From assembly GCF_002234405.1 (NCBI RefSeq), contig NZ_NMQT01000043.1, forward strand, positions 1 to 64,000: a stretch of 64,000 nt of DNA. The letters are read 5' to 3'. The position numbers were made by a program, and so were the translations under genes. This document shows, one piece after another, positions 1 through 64,000 of this stretch. This DNA is from Amycolatopsis thailandensis. Its GTDB lineage: Bacteria; Actinomycetota; Actinomycetes; Mycobacteriales; Pseudonocardiaceae. How positions within the stretch are numbered: position 1 is the stretch's first letter; every line of letters begins with the position of its first letter. The notes under the pieces are model-generated. The model was not told the DNA's origin. It saw only the letters and a list, made by a program, of their open reading frames with translations, and did no database searches.

Positions 1-821
1 CGGACGACGGCGTCGGCGACGGGCTCCGCGAGCCGCACCGAGGTCGCGACGCTGTATCCGGTCGCCGGATGCACCAGGCCGCCGGCGGCCCCGAACGGCA
101 CCGTCCGGCCGTGCCGTGGGGCCGGCACGTCGAGCACGATCCGCACCCGCTCTTCGCGCCCGCGTGACGTCAGCCCGGCGGCCTTCAGCCGGGCGCGCAG
201 CCGCGCCGCCAGGAGTTCCAGCGGCAGACCGGGCTTGCGGGCCAGCGAGGTTTCTTCGACCAGGACGGTGCCGTCGCCGAGAGGCAGCACGTAGAGGAAG
301 CCGGACTCGGTCTCCCGCCAGTCCATGAACACGGCGGTCTCCGGATCGTCCACCAGGCGCAGCGCGTCCTCGGCGGGGAGGACGGCGCCGAAGGCCGTCT
401 GTTCGTACCGGTTTCCCCGCGGCCGGGTGCCGGAGGCGTCGAAGTACAGGCCGGCCGCGAGGATCCGCCCGTCTTCGAGGCGTACCGACGAGCCCTGCGC
501 GCCGTGGTCCACGCCGGACACCGTCCCGGCGACGACGTCGTAACCGCCGCCCAGCCACTCGCGCAGCCCGGCGTTGTCCACCACGAGGTACTGCCGATCG
601 AGGACGTGCGGCGCGGTTCCGAACGCGACTGTCGACGAAGGCGCGCAGGCGACGGCGCTTTCGGGCAGCGACGGCAGTTCGTCGGCCCACAGCCCGTAGG
701 TCGCCCGCCAGCGCCTGCCCGGCGCCGGGTCGATCAGGACCGTCTCCAAGCCTCGCCGAGCGCAGGCACGCGCGAGTGCCCGCCCGGCCGGGCCGCCGCC
801 CGCGATCACCACGTCCGCCAC
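1..821 (-). CDS. crtY: Lycopene beta-cyclase, C-terminal part beyond window
   Basis: Partial gene whose 3' end runs off the left edge; about 273 codons are present. The complement reads as an FAD-dependent cyclase: a Rossmann motif GGGPAG (residues 8-13), YGLWADEL (42-49), and near the edge FGAAGGLVHPATGYS. These are signature blocks of bacterial lycopene cyclases, which cyclise the ends of lycopene to beta-rings in carotenoid synthesis at the membrane. I chose the GTG at 821 because it sits directly before the Rossmann strand. An in-frame ATG at 866 would add 15 residues and overlap the start of the divergent dGTPase gene. The family call is firm; end specificity (mono- or bicyclic product) cannot be judged. 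Confidence 0.85.
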   Translation of the reverse strand, partial: MADVVIAGGGPAGRALARACARRGLETVLIDPAPGRRWRATYGLWADELPSLPESAVACAPSSTVAFGTAPHVLDRQYLVVDNAGLREWLGGGYDVVAGTVSGVDHGAQGSSVRLEDGRILAAGLYFDASGTRPRGNRYEQTAFGAVLPAEDALRLVDDPETAVFMDWRETESGFLYVLPLGDGTVLVEETSLARKPGLPLELLAARLRARLKAAGLTSRGREERVRIVLDVPAPRHGRTVPFGAAGGLVHPATGYSVATSVRLAEPVADAVV

Positions 822-864
822 CTGGGCAGTGTCCCAAAGCGCGCCGGCGGATACGGTGTGACGC

Positions 865-2427
865 ATGGAACTGACGGATCCGAGGACGTGGAGGCGCGAT
901 CCGGAGAGCGAGAGCGCCGGGTTCACCGACCTCGCCACGAGCCCGTTCCGCATCGACCGGGACCGGATCGCCGCGTCGCCGTTCTTCGCCCGGCTCGGCG
1001 GGGTGACCCAGGTGGTCAGCGCCGGCGGCTCCGGACTGTTGCACAACCGGCTCACGCACAGCCTCAAGGTCGCGCAGGTCGCCCGCGCCATCGCCGAGCG
1101 GATCAACTCGACCAGCGACTCCGCCGAACTCGCCGCGAAACTGGGCGGCTGCGACCCGGACGTCGCCGAGGCCGCCTCGCTCGCGCACGACCTCGGGCAT
1201 CCGCCGTTCGGGCACCTGGGGGAGCAGACGCTCGACCGGATCGCCCGGCACCGGTTCGGCCTCGCCGACGGATTCGAGGGCAACGCGCAGTCGTTCCGGA
1301 TCATCACCACGACCGACGTACGGGGGCCGTCCGCGTCCGGGCTCGACCTCACCACGGCGGTGCGCGCCGCGGTGCTGAAGTACCCGTGGGCGCGCCTGCA
1401 CGTCCCCGATCCGCATCCGACGTCGATGGACGTCCAGCCGCGCGGCGCGGCCGAACCGGCCGACGCGCCCGGCACCGGCGCGAGCAAGTTCTCCGCCTAC
1501 AGCACCGAGCTCGACGACTTCGCCCAGGCGCGGGCGCCGTTCGCGGGCCGGATCGAACCCTGGCAGCAGACCGTCGAAGCGTCCGTGATGGACACCGCCG
1601 ACGACATCGCCTACGCCATCCACGACCTTCAGGACTTCCACCGGATCGGCGTCCTTCAGCACGCGCCGGTCGCGGCCGAGTTCTCCGGCTGGGTCGATCA
1701 CGCGGTGGAACTCGCCGGTCTGGACGACGCGACCTTGACCGCCGAACGGCGGCTCCCTGGCCGTTCGCTGGAACGCCTGCGCCGCCGTATGCACGCGAAG
1801 GACGGATGGATCGTCGACGACGACGCCTTCACCAGCGCGGTCGCGCGTGTCCGCGCCGAACTCGTCGACGGCCTGCTCGCCACCGGCTTCGACGGTTCGA
1901 TCGAGGCCGAGCAGGCGACCGCCGCCTTCTCCGCGAAATGGACCGCGCGGCTCGTCGACGGCGTCCAGGTGGTCCCGTCGCCCTCGACCCGGACGGGGCA
2001 TCTCACGCTGCGTCCCGCGCAGTGGCACGAGGTGCAGGTGCTGAAGTTCGTGCACCGGCGGTTCGTGCTGCTGCGCCCGGAACTCGCGTTGCACCAGCGC
2101 GGACAGGCGAGCCTGGTGACCACCCTGGTCGACGCGCTCGATGCGTGGCTGCTCGACCGCGACGAGTTCTACCGGCTCCCGCGGCGGCTGCACGATCTGG
2201 TCGAACTGGCCCAGTCGGAGTTCACCGGACTCGCGCGGACGTCGCCGGAACTGCTCGTCGGGGCGACCGGGGAACCGGTCACCGGCGCCGACGCCGTGCG
2301 CGGTCTGGCGCGGGGCCGGGCGGTGGTCGACTTCGTGGCGTCACTGACCGACAAACAGGCGGTGACCCTTTTGGACGGCTTGTCCGGTCGCGCTTCGCAG
2401 CCCTGGTCGGACTCGTTCGTCCTTTGA
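865..2427 (+). CDS. dgt: Deoxyguanosinetriphosphate triphosphohydrolase-like HD protein
   Basis: A 520-residue HD-domain enzyme of the dGTPase family, which splits dNTPs into the deoxynucleoside and triphosphate and so trims the nucleotide pool. The metal-binding HD set is visible: LTHSLKVAQVARAI with His65, then ASLAHDLGHPPFGHLGE with the His108-Asp109 doublet, and a downstream DTADDIAYAIHDL segment supplying a further Asp. Length is right for the actinobacterial type. It is divergent from the lycopene cyclase with almost no spacer, so its promoter must lie within that gene's 5' end. In actinobacteria this gene often neighbours dnaG, which is not seen here. Confidence 0.9.
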   Translation: MELTDPRTWRRDPESESAGFTDLATSPFRIDRDRIAASPFFARLGGVTQVVSAGGSGLLHNRLTHSLKVAQVARAIAERINSTSDSAELAAKLGGCDPDVAEAASLAHDLGHPPFGHLGEQTLDRIARHRFGLADGFEGNAQSFRIITTTDVRGPSASGLDLTTAVRAAVLKYPWARLHVPDPHPTSMDVQPRGAAEPADAPGTGASKFSAYSTELDDFAQARAPFAGRIEPWQQTVEASVMDTADDIAYAIHDLQDFHRIGVLQHAPVAAEFSGWVDHAVELAGLDDATLTAERRLPGRSLERLRRRMHAKDGWIVDDDAFTSAVARVRAELVDGLLATGFDGSIEAEQATAAFSAKWTARLVDGVQVVPSPSTRTGHLTLRPAQWHEVQVLKFVHRRFVLLRPELALHQRGQASLVTTLVDALDAWLLDRDEFYRLPRRLHDLVELAQSEFTGLARTSPELLVGATGEPVTGADAVRGLARGRAVVDFVASLTDKQAVTLLDGLSGRASQPWSDSFVL

Positions 2428-2628
2428 GGCCGGTCGGTCATCACACTGTGACCATACGATTACGCTGAACAGACTACGGCGTGCGGCCGAAACCGGAAAT
2501 TTCCCATCCGATGTCACTCGAACGGCGCCTGCCGCCGATGCACGCCCGGTACTTAGCTTGATCCAGCCGGTGATCGCCGGCGTTGGTCAGCGTGAGTCGG
2601 GGCACGCGCCTAGGAATCGGAGGCGCAC

Positions 2629-5544
2629 GTGCGTCCAACCCGTTCTGGTAAAAGAAGAAGATCGATCCTGACCGCCGGCACCGCCGCCCTCGTCGCGGCG
2701 CTCGGCCTCGTCAGCCCGCCCGTCGCGGCGGCGGAAACCGGCCAATCCCCGGACGCGTTCTCGGAGAACACCATCCGGCAGATCGAGGCCTTGCAGTCGA
2801 TCAAGAAGAGCCAGACGGCCAGTGAGTCCAAAGTGGACAGCACGCTGGTCGTCGAACAGAAGATCCGCGCTCAACGCATGTCGGCCTCCGCGGTTCCCGC
2901 ACTGGGGTCTGGGGCTAATGTCTCCGCGGCCGGCACCGTACTCGTGGACATCCGGGGCCAGGTTTCGGAAGAACTCCTGAAGAGCCTGCGTGAATCCGGT
3001 GCGGGGATTCGCGCGGTCTCGCAGCGGTACGGCAGCGTCCGCGCCGAAGTGCCGCTGAACGCGGTCACGACGATCGCGGGCCGCGCCGACGTCAAGCGGA
3101 TCGAGACCGCCAACGAGGCGTTCACCGCCCGGCAACTGGCCGAGCCCTCCGCCGCCGGAAAGGCGAAGGGGGAGAGCAAGGAAGAGAAGGCCGCCCGGAT
3201 CGCGGACGAGCTGAAGAAAGCCGTCGAGGCCAAGGGCCAGGTCGGCATCGCCGCCGGGCCCCTCACCAGTGAAGGCGACCGCGCGCACAACGCCGACACC
3301 GCGCGCCAGCAGTTCGGTGTCACCGGGGTGGGCACCAAGATCTGCGCGCTTTCCGACGGCGTCGACTCGCTCGCGACCTCGCAGGCGCGCGGCGAACTCC
3401 CGGCGGGGGTCGACGTGATCCCCGGCCAGGAGGGTTCCGGCGACGAGGGCACCGCGATGCTCGAGATCATCCACGATCTCGCGCCGAACGCGTCGCTCGG
3501 TTTCGCCAGCGCGTTCAACTCCGACGCCAGCTTCGCCGACAACATCCGCAAGCTGCGGTTCGAGGCGCACTGCGACGTCATCGTGGACGACGTCCTGTAC
3601 TTCAAGGAATCCCCGTTCCAGGACTGGATCATCGCCCAGGCCGTGAACGACGTGACCGCCAACGGCGCGCTGTACTTCTCCTCGGCCGGTAACGAGGGCA
3701 ACGTCGCCGACGGCACCTCGGGCCACTGGGAAGGCGACTTCGTCGACTCCGGCAAGAGCATCGGCAAGTTCGCGGGCACCGCGCACAACTTCGCCGGTGC
3801 CGCGGGCAACCAGATCTTCCAGCCGATCTCGAACGCGTCCGGGGCGGTACCGGTCACCCTGTTCTGGTCCGACCCGCTGGGCCACTCGAACAACGACTAC
3901 GACCTGTACCTGCTGAACGCGGCGGGCAACGTCGTCGCACAGAGCCAGGACGTCCAGACCGGCACCCAGGACGCCTACGAACGGGTGAACACCACGGGCG
4001 CCGCCGGACTGCGGCTGGCCATCGTCAAGTTCTCCGGTGAGGGCCGCTACCTGTCGCTGTCCGCGCTGCGCGGTCGTTTCACCGACTCGGCGGACGGCCT
4101 CAAGGCCTACACCAAACCCGGTGTGACCGTGGGCCACTCGGCCGCGCGGGACGCGTTCAGCGTCGCGGCGGCCCCGGCGGCCAAGGCGTTCCCGCGTGCC
4201 CTCGAACCGGGCGACCCGGCGAACCCGGCGGGCCCGTTCCCGGCCGCCTTCGGCGCGACCACCAAGGTCGAACGGTTCACTTCGGACGGTCCGCGGCGGA
4301 TGTTCTACCAGGCCGACGGCACCCCGATCACCCCGGGCAACGTGTCCGGCACCGGTGGTGAGGTCCGCGCCAAGCCGGACATCACCGCGGCCGACGGCGT
4401 GTCCACCAGCGTCACCGGCTTCACCACGTTCTACGGCACGTCGGCCGCCGCGCCGCACGCCGCCGCGATCGCGGGCCTGGTGCTTTCGGGCAACCCGGGG
4501 CTGCCCCCGGCCGAGGTGCGCGAGGCACTGATCAACACCGCCGTCGACATCCTGGCCCCGGGCCGTGACCCCTCCAGCGGCGCGGGCGTCATCCTCGCCG
4601 ACAAGGTGCTCGCCTACACCGGCGCCAGCCCGCAGCCGCTCGCGACCGCGGGCCAGCCGACGGTCACCCCGGCCGACGGCGGTTCCGCGCTCGACCCGGG
4701 CGACACCGCCAAGGTGACCCTGCCGGTGACCAACCGCGGCGACGGCACCGCGTCGTCGACCAGCGTCGTGCTCTCCAGCCCGACCCCGGGCGTCACGGTG
4801 GCGCCGCGGTCGAAGTCGTACGGCACGATCAGCCCCGGGCAGACCGGCGTGAACGACTTCACCATCACCGTTCCCGCCACGCAGGAACTCGGTGTGCCGG
4901 TGGTGCTGAACGCGCGCGTGACGTTCGCGGGCTCGTTCTCGCCGACCACGTCGACGTTCTCGCTGCCGGTCGGCACCCCGTCGCCGGTGACGCAGAACTT
5001 CGCCTACGCCGGTGCCGCGGTGGCGATCCCGGACAGCGACCCGACCGGCGTGACCGTGCCGATCACGGTCAGCGGTATCGGGCGCGCGTCGAAGCTGACG
5101 TTCTCGGTGGACGGGGCGACCTGCAACACCGACCAGACGTCGACGACGGTGGGCATCAACCACTCGTACGTCGGTGACCTGGTCGGCACGCTGACCTCGC
5201 CCGCGGGCGCCAAGGCGACCGTGTTCCAGCGCAACGGCGGCTCGGGCAACAACCTGTGCCAGGTCGTCTTCGCCGACAACGCGGCCACCCCGTTCAGCTC
5301 GGTCACCGCGGCGAACAACCCGTTCACCGGGACCTACCGGCCGGCGCAGGCGATCGGTGGCCTGACCACCGGTACGGCGGCGGACGGCGTCTGGAAGTTC
5401 ACCGCGGTGGACGTCGCCGGTGGCGACACCGGGTCGATCCGCTCGGTCTCCTTGCACCTCAACGGTTTCGTTCAGCCCGGTGCGGCTGAGCGGCCCGCGA
5501 GTGTCGGGAAGTCGGTCGGGACCGGACCGGTGAAGCCGGTCTAG
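2629..5544 (+). CDS. Secreted subtilase-fold serine peptidase with Asp-Glu-Ser triad and P domain
   Basis: A 971-residue exported peptidase. GTG start with GGAGG 10 bases upstream. The N-terminus has an RRR patch and an Ala-rich hydrophobic stretch ending in VAAAET, a Sec-type signal peptide. A propeptide with a charged helix (about 160-210) follows. The catalytic domain shows ALSDG with Asp243, GDEGTAM with Glu273 where subtilisins have the HGTHVAG histidine, and GTSAAAPH with Ser605. Glu plus Asp plus Ser is the sedolisin (S53) arrangement, so this resembles the S53-like subgroup of the subtilase fold. A CARDB-like beta domain (about 665-785) and a proprotein-convertase P domain (about 800-955) close the protein. 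Likely extracellular protein degradation; substrate unknown. Confidence 0.85.
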   Translation: MRPTRSGKRRRSILTAGTAALVAALGLVSPPVAAAETGQSPDAFSENTIRQIEALQSIKKSQTASESKVDSTLVVEQKIRAQRMSASAVPALGSGANVSAAGTVLVDIRGQVSEELLKSLRESGAGIRAVSQRYGSVRAEVPLNAVTTIAGRADVKRIETANEAFTARQLAEPSAAGKAKGESKEEKAARIADELKKAVEAKGQVGIAAGPLTSEGDRAHNADTARQQFGVTGVGTKICALSDGVDSLATSQARGELPAGVDVIPGQEGSGDEGTAMLEIIHDLAPNASLGFASAFNSDASFADNIRKLRFEAHCDVIVDDVLYFKESPFQDWIIAQAVNDVTANGALYFSSAGNEGNVADGTSGHWEGDFVDSGKSIGKFAGTAHNFAGAAGNQIFQPISNASGAVPVTLFWSDPLGHSNNDYDLYLLNAAGNVVAQSQDVQTGTQDAYERVNTTGAAGLRLAIVKFSGEGRYLSLSALRGRFTDSADGLKAYTKPGVTVGHSAARDAFSVAAAPAAKAFPRALEPGDPANPAGPFPAAFGATTKVERFTSDGPRRMFYQADGTPITPGNVSGTGGEVRAKPDITAADGVSTSVTGFTTFYGTSAAAPHAAAIAGLVLSGNPGLPPAEVREALINTAVDILAPGRDPSSGAGVILADKVLAYTGASPQPLATAGQPTVTPADGGSALDPGDTAKVTLPVTNRGDGTASSTSVVLSSPTPGVTVAPRSKSYGTISPGQTGVNDFTITVPATQELGVPVVLNARVTFAGSFSPTTSTFSLPVGTPSPVTQNFAYAGAAVAIPDSDPTGVTVPITVSGIGRASKLTFSVDGATCNTDQTSTTVGINHSYVGDLVGTLTSPAGAKATVFQRNGGSGNNLCQVVFADNAATPFSSVTAANNPFTGTYRPAQAIGGLTTGTAADGVWKFTAVDVAGGDTGSIRSVSLHLNGFVQPGAAERPASVGKSVGTGPVKPV

Positions 5545-5560
5545 CCCTCTCGCCAAGTCC

Positions 5561-5607
5561 GTGAAGGCCTCCTTCCCTACCCTCAAAGTAGGGAAGGAGG
5601 CCTTCAC
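5561..5607. terminator. Family A 47-nt hairpin after the peptidase gene
   Basis: A perfect inverted repeat starting GTGAAGGCCTCCTTCCCTAC with a loop of about seven bases, 17 bases after the peptidase stop codon. Same length and layout as hairpins at 25390 and 47134. It probably ends transcription, although no T-run follows. Confidence 0.75.
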
Positions 5608-5617
5608 GCCTTGCCGA

Positions 5618-5642
5618 GTACATGAAGGGGGCCTTCATGTAC
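5618..5642. repeat. Family D palindrome GTACATGAAGG/CCTTCATGTAC
   Basis: A short near-perfect palindrome 10 bases after the family A hairpin. A related arm (ending GGGGGCCTTCATGTAC) recurs at 25595-25645 beside another family A copy, so the two types tend to travel together. Confidence 0.6.
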
Positions 5643-5667
5643 TTCGGTCTGGAGGGGACGGGGCGCG

Positions 5668-5768
5668 GAGGCGGAACTCGCGTGCTTGGAGGCGGAACTC
5701 GCGTGCGTGAAGGCGGAACTCGCGAGTTCCGTCTCTGATCACGCGAGTTCCGTCTCTGAGCACGCGAG
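5668..5768. repeat. Opposed array of about 21-bp units
   Basis: Three direct units carrying GGCGGAACTCGCG (5670, 5691, 5712) are followed by units in the opposite orientation carrying CGCGAGTTCCGTCTCT (5721, 5743) and a truncated CGCGAGT. The array can fold into a long branched hairpin. It fills most of the gene-free stretch 5545-5907, in which I see no gene. Confidence 0.7.
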
Positions 5769-5907
5769 TGCGGTGTTATCGGGCCGAGGAATTGTGAGCT
5801 GACCCAAGCATGGCGGTCGGGACACCACACACCCACCCGGCACCAGAGGAAGCAGCGCACCTTTCCGGCACGGTTGCCGATCCGCTCCGACCCCGTAGGT
5901 TGGGACC

Positions 5908-6576
5908 ATGGCGAGGGAGCGGCAGGTGGCGGGCGGAGGACGCGCCGTCGAGGTCGCCCCGGACCGCCTCGAAGGCTGGTACGCCCGCTTCGCCGTCCGA
6001 AACGAAGGCGTCCGCGAAACGCGCTTCGAGCCGGACGCCGTCACGGTCACCGCGGAAAACGGCGTCGTCGCCGTCGCGACCGTCCCTTTCGGACCGTTGG
6101 GTACCGAAGGAACCGTGGCCGGACTGGCGGCCGGTCCGCTCGTCGACCACGCGCTGATCTCGCGGCGGATCGCGCTCCTGCTGGTGCGCCGCGGCGGGCA
6201 CAGCGTCGGGATCGCGCGCGGGGGAGTGGTCGTCCAGTCCAGGACGGACCGCCATCTCGTCCAAGGCCGGTCCGCAGCGGGCGGCTGGTCGCAACAGCGG
6301 TTCGCGCGGCGCCGGGAAGGCCAAGCGCGTACGGCGCTCCGCTCGGCCGCCGAGGACGCGGTCGAAATCCTCGTGCCGCAACTGTCCGAAGTGGACGCTG
6401 TAGTCCTCGGCGGCGACCGCCGGGCGCTGGAATCACTGCGCGAAGACAGGCGGCTCGTGCCGTTGTTCGAGCGTGCCGAACCCCGGATCCTCGACATCGC
6501 CGAACCGCGTCGCACGGTGCTCGACGACGCGGCCGAGCGGGCGGTCGCGGTCGAAATCACCCTCTCCGGGCCGTGA
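5908..6576 (+). CDS. acVLRF1-family peptidyl-tRNA hydrolase
   Basis: A 222-residue protein of the actinobacterial Vms1-like release factor 1 (acVLRF1) type. These resemble the eRF1-like domain of eukaryotic Vms1/ANKZF1, which cleaves nascent chains from tRNA on split large ribosomal subunits. The diagnostic block is GGWSQQRFARRR, with Gln129-Gln130 lying where the family has its catalytic glutamine. The rest is a typical alpha/beta fold ending in ILDIAEPRRTVLDD. ATG start, compact length, and no signal sequence, so it is cytosolic. The next gene downstream encodes an ABC-F translation factor, so two ribosome-associated functions sit together. Confidence 0.8.
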   Translation: MARERQVAGGGRAVEVAPDRLEGWYARFAVRNEGVRETRFEPDAVTVTAENGVVAVATVPFGPLGTEGTVAGLAAGPLVDHALISRRIALLLVRRGGHSVGIARGGVVVQSRTDRHLVQGRSAAGGWSQQRFARRREGQARTALRSAAEDAVEILVPQLSEVDAVVLGGDRRALESLREDRRLVPLFERAEPRILDIAEPRRTVLDDAAERAVAVEITLSGP

Positions 6577-6616
6577 CCTCGGGCACGGTCGGATAAAACC
6601 GCTCGACAGCGGCCCG

Positions 6617-6674
6617 TACACTGATCGCGTGGACATCCTCTTGGAGTAGCTCCTCGCCGGCCTCGTCCGGCGAG
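6617..6674 (+). promoter_or_regulatory. Promoter, six-codon leader ORF and hairpin before the ABC-F gene
   Basis: A -10-like TACACT (6617-6622) is followed after six bases by GTG (6629), which opens a leader ORF encoding MDILLE and stopping at TAG (6647-6649). The spacing suggests a leaderless transcript starting on the GTG. Four bases later comes a perfect 8-bp stem CTCGCCGG/CCGGCGAG (6653-6660 with 6667-6674, 6-nt loop), then 42 bases to the ABC-F start. Leader peptide plus hairpin before an ABC-F gene is the usual layout of antibiotic-induced ribosome-stalling attenuators. That role is inferred. Confidence 0.55.
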
Positions 6675-6716
6675 TCGAAGCTGTCCGCTCATCCACCCCT
6701 TGTACCGGGAGTTCCC

Positions 6717-8345
<1,629 letters not shown>

Positions 8346-8523
8346 GGTCTGCGTCCGTTCGGGTGCTTGATCGATGCCATCCGGCCACTGAAATGGCCCA
8401 ATGTGATCGCGGTTTCAGCAGTTTTGCGCTCGTCGTCTGGCATTCCGGCGCTCAGTGTTCGATCATTGCGGCGACAGGGGCCGTTATGTGGCCCAGAACA
8501 CTCTCGGCGGGAAGGCGATCGAC

Positions 8524-8733
8524 GTGGCTGATCTCAAGAAAGGCGCGCGGATCACCGGCAACACGCGTGACAAGCTGGCCGCTGACCTGAAGAAGAAATA
8601 CGAGAAGGGCTCGAGCATCCGCGCCCTCGCGGAGTCCACGGGTCGCTCGTACGGATTCGTGCACCGGGTCCTCTCGGAGTCCGGCGTCCAGCTGCGCGGG
8701 CGTGGCGGTGCCACCAGGGTCAAGAAGAAGTAG
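8524..8733 (+). CDS. Small Lys-rich helix-turn-helix protein conserved in actinobacteria
   Basis: A 69-residue protein starting at GTG 8524 with a purine-rich GGGAAGG stretch 11-17 bases upstream; an in-frame ATG at 8455 is less likely because conserved homologues begin at ADLKKGARITG. A helix-turn-helix fills the middle (SIRALAESTGRSYGFVHRVL), and the C-terminus is basic (RGRGGATRVKKK), so it probably binds nucleic acid. I recognise it as a widespread actinobacterial protein of unknown role, resembling the helix-turn-helix of resolvases. Its stop codon abuts the stop of the convergent gene. The region 8346-8523 upstream holds no other gene. Confidence 0.75.
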   Translation: MADLKKGARITGNTRDKLAADLKKKYEKGSSIRALAESTGRSYGFVHRVLSESGVQLRGRGGATRVKKK

Positions 8734-10032
8734 TCACGAAGAAGTAGCGGACTGCTGCGCGGGGGGCGCAGTTCCCTTTCCAGGGACCGCTGTTTCACGG
8801 GTTTCACCGGACAGGAAGACCAGCCTGGCGCCGAGCAGGACCAGCGGATACACCAGGTATCCGTACCTTGTCGCCGGGGTGAGCAGGATCAGCGCGACGA
8901 GCCCGACGGCCATGCGCGTCAGCGCGTCCGATCCGGTCGCGGGAGGGCGGCGCACCAGCCAGACGAGGATCACGACGGCCGCGATGCCGAGCAGGGCGAA
9001 GGAAACCGCCGTGCCCACCAGGCCGAGCGAAGCGATGAGGCGACCCGGCAACGGACTCGCCGCCGGCGACTTGATCATGCCGATTCCCATCGGGAACCGG
9101 AAGACGTGCTCGACGAACGCCTTCGGGTCCACGAGATAGACCGGTACGTGCAGGACGAGGGTCGTCACCACGAGTGCCGCGGCGAATCCGCCCAGTGCGC
9201 GAGGACCACGCCGCGTGATCAACAGGACACCCAGCACCACTATCGCGGGCGCGACGATGAGTTTCGCGCTGACCACCAAGGCCAGCACCAGACCCGACAG
9301 CACGGCGCGGCCGGTCGTGGCCAGTGCGAAGGACAGCACCAGCAGGCCGACGATGGCCAGATCCGGGCCCGCCACCGCCCAGGTCAGCGCGGTCAGCGGG
9401 CAGGCGAGGGCGAGCTGGGCGGCGCTGACCGGGATTTTCGGCCACTTCAGCAGGCGCAGCGTCAGCAGTACACACGCGACGGCCGCCAGTGCGAACATCC
9501 AGCGCGCGTCGGTGAGGGCGTCGGCCACCGGTCCGCCGCCGAAGAGAGCGCGCGGCAGGCCGAAGACGGTCATCACCGGACCGTATGGGGTGTAATCGTT
9601 TACCTCCACCGCGCGACCGAGCGCGGTGACGTCGACGTACGGGGTTCCGTTCTCCAGCAGGAGTTTCGCCGACCGTTCGATCACCCAGACCTCGGGCTGG
9701 GCGGCCCACGACTCCGGCGTGATGAGCCAGTCCACTCCGGTCAGACGGCGAATGACGAGCATCCCCAACGGAAGGATCATTGCGAACAGGCCGATGGCGC
9801 CGATACCGATCCACCGCGAACCGAGCGCGCCGACCGGCCTGCCATGTCGTGCGGCGACCATCAGCCAGCTGGTGTGGACCACGGCGAGGCCGTAACCCGC
9901 CACGGCGAAGTTCGCCCACACGCGATAGCCGTAGAACTCCGCGACGGCCGTGTTCACGACGGCGAAGATCAGGCAGCCCGTGTAGAAGACCAAGTCGATG
10001 GTCAGTCGTCGCCGGTCCGGGTCCTTGGTCAC
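8734..10032 (-). CDS. Polytopic membrane protein, GT87-like glycosyltransferase
   Basis: A 432-residue integral membrane protein with roughly ten hydrophobic helices (for example LVFYTGCLIFAVVNTAV near the N-terminus and VSFALLGIAAVVILVWLV near 365). A conserved extracytoplasmic segment reads ENGTPYVDVTALGRAVEVNDYTPYGP, resembling the loop of actinobacterial polyprenol-phosphate mannosyltransferases (GT87, DUF2029). Such enzymes add mannose or arabinose to envelope glycolipids or proteins on the outer face of the membrane. The donor and acceptor cannot be read from the sequence. The ATG start is at 10032. It is convergent with the small helix-turn-helix gene and divergent from the ABC exporter. 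Confidence 0.65.
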   Translation of the reverse strand: MTKDPDRRRLTIDLVFYTGCLIFAVVNTAVAEFYGYRVWANFAVAGYGLAVVHTSWLMVAARHGRPVGALGSRWIGIGAIGLFAMILPLGMLVIRRLTGVDWLITPESWAAQPEVWVIERSAKLLLENGTPYVDVTALGRAVEVNDYTPYGPVMTVFGLPRALFGGGPVADALTDARWMFALAAVACVLLTLRLLKWPKIPVSAAQLALACPLTALTWAVAGPDLAIVGLLVLSFALATTGRAVLSGLVLALVVSAKLIVAPAIVVLGVLLITRRGPRALGGFAAALVVTTLVLHVPVYLVDPKAFVEHVFRFPMGIGMIKSPAASPLPGRLIASLGLVGTAVSFALLGIAAVVILVWLVRRPPATGSDALTRMAVGLVALILLTPATRYGYLVYPLVLLGARLVFLSGETRETAVPGKGTAPPAQQSATSS

Positions 10033-10130
10033 CGGCTCAGGCTACCGACGCGGCGACCTCCGCCGGAAAGAGGACGCGGAAACCGGGAAGTATCCGCTTG
10101 CCTGGGGTGTTGGTCATGCTTATATCCGGG

Positions 10131-10157
10131 AAAACTCTCGACTAATATCGAGGTTTT
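10131..10157. promoter_or_regulatory. AT-rich inverted repeat before the ABC exporter
   Basis: AAAACTCTCGA and TCGAGGTTTT form an inverted repeat (one-base bulge, six-base loop ctaata) about 22 bases before the ABC exporter start. It is by far the most AT-rich spot nearby and sits where an operator would control transcription. No adjacent regulator gene is seen. Confidence 0.45.
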
Positions 10158-10178
10158 GGGGGCGAAGAGAGGGTTCTC

Positions 10179-12044
10179 ATGGACAACACGTGGACGCTGA
10201 TGAACTCGGCGATGAAGTCGGCCGATGTTCCGAAGGGGCTGCACAAGGGCACGCTCCGCCGCGTCGCGAGGTTCGCCAGGCCGCACTGGCGAAGGTTGCT
10301 GATATTCCTGGTGCTCACCGTCGTGTCGGCGGTGCTGGCGGTGAGCACGCCGGTGCTGGCCGGGAAGGTGGTCGACGCGATCGTCGGCGGGCACGACGTC
10401 TCGCTGGTGGTGTGGCTGGCCGTGGTGATCGCGGCGCTGGCGCTGATCGACGCCGGGCTCGGGCTGGCGGAACGGGCCCAGTCGTCGAGGATCGGTGAGG
10501 GGATCATCCTCGACCTGCGGCTCGCGGTGTACCGGCACGTGCAGCGGATGCCGGTCGCGTTCTTCACCCGCACCCGAACCGGTGCCCTGGTGAGCAGGCT
10601 CAACAACGACGTCATCGGTGCGCAGCGCACCTTCACCGCCACACTGTCCGGTTTGGTCACCAACGTGATCCAGCTGGCGCTGTCGCTGGTGGTCATGGTG
10701 ACCCTGTCCTGGCAGGTCACCCTGCTCGCGCTGGTGCTGTTGCCGGTGTTCATCCTGCCGACGCGGCGGCTAGGGCGGCGGATGGCCGGGTTGCAGCGGG
10801 AGGCGGGCCAGCTCAACGCGGCGATGACCACGCAGATGACCGAACGGTTCTCCGCGCCGGGCGCGACGCTGGTGAAGCTCTTCGGCGACCCCGAGCGGGA
10901 AGCGGGCGACTTCGGCTCGCGGGCCGGGCGGGTGCGCGACATCGGGGTGCGGACGGCGATGCTGACGCGCTGGTTCCTGACCAGCCTGACCACGGTCTCC
11001 GCGCTCGCGCAGGCCCTGGTCTACGGCCTGGGCGGGTACCTCGCGCTGACCGGGGCGCTCGCGCCGGGCACCGTCGTGGCGCTGGCGTTGCTGCTGACCA
11101 GGCTGTACTCGCCGCTGACCGCGCTGGCGAACGTCCGGGTGGACGTGATGACCGCGCTGGTGTCGTTCGAGCGGGTCTTCGAGGTGCTCGACCTCAAGCC
11201 GATGATCGAAGAGAAGCAGGACCCGGATCGCGTTCCCGAAGGCCCGGTTTCGGTCGAATTCGCCGACGTCCGGTTCGGCTACCCCGCGGCGGACCGGTAC
11301 TCGCTGGCCTCGCTGGAGGACGTGTCCACTTTGGATCACCGGGGTGGTGAGGAGGTGTTGCACGGCATCAGCTTCCGGGCCGAACCCGGGCAGATGGTGG
11401 CGCTGGTCGGGTCTTCGGGCGCGGGGAAGTCGACGATCGCCTCACTGTTGCCGCGCCTCTACGACGTCGACGCGGGATCGGTCCGGTTGTCCGATGTGGA
11501 CGTCCGTGACCTGAGTTTCGCGTCGCTGCGGGAAACCGTCGGCGTGGTCACCCAGGACGGGCACCTCTTCCACGACACGATCCGGGCGAACCTCGAGTAC
11601 GCGCGGGCCGGAGTCACCGACGCCGAGATCTGGTCGGCGCTCGACCGCGCCCGGCTGGCCGAGCTGATCCGGGACCTGCCGGACGGGCTGGAGACCGTGG
11701 TGGGGGAGCGGGGCTACCGGCTCTCCGGCGGCGAACGACAGCGGCTGACCATCGCCCGGCTCCTGCTCGCGCAGCCGAAGGTCGTCATCCTCGACGAGGC
11801 GACCGCGCATCTGGACTCGCAGTCCGAGGCGGCCGTGGGCGAGGCGCTGACCGACGCGCTGGACGGACGGACCGCGCTGGTCATCGCGCACCGGCTGTCG
11901 ACGGTCCGGGCGGCGGACCAGATCCTGGTGATCGAACACGGGGAAATCGTCGAGCGGGGGACGCACGAGGAGCTCTTCGCCCGGGAGGGGCGCTACGCGA
12001 CGCTGTACCTGACGCAGTTCTCGGAGGAGCCGGCGGCGGCGTGA
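10179..12044 (+). CDS. ABC exporter, fused membrane and ATPase domains
   Basis: A 621-residue half-transporter of the ABCB/MsbA type, working as a dimer. Six transmembrane helices lie between about residues 40 and 330 (for example LLIFLVLTVVSAVLAVSTPVL). The ATPase domain has Walker A VGSSGAGKST (about 410), Q-loop VVTQDGHLF, signature LSGGERQRL and Walker B VVILDEATAHLD, followed by an H-loop IAHRLS. The ligand is unknown; lipids, peptides or drugs are typical. ATG start follows a purine-rich GGGGGCGAAGAGAGGG tract. It appears to be a single-gene unit, closed by the family B hairpin at 12075. Confidence 0.9.
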   Translation: MDNTWTLMNSAMKSADVPKGLHKGTLRRVARFARPHWRRLLIFLVLTVVSAVLAVSTPVLAGKVVDAIVGGHDVSLVVWLAVVIAALALIDAGLGLAERAQSSRIGEGIILDLRLAVYRHVQRMPVAFFTRTRTGALVSRLNNDVIGAQRTFTATLSGLVTNVIQLALSLVVMVTLSWQVTLLALVLLPVFILPTRRLGRRMAGLQREAGQLNAAMTTQMTERFSAPGATLVKLFGDPEREAGDFGSRAGRVRDIGVRTAMLTRWFLTSLTTVSALAQALVYGLGGYLALTGALAPGTVVALALLLTRLYSPLTALANVRVDVMTALVSFERVFEVLDLKPMIEEKQDPDRVPEGPVSVEFADVRFGYPAADRYSLASLEDVSTLDHRGGEEVLHGISFRAEPGQMVALVGSSGAGKSTIASLLPRLYDVDAGSVRLSDVDVRDLSFASLRETVGVVTQDGHLFHDTIRANLEYARAGVTDAEIWSALDRARLAELIRDLPDGLETVVGERGYRLSGGERQRLTIARLLLAQPKVVILDEATAHLDSQSEAAVGEALTDALDGRTALVIAHRLSTVRAADQILVIEHGEIVERGTHEELFAREGRYATLYLTQFSEEPAAA

Positions 12045-12074
12045 GCCTGGATGGGCCGTGTCCCGCTCGGGATG

Positions 12075-12129
12075 TGTCATGAAAGGGTCGTTCAGGACGA
12101 AAAACGTCTTGAACGACCCTTTCATGACA
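12075..12129. terminator. Family B 55-nt hairpin between convergent genes
   Basis: A nearly perfect inverted repeat opening TGTCATGAAAGGGTCGTTCA, loop GAAAAAC, between the ends of the ABC exporter and the SIS gene. Convergent placement fits a bidirectional terminator. Sister copies are at 16295 and 21014. Confidence 0.75.
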
Positions 12130-12149
12130 TCCGAAGGGGCAGGCGGCGC

Positions 12150-12878
12150 TTACCGGAGAGCGGGAACCCGCGCGCCGTACTTCGCCAGCAGCGCGGCGTT
12201 GGCCTCGTCGCCGCCGTCCACGTTGGAACTGCGCCACAGCGGGATGTCGACGCCCTGCGCCGCACCCAGGTCCACCACCTCGGCGAGGACGAGGTTCCAC
12301 AGGAACGCGTTGATCACTGTGGACAATGGCGCGGTCCGCGGCGCGTCCGGCGGGTAGCTCGAGTCGCCGGGACGGACGTGGGAGTCGAGCACGATGCTCG
12401 CTTCCTCGATCAGCGTCGTCGCCGCGCGCTTCGGCGCCGCGGCCACGGACGCGGCCGAGCTCACCGCGATGACCGACGCTCCGCGCGCCCGCGCCCCGGC
12501 GGCCAGTTCGACCGGATACGGGTTGACGCCCGAGGTCGAGAACACCACCAGCAGGTCGTCCGGCCCCGGCGCGCGTTCGGCCAGCACCTCTTCGGCGAGC
12601 CCGGAGCGGCGTTCGGTCTTGGTGCTGTGCTGCGCGCCGTGCAGCGGCAGCAGTTCGGGGTGATAGACCGGGTACACGCAGGCGAGCCCGCCCGCGCGGT
12701 AGAAGGTCTCGGCGACCGCCGCCAGCGAATGCCCCGCCCCGGCGGTGAACACCAGGGCGTCGGCCCTGATGACCCCCAGGATCAGCTCCGCCGACTTCCG
12801 GATCTGCTCCGCGTTACCCCGTTCGGCCTCCGCGAGCCGTTCGGCGACGTCTGCATAACGTTCGGTGGTGCTCACCAC
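12150..12878 (-). CDS. SIS-domain protein, UPF0309-like sugar-phosphate binder
   Basis: A 242-residue single SIS-domain protein of the UPF0309 type. The sugar-phosphate loop appears as VFTAGAGHSLAA (about 44-55) and the second conserved block as LLVVFSTSGVNPYPVELA (about 108-125). SIS domains isomerise or bind phosphosugars such as those made from amino sugars. No catalytic assignment is possible. GTG start at 12878, with a second GTG directly after it. An inverted repeat (CGGGTCA/TGACCCG, 12947-12970) lies in the divergent spacer to the hydrolase gene and could be an operator. Confidence 0.7.
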   Translation of the reverse strand: MVSTTERYADVAERLAEAERGNAEQIRKSAELILGVIRADALVFTAGAGHSLAAVAETFYRAGGLACVYPVYHPELLPLHGAQHSTKTERRSGLAEEVLAERAPGPDDLLVVFSTSGVNPYPVELAAGARARGASVIAVSSAASVAAAPKRAATTLIEEASIVLDSHVRPGDSSYPPDAPRTAPLSTVINAFLWNLVLAEVVDLGAAQGVDIPLWRSSNVDGGDEANAALLAKYGARVPALR

Positions 12879-13009
12879 ATCCGCCCTTCCGTCTGGAGAT
12901 CAGCGACGAATGTATCGCGTGGACCAATGGCAGAAGTGGAATACATCGGGTCATGATCGAGGTTGACCCGATCGCTGTGGCCGGGGATGCGGAGACTGGA
13001 GGACCCAGG

Positions 13010-13705
13010 GTGAGCGAGGCTGATCCCGCGGTGCGGACCTGGCGGGCACGAGGCCGGGTGAAAGCCGTGGTGCTGGTGCTGCACGGCGGCGCCGAGCACA
13101 GTCATGCCCGCGTGGCGCCGTGGCGGCTGGCGTACCAGCGGATGGTGCCGCTGGCGAAGGCGGTCCACCGGGCGGGCCGGGGGCACGGGGTCGAGGTGCG
13201 GCTCCTGCGCAACCGGATCTACGGCTGGAACGACCACGGCACCGACGCGCTCGCCGACGCGCGCTGGGCCCTGGAGCGCGTCCACGAGGACCACCCCGGG
13301 GTGCCGGTGATCCTGGTCGGCCATTCGATGGGCGGGCGGGTCGCCTTGCGCGTCGCCGACGATCGGGCTGTCATCGGGGTCTGTGCCCTGGCACCGTGGA
13401 CACCACCGGGTGAACCCATCGGCGCCGTCGGCGGCCGGGTCGTGCTGATCGCGCACGGGACCAAGGACCGGATGACCGATCCGGTGGCCTCACACGCTTT
13501 CGCGGAACGCGCCGAAAAGGTGACATCGCGGTCCGCGCGGTTTGAAATCGGCGGCGAAGGGCACGCGATGCTACGAAGGTCTCGCGTCTGGAACCGTCTC
13601 GTACGGGCTTTCACTCTCGAGCTGATCGAAGCCGGGGGAACTGACGAAACGGTGAGCGCGGCCTGGGGTCGGCCGAGCTCCGAGCGGCTGCGGATCCCGG
13701 TCTAG
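13010..13705 (+). CDS. Alpha/beta hydrolase
   Basis: About 231 residues. A GGAGGA six bases before GTG 13010 supports this start over the in-frame ATG at 12953. The fold is visible as VVLVLHGGAEHS (oxyanion region), the nucleophile elbow GHSMGG with the catalytic Ser, a later LIAHGTKDRMTDP segment carrying the acid Asp, and GGEGHAML with the catalytic His. All triad positions are present, so it is probably an active serine hydrolase (esterase or lipase type), cytosolic since no signal peptide is seen. It precedes a lipid methyltransferase gene by 21 bases, so a role in lipid turnover is possible but unproven. Confidence 0.78.
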   Translation: MSEADPAVRTWRARGRVKAVVLVLHGGAEHSHARVAPWRLAYQRMVPLAKAVHRAGRGHGVEVRLLRNRIYGWNDHGTDALADARWALERVHEDHPGVPVILVGHSMGGRVALRVADDRAVIGVCALAPWTPPGEPIGAVGGRVVLIAHGTKDRMTDPVASHAFAERAEKVTSRSARFEIGGEGHAMLRRSRVWNRLVRAFTLELIEAGGTDETVSAAWGRPSSERLRIPV

Positions 13706-13726
13706 ACCGGGTGGGAGGGAGCACCT

Positions 13727-14989
13727 ATGTCCACGTCGAGCGTTGATCGGACGGCAGGTCCGGCCGGCCTGCCCAGTCCTGACGAAACCCGGTGGCCGGG
13801 ATTGGCCACCCCACCGCATTCCCCGTTCCGCGCGCGGATCGCCGAGCAGTTGTTCCGGCAGGCGGTGCGCCCGCTGAACGTCCGCGTGCGCATGCCCGAC
13901 GGCTCGCAGCTGGGCGCCGGCGGCCCGGACGCGCCCGAAATGCGGCTCAACCGTCCCGCCGCCTTCTTCCATCGCCTCGGCGTGGACGCGAAGATCGGGT
14001 TCGGCGAGGCCTACATGGTCGGCGACTGGACGAGCGACGCGCTCGCCGAGGTGCTGACCCCGTTCGCGGAGCGGATGGCGACGCTCATTCCGCCGCTGCT
14101 GCAACGGTTCCGCCGGTTCGTCGACCGCGGCCACCCTGCGGAGGAGGAGAACACCATCGAGGGGTCGCGGGCGAACATCCATCGCCACTACGACCTGTCC
14201 AACGATCTGTTCGGCGCTTTCCTGGACCCGTCGATGATGTACTCGTCGGCCTTGTTCGGCCCGGACGACGACCTCACCGCCGCCCAGCACCGCAAGATCG
14301 ACAGCGTCCTCGACTACGCCGGGGTCCGTGACGGCAGCACGGTGCTCGAGATCGGCACCGGCTGGGGCGAACTCGCGATCCGCGCGGCCGCGCGCGGGGC
14401 CCGGGTCACGTCGCTGACCATCTCCGAGGAGCAGGCGACGCTGGCGACCGAGCGCATCGCGGCGGCGGGCTACGCCGACCGGGTCGACGTCCGGCTGTGC
14501 GACTACCGCGATTCCACCGGCGAGTACGACGCCGTGGTCAGTGTCGAGATGATCGAGGCCGTGGGCGAGTCCTACTGGCCCACGTTCTTCGAGACCATCG
14601 GGAAGCGGCTGAAGCCGGGCGGCAGGCTCGGGCTCCAGGCCATCACCATGGACCACGAACGCATGCTCGCCGCGGCCAGGTCGTACACCTGGGTGCACAA
14701 GTACATCTTCCCCGGCGGGCTCATCCCGTCGACCACCTCGGTGGAGCAGGGCCTGCTGGAGCACGCGCGGCTGAAGCTGGACGGGGTGCGGGAGTTCGGC
14801 CAGGACTACGCCCGCACGCTGCGGTTGTGGCGGGAGAGATTCACCCAACGGTGGGAAGACATCACCGAACTGGGCTTCGACGACGTCTTCAAACGGATGT
14901 GGGAGTTCTACCTGGCGTACTCGGAAGCGGGGTTCCGTTCGGGGTATCTCAAGCTTCATCAGTTCGGCTTCGCCGAGAACGGGCGGTGA
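13727..14989 (+). CDS. Cyclopropane-fatty-acyl-phospholipid synthase family methyltransferase
   Basis: A 420-residue SAM-dependent lipid methyltransferase. The N-terminal region (about 1-120) is the SCP-like domain of this family (GFGEAYMVGDWTS). The methyltransferase core has NIHRHYDLSNDLFGAFLDPSM, SAM motif VLEIGTGWGELAIRAA (about 205-220) and VSVEMIEAVGE, and a C-terminal YIFPGG and FYLAYSEAGFR, all typical of bacterial CFA synthases. Such enzymes act at the membrane face on unsaturated acyl chains of phospholipids, making cyclopropane or methyl-branched (tuberculostearic-type) chains; the exact product is not readable. ATG start with GGGAGG upstream. Likely co-transcribed with the hydrolase. 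Confidence 0.85.
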   Translation: MSTSSVDRTAGPAGLPSPDETRWPGLATPPHSPFRARIAEQLFRQAVRPLNVRVRMPDGSQLGAGGPDAPEMRLNRPAAFFHRLGVDAKIGFGEAYMVGDWTSDALAEVLTPFAERMATLIPPLLQRFRRFVDRGHPAEEENTIEGSRANIHRHYDLSNDLFGAFLDPSMMYSSALFGPDDDLTAAQHRKIDSVLDYAGVRDGSTVLEIGTGWGELAIRAAARGARVTSLTISEEQATLATERIAAAGYADRVDVRLCDYRDSTGEYDAVVSVEMIEAVGESYWPTFFETIGKRLKPGGRLGLQAITMDHERMLAAARSYTWVHKYIFPGGLIPSTTSVEQGLLEHARLKLDGVREFGQDYARTLRLWRERFTQRWEDITELGFDDVFKRMWEFYLAYSEAGFRSGYLKLHQFGFAENGR

Positions 14990-15083
14990 AAGCCACCCAA
15001 CCGATGCGGGGTGCCGTACGTCCTTCACCTAGGGTCTGCGGTTGACTGGGCCCTACACGCGAAATCGGGACGGGTGATTCGGC

Positions 15084-16271
15084 ATGACGTATGGAGGCGA
15101 CGACCGAGGGCGACGGATGCCGCCGTCCGGCCGGCCTCGGCGGCATCAGCCCGCGCAGATGATGCCCCTGCCGGGCCGGGGGAGCAGCCCGTACGACGAG
15201 CGGACGACGCCCATGGGGCACGGCGGCGCCGAGCGTCGGCCCGGCCCGCCTCCGCGCCGTCCGGAGCCCCCCGCCCGTCGCCCGATGGACGACGGGCGCC
15301 CGCCACGGCGCCGTAAGCGGTGGGGCTTCGGCAAGGTGCTGCTCACGTTGCTGACCGTGTTCGTGGTGTTCCTCGCCGGCGTGTGGGTGTACCTGGAGTT
15401 CTCCATCAACCGCGTCGACGCGCTGGCCGACTACTCCGGCCGCCCCGTCGCGGCGGAGGGCACCAACTGGCTGATCGTGGGCTCCGACAGCCGGGACGGG
15501 CTGACGCCCGAGGAGCAGGAGAAGCTGGTCACCGGTGACTCCAAGGCCGCGGGCGGTGGCAAGCGGACCGACACCATCATGGTCGCGCACATCCCGGACA
15601 ACAGCACCAAGCCGACGCTGCTGAGCCTCCCGCGCGACTCGCAGGTCGCCATTCCGGGGCACGGCAAGAACAAGATCAACGCGGCGTTCTCGATCGGCGG
15701 CCCGACACTGCTCGCGCAGACCGTCGAAGGCGCCACGGGCCTGCGGATCGACCACTACGCCGAGATCGGCTTCGGCGGGTTCGCGAAGATCGTCGACGCG
15801 ATCGGCGGCGTGCACATGTGCGTCGAGAAGCCGATGGAAGACACCATGACGGGGATCAAGATCGAACCGGGCTGCCAGGACCTCCAGGGCCCGCAGGCGC
15901 TCGGGTTCGTCCGCATGCGGCACAGCGCGGCCACCCCGCGGTCGGACCTCGACCGCGTAGCCAACCAGCGGAAGTTCATCGGCGCGCTGGTGAGCGAGAT
16001 CGGCAGCCCCGGCACGCTGCTGAACCCGTTCTCGCTGTTCCCGCTGCTGTCGACCGCGCCCGACGCGCTGACGATGGACTCGGGCGACCACGTGCACAAC
16101 CTGGTGGGGCTGGCGCTGGCGATGCGCGGGATCTCGTCGGGCGGTGTGGTCACCACGACCGTGCCGGTGACCAGCGGTTCGGCGGAGAACTGGGACAAGA
16201 CGAAGTCGAAGCTGTTGTTCGACGCGCTGAAGAACGACACGGAGATCCCGGACAGCGCGATCCTGACCTGA
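15084..16271 (+). CDS. LytR-CpsA-Psr family cell-wall ligase
   Basis: A 395-residue LCP protein. A long Pro/Arg-rich cytoplasmic tail (about 1-80) is followed by one membrane helix (VLLTLLTVFVVFLAGVWVYLEF) and the external LCP domain. Diagnostic residues are seen: LIVGSDSRDG, KRTDTIMVAHI, LSLPRDSQVAIPG and NKINAAFSIGG, and later GFVRMRHS with DLDRVANQR. LCP enzymes move glycopolymers from polyprenyl pyrophosphate to peptidoglycan; in actinobacteria this attaches arabinogalactan or teichoic-acid-like polymers. The ATG at 15084 follows GGGACGGGTGATTC. A family B hairpin follows the stop. Confidence 0.9.
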   Translation: MTYGGDDRGRRMPPSGRPRRHQPAQMMPLPGRGSSPYDERTTPMGHGGAERRPGPPPRRPEPPARRPMDDGRPPRRRKRWGFGKVLLTLLTVFVVFLAGVWVYLEFSINRVDALADYSGRPVAAEGTNWLIVGSDSRDGLTPEEQEKLVTGDSKAAGGGKRTDTIMVAHIPDNSTKPTLLSLPRDSQVAIPGHGKNKINAAFSIGGPTLLAQTVEGATGLRIDHYAEIGFGGFAKIVDAIGGVHMCVEKPMEDTMTGIKIEPGCQDLQGPQALGFVRMRHSAATPRSDLDRVANQRKFIGALVSEIGSPGTLLNPFSLFPLLSTAPDALTMDSGDHVHNLVGLALAMRGISSGGVVTTTVPVTSGSAENWDKTKSKLLFDALKNDTEIPDSAILT

Positions 16272-16294
16272 TCCGGACCCGATCCGGACCCGAC

Positions 16295-16355
16295 GTGTGT
16301 CATGAGGGGTCCCCATAGGACGAAAAATGTCCTATGGGGACCCCTCATGACACAC
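16295..16355. terminator. Family B hairpin after the LCP gene
   Basis: Inverted repeat GTGTGTCATGAGGGGTCCCC... closing with ...CTCATGACACAC and a GAAAAAT loop, 24 bases after the LCP stop. Its middle bases differ from the 12075 copy but pair perfectly, so the fold is kept. Confidence 0.75.
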
Positions 16356-16420
16356 TCGGTCAGGTTCAGGAGAGCCGAAAACCGGAGGCGCCCGGAGCGG
16401 CGGCGAGGCACCATGGACCG

Positions 16421-16951
16421 ATGGAAGCGCCTGCCGAAACCCTCGCCGACGACGTCGTCGTGCTGCGCCGCTGGAAGCCGGAGCAGCTCGAAACCCTGAC
16501 CGCCGTCGCCGGGGATTCCGCGGAACACCTCGGCGCCTGGATGATCTGGGCCACCGACGGCTACGGCCGCCAGGACGCCGCCGACTTCCTCGAGCACACC
16601 GCGAAGAACTGGGCGGCGGGCAAGACTTACGACTTCGCGATCTTCGCCGACGGCGAGGTCGTCGGCGGCTCGGGCATGATCACCCATCCGGAACGGATCG
16701 AGATCGGCTACTGGCTCAGCCGCCACCACACCGGCCGCGGCCTCGTCACCAGGGCTGCCAGGCTCCTGGCGGACGAGGCCTTCCGGATCGGCGCGCCCGA
16801 GGTCGAGATCCGGCACGACGAGAACAACGTCGCGAGCGGCGCGGTGCCCGCGCGCCTGGGGTTCACGATGTTCGGCGACGAGACCGCCGCGCCACCGCTG
16901 GCCCCGGCGTGCTCGGGCGTCAACCGGGTCTGGCGGCTCAAACGTCCTTAG
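16421..16951 (+). CDS. GNAT-family N-acetyltransferase
   Basis: A 176-residue acyl-CoA-dependent transferase of the RimJ/RimL-like GNAT type. Features are VVLRRWKPEQLETL at the N-terminus, GGSGMITHPERIEIGYWLSRHHTGRGLVTRA in the centre, where RGLVTRA follows the acetyl-CoA pyrophosphate-binding pattern, and ENNVASGAVPARLGF near the C-terminus. The last block is typical of acetyltransferases acting on protein N-termini or small amines. Start chosen at ATG 16421, where the conserved domain begins. The upstream in-frame ATG at 16334 lies inside the family B hairpin. It overlaps the convergent peroxiredoxin gene by 14 bases. Substrate unknown. Confidence 0.8.
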   Translation: MEAPAETLADDVVVLRRWKPEQLETLTAVAGDSAEHLGAWMIWATDGYGRQDAADFLEHTAKNWAAGKTYDFAIFADGEVVGGSGMITHPERIEIGYWLSRHHTGRGLVTRAARLLADEAFRIGAPEVEIRHDENNVASGAVPARLGFTMFGDETAAPPLAPACSGVNRVWRLKRP

Positions 16952-17402
16952 TCTTGCGCTCGCGCAAGGCCGCGAGCGCCTTGTCGGCGTGCACGGTGAA
17001 CTTCAGTTCGCTCTTGATCACTTCGAGCACCTTGCGGTCGGTGTCGATGACGAACGTGTGCCGTTTGGCGTGCAGCGGGCTGAATTTGCGCCACACACCG
17101 AACTGTTTGGCCACCACACCGTCCACATCGGACAGGAGCGGGTAGTCGAAGCCGTGTTTGGCCGAGAATTCCTGCTGTTTGGCGACGGCGTCCGGGCTGA
17201 TGCCGACGCGGTGCGCGCCGACTTCGGCGAATTCCGCGGCCAGGTCGCGGAAATGGCAGCTCTCCGCGGTGCAGCCGCTCGTCATCGCGGCGGGGTAGAA
17301 GAACAGCACGACCGGGCCGGACGAGAGGAAGTCCGACAGCGTGCGCTCCTCGCCCTTGTCGTCGGGCAGCGTGAAGTCCGGGGCGATGTCACCTTGGTCC
17401 AT
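16938..17402 (-). CDS. bcp: Bacterioferritin comigratory protein-type peroxiredoxin
   Basis: A 154-residue thiol peroxidase of the BCP/PrxQ group, reducing hydrogen peroxide and organic hydroperoxides with thioredoxin-type donors in the cytosol. The block PAAMTSGCTAESCHFRD carries the peroxidatic Cys (in SGCT) and a second Cys five residues later, the resolving position of atypical two-Cys BCP enzymes. GISPDAVAKQQEFSAKH and YPLLSDVDGVVAKQFGV match the family. The ATG at 17402 gives the usual length. An open frame continues upstream into the neighbour's antisense, but that part is not coding. Confidence 0.9.
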   Translation of the reverse strand: MDQGDIAPDFTLPDDKGEERTLSDFLSSGPVVLFFYPAAMTSGCTAESCHFRDLAAEFAEVGAHRVGISPDAVAKQQEFSAKHGFDYPLLSDVDGVVAKQFGVWRKFSPLHAKRHTFVIDTDRKVLEVIKSELKFTVHADKALAALRERKTKDV

Positions 17403-17419
17403 GGACGGATCCTGCCACG

Positions 17420-19267
17420 TCAGTGGGCGTGCCGTTCGATGAGCTCGTCGACCTCGTCCCCGGTCGCGGAATCGGCGATGAACGAGCCGCGCGCCGCGAG
17501 GACGCCGTACCGCCGCAGCCGCTCGGCCTGTTCGTGGCTCCGGACGCCCTCCGCGCCGATGCGCAGTTTCAGCTCCTTGGCCCTGGAGACCAGCTGGCAC
17601 AGGTGGCGGACGTCGGCCTCGTCCTCTCCGTCGGCCAGCGCGTCGATCACCGCGCCGGACAGGATCACGTGGCGGACGGGCAGCGAGTGCTGGGGGATCA
17701 GCTCCAGATCGGCCGAGCCGGAGATCGTCAGCACCAGCTGGGCGCCCAGATCGGCCAGTACGGCGAAGGAGTCCAGCACCTCGCCGCGCGGGTCGAGCAC
17801 GGACTCGCGGTCGGTGCACAGCCGCAGCGCCTGCGCGGGCAGGCTGTGCCGGTCGAGCTGTTCCTTGACCAGCAGCACCAGATCGGGGTCGATGGCCAGC
17901 CGTTTCGGCAGCCGCACGCAGACGTCCGGGGCGGCCTCGCCGAACCGGTTCCGCCAGCGCGCGGTGGCGGCGAGCGATTCCGCCAGCAGCCACCGGCCGA
18001 GCGGGATGGTCATCCCGGTGATCTGCGCCAGCGGATAGAACTCGTCGGAGTCCAGTTCGCCCTTCTCCGGATGGGTCCAGCGCAGCCCGGCGTTGACCGC
18101 GGCCAGCTGGTCCGGGTTCGCGAGCTTCACCGTCGGCTGGTAGACCAGCGAGAACTCGCCGTTCTCCAGCGCGCCCGCGATGACCGCGCCGAGCTGGTAC
18201 CGGCCGCGGTCGCGCGCGTCGAGTTCCGGGTCGAACAGCATCCACTGCGCCTTGCCCGCCTCCTTGGCGCGGTGCAGGGCGATCTCCGCGGCCCGGAGCA
18301 GGTCTTCCGGCCCGCCGTCGGTGGCCGGGCGGACGACGATGCCGGCGCTCGCGCTGACCCCGATGCCGTGCCCGCCGAGGTAGATCGGCTCGACCAGTTC
18401 CTCCAGGGCCTGCTCGACCAGCGCGATCACCTGGAGCGAGGTGAGCTCGCCGCGCAGCAGGACGGCGAACCCGTCGCCGGACAGGCGCGCGACGGAACCG
18501 TTGTGCCTGCCGGTGAACACGGCCTTGAGCTTGGTCGCGACCCCGCGCAGCACCTGGTCGCCGACGCCGGCGCCGAGCCCGTCGTTGATCACCTTGAAAC
18601 CGTCGACGTCGAGGTAGACGAGCGCGACCTGCTCGCCACCCGCTCCGGCCAGCGCGGTTTCCAGGGTGTTGCCGAACGCGGCGGAGTTCGGCAGGCCGGT
18701 CAGCGCGTCGTGCACGTTCTGGTGCAGCAGCTGTTCCTGGAGCAGGTGGATCTCGTTGGCGTCGGCGACCATCAGCACCGGGTACGTCGAGCCGGGCCGG
18801 TCGCCGGGAAGGTCGGCGAGGGTCACGTCGACCCAGAGCGTGCCTTCCTCACTGTGGTCCAGCAGCAGGCGTTCCTGCTGGGTCTGCCTGCCGTGCGCCA
18901 TGAGCTGGGAGAGCCCGTTCCGCAGGCGGGTGACGTCGTGGTCGGCGGAGCCGAGGTCGGGGATGTGCCGTCCGCGCAGCGCCGAGGGACGGCAGCCGAG
19001 GAGTTTGCCGAGCGCGGTGTTCGCCTCGACGATCTTCCCGTCGGTGTCGGCCAACGCGATCCCGATGGGTGAGGCGGAATAGAGCTTGGAGAAGCGCTCC
19101 CGGGCGGGCTCGTGATCGGGCTCGGTCCGGACGGCGTCCTGGGCGACGCCGAGCAAGAGCTCTTCGAGTTGCTCCTGGGGAAGCGATACTCCTTTAGTGT
19201 CAGCGAGCGTCGCGGCCCATCTCCGAGCGACGTCCACCAACCCTGGCGCGGAACCAGGCTCGGGCAC
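17420..19267 (-). CDS. PAS-GGDEF-EAL protein with degenerate catalytic motifs
   Basis: A 615-residue cytosolic protein: N-terminal helical region (1-55), PAS domain (about 58-165, PIGIALADTDGKIVEANTAL), GGDEF domain (about 180-345) and EAL domain (about 360-610). The GGDEF motif reads SGDGF (about 261-265), losing the catalytic acidic residue, and the EAL motif reads NAGL (about 392) in place of EALL, losing the metal-binding Glu. So neither synthesis nor hydrolysis of c-di-GMP is expected, while nucleotide binding remains possible. It probably senses a signal through PAS and works by protein contact. It is 17 bases downstream of the bcp gene start on the same strand. The spacer 19268-19473 holds no gene. 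Confidence 0.85.
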   Translation of the reverse strand: MPEPGSAPGLVDVARRWAATLADTKGVSLPQEQLEELLLGVAQDAVRTEPDHEPARERFSKLYSASPIGIALADTDGKIVEANTALGKLLGCRPSALRGRHIPDLGSADHDVTRLRNGLSQLMAHGRQTQQERLLLDHSEEGTLWVDVTLADLPGDRPGSTYPVLMVADANEIHLLQEQLLHQNVHDALTGLPNSAAFGNTLETALAGAGGEQVALVYLDVDGFKVINDGLGAGVGDQVLRGVATKLKAVFTGRHNGSVARLSGDGFAVLLRGELTSLQVIALVEQALEELVEPIYLGGHGIGVSASAGIVVRPATDGGPEDLLRAAEIALHRAKEAGKAQWMLFDPELDARDRGRYQLGAVIAGALENGEFSLVYQPTVKLANPDQLAAVNAGLRWTHPEKGELDSDEFYPLAQITGMTIPLGRWLLAESLAATARWRNRFGEAAPDVCVRLPKRLAIDPDLVLLVKEQLDRHSLPAQALRLCTDRESVLDPRGEVLDSFAVLADLGAQLVLTISGSADLELIPQHSLPVRHVILSGAVIDALADGEDEADVRHLCQLVSRAKELKLRIGAEGVRSHEQAERLRRYGVLAARGSFIADSATGDEVDELIERHAH

Positions 19268-19473
19268 ACTTCACCTCTTCATGCGCGGTTTATGGCCAGC
19301 TCAGACCGGGTGTCCGAGCACACGGACCCACACTAGGTATGAGCCGACCGGGTGTAGTGCCACGGCATCACGCGTGATCCGGAGTGTCTACCGGCTGAAA
19401 GGGTGATCGCTGCTACACGAGTGGTGACCGGAAGTTACCAAGAGTACTCGAAAGTGGTTGTTCGCCGGCCGGG

Positions 19474-20919
19474 TCAGCGTGCCGTCAGCCGGATCGGCAG
19501 GCCGTCCGCGGGGACGGGCAGGGAGACGTAGTCCCAGCGCGCGGTGTAGTCCTCCGGGACCGACCAGCGATACGCCCGCAGCATCTCGTGGAGCAGCGCT
19601 TTCACTTCGAACGTCCCGAAATGCAGGCCGACGCACTTGTGCGCGCCGCCGCCGAACGGTATCCAGGCGTAGCGGTGAGACTTGTCCTCACGGCGTTGCT
19701 CGCCGAAGCGGTCCGGGTCGAAACGCATCGGATCGGTCCAGTGCTCCGGTGCGAAATGGTTGACGGTGGGCGAAACCCCGACCAGTGTCCCTTCGGGAAC
19801 GAAGTGCCCGAGGACCTCGGTGTCCTTCACGGTTTTCCTTGCCAGGGAAGGAACCGGGGCCACCAGGCGCAGGGATTCCTTGATCACCAGGTCCAGCGTC
19901 TCCAGGGTTTCCAGCGCCTCGATGTCCGGCACGTCGGCGCCGAGCGCCAAGGACTCCTGGCGTGCGCGTTCCTGCCACTCGGGGTTCTTGGCGAGGTGGT
20001 AGACGGCGGCGGCGCTGGTGATGGTCGAGGTGTCGTGCGCCGCCATCATCAGGAAGATCATGTGGTTGACGACGTCGGCGTCGGTGAAGCGGTCGCCGTC
20101 CTCGGTGGTGGCGTGGCACAAGGCGGTGAAGAGGTCGTCGCCGTCGCTCGCCCGTTTCGCGGGCAGATTCGCCGAGAAGTAGCGTTCGAGGACCTTGCGG
20201 CCGTGCAGCCCCGCCGCCCAGCGGCCGCCGGGAACGGGGAATCGCACGATGGCCGTGCCCGCGCGCACGGAGTTCACGAACGCGCGGTTGATCGCGGCCG
20301 CGTCGTCGCCGGATCGCATACCCATGAACACGCGCGTCGCGACGTCGAGCGTGAGTTGCTTGAGGGACCAGTAGATCCGGGGATTCGGGCGGTCCGCCCA
20401 CGCGGCGACGCCGTCGCGCAGGGCCGGTCCCATCTGGTCGACGTAGCCGGTGAGCCGCTGCCGGGTGAACGCCGCCTGCATGATCCGGCGGTGCAGATGG
20501 TGCTCGCCGAAGTCGAGCAGCATCAGGCCGCGGTCGAAGAACTGCTCGATGAAGAACTTCCAGCCTTCCTGGGAGAAGGCCTTGTCTTTGTTCACCAACG
20601 CGATCTGCGTGGCCTCCGGACCGGAGAGCGTGACGATGCGGCGGCCGAAAGCGCCCATCCACGACACCGGGCCGTAGGTCTCGTGGCGTTTGAAGCCGAA
20701 CTCGATGCCGAAGCGCATGAAGTCCAGCGCGTGCCCGATGACCGGTGGGCCTTCGTCGCCGAGGACGGGCTTGAGGCCCGGCGGGGCGGGCGCGAGTTCG
20801 CGGACCGGCCAGGTCGCGCCGAGCCAGCGCTGGTCCACCGAACGCGGCAGGGGGATCGAGGTGAGCGGCGGAACCCGCTCGCGCAGCGCCCCGGTGACCC
20901 TTTCGACGGTGTTCGCCAT
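19474..20919 (-). CDS. Cytochrome P450
   Basis: A 481-residue heme monooxygenase. The I-helix oxygen-activation motif is AAHDTSTIT, the K-helix ESLR is in VIKESLRLVAPVPS, and the heme-binding loop is FGGGAHKCVGLHF with the axial Cys. That loop and the long N-terminus before PPVIGHALDF resemble CYP51-like and related steroid or fatty-acid P450s, but the substrate cannot be assigned. Start chosen at ATG 20919 (MANTVERV) with GGGGAG nine bases upstream. An ATG three codons earlier lacks that spacing. No ferredoxin or reductase gene adjoins it, so it relies on partners elsewhere. Confidence 0.9.
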   Translation of the reverse strand: MANTVERVTGALRERVPPLTSIPLPRSVDQRWLGATWPVRELAPAPPGLKPVLGDEGPPVIGHALDFMRFGIEFGFKRHETYGPVSWMGAFGRRIVTLSGPEATQIALVNKDKAFSQEGWKFFIEQFFDRGLMLLDFGEHHLHRRIMQAAFTRQRLTGYVDQMGPALRDGVAAWADRPNPRIYWSLKQLTLDVATRVFMGMRSGDDAAAINRAFVNSVRAGTAIVRFPVPGGRWAAGLHGRKVLERYFSANLPAKRASDGDDLFTALCHATTEDGDRFTDADVVNHMIFLMMAAHDTSTITSAAAVYHLAKNPEWQERARQESLALGADVPDIEALETLETLDLVIKESLRLVAPVPSLARKTVKDTEVLGHFVPEGTLVGVSPTVNHFAPEHWTDPMRFDPDRFGEQRREDKSHRYAWIPFGGGAHKCVGLHFGTFEVKALLHEMLRAYRWSVPEDYTARWDYVSLPVPADGLPIRLTAR

Positions 20920-21013
20920 GGTGACCATCTCCCCGTTGAGACCGGCTACCGCTCCACCATCGCACCCTTGTTGACGTCCTGACAATACCTCGGGGGGAGG
21001 GAGCCGCCCCGAG

Positions 21014-21068
21014 TGTCAGGAAAGGGTCTTTCAAGACGTTTTTCGTCTTGAAAGACCCTTTCCTGACA
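21014..21068. terminator. Family B 55-nt hairpin after metE
   Basis: Perfect repeat opening TGTCAGGAAAGGGTCTTTCA, loop GTTTTTC, two bases beyond the metE stop on the complement strand. On that strand the loop reads as an A-run rather than a trailing T-run. Confidence 0.75.
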
Positions 21069-21070
21069 GA

Positions 21071-23344
21071 TCAGCCCAGCTCGGCCCGGACCGCCCGGGC
21101 GGCCGCGACCAGGTTCCGCAGGGCCGGTTCGACCTCGGCGTAGCCGCGGGTCTTCAGACCGCAGTCAGGATTGACCCAGATCCGCTCGGCGGGCACGGCG
21201 CCGACGGCGGTCCGCAGCAGCCCGCTGACCTCGTCGACGTCGGGGACACGCGGCGAGTGGATGTCGTAGACACCCGGCCCGACGCCGCGGCCGAAGCCCG
21301 CCGAGCCGAGGTCGGTGACGACCTCCATCTTCGACCGCGCGGCCTCGATGCTGGTGACGTCGGCGTCCAGCGCGTCGATCGCCTTGACCACCTCACCGAA
21401 CTCCGAATAGCACATGTGCGTGTGGATCTGTGTCGCGTCGGAGATCCCGGACGTCGCCAGCCGGAACGACGAAACCGCCCAGGCGAAGTACGCCTCGTGC
21501 GCCGCGGCACGCAGGGGGAGCAGTTCCCGCAGCGCCGGTTCATCGACCTGGATGACGCGGATGCCCGCCGCTTGCAGGTCGTGCACCTCGTCGCGGATGG
21601 CCAGCGCCACCTGGCGGGCGGTCTCGCCCAGTGGCTGGTCGTCGCGGACGAACGACCACGCCAGGATCGTCACCGGCCCGGTCAGCATCCCCTTGACGGG
21701 CTTCGAGGTCAGGCTCTGCGCGTAGCGGGCCCACTCGACGGTCATCGGCTCCGGACGGGAGACGTCGCCGTACAGGATCGGTGGCCGGACACACCGCGAA
21801 CCGTAGGACTGCACCCAGCCGAAGTCGGTGGCCGCGAACCCGGCGAGCCGCTCGGCGAAGTACTGCACCATGTCGTTGCGCTCGGGTTCGCCGTGCACCA
21901 GCACGTCCAGGCCCAGGTCCTCCTGTAGCCGGATGACGTGCTCGATCTCCGCCTTCATCGCGGCCTCGTAGCCCGCGTCGTCCAGCGAACCCGCCTTGTG
22001 CGCGGCCCGGGCCTTGCGGACCTCGGTGGTCTGCGGGAACGAGCCGATCGTCGTGCTCGGCAACGGCGGCAGCTCCAACGCTGCCTGCTGTGCCGCCGCG
22101 CGCCGGTCATAGGGGGAGCGGACGGTGTCGTCCGGCCGCAGCGCCTCCAGCCGGGCACGCACGCCCGCGTCGGTCAGGTCGGCCGCGGTGGCGCGGTCCG
22201 CGACCGCGGCACGGGCGGCTTCGAGATCGACGCCGTCCTCCTTCAACGCGCGGCCGAGCAGGACGACCTCGTCGACCTTCTGCTTGGCGAAGGCGAGCCA
22301 GCCCTTGAGACGCGGGTGGAGTCCGTCTTCCCTTTCGACGTCGTAAGGCACGTGCAGCAGGGAGCACGACGTCGAGACGCTGACCGACTTCGCGGTGCCG
22401 AGCAGCGTCGCCGCCCGGCTGAGCGCGCGGGCCGGGTTGGTGCGCCAGACGTTGCGCCCGTCCACGACCCCGGCCAGGACCTCCTTGTCCCGCAAGGCGG
22501 GTTCGGCCGCGACGGCGTCCACAAAGGACTCGTCGGTGACCAGGTCGACGGCGACCGCGTCGATCGGGGAGCGGGCCAGCACGCCGAGACCGCGGCCGAG
22601 ACCGCCGAAGTACCCGGCGACCAGGATCTTCGGGCGGGTGGTCGCTTTCGCGAGCCGGTGATAGGCGCGGATGAGGGCGTTGAGCTCCTGCTCGGTGCGA
22701 TCTCCCGCGAACGCGGGCTCGTCGAACTGGACCCACTCGACGCCTTCGTCGTGCAGACGCCGCAGCAGCTCGACGTAGCCGTCGAGGAGGTTGTCGAGCA
22801 GGTCCAGCGGGCGGAAGCCCTCCGGGGCGCTCTCGGCCGCCTTCGCGAGCAGCAGGAACGTCACCGGGCCCACCAGCACCGGCCGCGTCTCGACGCCGAT
22901 CGCGCGGGCCTCGCGGTACTCGTCCAGCGGCTTCGCGCCGGTGAGCGAGAACGTCGTGTCCGGGCCGAGTTCGGGGACGATGTAGTGGTAGTTCGTGTCG
23001 AACCACTTCGTCATCTCCATCGCCGGCGCGTCCTGAACCCCTCGGGCGGCGGCGAAGTAGGTGTCGAGCGGCGAAAGACCGAGCGTCGTGAAGCGTTCCG
23101 GCAGCGCCCCGAACAGCTCGGCGGTGTCGAGCACCTGGTCGTAGTGGGAGAACGTGTTGGACGGGACGGAATCCAGCCCCGCGTCCTTGAGTTCCCGCCA
23201 GGTGCGGGTGCGCAGCGCGCGGCCGGTGTCCAGCAGTTCGGCCTCGTCGATCTTGCCCGCCCAATAGCGTTCGAGCGAACGCTTGAGTTCCCGGTCCGGT
23301 CCGATCCGGGGGTAGCCCAGCACTGTCGTGCCGATTTCGGTCAC
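21071..23344 (-). CDS. metE: Cobalamin-independent methionine synthase
   Basis: A 757-residue enzyme moving the methyl group of 5-methyltetrahydropteroyltri-L-glutamate to homocysteine, the last step of methionine synthesis. Both barrel domains are present: the N-terminal half begins [16 protein letters not shown], and the catalytic half has [23 protein letters not shown], the zinc ligands in HTHMCYSEF, and [14 protein letters not shown] at 23344 with GGAGAG upstream is the start. A longer open frame to 23461 runs into the riboswitch and is not coding. Expression should stop when cobalamin is plentiful, since the B12-dependent MetH can then take over. Confidence 0.95.
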
Positions 23345-23457
23345 AGCTCTCTCCTCGCGAGCTTGTCGTCGGAGCCCGGAGCGCGCGCAGGAGTGACCGC
23401 CGTTCGGTCGTGCCCATCCCACGAGGCCCGGACTCACGCACGCCGTCGGCGCGCGTA

Positions 23458-23672
23458 CCACGGGCAGGTCTTCGGACTCGTGGGCGACGCGCTCGCTCCT
23501 ACCGGCCGTCGCTTCCCGGGTGCCATACCCAGTGCTTTACCGTGTCTCGCACGGTGACGGCTTTCGTTCCCACATACCGCTGCGGGGCAGTCCCGGATTC
23601 TCACCGGGTTCCCTGTTACCTCGACCGGCCTGGAGGGCCGGGCGAACCAGTAGCACTCCGGAGCGTACTCAG
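23458..23672 (-). promoter_or_regulatory. Cobalamin (B12) riboswitch upstream of metE
   Basis: On the complement strand the region reads through the conserved cobalamin-riboswitch core: a helix beginning near 23672, the B12-box stretch ACTGCCCCGCAGC, GGGAACCCGGTGAGAATCC just before it, and the closing GAGTCCGAAGACCTGCC near 23465. It ends about 115 bases before the metE start. The remaining spacer 23673-23709 holds no gene. Confidence 0.9.
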
Positions 23673-23709
23673 GCCCGCTACGAGGTCGCTGGAATGTGAG
23701 AAAAGTCTG

Positions 23710-24273
23710 TCACCGGCGCAGCCCGTCCAGCACGAGAGTGATGACGCCGTCGGCCTCGGCCCGCCACTCGGGGCGGTCATGGGCCGCGCCGATCCCGTGC
23801 AGCGCCATCATCACGGCACCGGCGTCCACGTCGTCGCGAACGGCGCCGTCCCGCACCGCGTCGGCCACCAGGGCGGTGGCCGCCTCCTCCAGCGCCCGGC
23901 TGCCCTCGGCGAGGGCGCCCGAACGGTCGGCCATGAGGGTGGCCAGCGTCCTGGCCAGGCCGGCATGGGCGCCTAGGTGGTCGACCATGTCGCGGAGGAA
24001 GGTCGCCAAGGCTTCCGCCGGGGGAAGGGTGGCCTGGAGCTGTCGGGCGCGGTCGCACAGCGCGGCGACTTCCCCGTGGTAGACCGCCTCTGCCAGGGCC
24101 TCCCTGGTGGGGAAGTGGCGATAGAGCGTGCCCGTGCCCACGCCTGCCAGGCAGGCGAAGTCGTCGAAGCGCAGATCGAAGAAGCATCCGGCCTGGAAGA
24201 TCTCCCGGGCCTTCGCGAGCAGGGCCTCGCGCTTGCGCCGGGCGTCGGCCCGCAGCGGCTTGTCGGCGGTCAT
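23710..24273 (-). CDS. TetR/AcrR-family regulator
   Basis: A 187-residue repressor. The N-terminal helix-turn-helix is FACLAGVGTGTLYRHFPTREAL (about 40-61), ending in the typical LYRHFPTREAL, and the helical C-terminal ligand domain is 120 residues long. It is divergent from the ketopantoate-reductase-like gene. Two identical-type palindromes (TGGAGATNATCTCCA) fill the spacer, so it probably represses both genes. The ligand is unknown. The codon usage is ordinary for the window. Confidence 0.88.
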   Translation of the reverse strand: MTADKPLRADARRKREALLAKAREIFQAGCFFDLRFDDFACLAGVGTGTLYRHFPTREALAEAVYHGEVAALCDRARQLQATLPPAEALATFLRDMVDHLGAHAGLARTLATLMADRSGALAEGSRALEEAATALVADAVRDGAVRDDVDAGAVMMALHGIGAAHDRPEWRAEADGVITLVLDGLRR

Positions 24274-24294
24274 GCGCTCCCTCGCGTTGACAAG

Positions 24295-24336
24295 TGGAGA
24301 TCATCTCCATATTTTCGAAAGTGGAGATAATCTCCA
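24295..24336. promoter_or_regulatory. Paired TetR operators TGGAGATNATCTCCA
   Basis: Two 15-bp perfect palindromes differing only at the central base (24295-24309 and 24322-24336), 27 bases apart centre to centre. They lie in the 90-base spacer between divergent genes, a strong operator arrangement for the adjacent TetR protein. Confidence 0.8.
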
Positions 24337-24363
24337 AATCGATCGTACCCCGTGAGGTGCAGC

Positions 24364-25314
24364 TTGAAGATCCTGATGTTCGGCCGGGGCGTGATCGCCA
24401 CCATCTACGGCTGGGCCCTGCGGAAGGCGGGACATGACGTCGAGTTCTACGTCCGGCCGGGCCGCGCGGCGACGTACGGGGACTCGGTGGACCTCGACCT
24501 GTTCGACACGCGGCGCCGGATGAGGGGGCAGCGTGTCGTCGAGAAGTGGCCGGTGCGCCTCCGCGAAACGCTGGAGCCGGACCACGACTTCGACCTGATC
24601 GTGCTCAGCGTTTCGCACCACCGCCTGCCGGAGGCGACGGCTTTCCTGGCCCCGCGTGTCGGCCGGGCCACGGTGCTGGTCTTCGGCAACGTCTGGACCG
24701 AGCCGGCGGCCGCGATCGGCCAGCTTCCTCTCGACCGCATCGCCTGGGGCTTTCCCCAGGCCGGTGGCGGTTTCGACGCGGACGGCGTGCTCCGCGGGAT
24801 GCTGATGCCGTCGGTCGTCTTCGGCACCCTCGACCGGCCCCCGACCGATCGGGAGCGAGCCGTACGCCAGGCGTTTCGCGAGGCCGGGCTCCGGATCAAG
24901 GAGCGCCCCGACTTCCGCGGCTGGCTGTGGGTCCATTTCGCGTCGGACGCGGGCCTGCTCTCGCAAGGCCTGCGGCTGGGTTCCCTGTCCCGGCTGGCCG
25001 GGTCGAGGAGCGACTTGCGCGAGGGGTTGCTGAACGGCCGTGAACTACTGCCGCTTCTCGAGGCGCGCGGACTCGACCTGCGACGTCATCGGGTCGGTTT
25101 GCTGCCGTTCCGGGCGCCCACCTGGCTGACGGCCCCCGCTCTCGCCTGGCTGACCGCTCATGTCGCGCCGGCGCGCGTGAGTATCACGGCGCATTCTGAT
25201 CCCGACGCCGAGGAGCCGCGTGAGGTCTGCCGGGACACCTTGGCCGAAGCGCGCCGGTTGGGTGTCCCGGTGCCGCGGTTGGAAGCGGCGGAACCGCACT
25301 TCGCCCGAGCCTGA
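24364..25314 (+). CDS. Ketopantoate reductase (ApbA/PanE) family protein
   Basis: About 316 residues. TTG 24364 is preferred: GAGG lies six bases upstream, and the product then begins with KILMFGRGVIATIYGWAL directly, the nucleotide-binding GxGxxG-like start of the family; a GTG at 24352 is the alternative. An N-terminal Rossmann domain and helical C-terminal half fit NADPH-dependent reductases that make pantoate in vitamin B5 synthesis, but the sequence is divergent and many relatives reduce other 2-keto compounds. Control by the divergent TetR protein argues against a housekeeping vitamin role and for an inducible one. Confidence 0.65.
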   Translation: MKILMFGRGVIATIYGWALRKAGHDVEFYVRPGRAATYGDSVDLDLFDTRRRMRGQRVVEKWPVRLRETLEPDHDFDLIVLSVSHHRLPEATAFLAPRVGRATVLVFGNVWTEPAAAIGQLPLDRIAWGFPQAGGGFDADGVLRGMLMPSVVFGTLDRPPTDRERAVRQAFREAGLRIKERPDFRGWLWVHFASDAGLLSQGLRLGSLSRLAGSRSDLREGLLNGRELLPLLEARGLDLRRHRVGLLPFRAPTWLTAPALAWLTAHVAPARVSITAHSDPDAEEPREVCRDTLAEARRLGVPVPRLEAAEPHFARA

Positions 25315-25389
25315 ACCGGGTGCTAAGCCGAAGCGCCTTGCTTCCGGTACCGGGTCGATCACGAGGATTGTGAGCGGCGGGGCAGGTCC

Positions 25390-25436
25390 GTGAAGGCCTC
25401 CTTGCCTACCCTGAAGGTAGCGAAGGAGGCCTTCAC
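25390..25436. terminator. Family A hairpin between convergent genes
   Basis: Same 47-nt layout as at 5561. The left arm has TTGCC for TTCCC and the right arm has GCGAAGG for GGGAAGG, a paired C-to-G and G-to-C change that keeps the stem intact. It lies between the convergent reductase and nrdB ends. Confidence 0.75.
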
Positions 25437-25594
25437 TACTTTCGTCGTCGTCACGTTCGTCCCGGATACACCAGAAGCCACAGCAGTCACAGCGACCGCG
25501 CGTGGAAGCCCTCTTCGCTCGGCTCAGCCGAGGAACGCGCACTTCGCACCCTGCAAAGGGAGCGTCGCCAACCCGCTCGGTGGTGGTAAGTGGC

Positions 25595-25645
25595 GAAGGC
25601 CCCCTTCCTGTACCTAGGCGCAAGGAAGGGGGCCTTCATGTACTA
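25595..25645. repeat. Family D-like hairpin before nrdB 3' end
   Basis: GAAGGCCCCCTTCCT and AGGAAGGGGGCCTTC (25595-25609, 25623-25637) pair perfectly around a 13-base loop, ending in CATGTAC. It lies 12 bases from the nrdB stop and may terminate nrdB. The stretch 25437-25594 shows nothing recognisable. Confidence 0.6.
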
Positions 25646-25656
25646 CCGACGGACTG

Positions 25657-26733
25657 TCAGTCCCAGTCGAGGGCGCCACCGGACTGGTACTCGATGACGC
25701 GGGTCTCGAAGAAGTTCTTCTCCTTCTTCAGGTCCATCGCCTCCGACATCCACGGGAACGGGTTCTCCGTCTCGCCGAAGATCGGCTGGAGACCGATCTG
25801 CTGGGCGCGGCGGTCGGTGATGAAGTGCATGTACTGCTCGATCAGCTCGGCCGAGAGGCCCAGCATGCCGCGCGGCATGGTGTCGCGGGCGTAGGCGACC
25901 TCGAGCTCGCAGGCCTCGGTCAGCATGCCGCGGATCTCCGCCTGGAACTCCTCGGTCCACAGGTGCGGGTTCTCGATCTTGATCTGGTTGATGCAGTCGA
26001 TGCCGAAGTTCAGGTGGATCGACTCGTCGCGCAGGATGTACTGGTACTGCTCGGCGATGCCGATCATCTTGTTCCGGCGGCCGAGCGACAGGATCTGCGC
26101 GAAACCGGTGTAGAACCACATGCCCTCGAAGATCACGTAGAACGCGACCAGGTCACGCAGGAAGTTCTGGTCGGCCTCGGGGGTGCCGGTCTCGAAGTCC
26201 GGGTTCTCCAGGTTCTGCGTGTACTTGAGCGCCCACGCGTCCTTCTCCGAGATGGAGGGGACTTCGCGGTACATGTTGAACAGCTCGCCCTCGACCAGGC
26301 CGAGGCTCTCGCAGATGTACTGGAAGGTGTGCGTGTGCACGGCCTCCTCGAACGCCTGGCGCAGCAGGTACTGGCGGCATTCGGGGTTGGTGATCTGGCG
26401 GTACACCGCGAGCACGATGTTGTTGGCCACCAGCGATTCCGCCGTGGCGAAGAAGCCGAGGTTGCGCTTGAGCATGGTGCGCTCGTCCTCGGTGAGGCCG
26501 TCGGGCGACTTCCACAGCGCGATGTCGGCCTGCATGGCGACCTCGGTCGGCATCCAGTGGTTGTTGCAGCCGGCGAGGTACTTCTCCCACGCCCAGGTGT
26601 ACTTCATCGGCAGCAGCTGGTTGACGTCGGCGCGGGCGTTGATCATCCGCTTGTCGTCGACGTTGATGCGGGCGGCACCGACTTCGATCTCACCGAGACC
26701 GGTGGAGTCGGTGGAAGCGTCAAAGGTGGTCAT
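25657..26733 (-). CDS. nrdB: Ribonucleotide reductase small subunit, class Ic ligand set
   Basis: A 358-residue R2 subunit, which with NrdA reduces ribonucleotides to deoxyribonucleotides. Numbered from ATG 26733, the diiron-type ligands are Glu99 (ATAESLV), Glu130 and His133 ([10 protein letters not shown]), Glu203 (VIFEGMWF), Glu237 and His240 ([10 protein letters not shown]). The usual radical tyrosine position, four residues after His133, is Phe137. The Glu-for-Asp first ligand, the HTHTFQYI block and every spacing match the Chlamydia-type class Ic subunit, which uses a Mn/Fe cofactor instead of a tyrosyl radical. GTG 26745 is an alternative start. It lies 3' of nrdA on the same strand, separated by a family C hairpin. 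Confidence 0.93.
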
Positions 26734-26760
26734 AGAGCGGCTCACTTCACGAGTGGGGGG

Positions 26761-26804
26761 TCGTGAGTGGTAAGGACGGTTCTAACCGTCCTTACCACTC
26801 ACGA
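26761..26804. repeat. Family C hairpin between nrdA and nrdB
   Basis: Perfect inverted repeat TCGTGAGTGGTAAGGACGGT with a CT loop, eight bases after the nrdA stop and just before the nrdB start region. It could attenuate or process the nrdA-nrdB transcript rather than simply end it. Confidence 0.7.
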
Positions 26805-26811
26805 GGATGTC

Positions 26812-29800
26812 TTACTGGCAGGCTTCGCAGTCCGGGTCGTCGATCCGGCAGGCGGCGCCGTCGGTGGCGACGAAGTCGACGTCCGAGACCTGCGGCATCT
26901 CCTTCGGCTCCGGCTTGGCGGCGGGAGCCGCGGCCGGGGCGGTCACCGGCACGGCCGGGACAGCGGCGGCGGGCGACGGCGAGACCGCGGCGGTGGCCGA
27001 CGGCGCGGGCGAAGCGGCGGGAGCCGAAGCCTTCGGCGCGGCAGGTGTGGCGGGGGCAGGGGTGGCCGAGACCGCGTTCAGCTTGCCGTCGGTGCCGCGC
27101 AGGGTGCTCTTCTCCACGTGCGTCGCGGACCGCGCCCGCAGGTAGTACGTGGTCTTGAGGCCCTTGTGCCAGGCGTAGCGGTACAGCTCGTCGAGCTTGC
27201 GGCCGCTGGGCGCCGCGATGTACAGGTTCAGCGACTGCGCCTGGTCGATCCACTTCTGCCGACGCGAACCGGCGTCCACGAGCCACTTCGACTCGATCTC
27301 GAACGCGGTGGCGTACAGCGCCTTCAGGTCGTCCGGCACGCGGTCGATCTGGCCGAGGCTGCCGTCGAAGTACTTCAGGTCCGAGACCATGACCTCGTCC
27401 CACAGCCCGCGCTCCTTGAGCGAGCGGACCAGGTGCGGGTTCACCACGGTGAAGTCACCGGACATGTTCGACTTGACGAACAGGTTCTGGAACAGCGGCT
27501 CGATCGACTGCCCGACGCCCACGATGTTGGAGATCGTCGCGGTCGGCGCGATCGCCATCACGTTGGAGTTGCGCATACCGACGGTCTTGACCCGCTCGCG
27601 CAGCGGCGCCCAGTCCAAAGTGGACGAGGTGTCGACGTCGAGGGCGTCGCCCTGGCGGGCGTCGATCAGCAGCTGCATCGAGTCGATCGGCAGGATTCCC
27701 TTGCTCCACAAGGAACCCTCGAACGTCTGGTACTGGCCGCGCTCCTCGGCGAGGTCGGTCGAGGCCGAGATCGCGTAGTAGCTGATGTGCTCCATGCTGG
27801 TGTCCGCGAACTGGACGGCCTCTTCCGAGGACAGCGGGACACCGATCTCGAACAGCGCGTCCTGGAAGCCCATCAGGCCGAGCCCGATCGGGCGGTGCCG
27901 CAGGTTGGACCGGCGTGCTTCCGGGATGGTGTAGAAGTTGATGTCGATCACGTTGTCGAGCATGCGGACGGCGGTGCGCACGGTCTTCTCGAGGCGCTTC
28001 GCGTCGATGCCCTCGGGGGTGACGTGCTTGAGCAGGTTCACCGAGCCGAGGTTGCAGACCGCGACCTCGTCGGTGGTGGTGTTCAGGGTGATCTCGGTGC
28101 AGAGGTTGGACGAGTGCACGACACCCACGTGCTGCTGCGGCGAGCGCAGGTTGCACGGGTCCTTGAAGGTGATCCACGGGTGGCCGGTCTCGAACAGCAT
28201 GGTCAGCATGCGGCGCCACAGGTCGACCGCGCGGATCTTGCGGAACACCTTCAGCTCACCGCGTTCGGCGGCGGCCTCGTACTCGCGGTAGCGCTCGGCG
28301 AACGCGTTGCCGTAGAGGTCGTGCAGGTCCGGGGTCTCGTTCGGCGAGAACAGCGTCCACTGCGCGTCGGCCTCGACCCGGCGGAGGAACTCGTCCGGCA
28401 CCCAGTTCGCGGTGTTCATGTCGTGCGTGCGACGACGGTCGTCACCGGTGTTCTTGCGCAGGTCGAGGAATTCCTCGATGTCCACGTGCCAGGTCTCGAG
28501 GTACGCGCAGGCCGCGCCCTTGCGCTTGCCGCCCTGGTTCACCGCGACCGCCGTGTCGTTGGCGATCTTGAGGAACGGCACGACACCCTGCGACTGGCCG
28601 TTGGTGCCCTTGATGTGCGCGCCGAGGCCGCGGACCGGGGTCCAGTCGTTGCCGAGACCGCCCGAGTACTTCGCCAGCAGCGCGTTGTTCTTGTACGCCT
28701 GGAAGATCGAGTCCAGGTCGTCGTCCACAGTGGTCAGGAAGCAGGACGACAGCTGCGGGCGCGTGGTGCCCGAGTTGAACAGCGTCGGGGTGGACGCCAT
28801 GAAGTGGAACGACGAGAGCAGCTCGTAAAACTCGATGGCGCGGGCTTCGCGGTCGTCCTCGCGGATCGCGAGACCCATGGCGACGCGCATGAAGAACGCC
28901 TGCGGCAGTTCGAAGCGGACGCCGTTGTGGTGCTGGAAGTACCGGTCGTACAGGGTCTGCAGGCCGAGGAAGCCGAAGTCGAGGTCACGCTCGGCGTGGA
29001 TCGCCGCGGTGATCTTGTCCAGGTCGAAGGTCTGCAGCTCGGCGTTGACCAGCTCCAGCTCGATGGCGCGCTTGAGGTAGTCCCGGAAGTACTGCGGGTA
29101 CCGGGTGGTCATCTCGTCCTGGCTGGCCTGCTGCGGGACGCCCGCGAGGTAGCTGAGCGCCTCGCCGCGGAGCTTGTCCGCCAGCAGCCGGGCGCTGACG
29201 TAGGAGTAGTTCGGCTCCTGCTCGACGAGCACGCGCGCGGCCATGATCTGGGCGAGGGCGAGCTCGTCGGCGCTGATGCCGTCGTAGAGGTTGCGCTTGG
29301 CCTCGGCCAGCACCGGCTCGGCCGAGACGTCCTCGAGACCGGCGACGGCCTCGCCGACCACGTGCGAGACGCGGGCCCAGTCGAGCGGGCGGAGCGTGCC
29401 GTCGGCCGCCTTGACGCTGATCGCGACGTCGGACGACGCGGGCTTCTCGGACTCGCGGGCCTTGGCGCGCTCGTCGCGGTAGAGGACGTACGCGCGGGCG
29501 ACCTTGTGGTGCTCGCCGCGCATCAGCGCGAGCTCGACGATGTCCTGGATCTGCTCGATGTGCAGCGCGGTCTCGGGACCGGCGTGGCGGAGCAGCGAGG
29601 ACTCGATCTGCTCGGTCAATTCCTGGACCAGGTGGTGGATCCGCGACGAAGCGGCCGCGTCACCGCCCTCGACGGCGAGGAAGGCCTTGGTCACGGCGAC
29701 CGAGATCTTGTTCGCGTCGAAGGGGGACACGCTGCCGTCCCGCCGGATGACTCGCACGGTCGCGGGGGTGGTGTCCGAAGACGAGGGTGGCCGCTGACCG

Positions 29801-29814
29801 GTATCGACTGACAT
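26812..29814 (-). CDS. nrdA: Ribonucleotide reductase large subunit
   Basis: A 1000-residue R1 subunit. An ATP-cone regulatory domain is at the N-terminus (VRVIRRDGSVSPFDANKI, about 18-110). Catalytic blocks are PQLSSCFLTTV (first redox Cys), SSNLCTEITLN (radical Cys and catalytic Glu), NFYTIPEARRSNLRHRPIGLG, and a C-terminal tail DDPDCEACQ that relays electrons to the active site. About 90 residues of Ala/Pro-rich linker before the tail give it more reach than usual. ATG 29814 with GGAG is the start; the longer frame to 29847 lacks support. It acts with the adjacent nrdB product in the cytosol. Confidence 0.95.
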   Translation of the reverse strand: MSVDTGQRPPSSSDTTPATVRVIRRDGSVSPFDANKISVAVTKAFLAVEGGDAAASSRIHHLVQELTEQIESSLLRHAGPETALHIEQIQDIVELALMRGEHHKVARAYVLYRDERAKARESEKPASSDVAISVKAADGTLRPLDWARVSHVVGEAVAGLEDVSAEPVLAEAKRNLYDGISADELALAQIMAARVLVEQEPNYSYVSARLLADKLRGEALSYLAGVPQQASQDEMTTRYPQYFRDYLKRAIELELVNAELQTFDLDKITAAIHAERDLDFGFLGLQTLYDRYFQHHNGVRFELPQAFFMRVAMGLAIREDDREARAIEFYELLSSFHFMASTPTLFNSGTTRPQLSSCFLTTVDDDLDSIFQAYKNNALLAKYSGGLGNDWTPVRGLGAHIKGTNGQSQGVVPFLKIANDTAVAVNQGGKRKGAACAYLETWHVDIEEFLDLRKNTGDDRRRTHDMNTANWVPDEFLRRVEADAQWTLFSPNETPDLHDLYGNAFAERYREYEAAAERGELKVFRKIRAVDLWRRMLTMLFETGHPWITFKDPCNLRSPQQHVGVVHSSNLCTEITLNTTTDEVAVCNLGSVNLLKHVTPEGIDAKRLEKTVRTAVRMLDNVIDINFYTIPEARRSNLRHRPIGLGLMGFQDALFEIGVPLSSEEAVQFADTSMEHISYYAISASTDLAEERGQYQTFEGSLWSKGILPIDSMQLLIDARQGDALDVDTSSTLDWAPLRERVKTVGMRNSNVMAIAPTATISNIVGVGQSIEPLFQNLFVKSNMSGDFTVVNPHLVRSLKERGLWDEVMVSDLKYFDGSLGQIDRVPDDLKALYATAFEIESKWLVDAGSRRQKWIDQAQSLNLYIAAPSGRKLDELYRYAWHKGLKTTYYLRARSATHVEKSTLRGTDGKLNAVSATPAPATPAAPKASAPAASPAPSATAAVSPSPAAAVPAVPVTAPAAAPAAKPEPKEMPQVSDVDFVATDGAACRIDDPDCEACQ

Positions 29815-29938
29815 CGTCACTCCAAAGGGCGCGTTGAAGCACCACAAGGCCTCACAAGGCCGTGCGCTGCACGTTCACAAAGCTGTCCGACCACCGCTCC
29901 TGAGCGGTCTCCCCGTCGCTGGGCGGTGCCGGTTCCCA

Positions 29939-29954
29939 GAGACTACATGTAGGG
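29939..29954 (-). promoter_or_regulatory. Possible NrdR box upstream of nrdA
   Basis: CCCCTACATGTAGTCT on the complement strand fits the NrdR-box pattern acaCwAtATaTwgtgt in its core (CTAxATxTAG). It lies about 125 bases before the nrdA start. NrdR normally binds paired boxes and I could not find a convincing second copy, so this is tentative. The spacer 29815-30034 holds no gene. Confidence 0.4.
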
Positions 29955-30034
29955 GTCGGAGGCTGCACGTGCCCCAATGGGTGGCGTGTCGTGGTCTCAC
30001 CCTGGCGGGTTAGACGATCACGCTGAGCGGCTGG

Positions 30035-30643
30035 TCAGCCGCCGAAAACGATCGTGAAATCGCGCAGACAGGCACTCAGGACGGGCCGCTGACCGGCCAG
30101 GAAGCCCAGCGGTCCGTGCTCGTTGATCCGCCAGTCCGCGGCGGCCGGGCGAGGCTTCGCCTTCGCTCGGACGGGGCTTCTTTTGAGACGTCCGTCCAGC
30201 ATCTGGACGACGTCGAAGGCCGCGGGCATCCGCACCGGAAGGCTCGGGCGGGCGGTGAAGGCGGCCGTCGCGATCCAGTCCTCGTGGGTGGCCGCCGAAG
30301 CGGTGAACGTCCGCCCGTGGGTGAAGCCGAGCGCGGCGAGATCCTTGGGGATGCCCCACAGCGCGCGGCCGCCGGCGAGCGAGACCTCGCTGTCGACCCA
30401 GATGTCCGTGATGGAGCTGGACAGGCGTTCGCCGCGGACGGCGACCGTCGCCAGCAGCTCGTGATACTGGAGCTGCCCGGGTTCCTGGTAGTCGATCCAG
30501 GCGGTGAACACCTGCGCGCGGCCGCCCACCACGATCGGCTCGACACCGTCCGGCAGCTCCGGCAGTTCGCTCACCGGGACACGCCAGATCGACAGGTACG
30601 CCTGGCCCGCCAGGTTCCACGGTTCGGGGGGATGGGCGGTCAC
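30035..30643 (-). CDS. Acetoacetate decarboxylase-like protein
   Basis: About 202 residues. Recognised by general fold pattern: an N-terminal PPEPWNLAGQAYLSIWRVP, a central YQEPGQLQYHELLATVAV, and GGRALWGIPKDLAALGF near residue 110, which corresponds to the Lys-containing active-site region of acetoacetate decarboxylase (ADC) family proteins (here GIPKDLA). True ADC makes acetone from acetoacetate, but most actinobacterial members are uncharacterised and may act as cyclases or lyases. GTG 30643 overlaps the stop of the upstream enoyl-CoA hydratase gene as GTGA, so the two are translationally coupled and probably share a pathway. Confidence 0.6.
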   Translation of the reverse strand: MTAHPPEPWNLAGQAYLSIWRVPVSELPELPDGVEPIVVGGRAQVFTAWIDYQEPGQLQYHELLATVAVRGERLSSSITDIWVDSEVSLAGGRALWGIPKDLAALGFTHGRTFTASAATHEDWIATAAFTARPSLPVRMPAAFDVVQMLDGRLKRSPVRAKAKPRPAAADWRINEHGPLGFLAGQRPVLSACLRDFTIVFGG

Positions 30644-31479
30644 GCGTTCCGCCACGGCAGGTAGGCGGGCTGGTCGGTGTCGACGCGCATGGAGAACTCC
30701 GGTGGTCGTTTCTGGAGGAAGGACATGACCCCTTCGACGGCGTCCGGGCTGGAGCCCAGGCCGCCGATCAGCCGTGAGTCCAGTTCGTGCACGGGGAACG
30801 GTGATTCGGCGCTCGCCATCCGGTACAGCAGCTGACGGGTCACCGCGACCGAAACCGGTGACGTGGTCGAGGCGATCTCCACTGCCAGTTCGCGGGCCTT
30901 GCCGAGCACTTCGCCGGGCTCGTGGACACTGTGGACCAGACCGGCGCTCTTCGCTTCCTCGGCGCCGAAGACGCGGCCGCTGATCATCCAGTCGAGTGCC
31001 GTTCCCATCCCGACGAGCCGGGGGAGGAACCACGCGGACGCGCCTTCGGGATAGATGCCGCGGCGGACGAACACGAAACCGAACCGGGAGTCGGTGGACG
31101 CCAGACGGTAGTCGCACGACAGCGTGATCGTGACGCCGCCGCCGACAGCCGCGCCCCGCAGGGCGGCGATCACCGGCTTGTTCATCGTGAAGATCCGTTT
31201 CGAGCAGCGTCCCGCCGGTTCCTGCCACGCCGCGTCCGGCCCGGATTCCGGGTCGAAGTCGAAACCGCCCTGCGAGAGGTCGGCGCCCACCGAGAAGTCC
31301 TTGCCGTTGCCGGTCAGGATCACCACTCGGACGTCTTCGTCGCTGTCGGCCCGGTCCATCGCGTCGCCGAGTTCGTCGGCCATGCGGATGGTGTATCCGT
31401 TGCGGGCCTCGGGCCGGTTGAGCGTGACCGTCGCGATGCGGTCGGCGACCTCGTAGGTGATTTCGGCGTACGCGCTCAT
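30640..31479 (-). CDS. Enoyl-CoA hydratase/isomerase family protein
   Basis: A 279-residue crotonase-fold enzyme. The acyl-CoA oxyanion loop regions are seen as KDFSVGADLSQGG (about 60-72) and IAALRGAAVGGGVTITLSCDYRLAS (about 104-128). The position of the first catalytic Glu of classical hydratases is SCDY, and the second lies near RRGIYPEGASAW, so Glu is kept in the second loop only; it could be an isomerase or a hydratase. It acts on CoA thioesters in the cytosol. Its start region contains a TTGACA-type operator-promoter (31500). Coupled to the downstream ADC-like gene. Confidence 0.8.
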   Translation of the reverse strand: MSAYAEITYEVADRIATVTLNRPEARNGYTIRMADELGDAMDRADSDEDVRVVILTGNGKDFSVGADLSQGGFDFDPESGPDAAWQEPAGRCSKRIFTMNKPVIAALRGAAVGGGVTITLSCDYRLASTDSRFGFVFVRRGIYPEGASAWFLPRLVGMGTALDWMISGRVFGAEEAKSAGLVHSVHEPGEVLGKARELAVEIASTTSPVSVAVTRQLLYRMASAESPFPVHELDSRLIGGLGSSPDAVEGVMSFLQKRPPEFSMRVDTDQPAYLPWRNA

Positions 31480-31521
31480 AACGTGAAAGTAAGACTATGT
31501 TGACAAGGTGTCAATAAAGGC
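31480..31521 (-). promoter_or_regulatory. Promoter with TTGACANNNTGTCAA operator
   Basis: The complement reads TTGACA, 17 bases, then TACTTT, a good -35/-10 pair for the enoyl-CoA hydratase gene. The -35 is one arm of a perfect palindrome TTGACAAGGTGTCAA (31500-31514), so a regulator bound there would block RNA polymerase. No TetR gene adjoins it; the neighbouring regulator is MerR type. Confidence 0.65.
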
Positions 31522-31902
31522 TCAGGCGAAGAGCTCGTAGGTCTTCTTGCCGGTTTGCTCGGCCGCTTCGATGTACCCGGCGAGCGCGGTGCGGGATCGC
31601 ATGATCCTGTCCAGCTGTTCGTCGAGCTTGCCGAGTCGTTCGCGCATCGCGGCCAGCAGCTCGGGGCAGCCGATCAGCTCGGGCTCCTCGCCGATCGCGC
31701 AAGGGAGCAGGTACGCGATGTCTTCGGACGACAGGCCCGCGGCGAGCAGGTGCCGGATCTGCTTCACCCGCAGGACGGCGGTTTCGTCGTACTCGCGGTA
31801 GCCGTTCGTGGCGCGCTCCGCCTCCAGGAGTCCTTGTGCTTCGTAGTAGCGCAGCTGGTGAGTGTTGACTCCCGTGCGGCGGCTCAGTTCCCCGATTTTC
31901 AT
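31522..31902 (-). CDS. MerR-family regulator
   Basis: A 126-residue regulator. The N-terminal winged helix starts MKIGELSRRTGVNTHQLRYYEAQGLL, with the typical ATNGYREYDE wing, followed by a coiled coil (about 80-118, RERLGKLDEQLDRIMRSRTAL) that forms the dimer. No Cys cluster for metal is seen beyond one CAIG and one CPEL, so it is likely a small-molecule sensor such as those of the drug- or aldehyde-responsive subgroup. ATG 31902 is chosen because the domain starts there; GTG 31914 is possible. It is divergent from the imine-reductase-like gene and probably controls it. Confidence 0.85.
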   Translation of the reverse strand: MKIGELSRRTGVNTHQLRYYEAQGLLEAERATNGYREYDETAVLRVKQIRHLLAAGLSSEDIAYLLPCAIGEEPELIGCPELLAAMRERLGKLDEQLDRIMRSRTALAGYIEAAEQTGKKTYELFA

Positions 31903-31914
31903 CGTGTTTCCCAC

Positions 31915-31936
31915 TTGACCTTCATACCGGTCTCAA
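31915..31936. promoter_or_regulatory. Putative MerR operator-promoter
   Basis: TTGACC...GGTCTCAA forms an imperfect inverted repeat between the divergent MerR and oxidoreductase genes. MerR proteins normally bind such dyads inside long-spacer promoters. The -10 is not clear. Confidence 0.5.
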
Positions 31937-31952
31937 CGTCGACGATGCAGCC

Positions 31953-32807
31953 ATGGACAACGAAACCACCGCACCTGTGACAGTTCTCGGCCTCGGCCTG
32001 ATGGGCACCGCGCTCGCCCGCGCGTTCCTCGCGGCCGGGCATCCCACCACCGTCTGGAACCGGACCGCCGCCAAAGCTTCGGCTTTGGTGGCCGAGGGGG
32101 CGCGGCTCGCACCCACGATCGGTGACGCGCTCGCGGCGGGCGGCACGACGATCGTGTGTCTCACCGACTACCCGGCCGTGCGCGACCTGCTCGACGATGC
32201 CGCGCTGGAAGGCGCGACCTTGGTCAACCTGACCTCGGGCGATTCCGGTCAAGCGCGGGAAACCGCCGCCTGGGCGGAAAAACGGGGCGCCCGCTACCTG
32301 GACGGCGCGATCATGGCCATCCCGTCGTCGATCGGGACCGACGAGGCGGTGATCCTGCTGAGCGGGCCGCTGCCGGACTTCGACCTCGGCGCGCTCGGCA
32401 CGGTCAGTCACCTCGGCGAGGACCCCGGGCTCGCGTCGCTGTACGACGTCGCCGGCCTGACGATGATGTGGAGCGTCCTGAACGCGTGGCTCCAGGGCAC
32501 CGCGATGCTCAAGACCGCCGGCGTAGACGCCGCGACGTACGCGCCGTTCGCGCAGCAGATCGCCGCCGGGGTGGCCGGCTGGCTGCCCGGCTACGCGGAG
32601 CAGGTCGACAAGGGTTCCTTCCCCGCGGAGGTGTCGGCGCTGGAGACCGACGTGCGGGCGATGGCTCACATGGTCGAGGAGAGCGAGGCGCTGGGCGTGA
32701 ACGCCGAACTGCCGAAGCTGATCAAGGCGATGGCCGACCGGGCGATCGCGGCGGGGCACGGCGGGGAGCAGTACCCGGTGCTGATCCGGGAGTTCGAGCG
32801 GCCCTGA
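31953..32807 (+). CDS. NADP-dependent imine reductase-like oxidoreductase
   Basis: A 284-residue protein of the 6-phosphogluconate/3-hydroxyisobutyrate dehydrogenase superfamily. The N-terminal Rossmann domain has TVLGLGLMGTALARAFL (10-26), with VWNRTAAKA following the strand that gives NADPH preference. The C-terminal helical domain carries ARYLDGAIMAIPSSIGTDEAVILLSGP, the block I associate with actinomycete imine reductases. No conserved Lys typical of hydroxyacid dehydrogenases is evident at the inter-domain helix (YDVAGLTMMWSVLNAW), also fitting imine reductases. It may reduce cyclic imines or be tied to a ligand sensed by the divergent MerR regulator. Confidence 0.7.
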   Translation: MDNETTAPVTVLGLGLMGTALARAFLAAGHPTTVWNRTAAKASALVAEGARLAPTIGDALAAGGTTIVCLTDYPAVRDLLDDAALEGATLVNLTSGDSGQARETAAWAEKRGARYLDGAIMAIPSSIGTDEAVILLSGPLPDFDLGALGTVSHLGEDPGLASLYDVAGLTMMWSVLNAWLQGTAMLKTAGVDAATYAPFAQQIAAGVAGWLPGYAEQVDKGSFPAEVSALETDVRAMAHMVEESEALGVNAELPKLIKAMADRAIAAGHGGEQYPVLIREFERP

Positions 32808-32826
32808 GTGAGTGCTGGGCCGGGTT

Positions 32827-32874
32827 GGTCGTGAGTGGTAAGTGTCGTTCTAACGACACTTACCACTCACGACC
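32827..32874. terminator. Family C hairpin after the imine-reductase-like gene
   Basis: Perfect inverted repeat GGTCGTGAGTGGTAAGTGTC, 23-bp arms and a 2-base loop. Compared with 26761, the inner six base pairs change from GGACGG/CCGTCC to GTGTCG/CGACAC, always paired. It follows the stop by 20 bases. The spacer to 33085 shows only a likely promoter region. Confidence 0.75.
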
Positions 32875-33084
32875 ACCTGGACCACCGCGTTTCGTCCTCT
32901 GAATGCGTCGCGACCGGACCGGTCACGCGGGACTGGGTGGATCTGCTCCTCCAACGCACCAAAACCACACAGTCAGTGACAAGTCATCTTTTGCCTTGCC
33001 CTTCAGCCCGGCGTCAAAACAATCAGGCGTGCTTGATTTTTCTGGCGAGGGGTGCCAGCCTGAGGGGGACGCGAGGAGGCGGGC

Positions 33085-33879
33085 ATGGCTGACCTGGGCG
33101 TGATCCTTGGGGATCTCGCGGCGGAATCGCAGGCCATCGACGACGTGGTGGCGGATCTGCCCGCGTCGGACTGGGCGCGGCGGACCCCGGCCGAAGGCTG
33201 GACGATCGCCCATCAGATCGCTCATCTGGCCTGGACCGACAAGAAGGCGCTGATCGCGGCGCGCGGCTCCGAGGCCGAGTGGCAGGCCGAGATCGAAGGG
33301 CTCCTCGCGACCGGGGAGAGCTACGTCGACGACGGAGCGGCCGAGGGCGCGAAAACGCCGCCCCGTCAACTACTGGCCGAGTGGCGCGCCGGTCGCGCGG
33401 AACTCGCCGAAGCACTCGCCGCGGTGCCCGACGGGCAGAAAATCCCCTGGTACGGGCCGCCGATGAGCGCCGCGTCCATGGTGACCGCGCGGCTCATGGA
33501 GACCTGGGCCCACGGTCAGGACATCTTCGACGCGCTCGGCGTCCCGCGCGAGAACTCGGCCAGGATCTGGCATATCGCCCGCTTCGGGACCCGCACCCGC
33601 GACTTCGCCTACAAGCTCAACTCGCTCGCCCCGCCCGCCGAGGAGTTCCGCGTCGAGCTGGCCGCGCCGGATGGCACCACCTGGGCTTTCGGGCCCAAGG
33701 ACGCCGGGCAGCGGCTCACCGGGAGCGCGGTCGACTTCTGTCTCGTCATCACCCAGCGCCGTCATCCCGACGACACCGACTTGGTCGCGACCGGCGCCGA
33801 CGTCGAGGAATGGCTCGGGATCGCGCAGGCCTTCGCCGGGCCTCCCGGTGCGGGACGGCGGCCGGGGCAGTTCGCATGA
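33085..33879 (+). CDS. TIGR03084-type metal-binding protein, mycothiol-dependent fold
   Basis: A 264-residue protein. The N-terminal DinB-like four-helix domain of mycothiol-dependent maleylpyruvate isomerases is clear: TIAHQIAHLAWTDKKAL (about 45) and METWAHGQDIFDALG (about 137) supply a three-His metal site. A C-terminal beta region (about 195-255) follows. The matching Pfam/TIGR group is of unknown function but is recurrent at the head of this acyl-CoA operon, suggesting a thiol-transfer or isomerase step. The next gene starts inside its stop codon (ATGA). Confidence 0.8.
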   Translation: MADLGVILGDLAAESQAIDDVVADLPASDWARRTPAEGWTIAHQIAHLAWTDKKALIAARGSEAEWQAEIEGLLATGESYVDDGAAEGAKTPPRQLLAEWRAGRAELAEALAAVPDGQKIPWYGPPMSAASMVTARLMETWAHGQDIFDALGVPRENSARIWHIARFGTRTRDFAYKLNSLAPPAEEFRVELAAPDGTTWAFGPKDAGQRLTGSAVDFCLVITQRRHPDDTDLVATGADVEEWLGIAQAFAGPPGAGRRPGQFA

Positions 33880-35573
33880 CCCCCGCCCCGATCAGGATCG
33901 GCAACGCGTCCGGGTTCTACGGCGACCGGTTCTCCGCGGTCCACGAGATGCTCACCGGCGGCCCGCTCGACGTGCTGACCGGCGATTACCTGGCCGAGCT
34001 GACCATGCTCATCCTCGGCCGCGACCGGATGAAAGATCCGAACCGCGGCTACGCCAAGACGTTCCTCCGCCAGATGGAGGCGAACCTCGCGCTGGCCAAG
34101 GAAAAGGGCGTCAAGATCGTCGCCAACGCCGGCGGGCTCAACCCCGCCGGGCTCGCGGACGCGCTCCGCGAACTGGCCACGAAACTCGGCGTCGACGTCG
34201 CCATCGCGCACGTCGAGGGCGACGACCTGATCCAGCGCGCGGAAGAACTCGGGTTCGGCAAGACGCTGACCGCCAACGCCTACCTCGGCGCGTGGGGGAT
34301 CGCGGACTGCCTGAACGCGGGCGCCGACATCGTGGTGACCGGGCGCGTCACCGACGCTTCGGTGATCGTCGGGCCCGCGGCCGCGCACTTCGGCTGGGCG
34401 CGCGACGACTACGACGCGCTGGCGGGCGCTGTCGTGGCCGGGCACGTGATCGAATGCGGCACGCAGGCCACCGGCGGCAACTACGCCTTCTTCACCGAGC
34501 ACGAGATCGGCGTCCCGGGCTTCCCGATCGCCGAGATCTCCGCCGACGGCTCCAGCGTGATCACCAAACACCCCGGCACCGGCGGCATCGTGAACGCCGG
34601 AACCGTTACCGCGCAACTGCTCTACGAAATCACCGGCGCTCGGTACGCCGGGCCGGACGTCACGACCCGGTTCGACACGCTGACCCTGGCCGAAGACGGT
34701 CCGGACCGCGTCCGGATCAGCGGCGTCACCGGCGAACCGCCACCGCCGACGCTCAAGGTGTGCCTGAACGGCCTCGGCGGCTTCCGCAACGAGACGACGT
34801 TCGTCCTCACCGGACTCGACATCGAAGCGAAAGCCGCGCTGGTCAAGGAACAACTCGAAGGCGCGCTCAAGGCCCGGCCGCCTGCCGACGTCAAGTGGAC
34901 CCTCGCCCGCACCGAGCGTCCCGACGCCGAAACCGAGCAGCAGGCGAGCGCGCTGCTGCACGTCGCGGTGAAGGACGCCGATCCTGAGGTCGCCGGACGA
35001 GCGTTCAGCGGCGCGGCGATCGAACTCGCGCTGGCGAGCTACCCCGGTTTCCACGTCACCGCGCCACCCGCGGCCGCGTCGCCCTACGGCGTCTACCGAG
35101 CCGCTTTCGTCGACGCGCGAGAGGTTCCGCATGTCGCCGTCCTGCCGGACGGAACGCGCCGTGACATCGCGCCCGCCGCCGAAACCCTCCCTCTGTCCGA
35201 AGTGGACAACGAAACCCTGCCTGCCCCGTTCACACAGGCCGAGGTTCGCCGGGCGCCACTCGGCAGGGTGATCGGCGCGCGCAGCGGCGACAAGGGCGGC
35301 AACGCGAACGTCGGCGTCTGGGCCCGATCGGACGAGGCGTGGCGCTGGCTCGCGCACCGGCTCACCGTCACCGAGTTCAAACTGCTGCTCCCCGAGACCG
35401 CGGACCTCGAAGTCCGGCGGTATCTCCTGCCGAACCTGCGGGCACTCAACTTCGTCGTCGAAGGCATCCTCGGCGAGGGCGTCGCGTCGCAAGCGCGGTT
35501 CGACCCGCAGGCGAAGGCGCTCGGGGAATGGCTGCGCTCCCGCGAGATCGACATCCCGGAGGCTCTCCTGTGA
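33876..35573 (+). CDS. AtuA-like acyclic terpene utilisation family protein
   Basis: A 565-residue protein of the AtuA/DUF1446 family. The N-terminal block IRIGNASGFYGDRFSAVHEML is the family signature, and the C-terminal domain starting RVIGARSGDKGGNANVGVWARS is the small ferredoxin-like AtuA domain. AtuA is required for citronellol/geranyl-CoA breakdown in Pseudomonas, though its reaction is not established; I infer a role in branched acyl-CoA processing here. The start ATG overlaps the upstream stop (ATGA) and its own stop overlaps the next start, so expression is tightly coupled. Whether the substrate is terpenoid is not shown. Confidence 0.8.
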   Translation: MTPAPIRIGNASGFYGDRFSAVHEMLTGGPLDVLTGDYLAELTMLILGRDRMKDPNRGYAKTFLRQMEANLALAKEKGVKIVANAGGLNPAGLADALRELATKLGVDVAIAHVEGDDLIQRAEELGFGKTLTANAYLGAWGIADCLNAGADIVVTGRVTDASVIVGPAAAHFGWARDDYDALAGAVVAGHVIECGTQATGGNYAFFTEHEIGVPGFPIAEISADGSSVITKHPGTGGIVNAGTVTAQLLYEITGARYAGPDVTTRFDTLTLAEDGPDRVRISGVTGEPPPPTLKVCLNGLGGFRNETTFVLTGLDIEAKAALVKEQLEGALKARPPADVKWTLARTERPDAETEQQASALLHVAVKDADPEVAGRAFSGAAIELALASYPGFHVTAPPAAASPYGVYRAAFVDAREVPHVAVLPDGTRRDIAPAAETLPLSEVDNETLPAPFTQAEVRRAPLGRVIGARSGDKGGNANVGVWARSDEAWRWLAHRLTVTEFKLLLPETADLEVRRYLLPNLRALNFVVEGILGEGVASQARFDPQAKALGEWLRSREIDIPEALL

Positions 35574-36718
35574 CCGACCCCTTCTCCACGCCGGAACGCG
35601 TCGAGCTGCGCAAGACCGTCCGGCGGTTCGCCGAAGCCGAGATCCTGCCGTACCTCGACGAGTGGGAGCGCGAAGGCGAGCTGCCGCGCGACCTGCATCG
35701 CAAGGCGGGGGAACTCGGCCTCCTCGGTGTCGGCTTTCCCGAGGAGGTCGGCGGCGGAGGCGGTGACTACCTCGACGCCGTCGTCATCGCCGAGGAACTG
35801 CATTACGCGGGCGGTTCCGGCGGGCTCTTCGCGTCGCTGTTCACCTGCGGCATCGCCGTCCCGCACATCGCGGCGGCCGGCGATCCGGTGCAGATCGAGC
35901 GCTGGGTGCGGCCGACGCTGGAAGGCGCCAAGATCGGCTCGCTCGCGGTCACCGAACCCGACGGCGGCTCGGACGTCGCCGGGATCCGCACCACGGCCGT
36001 CCGCGAAGGCGACGAATACGTCATCAACGGCGCCAAGACCTTCATCACCTCGGGCTGTCGCGCCGACTTCGTGACCACGGTCGTCCGCACCGGCGAATCC
36101 GGCGCCCACGGCATCTCGCTGATCGTCGTCGAGCGGGGTACGCCGGGTTTCACCGTCTCGCGCAAGCTGGAGAAGATGGGCTGGCTCTGCTCGGACACCG
36201 CCGAGCTGTCCTATGTGGATGTCCGGGTGCCCGCGGAGAACCTGATCGGCGCGGAGAACAGCGGGTTCGCGCAGGTCGCCACGCAGTTCGTCACCGAGCG
36301 GGTCTCACTGGCGGTGCAGGGTTACGCGCACGCGCAGCGGGCGCTGGACCTGACGCTGGACTGGTGCCGCCTGCGGGAGACGTTCGGCCGCCCGTTGATC
36401 TCCCGGCAGCTGGTGCAGCACAAGCTCACCGAGATGGCCCGCAAGATCGACGTCGCCCGCGCCTACACCCGGCAGGTCGCGCAGCGGCACGTCGCGGGCG
36501 AAGAGGTCATCGCCGAAGCCTGTTTCGCGAAGAACACCGCCGTCGAGACCGCCGAATGGGTGGTCAACGAGGCCGTGCAGCTGCACGGCGGACTCGGCTA
36601 CATGCGGGAGTCCGAAGTGGAGCGTCACTACCGTGACGTGCGCATCCTCGGCATCGGCGGCGGGACCAACGAGATCCTCACCGGCTTGGCCGCGAAGCGA
36701 TTGGGATACACCGCATGA
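35570..36718 (+). CDS. Acyl-CoA dehydrogenase
   Basis: A 382-residue flavoprotein oxidising acyl-CoA to 2-enoyl-CoA. Conserved blocks are SLAVTEPDGGSDVAGIRTTA (FAD and acyl-CoA contact), ERVSLAVQGYAHAQRALDLTLDWCRLRETFG, and HGGLGYMRESEVERHYRDVRILGIGGGTNEIL. The catalytic base of this type is a Glu or is placed near that last block (GIGGGTNEI), which contains Glu. It starts at GTG overlapping the previous stop (GTGA). One of two acyl-CoA dehydrogenases in this operon, so two oxidation steps or two chain types are likely. Confidence 0.92.
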   Translation: MTDPFSTPERVELRKTVRRFAEAEILPYLDEWEREGELPRDLHRKAGELGLLGVGFPEEVGGGGGDYLDAVVIAEELHYAGGSGGLFASLFTCGIAVPHIAAAGDPVQIERWVRPTLEGAKIGSLAVTEPDGGSDVAGIRTTAVREGDEYVINGAKTFITSGCRADFVTTVVRTGESGAHGISLIVVERGTPGFTVSRKLEKMGWLCSDTAELSYVDVRVPAENLIGAENSGFAQVATQFVTERVSLAVQGYAHAQRALDLTLDWCRLRETFGRPLISRQLVQHKLTEMARKIDVARAYTRQVAQRHVAGEEVIAEACFAKNTAVETAEWVVNEAVQLHGGLGYMRESEVERHYRDVRILGIGGGTNEILTGLAAKRLGYTA

Positions 36719-38313
36719 GCACGATCAGGTCCACAGTGGACTCGAAGAGCGAGGAGTTCGCGGCCAACCGCGAGTCCATGCTCGGCAAGCTCGCCGAGAT
36801 CGACGGCGAGCAGGCCAAGGCGATCGCGGGTGGCGGCGAGAAGTACGTCACCCGGCATCGCAAACGCGGCAAGCTGCTCGCCCGCGAGCGGATCGAACTC
36901 CTCCTCGACGAGGACTCGCCGTTCCTGGAGCTCTCGCCGCTCGCGGCCTGGGGTTCGGACTATCAGGTCGGCGCCAGCGTGATCACCGGCATCGGTGTGG
37001 TCGAGGGCGTCGAATGCATGATCTCGGCGAGCGATCCCACGGTCAAAGGCGGGGCGAGCAACCCGTGGACGGCCAAGAAGAGCTATCGCGCCGCGGACAT
37101 CGCCGCGCAGAACCGCCTGCCGGTGATCAACCTCGTCGAGTCCGGCGGTGCGGATCTGCCGACGCAGAAGGAGATCTTCATCCCCGGCGGCCGGATCTTC
37201 CGCGACATCACGCGGTCTTCGGCGGCGAAGGTGCCCACGATCGCGCTGGTGTTCGGCAACTCGACCGCGGGCGGCGCGTACCTGCCCGGCATGTCGGACT
37301 ACGTCGTCATGGTCAAGGAACGCGCGAAGGTGTTCCTCGGCGGGCCGCCGCTGGTCAAGATGGCGACCGGTGAGGAGTCCGACGACGAATCGCTCGGCGG
37401 CGCCGAAATGCACGCCCGCACCTCGGGCCTCGCCGACTACCTCGCGGCCGACGAAGAGGACGCGATCCGGCTCGGCCGCAGCATCGTCAAACGGCTCAAC
37501 TGGACCAAACAGGGGCCGACGCCGAAGCCGGACTACGCCGAGCCGCTGTACTCCGCCGAAGACCTGCTCGGCATCGTGCCCACCGATCTCAAGGTGCCGT
37601 TCGACCCGCGCGAGGTGATCGCCAGGGTCGCCGACGGTTCGGACTTCGACGAGTTCAAACCCTTGTACGGCAGCAGCCTCGTCACCGGCTGGGCTAGCAT
37701 CCACGGCTACCCGGTCGGCATCCTCGCCAACGCGCAGGGCGTGCTCTTCGGTGAGGAGTCGCAGAAGGCGGCGCAGTTCATCCAGCTGGCCAACCAGATC
37801 GACACGCCGCTGGTCTTCCTGCACAACACCACCGGCTACATGGTCGGCAAGGAGTACGAGCAGAGCGGCATCATCAAGCACGGCGCGATGATGATCAACG
37901 CCGTGTCGAACTCGAAGGTCCCGCATCTGTCGGTGCTCATGGGCGCCTCGTACGGCGCCGGGCACTACGGCATGTGCGGCCGCGCGTACGACCCCCGCTT
38001 CCTGTTCGCCTGGCCCAGCGCGAAATCCGCGGTCATGGGGCCGCAGCAATTGGCGGGTGTGCTGTCGATCGTGGCCCGCGCCGCCGCCGCGTCGCGGGGC
38101 CAGGACTACAACGAGGAGCACGACGCCGCCATGCGCGCCATGGTGGAGGGGCAGATCGAGGCGGAGTCGATGCCGATGTTCCTCTCCGGGATGCTCTACG
38201 ACGACGGGATCATCGACCCCCGCGACACCCGCACGGTGCTCGGGCTCAGCCTGTCCGTGATCCACAATGGACCAGTGAAGGGCGCCGAGGGCTTCGGCGT
38301 CTTCAGGATGTGA
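36715..38313 (+). CDS. Acyl-CoA carboxylase beta (carboxyltransferase) subunit
   Basis: A 532-residue carboxyltransferase subunit transferring CO2 from carboxybiotin to an acyl-CoA. The crotonase-fold halves are seen as SGGADLPTQKEIFIPGGRIFRDI and STAGGAYLPGMSDYVVMV, and later TGYMVGKEYEQSGIIKHGAMM and GASYGAGHYGMCGRAYDPRFLF. The order and the NTTGYMVG block resemble 3-methylcrotonyl/geranyl-CoA carboxylases rather than acetyl- or propionyl-CoA forms. It starts ATGA-coupled to the dehydrogenase gene and is followed five bases later by the biotin-carboxylase subunit. Specificity for methylcrotonyl-, geranyl- or related CoA is inferred. Confidence 0.88.
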   Translation: MSTIRSTVDSKSEEFAANRESMLGKLAEIDGEQAKAIAGGGEKYVTRHRKRGKLLARERIELLLDEDSPFLELSPLAAWGSDYQVGASVITGIGVVEGVECMISASDPTVKGGASNPWTAKKSYRAADIAAQNRLPVINLVESGGADLPTQKEIFIPGGRIFRDITRSSAAKVPTIALVFGNSTAGGAYLPGMSDYVVMVKERAKVFLGGPPLVKMATGEESDDESLGGAEMHARTSGLADYLAADEEDAIRLGRSIVKRLNWTKQGPTPKPDYAEPLYSAEDLLGIVPTDLKVPFDPREVIARVADGSDFDEFKPLYGSSLVTGWASIHGYPVGILANAQGVLFGEESQKAAQFIQLANQIDTPLVFLHNTTGYMVGKEYEQSGIIKHGAMMINAVSNSKVPHLSVLMGASYGAGHYGMCGRAYDPRFLFAWPSAKSAVMGPQQLAGVLSIVARAAAASRGQDYNEEHDAAMRAMVEGQIEAESMPMFLSGMLYDDGIIDPRDTRTVLGLSLSVIHNGPVKGAEGFGVFRM

Positions 38314-38318
38314 GCGGC

Positions 38319-40271
38319 ATGATCGAGAAACTCCTGGTCGCCAACCGCGGCGAGATCGCCCGCCGCGTGTTCCGCACCTGTCGCGACGCCGGGATCGGCA
38401 CGGTCGCGGTGTTCTCCGACGCGGACGCCGACGCGCCGCACACCGCCGAGGCGGACGTCGCCGTCCGGCTGCCGGGCAACGCGCCGTCCGACACCTACCT
38501 GAGGGCCGAACTGCTGATCAAGGCGGCCGTCGAGACCGGCGCCGACGCGATCCACCCCGGTTACGGGTTCCTGTCCGAGAACGCCGGGTTCGCCCGCGCC
38601 GTGATCGACGCGGGACTGACCTGGGTCGGGCCGCCGCCGGAGGCCATCGAGAGCATGGGCTCCAAGGTCGAGTCCAAGCGGATGATGGCCGACGCCGGTG
38701 TCCCGATCCTGTCCGAATTGGACCCGGCTGAGGTGACCGAGGCCGACCTTCCTTTGCTGGTCAAGGCTTCCGCCGGTGGTGGCGGACGAGGGATGCGCGT
38801 GGTGCGCTCGCTCGGCGAACTCGCCGAGGCCGTCGAAGGGGCGAGCGCGGAGGCCGCGTCGGCGTTCGGCGACGCGACCGTGTTCTGCGAGCGGTACCTG
38901 GAGACCGGGCGGCACATCGAGGTCCAGGTGCTCGCCGACACCCACGGCACGGTGTGGGCGGTGGGGGAGCGGGAATGCTCGATCCAGCGCCGTCACCAGA
39001 AGGTCGTCGAAGAGGCGCCGTCGCCGTTCGTGGACGACACCATGCGGGAGGCGCTGTTCGACGCCGCGCGCAAGGCCGCGCAGGCGATCGACTACGTCGG
39101 CGCCGGGACGGTCGAGTTCCTCGCCGGCCCGGACGGGCGGTTCTACTTCCTGGAGATGAACACCCGGCTCCAAGTCGAGCACCCCGTCACCGAGGCCACG
39201 ACCGGACTCGACCTCGTCTCGCTGCAACTGCGGATCGCGGAGGGCGAGCACCTGCCGATCGACGAGCCGGAGACACGAGGCCACGCGATCGAGGTCCGGC
39301 TCTACGCCGAAGACCCGGCCGCGGGCTGGCAGCCGCAGAGCGGAACCCTGCACCGCTTCGAGCTTCCCGCCGCACAGCGGGAATTCGAAGTCGGCCCGGG
39401 CGTCCGGCTCGACTCCGGTTTCGTCAGCGGGCAGACCGTCGGCGTGCACTACGACCCGATGCTCGCCAAGGTCATCGCGTTCGCCCCGAACCGTCGGAGC
39501 GCTGCACGGGCCTTGGCAGGGGCGCTGGCAGGCGCGGAGATCCACGGCGTGGTGACCAACCGCGACCTGCTGGTGAACGTGCTGCGCCACGAGGCTTTCC
39601 TCACGGGCGAGACGGATACGGCGTTCTTCGACCGGCACGGTCTCGAAACGCTGGCCCGGCCACTGGCCACTGTGGACACTGTACGGATTTCCGCGCTGGC
39701 CGCCGCGTTGGCGGGTGCCGCGGTGAACCGGGCGGGCGCCCAGGTGCAGGGACGGCTGCCGAGTGGCTGGCGGAATGTTCGCTCGCAAGGGCAGCGCAAA
39801 CGTTTTCGTCAAGGCGAAGACGAGATCGAGGTCGTCTACACGCTCACCCGCGACGGTCTGCGCGCGGACGGATTCGAAGGCGTCGAACTGGTTTCGGCCG
39901 AGTCCGGCAGTGTGGTCCTGGAAGTCTCCGGGGTGCGGCGGAAGTTCGGTGTCGCCCGGTACGGCGACGCGGTGTATGTCGATTCGCCGGACGGCACCGT
40001 CGAACTGAATGTGGTGCCGAGGTACACCGATCCCGACGCGGCACTCGCCGCCGGTTCGCTCGTGGCGCCGATGCCGGGCACGGTCGTCCGGCTCGCGGTC
40101 GAGGCGGGCGACACCGTCAAGACCGGCGATCCGCTGCTGTGGCTGGAAGCGATGAAGATGGAACACCGGATCGCGGCGCCCGCCGACGGCGTCGTGACCG
40201 AACTCCCGGTGGTGGTCGGACAACAGGTCGAAGTGGGCATGATCCTCGCGGTGGTAGGAGACGACGAATGA
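38319..40271 (+). CDS. Acyl-CoA carboxylase alpha subunit, biotin carboxylase plus BCCP
   Basis: A 650-residue biotin-dependent subunit. The biotin carboxylase domain starts KLLVANRGEIARRVFRTCRD, has the ATP loop KASAGGGGRGMR (about 147), and EMNTRLQVEHPVTEATTG (catalytic region about 278). A short BT-like link domain follows, then the biotinyl domain with the biotin-accepting Lys in LEAMKMEH (about 612). It carboxylates biotin with bicarbonate and ATP, and passes CO2 to the adjacent beta subunit. The stop overlaps the next start (ATGA). Confidence 0.93.
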   Translation: MIEKLLVANRGEIARRVFRTCRDAGIGTVAVFSDADADAPHTAEADVAVRLPGNAPSDTYLRAELLIKAAVETGADAIHPGYGFLSENAGFARAVIDAGLTWVGPPPEAIESMGSKVESKRMMADAGVPILSELDPAEVTEADLPLLVKASAGGGGRGMRVVRSLGELAEAVEGASAEAASAFGDATVFCERYLETGRHIEVQVLADTHGTVWAVGERECSIQRRHQKVVEEAPSPFVDDTMREALFDAARKAAQAIDYVGAGTVEFLAGPDGRFYFLEMNTRLQVEHPVTEATTGLDLVSLQLRIAEGEHLPIDEPETRGHAIEVRLYAEDPAAGWQPQSGTLHRFELPAAQREFEVGPGVRLDSGFVSGQTVGVHYDPMLAKVIAFAPNRRSAARALAGALAGAEIHGVVTNRDLLVNVLRHEAFLTGETDTAFFDRHGLETLARPLATVDTVRISALAAALAGAAVNRAGAQVQGRLPSGWRNVRSQGQRKRFRQGEDEIEVVYTLTRDGLRADGFEGVELVSAESGSVVLEVSGVRRKFGVARYGDAVYVDSPDGTVELNVVPRYTDPDAALAAGSLVAPMPGTVVRLAVEAGDTVKTGDPLLWLEAMKMEHRIAAPADGVVTELPVVVGQQVEVGMILAVVGDDE

Positions 40272-41434
40272 ACGCGATGAACTTCACCGAGCCGCAGGAG
40301 CGCGTCGCGCTGCGGGCCGCGGTCGCCGAACTGGGCAAGAAGTACGGGCACGAGTACTACGCCAAGCAGGCCCGTGCCGGGCTCAAGACCGAAGAACTGT
40401 GGGCCGAGGCCGGACGGCTGGGCTACCTCGGCGTGAACCTGCCCGAGGAGTACGGCGGCGGGGGAGCGGGCATCGCGGATCTCGCCGCGGTGCTGGAAGA
40501 GCTCGCCGCGGCGGGCTGTCCGCTGCTGCTCATGGTCGTCTCGCCGGCGATCTGCGGCACGGTCATCTCGCGGTTCGGCACCGACGAGCAGAAGAAGCGC
40601 TGGCTGCCCGGCATCGCCGACGGCAGCAGGCGGATGGTCTTCGCGATCACCGAGCCGGACGCCGGGTCGAACTCGCACAAGATCACCACCACCGCGAAAC
40701 GCGACGGCGGTGATTGGGTCCTCAGTGGACGGAAGGTCTACATCTCCGGGGTCGACGAAGCGGACGCCGTCCTGGTCGTCGGCCGCACCGAGGATTCGAA
40801 GACCGGCAAGCTCAAGCCCGCGCTGTTCATCGTCCCGACCGACGCGCCCGGCTTCGAGTACAAACAGATCGACATGGACATCGTCTCGCCGGAGAAGCAG
40901 TTCGGCCTGTTCCTCGACGACGTCCACCTGCCCGCCGACGCGCTGGTCGGCGAGGAGGACGCGGCGATCGCGCAGTTGTTCGCCGGGCTCAACCCCGAAC
41001 GCATCATGGGCGCGTCGTTCTCGCTCGGCATCGCGCGGTACGCGCTGGGCAAGGGCGTCGCCTACGCCAACGAACGCAAGGTGTGGGGCGCGCCGATCGG
41101 CACCCACCAGGGACTCGCGCATCCGCTGGCCGAGATCAAGATCGAGCTGGAACTGGCCAAACTCATGACGCAGAAGGCGGCGTCGCTCTACGACTCCGGC
41201 GACGACTTCGGCGCGGGCGAGTCGGCGAACATGGCGAAGTACGCGGCCGCCGAGGTCGCCATCCGCGCCGTCGACCAGGCCGTGCAGACCCACGGCGGCA
41301 ACGGCCTCGCCAGCGAATACGGGCTGGGCACGCTGGTCACGGCCGTCCGGCTGGGCCGGATCGCGCCGGTGAGCCGCGAGATGGTGCTCAACTTCGTCGG
41401 CCAGCACAGCCTGGGCCTGCCCAGGTCCTACTGA
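40268..41434 (+). CDS. Acyl-CoA dehydrogenase, second copy
   Basis: A 388-residue acyl-CoA dehydrogenase. FAITEPDAGSNSHKITTTAKR is the FAD/acyl contact block, RIMGASFSLGIARYALGKGVAYANERKVWG the mid-helix region, and QTHGGNGLASEYGLGTLVTAVRLGRIAPVSREMVLNF the C-terminal block. It is only distantly like the first copy and lacks the GIGGGTNEIL pattern, so the catalytic base may be placed differently, as in isovaleryl-type and long-branched forms. It overlaps the biotin subunit stop by four bases. Probably a citronellyl- or isovaleryl-like oxidising step, by analogy with the Atu/Liu pathways. Confidence 0.88.
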   Translation: MNAMNFTEPQERVALRAAVAELGKKYGHEYYAKQARAGLKTEELWAEAGRLGYLGVNLPEEYGGGGAGIADLAAVLEELAAAGCPLLLMVVSPAICGTVISRFGTDEQKKRWLPGIADGSRRMVFAITEPDAGSNSHKITTTAKRDGGDWVLSGRKVYISGVDEADAVLVVGRTEDSKTGKLKPALFIVPTDAPGFEYKQIDMDIVSPEKQFGLFLDDVHLPADALVGEEDAAIAQLFAGLNPERIMGASFSLGIARYALGKGVAYANERKVWGAPIGTHQGLAHPLAEIKIELELAKLMTQKAASLYDSGDDFGAGESANMAKYAAAEVAIRAVDQAVQTHGGNGLASEYGLGTLVTAVRLGRIAPVSREMVLNFVGQHSLGLPRSY

Positions 41435-41444
41435 GGAGGCGTCC

Positions 41445-41474
41445 ATGAGCACGCTCGACGAAGAGCGGCGATGA
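41445..41474 (+). CDS. Nine-codon minigene before tetR
   Basis: A strong ribosome site GAGGAGG is followed five bases later by ATG and the codons for MSTLDEERR, then TGA, which overlaps the start of tetR (ATG at 41471, ATGA). The ribosome site favours the minigene, not tetR. It may serve only to couple translation of tetR to the catabolic operon, or be the remnant of a deleted gene. Confidence 0.4.
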   Translation: MSTLDEERR

Positions 41475-42112
41475 TCCGCGAACCACAGCAGGAGCGAAGC
41501 CGGACGACTCGGCGGCGGCTGGTCGAGGCCGCCGTCGAGACGATCGGGGAGCTGGGCTGGAACGGGACCACGGTCGCGGTGATCGCCGAACGCGCCGGGG
41601 TCTCGCGTGGCGCCGCCCAGCACCACTTCCCGACCAGGGAGGACCTGGTCGCGGCCGCGGTCGAGCACGTCGGCGAGATCCAGATCGTGGAACTGCGCGC
41701 CCGCGCGGCCGAGCTGCCGTCCGGGCGGTCCCGGATCGAACGGGCCGTCGACATGGTGCTCAACCTCTACAGCGGGCCGATGTTCCGCGCCGCTCTCCAT
41801 CTGTGGGTCGCGGCGTCGACCGATGAAGCCCTGCGCGCGACCCTCGTGCCGCTGGAAGCCCGGGTCGGCCGGGAGGCACACCGAGTAACCGTCGAACTGC
41901 TCGGCGTCGACGAGTCGCACCCCGGTGTCCGCGAGCTGGTCCAGGCCACTCTCGATCTTGCCCGCGGCCTGGGCCTGGCGAATCTGCTGACCGACGACAC
42001 GAAGCGCCGCAAGCAGATCGTCGCCCAGTGGGCGCGGGTCCTGGAGCCCACACTGGCAGTGGCAAAAAGCCAGAAGATCGAACGGAACCTGGATAATCCC
42101 GAGAACGTCTGA
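41471..42112 (+). CDS. TetR-family regulator of the acyl-CoA operon
   Basis: A 213-residue repressor whose N-terminal helix-turn-helix reads TTVAVIAERAGVSRGAAQHHFPTREDLVAAAVEHV (about 34-68), ending in the typical AQHHFPTREDL. A helical C-terminal domain (about 75-200) would bind the inducer, plausibly an acyl-CoA. It is last in the operon and its start lies four bases inside the minigene, so it is made together with the enzymes and may repress them. No clear operator was found upstream of 33085. Confidence 0.85.
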   Translation: MIREPQQERSRTTRRRLVEAAVETIGELGWNGTTVAVIAERAGVSRGAAQHHFPTREDLVAAAVEHVGEIQIVELRARAAELPSGRSRIERAVDMVLNLYSGPMFRAALHLWVAASTDEALRATLVPLEARVGREAHRVTVELLGVDESHPGVRELVQATLDLARGLGLANLLTDDTKRRKQIVAQWARVLEPTLAVAKSQKIERNLDNPENV

Positions 42113-42199
42113 GATCTTGTTAACACTGATGGAGCAGCGGCCGATAACACGGTGTAAGTGCTGCTGATTCGGGTAGCTGATCGAGAGAGGTCCAGTCCG

Positions 42200-42469
42200 G
42201 TGTCCGGTTCAGAGGTCGAACTGTCCCATCGAGCGATGGCGATGCTGCGAGCGGTCGCGGCCCGCCGTGCCGAGATGTCGTGCAGCTGCGAGCCCGACCT
42301 CTTCATCGACGGGTTCGCCTGTTGCGACCAGATGACCGCGCACGCCCTGGCCCACGGCGGCTACATCCGTCCCGCCGGGTCCACCGGGCTCTCCGCGGTG
42401 ACCGGCCGGGTGCCCGCCGAACTGACCGAGGCGGGCGAGGCCGCGATCGCGGTCACCGCCGCCGCCTGA
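42200..42469 (+). CDS. Cys-rich small conserved protein
   Basis: An 89-residue protein of unknown function. GTG 42200, with GAGAGG about ten bases upstream, begins SGSEVELSHRAMAML; the in-frame upstream start at 42158 lacks support. The central block MSCSCEPDLFIDGFACCDQ carries four Cys in two pairs, a possible metal or disulfide centre. It is followed by AHALAHGGYIRP. I recall the same block in hypothetical proteins of related genera, but not a role. It has no signal peptide and is likely cytosolic. It stands alone between the operon and the repeat block. Confidence 0.6.
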   Translation: MSGSEVELSHRAMAMLRAVAARRAEMSCSCEPDLFIDGFACCDQMTAHALAHGGYIRPAGSTGLSAVTGRVPAELTEAGEAAIAVTAAA

Positions 42470-42475
42470 CCCACC

Positions 42476-42672
42476 CACGAGTCGTCCGCCCAGTCACACG
42501 TGTCGTCCGCCTGATCACGTGTGTCGTCCCTCCAGTCACGTATCCGCGCCGTCCGAGCACGTGCGCATCATGGCGATCACCCGTGATCGGATGGACGGCA
42601 CGTGTGATCAGATGGACGACACGCGTGATGGAACGGACGACACGCGATCGCGGTCACCGCTGCCGCGCGACC
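42476..42672. repeat. Two opposed arrays of about 21-bp repeats
   Basis: Four degenerate direct units containing GTCGTCCGCC...GATCACG (42481-42560) are followed by four inverted units (GTGATCGGATGGACGGC to GAACGGACGACACG, 42582-42644). The flank CGCGATCGCGGTCACCGC appears both at the end of the small CDS (about 42443) and at 42644, as a near-exact direct repeat, suggesting a duplication or insertion. The rest to 42793 shows no gene. Confidence 0.65.
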
Positions 42673-42793
42673 TTTCGCCGCACCGTCTGTCCGTAGTGGA
42701 CGACGGCCGTTTACAAGCGCCTCCCGCGTTCCTAGGATCCACCCCGGGTTGAGGCCGCCGCGTCGATCGGCGGACCGGGGTTTGGAGGTGCCG

Positions 42794-43318
42794 ATGGCAC
42801 GGACGGCTCGCCGTGAAGCCGGTGGGGACGCCCTGAGCGAGTTGATGCGGGCGGCCGGAGCCGTACCGCGTCGCCCGGGACCGCGCGGGCCGAAGCACCG
42901 GGCTCCGATCGCCGTCGTCCCCGGTAGCGGGAAGCTCTGGCGGATTTCGGCGCTTTCGGCCGGTGGCGTCGTCGTCGGTGGACTGCTCGCCGTACTGCTC
43001 ACCCCGGCGGACCCGGCCGAGGTCACCCCCGGGATGCCGCTCCCGCCGCCGTCGCTGACCATCGCCCCGCAGGCGATCGAGGTCCCGGACGACGCGATGC
43101 CCCCGCCCGTCCCGTCGGGACCGCCGGGCGGCAGTGTCGCACCCCCGCCGCCGATGACCGCGTCGCTGCACGGCTCGGAAACGCCGTCCCCCACGCCCAC
43201 GCCGACGCCTGGAGAACGGCCCGATCCGCGTGCCGGTCACCGTGACCACGATTGGTACTACGACTGGTATTACGGCGGATATCCCGGGGGCGGCCGCCAC
43301 CCGCAATGGGGCGGGTAG
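42794..43318 (+). CDS. Pro-rich single-pass membrane protein
   Basis: A 174-residue protein of unknown function. GGAGGT precedes ATG 42794 by four bases. A basic N-terminal third (RRPGPRGPKHRAP) is followed by one membrane helix (SALSAGGVVVGGLLAVLL, about 53-70) and a Pro/Ser/Thr-rich exterior of some 100 residues (for example PPPVPSGPPGGS, PTPTPTPGER) with a Tyr/Trp-rich end (DWYYDWYYGGYPG). That end resembles cell-wall-associated regions. It could be the third partner of the ATPase/receptor pair after it, from which 177 bases separate it. Confidence 0.6.
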   Translation: MARTARREAGGDALSELMRAAGAVPRRPGPRGPKHRAPIAVVPGSGKLWRISALSAGGVVVGGLLAVLLTPADPAEVTPGMPLPPPSLTIAPQAIEVPDDAMPPPVPSGPPGGSVAPPPPMTASLHGSETPSPTPTPTPGERPDPRAGHRDHDWYYDWYYGGYPGGGRHPQWGG

Positions 43319-43495
43319 CGCCGATCGGGTGATCGACGGTATCGCTCACCGTCGAACGAAAATTACGATTCACACCAGATTTCGTCCTTTCGTGTCTGGT
43401 GTCATTATTCCTGTCCCTCGGGCTCGGCCGGGTACCTACGATGGTTCGCACTCTCCATTCCCTCCCGGAGCACAGCTAGGGGCTGAACAGGAACA

Positions 43496-45526
43496 ATGAG
43501 TGTGGACCGACATTCTCCCGCGGTGCAGCTCGCCCGGAGAATGCTGATCAACCGCGAGACGGGGAATCCGTCCCGCCGACAGCCGGTGACGCTGCTGCTC
43601 GGGCCGGTGGGTTCGGGGAAGACCACGGCACTGGAAGCGATCCGTCGCGACCTGGGCTGGGGTGTCGTGCACGCCGGATTCGATTTCGGGCAAGGCGGCA
43701 GAGCGGGCACGATCGACGTGCTCGCAAAACTGGCCTACGGATTGTCGAGTAAATGGCGAAATCGGCCGAAACCGCAGTTCGTTCGCTTCACCATTGCGTT
43801 GATCGCGGTCCAGGCGGAGCTACCCGGCCGAAATCGTGACGAGGATCTGGCGCAACTGAGGTCGCTGATCAACAGCTTTCACGGAATCATCTGGACGCCG
43901 GCGCTGGACAAAGCGCTCGACACGCTGACCGAAACGGCGAAGGTGACCGGACTCGTCGAACCTCCGTACGCGGATCTGTTCCGTCAGTCGTTCCCGCATC
44001 TGGTCCGGAACATCCGGCCGAGGCTCGGAAAGGCGCTGCGGTCGCTGGCCGACTTCCCCAACGCGGAGGGGCGGTCCCCGTTCGACGCGCTGCTCGAACT
44101 CAACCGGCTCGCCCACGGCAGCGCCCGTGACGGCAAGGCGGTCACCGAATGGCTGATGGCGGCCTTCCTCGGCGACGTCCGGGAGAGCCATCCACGGCTG
44201 GCCAGACCGGAGGAGAAAAGCCCCTGCGCCTGCGATGTCTCGCAGCAGCGCAGGCACTGGCACAACTGGGTGGTGGTCCTCGACGACGTCGACCACGCCG
44301 GCGGGACCGAGTTCCTCGCCGACCTGGTCGCCGCGCGGGAACGCTACGCCGTCCAGCATCCGAACGATCGCGACGCCCACGACGCGCTGCTGGTCATCGC
44401 GACCAGCGGTCGTTGGCACGACGAGTGGGGCACCGCCTGGCTGGCGCCGTGGAAACCCACGTCCGGCGCCCCGCCCGCCGTCCGGTCGATGGTGGACTGC
44501 GAGGAGGCCTCGTACGACGACTGGGCGAACCCGGGCAACGGCGCGCTCGATTCGCCCTACTACCCCGTCCGGATCTCGCCCCAGCCGATCGGGCGCATCG
44601 CGCGCGTCCTCGATTCCGGCGCGCGGACCCCGAAGGTCACGCTCGCGCACCGGGCGACCGGCGGACTGCCGTCGGCGGTCGAGCAACTCGCGGAACGCCT
44701 GCGGGCGAGCGATGTGCGCGAGGGTGACCGCGACCTGCTCACCACCGACCCTCGTGGCGGGCAGGATCCCTGCTACCGCAGGCTCGCCGGGCTCGGGTTG
44801 ACCGAGCACCTCGACGACGTCCAGCTCGACGACTTCGTGACCGCGGCCCCGTTCGCGACCGCGCCCTGGCTGATCCCGGACGCCGCGCAGAGCCGGATCG
44901 ACCAGCCGCACGTCGGGCGGATCCTGACCGAGCTCCGCACCTCGTTGTGGGTGACGGCGAAGAACTCGGCGGGCACCACGGAGGACCAGGCCGCCCTGCA
45001 TCCGTGGATCGCCGCGAATCTGGTGTCCGCGCTCGCCCGGCGGGGCCACGGTGACGGGCCGACCTACACCGACCAGTTCACGGCCCTGCGCGACGATCCG
45101 GACACCGCGCAGGACCCGGTGCGCCTGGCCTACTGCAATCTCGCGCTGGGTGACATCGGTGAGGTGGTCACCTTCTTCGAGCGCGAGTTCAACCGGATCC
45201 CGCACGCGGAATGGATCGCGAAACTCGAGCTGGTCCTGAACGCGCCGGACGACCTGCCGCCCGAACGGGACCACGCGGAGCTGTACGACGAACTGGTGAA
45301 CCTGGACAACGCGTGGTGTCCCACCGGCCGTTCCGAGATCCGGAACAACGTCGCCCGGCTCATCGCGGCGGGCCGGCTGACCGCCAGTCCCTTCGCCGTC
45401 CGCGGGCAGGCCCAGCACCAGGTGATCGCGAACGCCTTCGCCGCGCTGGCCACGACGTCGCACCAGCCCGACGTCGGCGCTCTCGTCTCGGCAAAAGAAG
45501 CCGCCCGTCGCGGCGAATTCCCCTGA
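43496..45526 (+). CDS. Large P-loop ATPase of unknown function, STAND/AAA-like
   Basis: A 676-residue soluble protein. The Walker A GPVGSGKTT (about 36-44) is followed by FDFGQGG and by Walker B VVVLDDVDHAGG (about 255), then a sensor-like ATSGRWHDEW. The C-terminal half (about 420-670) is helical, with repeated helix-loop-helix segments (for example LAYCNLALGDIGEVVTFFERE) typical of effector or STAND-type modules. No trans-membrane segment or known catalytic domain is seen. It lies 19 bases before a membrane-tethered receptor and is probably co-expressed with it. Function not recognised; an ATP-driven signalling switch is the best guess. Confidence 0.6.
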   Translation: MSVDRHSPAVQLARRMLINRETGNPSRRQPVTLLLGPVGSGKTTALEAIRRDLGWGVVHAGFDFGQGGRAGTIDVLAKLAYGLSSKWRNRPKPQFVRFTIALIAVQAELPGRNRDEDLAQLRSLINSFHGIIWTPALDKALDTLTETAKVTGLVEPPYADLFRQSFPHLVRNIRPRLGKALRSLADFPNAEGRSPFDALLELNRLAHGSARDGKAVTEWLMAAFLGDVRESHPRLARPEEKSPCACDVSQQRRHWHNWVVVLDDVDHAGGTEFLADLVAARERYAVQHPNDRDAHDALLVIATSGRWHDEWGTAWLAPWKPTSGAPPAVRSMVDCEEASYDDWANPGNGALDSPYYPVRISPQPIGRIARVLDSGARTPKVTLAHRATGGLPSAVEQLAERLRASDVREGDRDLLTTDPRGGQDPCYRRLAGLGLTEHLDDVQLDDFVTAAPFATAPWLIPDAAQSRIDQPHVGRILTELRTSLWVTAKNSAGTTEDQAALHPWIAANLVSALARRGHGDGPTYTDQFTALRDDPDTAQDPVRLAYCNLALGDIGEVVTFFEREFNRIPHAEWIAKLELVLNAPDDLPPERDHAELYDELVNLDNAWCPTGRSEIRNNVARLIAAGRLTASPFAVRGQAQHQVIANAFAALATTSHQPDVGALVSAKEAARRGEFP

Positions 45527-45545
45527 ACCTGAACGGAAACCCGTC

Positions 45546-47114
45546 ATGTCCTGGCTCGATTCGTTGAGAACACGTATGTCCGAGGCCCGTGATCGCGCGG
45601 CGACCGGCCCGCCGGTGCGGCCCCGCGGCTGGGCGCGCCGCCATCGGGCGTTGCTGATCGTCGTCGTGGTCCTGCTGGCGGCCGCCGCGCTGACCGGCAT
45701 CAGACCCTGGGAGTCCTGCGGTGCGGGGTTGCACGCGGTGGACGCGGACGAGGATTCGGTCGGCTCGTCGTACGTGTGCGTCGGGCTGAACCTCGACTCC
45801 GGCCCGATGCGGGAAGACGATCCGCTCGGCCCGCTCGAAAAGCTCGTCAAGGGCCGTAACGACGCGGCGGGCGACAACTTCAGGACCATCGTGGTGCTGG
45901 AGAACCTGACGCCCGATCGGAAGGTCGACAGCCAGCCGTTCCCGTTCGTGCGGCGCGAGGTCCAGGGTGCGATCACCGCCGCTTGGCCGAAGAACGGGCC
46001 CGCGGGGTTCAAGCTGCTGCTGGCCAACTACGGGAGCAATGCCGACCATTGGCGCGTCGTCGCCGACGAGATCATCGCCGCGGCCGCCGCCCAGCGGGTC
46101 GTGGCGGTCACCGATGTCGGCGTCAGTTCGGAGAACAGCCGGGCCCTGGTGGCCGAACTGTCCGCGCGCGGCATCGCCACGATCGGCGCGACGGTCACCG
46201 CGGACAACATGAACACCGATCTGAAGGGCGCGCGGACCGAGAACTTCTTCCGGGTGGGCCCGACCAACACCGACGAGGCCCGCGCCGCGGCCGGGTACAT
46301 CGCCACGCACGGTTTCCAGCGGGTGATGATGATCCAGGGCAACAGCAAGGAGGACACCTACGCGACGACGCTCGCCGAGGCCTTCAAGAGCTCGTCGAAG
46401 GTGCCGGTGCTCTTCACCAAGGCCTACACCCCCAAACCGCTCGCCGACACCTCACGTGAGGCGTATCTGCGGGGGCTGTTCAGGAGCTGGCACAACGACA
46501 TCTGCGGAGCGAAACCCGACCTGATCTACTTCGCGGGCCGCGGGCTCGATCTCGGCGCCCTCGTGGCGGCGTTGGCGGGCGACGGCGCTTGCGAAGGGCT
46601 CGATTCCCTGACCGTGATGACCGGTGACGACGCGAGCACGCTCGCCGGGAATCCCTTGGAACTGAACAAGGACATCGGTGTCCGCCTTCGCTACACGGCG
46701 CTGGCCTATCCCGACCAGTGGGATATGTTCACCGCCGATCCGGCCTATCCGACGTACAAGAAGAACTACGACAACTTCGTCGCCGAATTCACCGGCACCC
46801 ACGGTTTTCCCAAGGGGGAGCTGTGGGACGGCGCCGCGATGATCGAACACGACGCCGTCGCGGCGGCGGTCGAGGCCGCGACGCGGAACGTGTCGGCGGA
46901 TCCGGTCTCGATGCCGGACATGGTGCGCACCATCGACTGCAACTCCGCGGTGCCCGGTGCCACCGGGTTCGTCGCGTTCGACCAGGTGACGGGGAACCAG
47001 CTCGACAAGGCGCTGCCGATCCTGTCCATCGACGCGGACGGTTCGGTGCATCCGGTCGACCTCGTGTGGTCGCGGGGACGGCCGCTGGACACCAAACCGG
47101 ACTGCGGTCGCTGA
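45546..47114 (+). CDS. Membrane-tethered periplasmic-binding-protein-like receptor
   Basis: A 522-residue protein. A basic cytosolic tail of about 33 residues (ARRHRAL) precedes one membrane helix (LLIVVVVLLAAAALTGI). The exterior is a type 1 periplasmic binding fold of LivJ/AmiC type: residues 60-500 with VVAVTDVGVSSENSRALVAELSARGI, FFRVGPTNTDEARAAAGYIATHGFQRVMMIQGN, KPDLIYFAGRGLDLGALV and DGAAMIEHDAVAAAVEAA. No lipobox or cleavage site is evident, so it stays anchored and could report ligand binding through its tail to the ATPase upstream. No permease gene adjoins it, which argues against uptake. Confidence 0.65.
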   Translation: MSWLDSLRTRMSEARDRAATGPPVRPRGWARRHRALLIVVVVLLAAAALTGIRPWESCGAGLHAVDADEDSVGSSYVCVGLNLDSGPMREDDPLGPLEKLVKGRNDAAGDNFRTIVVLENLTPDRKVDSQPFPFVRREVQGAITAAWPKNGPAGFKLLLANYGSNADHWRVVADEIIAAAAAQRVVAVTDVGVSSENSRALVAELSARGIATIGATVTADNMNTDLKGARTENFFRVGPTNTDEARAAAGYIATHGFQRVMMIQGNSKEDTYATTLAEAFKSSSKVPVLFTKAYTPKPLADTSREAYLRGLFRSWHNDICGAKPDLIYFAGRGLDLGALVAALAGDGACEGLDSLTVMTGDDASTLAGNPLELNKDIGVRLRYTALAYPDQWDMFTADPAYPTYKKNYDNFVAEFTGTHGFPKGELWDGAAMIEHDAVAAAVEAATRNVSADPVSMPDMVRTIDCNSAVPGATGFVAFDQVTGNQLDKALPILSIDADGSVHPVDLVWSRGRPLDTKPDCGR

Positions 47115-47133
47115 GGCTTCGGGCCGGTAAGCC

Positions 47134-47180
47134 GTGAAGGCCTCCTTCCCTACCTTGAGAGTAGGGAAGGAGGCCTTCAC
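47134..47180. terminator. Family A hairpin between convergent genes
   Basis: 47-nt perfect repeat as at 5561, here between the receptor gene and the convergent chitinase gene. Loop bases differ (TTGAGA for CTCAAA), while arms are identical. Confidence 0.75.
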
Positions 47181-47183
47181 GTA

Positions 47184-47208
47184 CTTCGCGAAAGGAGGAT
47201 TCGCGAAG
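47184..47208. terminator. Short hairpin CTTCGCGAA/TTCGCGAAG
   Basis: A 9-bp perfect stem with a loop AGGAGGA, just past the family A hairpin and 26 bases from the chitinase stop. It can act as a second terminator for either gene. Confidence 0.55.
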
Positions 47209-47233
47209 CGCTGACACCGGTGGGGAACGGAAG

Positions 47234-48184
47234 TCAGCCGGTGTAACCCGCCACGATCTTGGTGTAGTCGTACTTGCCCTGCGAGATCCCCGCGCAGTTG
47301 TTGCAGTCGCGGTTCACCGCCCAGAACGACAGCCGGGCGAGATGTTTGCTCGCCGCGTAGTCGCGGATCGCGCGGAAGTCGGCGACGCTGACGGTCTCGC
47401 CCGCCACGTCGGTCTTCCCGTTCATCGACGAGAGCCCGCTGCGCCGGTACGCCGCGTCGTCGCTCAGGCCGAAGGTGGACTTCACGACGTTCTTCAGCCC
47501 GTCCACCGCACTGCGGGTCTTGCCGGCCATGTCACCGCCGCTGGAGAAGTCGAACGGCATGACCGACCACGCGTCGACGCCCGCGCCGAGCACCTTCGAC
47601 TGGTTGATCAGCCGCTTTCCGGTGGCGTTGGGGCCGCCGACCTCGGTCGGGATGGTGATGACCACGCGCAGGCCGGGGTTCTTCTGCTTCGTGATCTTGA
47701 CGGCGTTCAGGATCCGGTCCTGGACGGTGTAGTTCTCGAATTCGTCGGTGTTCTCGATGTCGAGGTCGATCGCCTTGAGTTTGTAGGCGTCGATGACCTT
47801 CTGGTACGCGCCGGCGAGTGCCGCGGGGGTGGAGCACTTCGGGCCGAGCTTCGTGCCGGACCAGCCGCCGAACGACGGGATGACGTCGCCGCCCTTGGCC
47901 CGGATGTTGTTGATCATCGTGGCGTCGGAGCCGGTGAGCGAACGGCTGCCGTCCCATTTCGGGTTGCAGCCGCCGTCGGAGAGGATGAACGCGAGGGTGA
48001 AGGCCTTGACCCCGGTGGCGTTCATCGCGGCGATCGGGTCCGTCTGTCCCGACCACTGGTACAGATACGGCGAGGCGAGCACCGCGTCCGGGGCCGCCGA
48101 GGCGACGGGGGCGAGGCCGACGGCCGTGGCGAGAGCGGCGCCGACGGTGGTGGCCAGTGTTGCCCAGCGTCGTAGGGATTTCAT
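47234..48184 (-). CDS. Secreted GH18 chitinase
   Basis: A 316-residue exported glycoside hydrolase family 18 enzyme. A Sec signal peptide is visible, with MKSLRRWATLATT then a hydrophobic core to VASA/AP (about 31). The TIM barrel shows GGDVIPSFGGWSG (about 100) and the catalytic strand IDLDIENTD (about 142-150): DxDxE is kept but the first Asp of DxxDxDxE is replaced by Lys, as in some actinomycete chitinase-like proteins. Later, WSVMPFDFSSGG corresponds to the substrate-binding MxYD region. It would split chitin chains outside the cell. A DasR-like site lies upstream (48285). Confidence 0.85.
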   Translation of the reverse strand: MKSLRRWATLATTVGAALATAVGLAPVASAAPDAVLASPYLYQWSGQTDPIAAMNATGVKAFTLAFILSDGGCNPKWDGSRSLTGSDATMINNIRAKGGDVIPSFGGWSGTKLGPKCSTPAALAGAYQKVIDAYKLKAIDLDIENTDEFENYTVQDRILNAVKITKQKNPGLRVVITIPTEVGGPNATGKRLINQSKVLGAGVDAWSVMPFDFSSGGDMAGKTRSAVDGLKNVVKSTFGLSDDAAYRRSGLSSMNGKTDVAGETVSVADFRAIRDYAASKHLARLSFWAVNRDCNNCAGISQGKYDYTKIVAGYTG

Positions 48185-48284
48185 AGGTCCTCCAACTGGT
48201 ACGCGCGCGGTGAGGCGCGCAGGTGTGGAGCACCTCCGTCTTGACGCGGCGTATCAACCGGGAGGTCACTGTGTGCTCACTCAC

Positions 48285-48300
48285 AGTGGACTAGACCATT
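48285..48300. promoter_or_regulatory. DasR-responsive element (dre)-like site
   Basis: AGTGGACTAGACCATT matches the DasR consensus AGTGGTCTAGACCACT at 14 of 16 positions. It lies about 100 bases upstream of the chitinase start, where DasR in Streptomyces represses chitinase genes until N-acetylglucosamine-derived phosphosugars release it. The surrounding spacer 48185-48413 holds no gene. Confidence 0.7.
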
Positions 48301-48413
48301 GAGGACTGTCAAGAATTCACCAGGATTCCGGGCGGAAACGACCGACCTTAGTAGGGGGGTCATGACCCGGAAAGAGGATCGACACCACCGCCGGAACCGG
48401 CTACTTTGCCGAA

Positions 48414-49676
48414 ATGGTGGGGGACTCCCTGATGGCGACCGGAAGCCGCGGCCGGAGAGACCGGCTCGCCGCGCCACGTCGACTGCTGGGGTCCTGGAGC
48501 CTGTGGGAACTACCCAGGCGGGGCCTCATCGGGTACCTGCTCCTCGTCGACGCCGCCGCCTTCGCCGCCACTGCCTATCTCTTCGTGTTGCGGCCGCCCG
48601 CGCCGTCGTCCTTGCTCCCGTTTTCCGCTCTGCTGGCCGGAATGATCCTCAGTTCGGAGCTTTCGCGGACCGTCGAGCGGTCCCGCGCCGACACCCGGCT
48701 CGGTGCCGGACTCGACTCCGCCTGGATCTTCGCGGGCGCGTTGCTGTTGCCGCCCGCGCCGGCCGCGGTCCTCGTCGTCGCTTCGGCGGGATACCGCTGG
48801 TTCCGGATCCGGCGTGGAATCCCGCATCGCCAGGTGTTCGCGGCGTCCGCGACCATGTTGTCGGCGCTGGGTGCCTCGATCCTCCCGGTACTGCTGGGTG
48901 CGCCGCCGTTCGCCGACGCGACAAGGGATTTCGAAAGTTTCGCCCTGGTTTTCGCGACCGGGCTGGTCTTCTTGTCCGTCGACGCCGCGTTGGCCGCGCC
49001 GGCGGCGGAATTCGGGGCCGAGCCGTCGGGATTCGCTTTCGACGCGGCGATGGTCGCGTTCGGATTGCTGCTCGCGTGGTCGGCGGTGGACTGGCCGCTC
49101 GTCACCGTGGTACTCGCCGGGGCGCTCGTGGTGCTGCACCGGGCCGGGACGATGCGGGCTTTGCGCGGTCACGCGGATACGGACGCCGGGACCGGCCTGC
49201 TGACGGCGTCGTCCTGGATGGACGGTGCGCGCACCCAATTCGATCTGCTGCGCGGCCGTGGCGCCGATCTTTCGCTGCTGATGCTCGACCTCGACCATTT
49301 CGCCCGGCTCAACGACCGGCACGGCAGGCACGTCGGTGACGACGTCCTTCGCGCCGTGGCGGACACTTTGCGCGCGGAGGTCCGGGCGGCGGACCTGGTC
49401 GGCCGGTTCGGCGGCGAGGAATTCGTCGTCCTGCTGCCCGGCACGAGCAGGTTCGACGCGCACGCGATCGCCGAACGGATCCGGCAGCGGATAGCGTCGA
49501 CGTTCGTCTCACTGGGTGGGACGTTCGCCGGGGCGACCGTCTCGATCGGGGTCTCGTCGCATCCCGCCGGCGGCGAGACGCTCGACAGGCTCGTCGGCGC
49601 GGCGGATCAGGCGCTGCGCGCGGCCAAGGCGGCCGGGCGCAACCGGACCGTCGTCTTCGAGACCGAGGAGCCCTAG
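48414..49676 (+). CDS. Membrane diguanylate cyclase with intact GGEEF motif
   Basis: A 420-residue protein: a soluble N-terminus, then about six membrane helices (about 40-245, a MASE-like sensor), then a GGDEF domain (about 255-415). The active site is GGEEF, preceded by RAAD five residues upstream, which fits the inhibitory RxxD site. The metal and substrate segment LMLDLDHFARLNDRHGRHVGDDVL is complete. It makes c-di-GMP from two GTP at the membrane, and contrasts with the degenerate GGDEF-EAL protein at 17420. Start ATG 48414; ATG 48432 is also possible. Stop codons overlap the convergent deaminase gene. Confidence 0.9.
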   Translation: MVGDSLMATGSRGRRDRLAAPRRLLGSWSLWELPRRGLIGYLLLVDAAAFAATAYLFVLRPPAPSSLLPFSALLAGMILSSELSRTVERSRADTRLGAGLDSAWIFAGALLLPPAPAAVLVVASAGYRWFRIRRGIPHRQVFAASATMLSALGASILPVLLGAPPFADATRDFESFALVFATGLVFLSVDAALAAPAAEFGAEPSGFAFDAAMVAFGLLLAWSAVDWPLVTVVLAGALVVLHRAGTMRALRGHADTDAGTGLLTASSWMDGARTQFDLLRGRGADLSLLMLDLDHFARLNDRHGRHVGDDVLRAVADTLRAEVRAADLVGRFGGEEFVVLLPGTSRFDAHAIAERIRQRIASTFVSLGGTFAGATVSIGVSSHPAGGETLDRLVGAADQALRAAKAAGRNRTVVFETEEP

Positions 49677-50137
49677 CCCTCGGCAGGGACCCCGATGTCC
49701 TCGAACCACAGTTCCGGATGGTCGCGGACGAACCCGGTCATCAGCGCGGTGCACGCCGGGTCGTCGAGCAGGGTGATCTCGACGCCGTGCTCCTCGAGCC
49801 AGCCGTGCCCGCCCTCGAACGTGGCGGCCTCGCCGATGATCACCCGGCTGATGCCGAACTGACGTACCAGCCCGCTGCAGTACCAGCAGGGGGAGAGCGT
49901 GGTGACCATGATGGTGTCCCGGTAGTGCGGCCGCCTGCCCGCGTTCCGGAACGCCGAGGTCTCGGCGTGCATCGACGGGTCGCCGTCCTGGACGCGGCGG
50001 TTGTGGCCGCGGCCGAGCAGGACGCCGTCGGTGTCGAAGAGCGCGGCGCCGATCGGGACCCCGCCCTCGGCCTTGCCGAGTTCGGCCTCTTCGCGGGCGA
50101 CGGACAGCAGATGCGCGGGATCGATCACGCGAGTCAC
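49673..50137 (-). CDS. Cytosine deaminase-like nucleoside/base deaminase
   Basis: A 154-residue zinc deaminase. Zinc and catalytic residues are in SMHAETSAF (His, Glu) and LSPCWYCSGL (two Cys). The tail block LLDDPACTALMTGFVRDHPELWFEDIG strongly resembles yeast cytosine deaminase, so a base or nucleoside deaminase of pyrimidine (or guanine) salvage in the cytosol is likely. GTG 50137 is chosen; an in-frame GTG at 50128 is an alternative. The 3' end overlaps the GGDEF gene by four bases. Confidence 0.85.
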   Translation of the reverse strand: MTRVIDPAHLLSVAREEAELGKAEGGVPIGAALFDTDGVLLGRGHNRRVQDGDPSMHAETSAFRNAGRRPHYRDTIMVTTLSPCWYCSGLVRQFGISRVIIGEAATFEGGHGWLEEHGVEITLLDDPACTALMTGFVRDHPELWFEDIGVPAEG

Positions 50138-50144
50138 CTTACGG

Positions 50145-50192
50145 CCTCGTGAGTGGCTAGGACGGTTCTAACCGTCCTAGCCACTCACGAGG
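50145..50192. repeat. Family C hairpin between divergent genes
   Basis: 23-bp perfect arms (CCTCGTGAGTGGCTAGGACG...) with a CT loop, eight bases upstream of the deaminase start. Here both neighbours point away from it, so it cannot be a terminator for either. Its inner pairs differ from the other copies but are always complementary. Confidence 0.75.
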
Positions 50193-50255
50193 TCAATGCG
50201 GACCGGATCTGTCCTCGATCTCTGCCACACTCGTCCCCATGAAGCGAGCGAACCG

Positions 50256-51215
50256 ATGACCACGGGCACGTCGGCACGGCTGCTGAGGCTGCTCTCCCTG
50301 CTCCAGGCGCGGCGTGACTGGCCGGGCGCGGACCTGGCGGACCGGCTTCAGGTGGACGTCCGCACGGTCCGGCGCGACGTCGAGCGGCTGCGGGAGCTGG
50401 GCTACCCGGTGCACGCCACCCCCGGCGTCGCGGGCGGCTACCGGCTCGGTGCGGGGGCCGCGCTGCCGCCGCTGCTGCTGGACGACGACGAGGCCGTCGC
50501 GGTCGCCGTCGGGCTCCGCACGGCCGCGAACGGGACGGTCTCGGGGATCGAGGAGACCTCGGTCCGCGCGCTCACGAAACTGGAGCAGGTGCTGCCCGCC
50601 CGGCTGCGGCACCGGGTCGCGGCGCTGAACACCGCGATGATCCCGCTCGGCGGCGCCGGCCCGATCGTCGACGCGGAGGCGCTGACGGTCATCGCGTCCG
50701 CGTGCCGCGACCATCAGCGGCTCCGGTTCGGCTACAGCGGCTACAACGGCGACCTCGGCGAGCGCCGCGTCGAGCCGCTGCGCCTGGTGCACACCGGACG
50801 TCGCTGGTACCTCATCGCGTTCGACCTCGACCGCGACGCTTGGCGGACCTTCCGCCTCGACCGGATCGACGGCGTCCCGGACACCAGTTTCCGCTTCACA
50901 CCGAGGGAACCGCCCGCCGAAGACCTCGCGGCCTACGTTTCCCGCGGGATCACGTCGTCGCCGTATCCGTACCAGCTGGTGCTGCGGGTGCACGCCTCGG
51001 CGGAAGCGCTCGCCGAGCACGTGGCGCCGACCGCCGGGACGATCGAAGCCATCGACGAGCGCACCTGCCGGGTCAGGGTCGGCTCCAACGACCTTTCCGT
51101 GATGCCCTACTACCTCGCCCATTGGGACGTCGACTTCGTGGTGGAGGAGGCACCGGACGAGGTCAAGGATCGGCTAAGGCTGGTCGCCGACCGCTTCGCG
51201 CGAGCGGTCGAGTGA
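50256..51215 (+). CDS. WYL-domain (YafY-type) transcriptional regulator
   Basis: A 319-residue regulator. N-terminal winged helix (LLRLLSLLQARRDWPGADLADRLQVDVRTVRRDVERL, about 10-46), then a WYL domain (about 145-215) with the LRFGYSGYNGDLGERRVEPLRLVHTGRRWYLIAFDL block and a WCX-like C-terminus. WYL domains bind ligands, often nucleic-acid fragments or small signals, and many control stress or defence genes. ATG 50256 is supported by the start of the winged helix; longer frames upstream are not. The target may be the deaminase gene or the MHS transporter, whose stop overlaps its 3' end by 42 bases. Confidence 0.85.
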   Translation: MTTGTSARLLRLLSLLQARRDWPGADLADRLQVDVRTVRRDVERLRELGYPVHATPGVAGGYRLGAGAALPPLLLDDDEAVAVAVGLRTAANGTVSGIEETSVRALTKLEQVLPARLRHRVAALNTAMIPLGGAGPIVDAEALTVIASACRDHQRLRFGYSGYNGDLGERRVEPLRLVHTGRRWYLIAFDLDRDAWRTFRLDRIDGVPDTSFRFTPREPPAEDLAAYVSRGITSSPYPYQLVLRVHASAEALAEHVAPTAGTIEAIDERTCRVRVGSNDLSVMPYYLAHWDVDFVVEEAPDEVKDRLRLVADRFARAVE

Positions 51216-52448
51216 GTCCGAAGTGGACTGTGCGGCGCGCTTGGCCAGCAGGCCGATCGAGCCGAGCGAGATCAGTGCCAGCACGATGATGTAGAGCGAG
51301 ACCGACATCGAGGTCCCGGTGGATTCCAGCAGCAGCACCATGATGAACGGCGCGAGCCCGCCGCCGACGACCGCGCTGATCTGGTAGCCGAGAGACGCGC
51401 CGGTGTAGCGCATCTCGGCGGTGAACAGCTCCGCGAACAGTGCCGCCTGCGGGCCGTACATGATGCCGAGGAACAGCGACCCGACGAACGAGGCGACCAC
51501 GAACAGCGGCAGCGAAGCCGTGTCGATCAGCAGGAACATCGGGATCGCCCAGAGCGCGATACCGGCGGCGCCGAAGGTGTAGATCTTGAGCCTGCCGATC
51601 CGGTCGGACAGTTTCGCCGACAGCGGGATGATCGCCAGCTGCAGCGTGCTGATCAGCAGGGTCGCGACGAGCACGGTGGTCCGCGACATGCCCAGGTGAC
51701 GGGTGGCGTAGTCGAGGACGCCGTTGAGCAGGATGTAGAAGGTGGCGGTGTTGACCATGAACGAACCGCCTGCCAGCAGGACGGTGCCCTTGTGGTGGCG
51801 CAGGACGTCCCGCAGCGGCGACTTGGCGCGGCCGCGTTCCTCGGCGGAGAGTTTCGCTTCCGCACGACGGTATTCCGGCGTCTCGTCGATCTTGACGTGC
51901 ATGTACCAGGCCAGCCCGAGCACGAGGATGCCGACCAGGAACGGGATCCGCCACGCCCAGGTGAGGAAGTCCGACGGCGGGGCGACCTGCGCGGCGATCA
52001 GGAACACGGTGTTCGCCAGCACCACGCCGATCGGGACGCCGAGCTGGACGAGGCTGCCGTAGAGCCCGCGTTTGCCGGGCGGCGCGTACTCGGTGGCGAG
52101 CAGCATCGCGCCACCCCACTGCGCGCCGACCGCGACACCCTGCACGAGCCGCAGCAGCACCAGGAGGATCGGCGCGGCGATGCCGATCGTGTCGTAGGTG
52201 GGAAGCACGCCGATCAGCGTGGTCGCCACGCCCATCACCGCGATCGCCAGCACCAGCACGGGTTTCCGGCCGCGTTTGTCGCCGAGGCTGCCCGCGATGA
52301 TCCCGCCGAGCGGCCGGGCGAGGAACCCGACCGCGAAGGTGGCGAACGAGGCGAGGACGCCGGCCGCGGCGTTGGTGGTGGGGAAGAAGGTCTTCCCGAA
52401 CACCAGGGCGGCCGCGATCCCGAAGACGAAGTAGTCGTACCACTTTGC
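51174..52448 (-). pseudogene. MHS-family MFS transporter, 5' end removed by the element
   Basis: A major facilitator of the metabolite/H+ symporter (MHS) type, with GFLARPLGGIIAGSLGDKRGRKPVL, RLVQGVAVGAQWGG, the cytosolic block KRGLYGSLVQLG and about eleven remaining helices. The frame begins KWYDYFVFGIAAALVFGKTFFP, where relatives have VEWYDYFVFG after some 20-30 further residues. Upstream the frame runs into element DNA without any start codon for about 20 codons; the first in-frame start is GTG 52403, after helix 1. So transport is probably lost. It is convergent with the WYL gene. Confidence 0.65.
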
Positions 52449-52510
52449 TGGCGAGGCTGTGACCAGGGGATTCGGGGTTGAGAAGGGTTGTAGGCCGTCG
52501 TCAGGCCGTC

Positions 52511-53779
52511 TTAGGCTGCGGCCGCAAGCTTCGGAACAAAAATCGTGTTCGTGGCTGCGCGTGCACGCCGGTGACTGGACGGTACCAAATGCGTGTAGAT
52601 CCTCAGTGTGTAACCAGGGTCGCTGTGCCCCAGGTACTCCGCGACCTCACGGATTGTGACGCCGTTTGCGAGCCAGGTGGAGGCGCAGAAGTGACGGAGG
52701 GCGTGCATCCCGTCACGGTTCTTGTTGATCTGGAAGCCTGCCGCGCCGAGCGCAGGCTTCCAGACAACCTGGGTGAACTTTCCTCCCCACCAGACGTTGC
52801 AGTTCCCCCACGACCGGGTGTTCATGTCGTCTTGTCGACGATCTATTAGGAGGTTGACCGTGATGGGGTCGCCGTCTGGATCTTCCCAGGGCAGTGTTAC
52901 GGCTTGTGGTTCGAACCGCTCCATGTATGCATCGAGTTCATCGAGGACGCCTTCGCCGATGGGAATCGTTCGAGTCTTTTTCCCCTTCGGAAGTGCGAAC
53001 ACTGGCGTACTTCCAATCCATTTGATCTGTCGCTCAATGTGCAGCTCCATCTCGTCTCGGTCGATGTCATCGGGGCTGAGGCCAAAGATTTCCATCTGTC
53101 GCAATGCTGCGCCTGCGCCCAGCGGGACGATGATCTTGTAACTTTCGGGCAGCGCTTCTTCGACGGCGTGAACCTTCCGTTCGGTCCATGGTCGAATTTT
53201 TGCTCGATCTTTCTGGGGGCGCTTGACGCTCTTTGCCTTGCAAGGATTGTCCGAAATTCGCTTATCGGCCTTTGCGGATTCTAGTATCGCGGATACAATA
53301 TCGAACAATCCTGCCCTATAAGATCCCTTCAGGCCCTCTTTCTTTAGCCAATCAAGCCAATCGCGGATGCGATCTGTGGATATTTCTTTCAGAGAGTATC
53401 TTCCTAAAATTGGGTAGATCCTCTTCTTCATGCGTCGGGTGAGCATTTGTTGGGTCGCGCCATCTTGCGACTGGCCCTTTTTCCAGATCTCGCCATACTC
53501 CAAGAGCGACATCTCGCCGGCCTTGATGTCGATGAAACGTCCTGCAAGGACATCGTGCTGCATGGCGATGAGGAAGTTATCCGCCTTCTCCTTCTCCTTG
53601 TCGGCGAAGGATTTTGATCGTTCTCTCCCGGTCGCATCGTAGTATCGGGCCTTGTAGCGAAGCCCCACCCCGTAGAGGTCTGTCTTCTCTCGGAGTGGTC
53701 GCTTGTTCTTTCCTAGAATCAGGTTTCCGTCGGAATCCTCGCGGTCGCGATACCAACGGTCTTGGACGTGTCCCTTCAT
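52511..53779 (-). CDS. int: Tyrosine site-specific integrase
   Basis: A 422-residue tyrosine recombinase. After an Arm-binding/core-binding N-terminal half, the catalytic domain has GAALRQMEIFGLSPDDI (first Arg about 240), a beta-hairpin Lys (KGKKTRTIPIG), HALRHFCASTWL (His and second Arg), GHSDPGYT and the nucleophile Tyr in RIYTHL. It carries out integration and, with the excisionase, excision of the element. ATG 53779 overlaps the excisionase stop (ATGA). The 3' end lies about 65 bases from the chromosomal junction, as expected for an attP-adjacent int. Confidence 0.93.
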   Translation of the reverse strand: MKGHVQDRWYRDREDSDGNLILGKNKRPLREKTDLYGVGLRYKARYYDATGRERSKSFADKEKEKADNFLIAMQHDVLAGRFIDIKAGEMSLLEYGEIWKKGQSQDGATQQMLTRRMKKRIYPILGRYSLKEISTDRIRDWLDWLKKEGLKGSYRAGLFDIVSAILESAKADKRISDNPCKAKSVKRPQKDRAKIRPWTERKVHAVEEALPESYKIIVPLGAGAALRQMEIFGLSPDDIDRDEMELHIERQIKWIGSTPVFALPKGKKTRTIPIGEGVLDELDAYMERFEPQAVTLPWEDPDGDPITVNLLIDRRQDDMNTRSWGNCNVWWGGKFTQVVWKPALGAAGFQINKNRDGMHALRHFCASTWLANGVTIREVAEYLGHSDPGYTLRIYTHLVPSSHRRARAATNTIFVPKLAAAA

Positions 53780-53991
53780 GTCCCCTTCGTCTCAGTCGCT
53801 GTGCTGTTTTTCTTCAGGTCGAGCCAGGTGTCGACCTCGCCTCTCTGGTAGCGGACGTGTCGTCCCATCCTTGTAAAGGGAGGTCCGGTCCCGCGTCTGC
53901 GCCATCTTGCCAATGTCTTGACAGGAATGCGGAGGTAATCGGATAGGTGTTCAGGAGACCACAGTGAATCCGGCTTGTCTGTCTCGGGCAT
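53776..53991 (-). CDS. xis: Excisionase-like helix-turn-helix protein
   Basis: A 71-residue MerR-type winged helix protein (LWSPEHLSDYLRIPVKTLARWRRRGTGPPFTRMGRHVRYQRGEVDTWL) of the kind that directs integrases to excise (Xis/AlpA-like). ATG 53991, with GGAG five bases upstream, is chosen over the in-frame start at 54090. It overlaps the integrase start, so both are made from one transcript running left. Its promoter lies in the operator-rich region 54000-54300. Confidence 0.8.
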   Translation of the reverse strand: MPETDKPDSLWSPEHLSDYLRIPVKTLARWRRRGTGPPFTRMGRHVRYQRGEVDTWLDLKKNSTATETKGT

Positions 53992-54213
53992 CGCCGCTCC
54001 GTAGTTCAGGGGTACTAGGATCGGAGGCGACCGCCTACGAGTCGTGTGGCGGTGCGCCTCTCCTTTGGGTGTGGGCCATGGCGATAGCAAGCATCCGCAG
54101 TTCGGTGTGACTCCTGCGCTGGAGGAGTGTCAGCTACGTGGATGGTGCTGGCTGTGCCGCGTTGTCGTGCAGTTGTCGCTCCTGGCGCATCCCCGGCTGC
54201 ACCAGTGCTGGTG

Positions 54214-54288
54214 GAAGTTGCTTGACAGTTAACTCTGCTGCTCGCCAGAGTAGTACTACTTGCGAACTAGTCAACTGTCAGGCAACTT
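54214..54288. promoter_or_regulatory. Inverted pair of 16-bp operators AAGTTGCNTGACAGTT
   Basis: AAGTTGCTTGACAGTT (54215-54230) faces an inverted copy at 54273-54288 (complement AAGTTGCCTGACAGTT); they differ at one base and are separated by 42 bases. The right-facing copy extends to GTTAACT and is matched again at 56519. The TTGACA in it is also a possible -35, so a bound protein would block transcription. Confidence 0.75.
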
Positions 54289-54292
54289 TGAG

Positions 54293-54321
54293 TTGACATG
54301 GGTCGCGTTGAGCGATGTACT
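54293..54321 (+). promoter_or_regulatory. Putative promoter TTGACA-N17-TGTACT toward rep
   Basis: A consensus -35 TTGACA with a 17-base spacer and -10-like TGTACT, about 190 bases before the rep start. It is five bases from the second operator copy, so repression by the element regulator is likely. The long untranslated leader is unexplained. Confidence 0.55.
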
Positions 54322-54513
54322 GGGTCACACCTCAGGGTGGCGGTGTTCAGTCCCTTGACATGGCGGTTCTGCTGCTGGAATCAGGCTGGTCCACTGGCGG
54401 TAGGCGTCTCCGGGCAGTCGGACGGAGACGTCAAACCCAGGGTTCTGTACCTGGCTTGACCTGTGGAGCAGGTCCGCGCCCCTCGAATCTTGCCGACTAC
54501 GTAAGGGTCCAGG

Positions 54514-56211
54514 TTGATAGCAGACGTCTCTGTACTCACGGGTAGTGGAGTGTGGGGGACAGGTTCGGACACCTGTGAACCCGAAAAGTTTGACGAGATT
54601 GCCTTCACCGGTCCGTACATCCTGATTGCGCACGACAACACGGCTGTCCGTTCGACGCCATCGCTTGAGATCGCACGTGAGTCTGTGACGCGCGACGTTA
54701 CGGTGGCTACGTTCGTGGGTACTCTCCGGAACTCGCTGCTAGCAGTTGATATCGACCCGACCGACACAGCGGCCGAACCCGAATCTGGCGAAGCGATCGC
54801 TGGGTTGATCGAGTTGTGGTGCGAGCGGCTAGGTCTCGCATGGATGAGGCGAGCATCGGGACGCCCAGGTCACCAGCATCTCGTAGTTCACGTACCAGAC
54901 AATCTCCGGAACGACTTCAGAGGCGTTGTTCGATCGCTCGCTCACCATCACTCGGTTTCGGCCACGGTCAGAACGACACTCCGTCCGCTCAGCGCACCTC
55001 ACCGATCTGGTATCAAGGCGACCGCTGTGTCGGGAAACTTGACTGCGATCGGCCTGGACGACCTCGAGCGTGCGCTGGGAACTGAGCCGGTCATCGTCGA
55101 AAAGGTACGTGAAGGCAAACCCCGAACCATGATCAGACGCCGTGCTTCTCCTGAACGTGCTCAGAGCCGATCTGAAATGGAGTTCGGGGAAACGCTTGCG
55201 CGGATCCGTGCAAGATGGACATCCAGCCAAGCTTGGGACGCTGCTCGTCAGCCAGGCACCAAAGCGGTGGAGATCGGCCTGATTGCTTGGCGCCGTTGGG
55301 TTTGGGCACCTGCGGTAACCACCGTGGACGCTGAACGACACGTCGATGTTTCAGTTGCTTGGAACAACTTTCGAACAGCGTCGCCAGAACAGGCCGCTCA
55401 TCTGGGTTACGACGGCTGGGTTCGCTCACGTTGGCAGCCAGCAGTGGAGGAAGCGCGATGCTCAAGGCCGCGGCGGACACGAACTGAGCGGGGGCCGGTT
55501 CGCAGCCGGCCGGGCGGCGGACAGCTTGCGCTTGCTCTTTTTGGAGAGTCGCGCGTAGAGGCGACGGCGGATCGGCTTGCCGAGGTGGCCTTGGCTGCCG
55601 CGTCGCTCACGGGGCGCTTGCTCGGTGGTGTTCGGGTGAAGACGCTATGCATCGCACTTCGAGTATTGGCGCGGGCGATTGTGGCCCGCGAAGGATCTAT
55701 ATCTGTTCGCGCGTGGTCCGAACAAGCAGGGCTCGATCCGAAGACAATTCGGCGTGCGCGTAACGCAGCGCAGGCTCTTGGCCTCATTGAGCAAACGCAT
55801 CGCTACGACGGCCAGGCCGAGGACTGCGACGCCTGGCTCCCAACTCCCGCGTTGAAAGTCGATCTTGATTGGATCGCCGCGCAGGCTGATTCCCCCACTG
55901 GGCGGTACGCCCCCTACCGCGGCGTGCAGGGGGACGCCAGTCGTGACCGCTTACGCAAGCAGCACGCCGCTGAGCGGTCGATGTGGCGAGCTCACCTTGA
56001 GACCAGGCAGCGACACTTCCGCCTTCTCTCCAGCTCAACCAGCAGGAAAGCGCATGCAGTTCTGCAGCAACAACGATGGTGGCGGTCGCTGTCAGCTTCA
56101 GACTGCGCCGCTCGGCGCGCCATCAGGCGGGAGAGGATAAAGGAGCTACCCGTCGACGCTCGTCATCGATGGGTAGCCTGGCTCGCGTTAAGGCGCGAAC
56201 TGGTGGCTTGA
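54514..56211 (+). CDS. Putative prim-pol-like replication protein
   Basis: A 565-residue protein I do not recognise with certainty. In the first third, LLAVDIDPTD (about 75-84) looks like the metal-binding DxD strand of archaeo-eukaryotic primase-polymerases, and GRPGHQHLVVHVP (about 115) like their later His block. The C-terminal half holds a winged helix (RAWSEQAGLDPKTIRRARNAAQALGLIE, about 408-435) and a basic tail. That arrangement and its place after int/xis fit RepPP-type replication initiators of actinomycete elements. The TTG start at 54514 with AAGGG six bases before is used; GTG at about 54550 is an alternative. Likely drives element replication after excision. Confidence 0.55.
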   Translation: MIADVSVLTGSGVWGTGSDTCEPEKFDEIAFTGPYILIAHDNTAVRSTPSLEIARESVTRDVTVATFVGTLRNSLLAVDIDPTDTAAEPESGEAIAGLIELWCERLGLAWMRRASGRPGHQHLVVHVPDNLRNDFRGVVRSLAHHHSVSATVRTTLRPLSAPHRSGIKATAVSGNLTAIGLDDLERALGTEPVIVEKVREGKPRTMIRRRASPERAQSRSEMEFGETLARIRARWTSSQAWDAARQPGTKAVEIGLIAWRRWVWAPAVTTVDAERHVDVSVAWNNFRTASPEQAAHLGYDGWVRSRWQPAVEEARCSRPRRTRTERGPVRSRPGGGQLALALFGESRVEATADRLAEVALAAASLTGRLLGGVRVKTLCIALRVLARAIVAREGSISVRAWSEQAGLDPKTIRRARNAAQALGLIEQTHRYDGQAEDCDAWLPTPALKVDLDWIAAQADSPTGRYAPYRGVQGDASRDRLRKQHAAERSMWRAHLETRQRHFRLLSSSTSRKAHAVLQQQRWWRSLSASDCAARRAIRRERIKELPVDARHRWVAWLALRRELVA

Positions 56212-56552
56212 GCACTCCGGACCATCGCCGGCGGTGAGACGTTCGAGGACTGGCGGCGGCTACGCGATGCTCAGTCGACGGTGTTCTCCGCCGTTGGTCA
56301 CTTCATGGTCTCAAGCGATGCGCTGCCGCAGTCTGGCTGAGGGCGCGCTCACTAGTGCAGGTCGAAGGCGCAGAGCTCGAATATTAAGCCTGAGGTTCAC
56401 CGTCTTCACCGGGGCCGACGGACGGAGGCGTCTTCGGCAAGCGCGAGCTGCGCCTCGCCTTCCTCAACATCTCGCGAATGTTCGGCAACCTGTGGAGGCA
56501 CCGAGGGCGTCGTTGGGTGAAGTTGCATGACAGTTAACTATGCGGTGCTAAC
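56212..56552 (+). other. Spacer with in-frame coding-like tail after rep
   Basis: No gene of its own. Directly after the rep stop TGA (56209-56211) the same frame continues for 40 codons (A-L-R-T-I, then ETFEDWRRLRDAQSTVFSAV) before the next stop. It looks like protein, so it may be a remnant of a longer rep or a read-through tail. The last 35 bases hold the XRE gene's operator and promoter. Confidence 0.4.
56519..56539 (+). promoter_or_regulatory. Third operator copy at the XRE gene promoter
   Basis: GAAGTTGCATGACAGTTAAC (56519-56538) repeats the 54214 sequence with one base changed. It overlaps a TTGCAT (-35-like) and lies 14 bases before the XRE gene's first possible start, so the XRE protein could regulate itself and rep. 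Confidence 0.7.
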
Positions 56553-57146
56553 GTGTTCATCGCAGTTCGTTGGCCGCCTCAGCTAGTAGTGGAGTGCGAC
56601 GTGCAGCCAGACCTAGACGTGTCTGACCCCTTTATGGAGGGCCTCGACATGCTCTTTGAGCACGTCAGGCATCCCGTCGAACTAGGGCGTGACGGCCGCC
56701 ACCGTAAGTGGAGAGCTACAGAACTCGCAGCAGCGCTGGGGGTCAGCGACGCCTATGTCTCAAAACTGCGCAAAGGCGGTGCCAACCCGCCGCTGGGTCT
56801 GATCCAAGGTATCGCGGCTTTTTTCGAGGTCTCCGGAGCTGTGCTGGTTGACAATGATCCTAGGCTGCGTGAGTACGTCAGGGCTCAATTGGACCTGTAC
56901 TCGGCCCTCATCGAACAGGATCTGCCGTTAGCTGAAGCGAAACAGCTTCTTCGAGCACCGAGTGCCGAGCCGCCCGCCCTGATAGCTCGGCTACTTGATA
57001 CACGTCAACGATACCTCGATGGCTCTGACGATTCAGGCATCGTACCGGTGGAACGCGAGCGGTCACCTTCAAGCGTCGGACCGGTCTTTCTTGAACCGTT
57101 GCCCGAAGGTGACGACGACTCGCCCGTCGGCGCAGACAAGGCCTAA
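56553..57146 (+). CDS. XRE-family helix-turn-helix regulator
   Basis: Up to 197 residues; the Cro/CI-type domain is RATELAAALGVSDAYVSKLRKGGANPPLGLIQGIAAFFEV (about 53-93). GTG 56553 is the first start; ATG 56650 has a better ribosome site (GGAGGG) and begins at the conserved MLFEHVRHPVELG block that precedes the domain in similar element regulators, so the true protein may be shorter. The C-terminal half is acidic and variable. Its gene is preceded by the shared 16-bp operator, and it is the best candidate to bind it. Confidence 0.8.
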   Translation: MFIAVRWPPQLVVECDVQPDLDVSDPFMEGLDMLFEHVRHPVELGRDGRHRKWRATELAAALGVSDAYVSKLRKGGANPPLGLIQGIAAFFEVSGAVLVDNDPRLREYVRAQLDLYSALIEQDLPLAEAKQLLRAPSAEPPALIARLLDTRQRYLDGSDDSGIVPVERERSPSSVGPVFLEPLPEGDDDSPVGADKA

Positions 57147-57156
57147 CCGCGTCTAG

Positions 57157-57303
57157 TCAGCGCGCAGAGGAAATCCGCACGGCCAAGCGCTGAAGCATGG
57201 TTGCCGTCAGGTGCGGCATCAACGCTTGTAGATCAGCGGCGACTTCAACGTCGGAGTCAGGTGCCGTGGCCGCGGTGGTGGAGCTCTTCCGTGCGCGGTC
57301 CAT
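57157..57303 (-). CDS. Possible small protein, 48 residues
   Basis: A weak candidate. ATG 57303 opens a frame encoding MDRARKSSTTAATAPDSDV..., ending ADLQALMPHLTATMLQRLAV, a plausible amphipathic helix. An in-frame upstream start at 57393 is less likely. It is antisense to nothing and convergent with the XRE gene. It could equally be chance in this GC-rich stretch. Confidence 0.3.
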   Translation of the reverse strand: MDRARKSSTTAATAPDSDVEVAADLQALMPHLTATMLQRLAVRISSAR

Positions 57304-57886
57304 CCTGGCGTTGTACTTGCTCAACGCGTCGACCCAACCGGTGCTCCCAGCAGAATGTGGACCCGCCGTTCTTCGCGACCCGTACGACGTCACGCTTGAG
57401 CCTCCTCTGGCGCTAACCGATGCGATCTCGAATTGGGCAACCCCTCATGGGTCTTGGCCGGTCTTGGCGCACCGGCTGCCAAACTATCCGAACTCGAGGC
57501 TTGACTGCGACCGCATCGTTTGGAGTGAGCGGAGTCGGCGCCAGGAGCTGCCATCGACGGTACCTGGGGGCGCTCCATGCGCTGTCTGAGGCACGCGGTC
57601 GCAAGCGATGGTCTTGCGGGTCAAACCCGCTCGCACCTGCGGCTAAGCGTTCAAGCACGCGCTTGGACGCCCAGTGGCATCGATGCGAAACGTGCCGGTT
57701 TGTGCCTCTCAGTGGGCGTTTAGTCTCGCGTGCGTGCTTTTGAACGTCGGTCTCAGCTTGCTCCGGGTCGCTCTTTCAACATGCTGGTCCGCCGGGCAGG
57801 AAACTCGTCAGTCCTTCACAGCTGGTGGATCGCCGAGTTGCCTTCGCCGTTGGGAGGCTGCAGCGAGTCGAACCTCTGAGCTGGGG
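57304..57886. other. Gene-free stretch between XRE and GntR genes
   Basis: No open frame here has the codon pattern of a real gene on either strand. Many short frames in all phases suggest decayed DNA. I saw no tRNA, iteron or clear hairpin. It is convergent-free space, with the GntR stop at its right end. Confidence 0.5.
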
Positions 57887-58678
57887 TTACGGCGCAGAGG
57901 GTGGTGGCCAGACAGCGGATTCGCCGCGGGGGAGAGGAGTTGGGCCAAGCCGTAGGCGGTCGCCGCTGACGGTGCGGGTCGTCACCTCGACTGGTCTGCC
58001 GTCGCGCAGCCTGGTGGTCGTGTGAACGTGGAGGACAGGGGATCCCGCCCGCACGTTCAGACAGTGAGCCTCGACTCGATTCGCGCGTTCCGCGCCAACA
58101 AGATTGGTCCACGTCAGCGGGCCGCCAAAAGACTCCTCGATCCGATCGAGCACACTGCCGGGTGCGGTAGTGGACTCGGCCAGAACTGGTAGTTGCGCGA
58201 CGATCCAGTTGGGGAGCGTGCTCGTCACAATCTGCATCGGATCGGGTTGTGTGCGGCCGGCTGAGCGATCTGCTGCCAATCCGAGGACCTGTTTCCTGCT
58301 CACAACCTCGTCGCCGAGTTTGAGGTCGAGCAGGTCTGCCATGGTTGTGCGGACGGGCGCCCTTCTGAGCTCAATCTCCCCCAACTGTTTCCAGGGGGTC
58401 GACTCGAAGACGTAGCCGGAAACGTCGCGTGAAACCATCGATGACCTGGGCAGATTCTCGCGTCGCTGATCGATCACGATCGTGCCCACGCGCTTCACGA
58501 CGCGCACAAGGCCTTCGTCCTGGAGATCGTTGTAGACATTCGTGATCAGCCATCGGCTTGTGTTCCATGTCGCCGCCAGGTCCTCAGCTGTAGGCAAGGT
58601 GGCTCCGGGAGGAAGCTCGCCGACCCCGATCGCCCGCCGCAGCTCATCGGCAACCGCTCGCCGGAGGTCACTTCCCAT
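57887..58678 (-). CDS. GntR/UTRA-family regulator of the transfer operon
   Basis: A 263-residue regulator: N-terminal winged helix (LRRAIGVGELPPGATLPTAEDLAATWNTSRWLITNVYNDLQDEGLV, about 13-57) and C-terminal UTRA ligand domain (about 85-255). The same type (KorSA in pSAM2) represses transfer genes in actinomycete elements. A palindrome pair (58733-58789) lies between it and the transfer operon, so it probably controls both. ATG 58678 is the start. Ligand unknown. Confidence 0.85.
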   Translation of the reverse strand: MGSDLRRAVADELRRAIGVGELPPGATLPTAEDLAATWNTSRWLITNVYNDLQDEGLVRVVKRVGTIVIDQRRENLPRSSMVSRDVSGYVFESTPWKQLGEIELRRAPVRTTMADLLDLKLGDEVVSRKQVLGLAADRSAGRTQPDPMQIVTSTLPNWIVAQLPVLAESTTAPGSVLDRIEESFGGPLTWTNLVGAERANRVEAHCLNVRAGSPVLHVHTTTRLRDGRPVEVTTRTVSGDRLRLGPTPLPRGESAVWPPPSAP

Positions 58679-58732
58679 CTCGACTACTCCTTAGGTGCCC
58701 GCCATGGACGTGACAGTGGCCCTCCGCACACG

Positions 58733-58789
58733 CTATGTGCAGCATATTGACTAAGCGAGACACTTTCGGACAGTATATGCTGCACATAG
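58733..58789. promoter_or_regulatory. Paired 14-bp operator CTATGTGCAGCATA, inverted
   Basis: CTATGTGCAGCATA (58733-58746) and its exact complement TATGCTGCACATAG (58776-58789) are 29 bases apart, in the divergent spacer between gntR and the transfer operon. The span includes AT-rich -10-like tracts in both directions. Fits a GntR-type repressor covering both promoters. Confidence 0.8.
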
Positions 58790-58822
58790 ACGTTGACAAT
58801 CACTCCTGTTGACGTTCGAGCA

Positions 58823-58856
58823 CCTCTGGCCTGGGGGCGCAACCCCAGGCCAGAGG
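58823..58856 (+). terminator. Perfect 14-bp hairpin in the transfer-operon leader
   Basis: CCTCTGGCCTGGGG and CCCCAGGCCAGAGG pair fully around GCGCAA. It lies 20 bases before the first small gene, so it sits in the 5' leader and could attenuate the operon or end stray transcripts. No T-run. Confidence 0.65.
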
Positions 58857-58875
58857 CATAGGAGACCGACACACG

Positions 58876-59064
58876 ATGAGGAGGACGGTCCCCGTGTTTG
58901 ACATGTTCTCAGTAGGCAAGCGGCCTGTGCACTGCGAGGTGCCGGTGGGTGCGGACCTGTACCGAACAGGGATACACCTGAGGGGACGGACACGCCTGAC
59001 CGGTCGCGTCGTCGACGCATCTCGGCAGCGCGTCCAGATTCCCCGCGGTGGTGAGATCCAGTGA
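58876..59064 (+). CDS. Small transfer-operon protein, function unknown
   Basis: A 62-residue frame. ATG 58876 opens RRTVPVFDMFSVG; GTG 58894 with AGGAGG nine bases before is an alternative start. The product ends VDASRQRVQIPRGGEIQ, a beta-rich mix with no clear motif. Its stop overlaps the next start (GTGA), which supports it being a real gene and first in the operon. Confidence 0.5.
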   Translation: MRRTVPVFDMFSVGKRPVHCEVPVGADLYRTGIHLRGRTRLTGRVVDASRQRVQIPRGGEIQ

Positions 59065-59429
59065 CGGCCACCGGTGTCCGTGAAGCGCTGGCGGTACTGC
59101 CGTCCTGGCGATGGGCGGGCTTCTATGTCCTCGCCTATCTGACCACCAGCCTGCTGCGCCTCACTGCCAAAGCAAGCGGTCCGATGATCGGAACAGCGAT
59201 CGGTTATGCGGTCGCCGGCCCCATAGGCGCCGTGGTAGGCCTGCTGATCGGTCAGGCAACTCACACAGGCCCCACCCTCACACACATCGCGAGTCTCCTC
59301 GACGACGGTGCCGATCGCCTCGGGCAGGCAGCAAACAGAATCACCGCGTCCGTCGCCGACGAGATCGCTAGGCAGCGCGACGAGTCGGCCAAGCGTGCGG
59401 CGGATCGCTACGCGGGGGTGTGCATCTGA
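59061..59429 (+). CDS. Small membrane protein of the transfer operon
   Basis: A 122-residue protein with two hydrophobic segments (WAGFYVLAYLTTSLL, about 18-32, and MIGTAIGYAVAGPIGAVVGLLIG, about 42-64) and an alpha-helical charged C-terminus (ADEIARQRDESAKRAADRY). Such short membrane proteins with Gly-rich helices occur among spread (Spd) functions of actinomycete plasmids. It may help plasmid spread between hyphae, but the family is not certain. Both ends overlap neighbours (GTGA and TGATG). Confidence 0.6.
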   Translation: MTATGVREALAVLPSWRWAGFYVLAYLTTSLLRLTAKASGPMIGTAIGYAVAGPIGAVVGLLIGQATHTGPTLTHIASLLDDGADRLGQAANRITASVADEIARQRDESAKRAADRYAGVCI

Positions 59430-61300
59430 TGGGCGTCCAGCACACCGATCGGATCGCCGCAGGTTCAGCACCGATCGCCGATCCCGACGACAACACCACC
59501 GATCTCCGTGGGCGTGCCGAGGCACGGGAGGAATCGGGCCCGATCGGCTACCGATCGAATGTCCTGATCGAGCCGATCGTCGATCGGTTCAAGATCTCAG
59601 TGCCTGCGTTGTGCACCGGCGACGATCGCATGACCGTCTGGCCCCGCCCCACAGTGCAGATCGACGGCGCCAACGTGCTCGAGGCAGTCCGGCTTGATGT
59701 GCGTGCCTGGCACGTTACCTACGCGGAGGAGGACGATCCGATCGGGGTCACACTCCCGGTCGTCTGCCGCAATCAGGATGCCGCCGCCCAGCTTGCGGCC
59801 GCGTTCTCACAACACCAACGCCAGGGGTATGCAGCACCCAACGAACCGGAAGAGCTCATGAAGTGGTGCGTGTGGTGGGTCTCGGAGAATCCCGCCGTTG
59901 ACCTCGTGCGCGATCGGACCGACGAGTGAAGCGGGCCAAGCGGGCAGTACACCGTGCCGTCGGCGTCGACGAGCCTCCGGCGCCGGCTTCGGTGATCGAA
60001 GGCCGTGTCGATGCCGAGATCCGCGCCGCCGACGCTGACCTGCAGCGCACGATCGCGGCCAAGAACGCCGATCTCGAGCTGAAGGAGAAGGAACGCCTCT
60101 CTCGCGAACTCGCCCATGATCGGCGAGTTCGGCGTGAGCAAAGGGCTGCTCGTCTCCGGAGGACGACGCGAAAGCGGCAGAGGGCTCTCAAGTGGCGTGC
60201 CTGGCGGGAACTGCGGGCGTCCCTGCGGCTGCAGTTCGAACAGGCTCTCGCCGGCCGGCTGATTTTACTGCTCGTCGCGATGGCCGCCGCAACTGCATGG
60301 TACGGCCAGTACCGATACCTGCACGAGGTCATGAACCTGGCGCATCCGTTTCCCGCAGCTGGGGCCACAGCTCTTGAGCTGCTGGGGCTCGGGATGTTCA
60401 GCATCGCCAGGAGCGCACGCCGCTACCGCGATCGAGCGATCCGCGCTCGGCTGGTCGGCTGGGCTGTGATCGGCTTCTCGGCGTTCAGTAACTGGGTGCA
60501 CAACGGTGTGCTTCTCGCCGCGCTGTCCGTTGCCGGGCCGGTCGCGTGGGAGATCCATGAATGGTGGCAGCAGCGGGTGGTACTGCACGACGACGGCAAG
60601 TTGCCCGTGCGACCGGTTCGGCCGCGGTTCCCGATCGATCAGGTCGTGCTGTTCCCGCTGTGGACCTACAGCGCGTACCGGATCGCGGTGCGGGATCGGA
60701 TCGAGGACGTCGGCCAGGCGCTGGCGATCGCTGCTCGGGAACGCGCGGCGCAGCGATGGCTGAACCGATCGACGAGGCGATCGTGGGCGAAGTCGGTTCG
60801 GCGGTCGATCGATCGGCACGAGGCGTCGATCGAACACAGGAGCGATCGGCTGGTCCGCCTGCCACTGGCGGACCGATCGGAGCCCGGCAGTATGTCGATC
60901 GAAGTCGTGCCGATCGACATCCGCCGGATCACCAATGATCGGCTGGCGGAGCGAGAACCCGGATCCAGTGACTGCCAGGTAGTCAAGACGCCTGCGAAGC
61001 CGAGGCGGCTTCGCAGGGTGTTCACGCGGACCGGTCGCCCGCGTGAACTGCGGTTGGGGCCCCTGATCGTGGATGAGATCGATTCGAACGATCACCAAGC
61101 CGCGACTGGCATCGCCACGGGACGGGCGACCGATCGGCCGGCGAGCCAACGTAAGCCAGGTCGTTTCCCAGCAGGGAAATCGGGACTAGACGTAGTGGGC
61201 AAGACGCTCGGCGACGGCGACCTCCAGGGCAACAGCGATGAGGGCAAGGAGTCGAGCGTGCGCAGTAGCCGATCACCGGATCAGTCGCACGATCGAACAC
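59190..61300. repeat. CGATCG-saturated block
   Basis: About 26 copies of the hexamer CGATCG counted by eye in 2.1 kb, against less than one expected at about 67% GC. They fall in all three reading frames (CGA-TCG, xCG-ATC-Gxx, xxC-GAT-CGx), so the selection acts on DNA rather than protein. Many are in pairs 10-40 bases apart. Confidence 0.75.
59429..59929 (+). CDS. Unknown soluble transfer-operon protein
   Basis: A 166-residue protein. ATG 59429 overlaps the previous stop as TGATG, with GGGGGTG seven bases before. Composition is acidic with many Asp-Arg and Pro-Ile pairs (VLIEPIVDRFKISVPA), partly dictated by dense CGATCG words in the DNA. No motif is recognised. The stop overlaps the next start (GTGA). 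Probably a transfer accessory protein. Confidence 0.55.
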   Translation: MGVQHTDRIAAGSAPIADPDDNTTDLRGRAEAREESGPIGYRSNVLIEPIVDRFKISVPALCTGDDRMTVWPRPTVQIDGANVLEAVRLDVRAWHVTYAEEDDPIGVTLPVVCRNQDAAAQLAAAFSQHQRQGYAAPNEPEELMKWCVWWVSENPAVDLVRDRTDE

Positions 61301-61506
61301 CTGACACCAGATCGTCGTACCGCACCTTGGAGCAACTCCGCGTCGAAGCGCACGCCCTAGTCGAACGCGAAGGATGGCTACCTCGAGACGTCAAGGCCAT
61401 CTGGCTCCAGAAACGCCTCCGATGCAGCCCGAACCGAGCCCGGATCCTGCGAAACGAGATCAACGCCTTACCCGATCAAACCCGGGACGTGGACAGCGAG
61501 GGATGA
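59926..61506 (+). CDS. DUF2637-type membrane protein of the transfer operon
   Basis: A 526-residue protein. Charged N-terminal coiled coil (about 30-100), then about four membrane helices (about 110-215, such as ILLLVAMAAATAWYGQYRYLHEV and GWAVIGFSAFSNWVHNGVLL), and a long basic, low-complexity C-terminus ending in a helix-turn-helix-like DVKAIWLQKRLRCSPNRARILRNEI. This is the DUF2637 type found next to FtsK-like genes in actinomycete elements. It may anchor or regulate the DNA translocase. GTG 59926 overlaps the previous stop. Confidence 0.7.
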   Translation: MKRAKRAVHRAVGVDEPPAPASVIEGRVDAEIRAADADLQRTIAAKNADLELKEKERLSRELAHDRRVRREQRAARLRRTTRKRQRALKWRAWRELRASLRLQFEQALAGRLILLLVAMAAATAWYGQYRYLHEVMNLAHPFPAAGATALELLGLGMFSIARSARRYRDRAIRARLVGWAVIGFSAFSNWVHNGVLLAALSVAGPVAWEIHEWWQQRVVLHDDGKLPVRPVRPRFPIDQVVLFPLWTYSAYRIAVRDRIEDVGQALAIAARERAAQRWLNRSTRRSWAKSVRRSIDRHEASIEHRSDRLVRLPLADRSEPGSMSIEVVPIDIRRITNDRLAEREPGSSDCQVVKTPAKPRRLRRVFTRTGRPRELRLGPLIVDEIDSNDHQAATGIATGRATDRPASQRKPGRFPAGKSGLDVVGKTLGDGDLQGNSDEGKESSVRSSRSPDQSHDRTPDTRSSYRTLEQLRVEAHALVEREGWLPRDVKAIWLQKRLRCSPNRARILRNEINALPDQTRDVDSEG

Positions 61507-61754
61507 CCTGCCGCTCGACAGGCCGACCGGCTGCCATGGACCGATGCGCGACGGACGGGATCCCTGGGCTGCTGCTCCGCGGGTCTGAGGTCGCGGAGGC
61601 AAGCACATCCAGCGACACACGATGCGGCGGGACCTGGCCGCCCCAGATAGCCGTCACTGCTGCCGACAGCAACAGGCCGGGTCCCGCCACACCGTGTCCC
61701 GGTGGCCGCGCTCCACCCCGGCCGCCCAGACCCGCCACGCCGAACCGAGGCACG
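61507..61754 (+). other. Spacer before the FtsK/TraB-like gene
   Basis: About 250 bases with no supported gene. The translocase frame is open through it from 61374, but codon use and lack of a ribosome site argue against coding. A Pro-rich stretch would result. I see no hairpin. Confidence 0.5.
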
Positions 61755-63920
61755 ATGAACGACAACGCAGGCCACCCGACAACGCCCCAGCGAGACACCT
61801 CCCGGCGGATTATCGTTCCCGCCGGCGGCGATGGTGCCTACGTTGAGCAGAACCCGCATCACACGCCGGGGCAGGAGATGTCCTCAGACGACAAGTCAGT
61901 GCCGTCCACGACTATCGCCGCCGGGGATGAGGACGGCTCGCGAAGTGCCACTCGGCCTCCTGCCGCCGCGCAGACCGAGCCGGGCCTGCGTCACCACATT
62001 GCGCGTCGTGTCGCCGCCATCGTGCGCACCCGGCGCGCGCAGCCAGGCGTTGAGGTCGCGCGAAAAGAAGAACGTCGCGCTCGTCGGCGCCGCCTCGCGC
62101 GTGCGGCGGTGAGGAACGCGAGCACGACCACGTGGTGGACCTTGCGCGGCGTTGGCATCACCGTGCGCGGACTCTGGCGAGCACTGTGGCAACCAGACAC
62201 CGTCGACGACATCAACGCCATGGTCGACGCCAATGTGCCGGACAAGGCCCATCGCGCCAGGATGAAGTTGCGGCGGGACCGCCGCAACGCGATCGCCTTC
62301 TGTCTCATCGTCGTCGCCGCCGCGTACTTCGCCGTCAAATACTGGGGGGCCGAGCTGTGGCTCGCGACCCCGTCGTGGGTGCTCGTCACCATCGTGGCGA
62401 TCACGGTGCCGCTGCTGACCTTCGTCGGTCGCCCTCAGCGCGAGGACCGGGACGAGACCGAGGCCCCGCACGGCATGCCTCGGGGACTCGCACTCAGCGA
62501 CTCGGCGCGGGGAGTTGCCCGCACACTCAGCGAGGCGTTCGTCAACAGCAAGATCCGTGCCGAGGTCAGCGAAGGCGGTATCCGCGCCGAGCCCGGCGGT
62601 TGGGGATGGACAGTCACGCTGCAACTTCTCGACGGGATCACCGAGCCGAAACTCGAGGCACTCGAGCGGCATCTCAACACGCCGGCAGGAGGCCTCGTCT
62701 TCTCCCGCGTTCCGCAAGCCGCTCGGGTCATGGTGCTGCGCATCGTCATGAAGGATCTCCTCACCGACCCCATCGACGCACCGGAGCGCGCGTTCGGCTC
62801 GGTACGCGACCACGTCGCGATCGCTACCCGCTTCGATGGCGGTCGCCTGAGCCTCGAGCTGTTCGCGCGGCACGTCCTGATCATCGGACGCACCGGCTCC
62901 GGTAAGTCCGGAGTACTTCACGGCTTCCTCGACGCCTTGACCGCAGACCAAGACGTCGACATCGTCGGGATCGATCTCAGCGATGGCCCAGACCTCAAAT
63001 CCTGGAAAGCCTCGATGCGCGACCACGCGTTCGGGCCGAACATCGACAAAGCCGAGAAGATTCTCGCCGCCGCGGTCAGGCTGGTCCGGCACAACACCGC
63101 TAACCTCGGCTCCCGCAACTTCGCCCCCGCCGTCGACGGCCCCGGTCACGTTGTCGTCATCGACGAATACGGGATGGTCGCGGCGATCGACACCTTGAGA
63201 GTCCTCGTCGAGTTCATCGTGACCTACGGGGCCAAAGCAGGAGTGTGGGTCGTCCTGGCCAACCAGCGCGCCGTCAACGACATGATGGGCACCTCGCGCC
63301 TTGCGAGTCAGGTCCACATCAAGGTGTTCCTGGGCATGTCCGCCGAAGACGCGCAAGGCTTGCCCAAACACCTCCGCGAGCTCGGCGTCCGACCGCACCT
63401 GTTCCGGCAGGCCACGCAAACCTCACCTCATGACGCGGGCAAGGCGTTCGTCGTCGACGTCGAAACCATCCCGATCCTCGTGCGGTTCTACCGACTCGGG
63501 CGCCTGGCAGCCGTACGACGTGCCAGCGAAAGGGCGCCGTATCGCCCACACCTCGATGCTGCGCGCACCGAGATCCTCGATGCGGATGAGCATGACGGGA
63601 CGGCCGCGCTTCTGCTGGCGGTCCGCTCGGCCATCCTCGCGATCTCCAGCTCGGAGGGACGCCGCCCGGAACGGGCATCGGGGGAGGAGCTACTCCCTCG
63701 CCTGCGGCAACGAGGATTCGCCGTCGACAAGAAGAACCTGCTTGGCGAGCTCCGCAGTGCCTCCCGCGGCCTGATCGACCGAAGCCGGGATACCAACCTT
63801 GCCCCAGGTAAGAACCCCAAGGGCTTCTACCTGGAAGACCTGGACCACGCAATCGCCGCGATCGAGCAAGAAGCAACCCGCGCGCCGACCGACAACCCCG
63901 GCCCACCGGGAGCACGATGA
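61755..63920 (+). CDS. FtsK/TraB-like DNA translocase
   Basis: A 721-residue protein starting at ATG 61755 (GAGG four bases before); longer in-frame starts are less likely. A variable N-terminus is followed by two membrane helices (IAFCLIVVAAAYFAV and WVLVTIVAITVPLLTFV, about 180-225). The motor has Walker A GRTGSGKSG (about 378), Walker B HVVVIDEYGM (about 465) and LANQRAVNDMMG. The C-terminal winged helix (LLPRLRQRGFAVDKKNLLGELRSAS, about 645-670) is the place where TraB and FtsK read 8-bp DNA sequences. In actinomycetes such a protein alone moves double-stranded DNA into the recipient. It is ATGA-coupled to the next gene. Confidence 0.88.
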   Translation: MNDNAGHPTTPQRDTSRRIIVPAGGDGAYVEQNPHHTPGQEMSSDDKSVPSTTIAAGDEDGSRSATRPPAAAQTEPGLRHHIARRVAAIVRTRRAQPGVEVARKEERRARRRRLARAAVRNASTTTWWTLRGVGITVRGLWRALWQPDTVDDINAMVDANVPDKAHRARMKLRRDRRNAIAFCLIVVAAAYFAVKYWGAELWLATPSWVLVTIVAITVPLLTFVGRPQREDRDETEAPHGMPRGLALSDSARGVARTLSEAFVNSKIRAEVSEGGIRAEPGGWGWTVTLQLLDGITEPKLEALERHLNTPAGGLVFSRVPQAARVMVLRIVMKDLLTDPIDAPERAFGSVRDHVAIATRFDGGRLSLELFARHVLIIGRTGSGKSGVLHGFLDALTADQDVDIVGIDLSDGPDLKSWKASMRDHAFGPNIDKAEKILAAAVRLVRHNTANLGSRNFAPAVDGPGHVVVIDEYGMVAAIDTLRVLVEFIVTYGAKAGVWVVLANQRAVNDMMGTSRLASQVHIKVFLGMSAEDAQGLPKHLRELGVRPHLFRQATQTSPHDAGKAFVVDVETIPILVRFYRLGRLAAVRRASERAPYRPHLDAARTEILDADEHDGTAALLLAVRSAILAISSSEGRRPERASGEELLPRLRQRGFAVDKKNLLGELRSASRGLIDRSRDTNLAPGKNPKGFYLEDLDHAIAAIEQEATRAPTDNPGPPGAR

Positions 63921-64000
63921 CCGAAGGCGGGACACCAAAGCCTGGACAGCCCATCTCTGAGTCTTCCGCGGCACCAGGAGGTACTGGACAGGCATGCGCA
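63917..64000 (+). CDS. Start of a further transfer gene, partial
   Basis: ATG 63917 overlaps the translocase stop (ATGA). The visible 28 codons encode MTEGGTPKPGQP, then ISESSAAPGGTGQACA, a Gly/Pro-rich, disordered start. No family can be named. It shows that the operon continues past the window. Confidence 0.6.
   Translation, partial: MTEGGTPKPGQPISESSAAPGGTGQACA

Follow-up and report, generated by a model that had tools for sequence, protein, structure and literature searches.

Twenty-six copies of the hexamer CGATCG are packed into positions 59190 to 61300 of the window (the whole stretch of 64,000 nucleotides that was analysed), and the most economical reading of this array is that it is recognized by the small helix-turn-helix (HTH) domain of a membrane protein encoded by the array DNA itself, so that a protein with a flexible tether could hold the element that carries its gene. 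This reading draws on the array itself, on its persistence in a divergent homologue, on the way in which word and HTH type occur together across different elements, and on an HTH fold predicted for the C-terminal end of the protein, a member of the DUF2637 family. That the words form a binding array within the gene of their own membrane-anchored HTH reader is an evenly balanced proposition, in which the HTH would bind the word, the hydrophobic part of the protein would lie in the membrane, and the outcome would be anchoring or transfer and not partition or autoregulation.

The window belongs to a 9.35-Mb assembly, and the element that starts at 52.5 kb is, to judge from its genes, AICE-like: an integrase, an excisionase and an FtsK-type transfer gene occur together, the FtsK_SpoIIIE score of the last being just below the cut-off. 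The tyrosine integrase (Pfam; 52511..53779, minus strand) lies at the end of the element facing the core. Beyond it are an excisionase-like HTH_17 protein (Pfam/NCBIfam; 53776..54090, minus strand), an ORF of 565 aa with no Pfam or NCBIfam match (54514..56211, plus strand), whose position suggests a replication protein, an HTH_3 (XRE-like) regulator (Pfam; 56553..57146, plus strand) and a GntR/UTRA regulator (Pfam; 57887..58678, minus strand). The gntR gene has three copies of CGATCG in 0.8 kb, and the gap between it and the next gene (58679-59060) has none, despite adjoining the array. The array itself runs through three genes on the plus strand: gene 1 (122 aa; 59061..59429; no Pfam or NCBIfam match above cut-off), gene 2 (166 aa; 59429..59929; no Pfam or NCBIfam match) and the DUF2637 gene (526 aa; 59926..61506; PF10935 at 29.2 bits, cut-off 22.8). 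An ORF for an FtsK/TraB-like ATPase (61374..63920, plus strand; Pfam FtsK_SpoIIIE at 22.1 bits, cut-off 24) follows, and its real start may be further in.

The initial annotation had estimated about 26 copies by eye, and direct counting gave exactly this number, with start positions spanning 59197-61290. The words are densest from about 59440 to 60911, with outlying copies to 61290. Gene 1 has two copies (5.4 per kb), gene 2 has nine and the highest density (18.0 per kb), and the DUF2637 gene has 15, mainly in its second half (9.5 per kb), compared with densities of 1.7 in ftsK and 1.2 over the first 50 kb. GATC, too, is more frequent here: the two kilobases at the centre of the array have 24 and 26 copies, and the first 50 kb averages 8.7 per kb. 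Sliding segments of 2111 bp over the flanking 52 kb (998, overlapping) had 2.5 copies of CGATCG on average and never more than eight, so the rough expectation of less than one copy in the initial annotation was too low. The words have no preferred orientation in the window (CCGATC 16, GATCGG 15).

Codon usage does not account for this density in the two richest genes. When synonymous codons were permuted within each gene (n=500, with the start of gene 2 set at 59420), the nine copies in gene 2 compared with a mean of 3.2 and a maximum of 7, and the 15 in the DUF2637 gene with a mean of 6.4 and a maximum of 12. With synonymous codons drawn instead from a usage table for 21 host core ORFs (n=2000), the corresponding values were 2.8 (maximum 6) and 4.5 (maximum 10). 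The codon-preserving shuffle that had been proposed as a check therefore upholds the array in these two genes but not in gene 1, where two copies were not significant against either the within-gene null (mean 1.0, maximum 3) or the host-codon null (1.2, maximum 4). All three reading phases are used, in agreement with the earlier claim, the copies dividing 1/4/4 in gene 2 and 3/7/5 in the DUF2637 gene. A stricter family-wise scan of all 6-mers in the window DUF2637 gene alone was not significant (p=0.13); it used within-gene shuffles, a null that is raised by dense arrays themselves, since these shape the codon table on which it draws.

The DUF2637 protein of the window appears to consist of an N-terminal hydrophobic part, presumably in the membrane, a long disordered linker and a C-terminal HTH. 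In an AlphaFold2 prediction from three sequences, the C-terminal motif forms a three-helix domain with a pLDDT of about 90 (residues 468-513; 61327..61464, plus strand), which is the proposed reader of the word, and this lies behind a linker predicted to be disordered, with a pLDDT below 50 (residues 311-465; 60856..61320, plus strand). Elsewhere the same model, membrane part included, is mostly poor (mean pLDDT 55.8). A C-terminal piece of 72 residues modelled alone gave the same three helices. None of the HTH pieces reached the Pfam cut-off, searches of the PDB with a sequence profile and with the single sequence gave nothing convincing, and Foldseek with the HTH model returned nothing at E 0.001 or better. 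Its weak matches include FtsK gamma structures (aligned over 44 columns with an rmsd of 1.7-1.9; E about 5-7, not significant), and the modelled resemblance to the FtsK gamma fold is a weak lead towards the idea of a split FtsK.

In an Amycolatopsis keratiniphila element (L013), whose DUF2637 and FtsK proteins are 43% and 55% identical to those of the window, the DUF2637 gene has 16 copies of CGATCG and 31 of CCGATC/GATCGG, with a cluster at L013:9921-10726 and a skewed orientation (CCGATC 22, GATCGG 9). Thus, where the initial annotation had asked whether homologous operons keep the proteins and lose the words, this one keeps both. The most extreme array seen is on a Saccharopolyspora pogona plasmid (L257, NZ_CP031143.1), the decisive one of three records examined from plasmid searches that gave 35, 5 and 1 records. 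Its DUF2637 gene (L257:7764-9581) has 46 copies of CGATCG in 1.8 kb and 88 of GATCGA/TCGATC, nearly equal on the two strands (GATCGA 43, TCGATC 45), and of its protein, the membrane part (38%) and the HTH (41%) are all that aligns with that of the window. A 1.5-kb gene of a further element (L014, genome G063) has nine copies, and hydrophobic segments precede the HTH motif of its product. The window, L013, L257 and L014 proteins have in common a C-terminal motif of the type L(R/K)CSPxRA. PF10935 scores above its gathering threshold in the window, L013, L257 and L050 but not in L014, so that Pfam gives no support for the L014 gene as a DUF2637 gene. The neighbouring ATPase in L014 (11250-13538) is above the cut-off for Pfam Zot, an ATPase family name, and not for FtsK.

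The next closest FtsK, 40% identical to that of the window, is in Pseudonocardiaceae bacterium YIM PH 21723 (L050), where the gene order is similar (GntR-like, small genes, DUF2637, FtsK) and the word is different: 30 copies of CGGCCAGC in about 610 bases, in three phases and with an orientation of 30:2. The array lies inside the DUF2637 gene in L013, L050 and L257, and all reading phases are in use in the window, L050 and L257-type genes. The ATPases beside the CGATCG genes of L014 and L257 match the window FtsK in the ATPase core only, and what these elements have in common with the window is the word and the C-terminal HTH; this favours the HTH as the reader.

If the HTH is the reader, then other genes with the window-type HTH (type A) should be rich in the same word, and it was set down beforehand that further DUF2637 genes of this type would have at least five copies of CGATCG each. 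A search with the 63-residue HTH of L257 gave 29 rows, of which four duplicated L257, L013, the window and L316 and were set aside. The 25 new genes have 129 copies in total, compared with a shuffle mean of 68.3 and a maximum of 88 in 200 shuffles, and 4.4 per kb compared with 0.93 in control regions. In the same genes, CGAGAC, CRCCAG and CCGGAA were not raised above shuffles, and CGGCCAG was slightly so (45, maximum 44). The per-gene threshold fell short, being reached by 13 of the 25 genes and by two of 144 DUF2637 genes with other HTHs. With a threshold of three copies, picked after the fact, the proportions are 21/25 and 7/144, a few of the 144 control ORFs possibly being misframed, and thinning to below 70% identity leaves 13/17 and 3/64 (Fisher 3e-9). 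Off-frame copies in the 17 thinned representatives are in borderline excess (16 compared with 8.6, maximum 17), so much of the type A signal rides on Asp-Arg dipeptides.

Only three of the 25 genes (L302, L304 and L310) are DUF2637 genes by Pfam, and the other 22 belong to a CGATCG-rich set all the same; the word therefore tracks the HTH more than the DUF2637 domain. Every one of the 25 has at least four stretches above the hydrophobicity threshold, some of them overlapping, and the HTH motif varies among them (CGPQRA, CAPKYA, CSAARA). The six genes that are DUF2637 by Pfam and have the window-type HTH (the window, L013, L257, L302, L304 and L310) have eight to 46 copies each. L310 (G209 contig 147), the only one of the 25 loci examined for mobile-element genes, lies directly upstream of an FtsK-like match.

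Other HTH types go with other words. PF10935 matches are present in 55 of 80 genus genomes; of 106 listed matches, 90 were mapped and 16 left out, L050 and L014 were added, and the set was grouped by C-terminal HTH. Genes shorter than 300 bases were dropped from the family-wise scan and those below 150 aa from the HTH-type tables, and because early scans had flagged words in controls too (L098, L103, L114, L096, L097), later ones added a phase filter and codon shuffles. The favoured words are CRCCAG for type B, CGAGAC for type C, CGGCCAGC for L050 and CCGGAA for type E. Type B genes L146, L148, L185, L200 and L228 have 16 to 35 copies of CRCCAG/CTGGYG per gene, but the association holds in part: seven of 13 genes have at least 11 copies, whilst six with very similar recognition helices have two to five, and by eye these helices do not sort array genes from arrayless ones. 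Among type D genes, one of four has an array, that of L050. In L250 (G373 contig 1), a DUF2637 gene with an RWGR-type HTH has, together with 300 further bases, 18 copies of CCGGAA/TTCCGG. The DUF2637 genes L231-L233 and L239 (type G) are enriched in CGTTCA and type F genes in CGAACC, the genes of these two types being too closely related to be independent. The correspondence is also imperfect in that some words are high in rows other than their own: CRCCAG is 2.1x in type F, CGAGAC 2.0x in type G, CGATCG 2.5x in type H (4 vs 1.6) and CGTTCA 4.1x in type I.

The type C association was checked against an expectation set down in advance of retrieving 40 loci from other genera, namely that CGAGAC would be present in their type C genes but not in the rest. 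The type C genes as a whole, defined by an NYGR motif (n=71), have 275 copies of CGAGAC/GTCTCG, compared with 127.5 expected. Under the pattern first used, type C comprised 20 genes from the other genera, with 115 copies of CGAGAC compared with a shuffle mean of 55 and a maximum of 67 in 200. In that form the control failed, since 20 non-C genes had 41 compared with 26.6 (maximum 36). After NYGR genes missed by the pattern had been moved, 23 type C genes had 130 against 60.7 (maximum 76 of 300), and the 17 other genes had 26 against 21.2 (maximum 32), within the null range. Many type C genes are close kin, and the four new ones that survive thinning with the earlier set have 16 copies compared with 5.2 (maximum 10).

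Of the rival explanations, the one that survives best treats the words as the TRS-like sites of a clt locus, for which the neighbouring FtsK/TraB-like translocase would be the reader through its C-terminus, in the manner of Streptomyces plasmids. The array is directly upstream of the FtsK gene, L013 with its 55%-identical FtsK keeps both the word and its place, the arrays of L050 and L060 adjoin FtsK genes as well, and the FtsKs next to the type B arrays of L148 and L200 have C-terminal winged-helix matches. In L200 the words also run past the DUF2637 gene into the next gene, and FtsK might be a second reader. However, CGATCG recurs beside ATPases that are alike in the core only, and an FtsK 40% identical to that of the window adjoins a different word. 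In L146, L185 and L176 there are strong arrays of another word, and searches of the 12-kb locus with phmmer (five queries) and of selected ORFs with Pfam gave no FtsK. Of 40 FtsK-centred loci scanned, few besides L050 and L060 exceed control regions, and the window FtsK has no winged helix by Pfam. A role for FtsK as the reader thus seems unlikely, and of the initial annotation's proposal that these are recognition words, it is the part concerning a DNA-reading domain that appears to stand, as far as the pattern of words can indicate, and the part concerning the adjacent FtsK/TraB that is disfavoured.

The FtsK-centred loci contain repeats of other kinds. In L060, ten copies of GGTCTCCT lie in one orientation just downstream of the FtsK gene (10240-10890), and a compact repeat of GAGTCGCCG- or AGGACGGCGACTCGC-like units is at 1475-1670; the gene upstream of this FtsK has a possible C-terminal HTH, with no support from Pfam as a DUF2637 gene. 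GGTAGCG/CCGCTAC occurs in both orientations in L086 (5930-7010) and L087 (6598-6838), from two genomes of one genus.

It is improbable that the array is a partition or replication locus, with iterons or a centromere read by another protein of the element, such as the XRE or GntR regulator or the product of the 565-aa ORF. Loci of this kind commonly contain short repeated words and three regulators are close by, with the word present in the gntR gene, and SpdA2-sps is reported to influence plasmid stability (PMC4170104). However, across elements the word co-occurs with the HTH type of the array-bearing gene, and the array is placed within the DUF2637 gene in L013, L050 and L257. Quite improbable, too, is functionless drift of codons, peptides or repeat expansions in a disordered linker. 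Most words do sit in the linker part of genes, the window gene by itself is not significant in the family-wise scan, dense arrays lift their own codon null, and the type A signal is largely in one phase. Against this, two genes exceed the host-codon null, all phases are used in the window, L050 and L257-type genes, and the word changes along with the HTH type. A host mark, in the form of a methylation site, as the initial annotation had suggested, or of sites for the nucleoid protein Gbn, which binds GATC with the consensus GATCWT and has orthologues reported in Amycolatopsis (PMC9239103), is most implausible despite the GATC core of the word, since GATCWT matches only three times compared with 55 GATC in the array, a search of the host assembly for methyltransferases of the D12/Dam class found none, and other elements use other words.

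If it is a binding array within the gene of its own HTH reader, the array is probably a clt-like tether. The small C-terminal HTH of the membrane protein, DUF2637 in this case, would read words in the DNA that encodes it; after excision, many DUF2637 molecules in the membrane would hold the circular element through its CGATCG words; and this anchor would hand the DNA over to the adjacent FtsK/TraB motor, to be transferred or spread. Against such a reader, shared descent of gene and HTH could tie the word to the HTH without any binding, and in the window CGATCG also fills gene 2, beyond the DUF2637 gene. A wider proposal, doubtful but possible, is that actinobacterial mobile elements have a family of membrane-tethered readers (DUF2637 and similar proteins with a C-terminal HTH) that use their own genes as docking sites, with one word per HTH type, and act as the detached anchor-plus-reader half of an FtsK; transfer specificity would then reside in a self-addressed gene and not in the motor. 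A literature search of titles and the openings of abstracts, with subscription papers outside its scope, found no such arrays described, the term DUF2637 occurs in a single paper of the collection covered, and the TraB/Spd complex is said in a review to be still awaiting study (PMC12857230). If such membrane proteins do read words in their own genes, the reader and its address would travel together in each element, a domain whose function is unknown would acquire a role open to testing, and an element's word would become predictable from sequence. The question bears on how elements of the FtsK/TraB type pick the DNA that they move, and on the role of accessory membrane proteins.

Among known systems, cyanobacterial HIP1 is an octamer containing CGATCG that is found over whole genomes. 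The initial annotation had brought it up here, but the octamer, GCGATCGC, occurs just once in the array and 13 times in the window. KOPS are polar in orientation and spread genome-wide, whereas CGATCG is a palindrome confined to one operon; the lack of KOPS polarity that had been pointed out is true of the window and L257, with their balanced orientations, but not of the skewed arrays of L013 (22/9) and L050 (30:2). A likeness to FtsK gamma is confined to its place among the weak, non-significant Foldseek matches of the HTH model. In phage lambda, the origin lies in the O gene, so that the binding repeats are encoded in the gene of the binder; O is a replication initiator with a few iterons, whereas the array here belongs to a membrane protein with dozens of words. 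The clt/TRS loci reported to be bound by TraB on the Streptomyces plasmids pSVH1, pJV1, pIJ101 and pWTY27 resemble the present case in having short repeated words near an FtsK-like transfer gene, with a word that varies by plasmid (PMC3583192, PMC4170104). These loci are described as about 50-175 bp, whereas the window array occupies about 2 kb of coding sequence, and although the window does have multiple short repeats beside a TraB/FtsK-like gene, its word does not follow the TraB/FtsK protein but co-occurs with the HTH type of another. SpdA2/sps of pIJ101, as described, differs in having two or three copies of one conserved 12-bp palindrome, CGTCACGTGACG, of which there are no copies in the window (PMC4170104). 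By that description, however, SpdA2 is alike in being a plasmid DNA-binding protein with palindromic sites within its own gene (PMC4170104).
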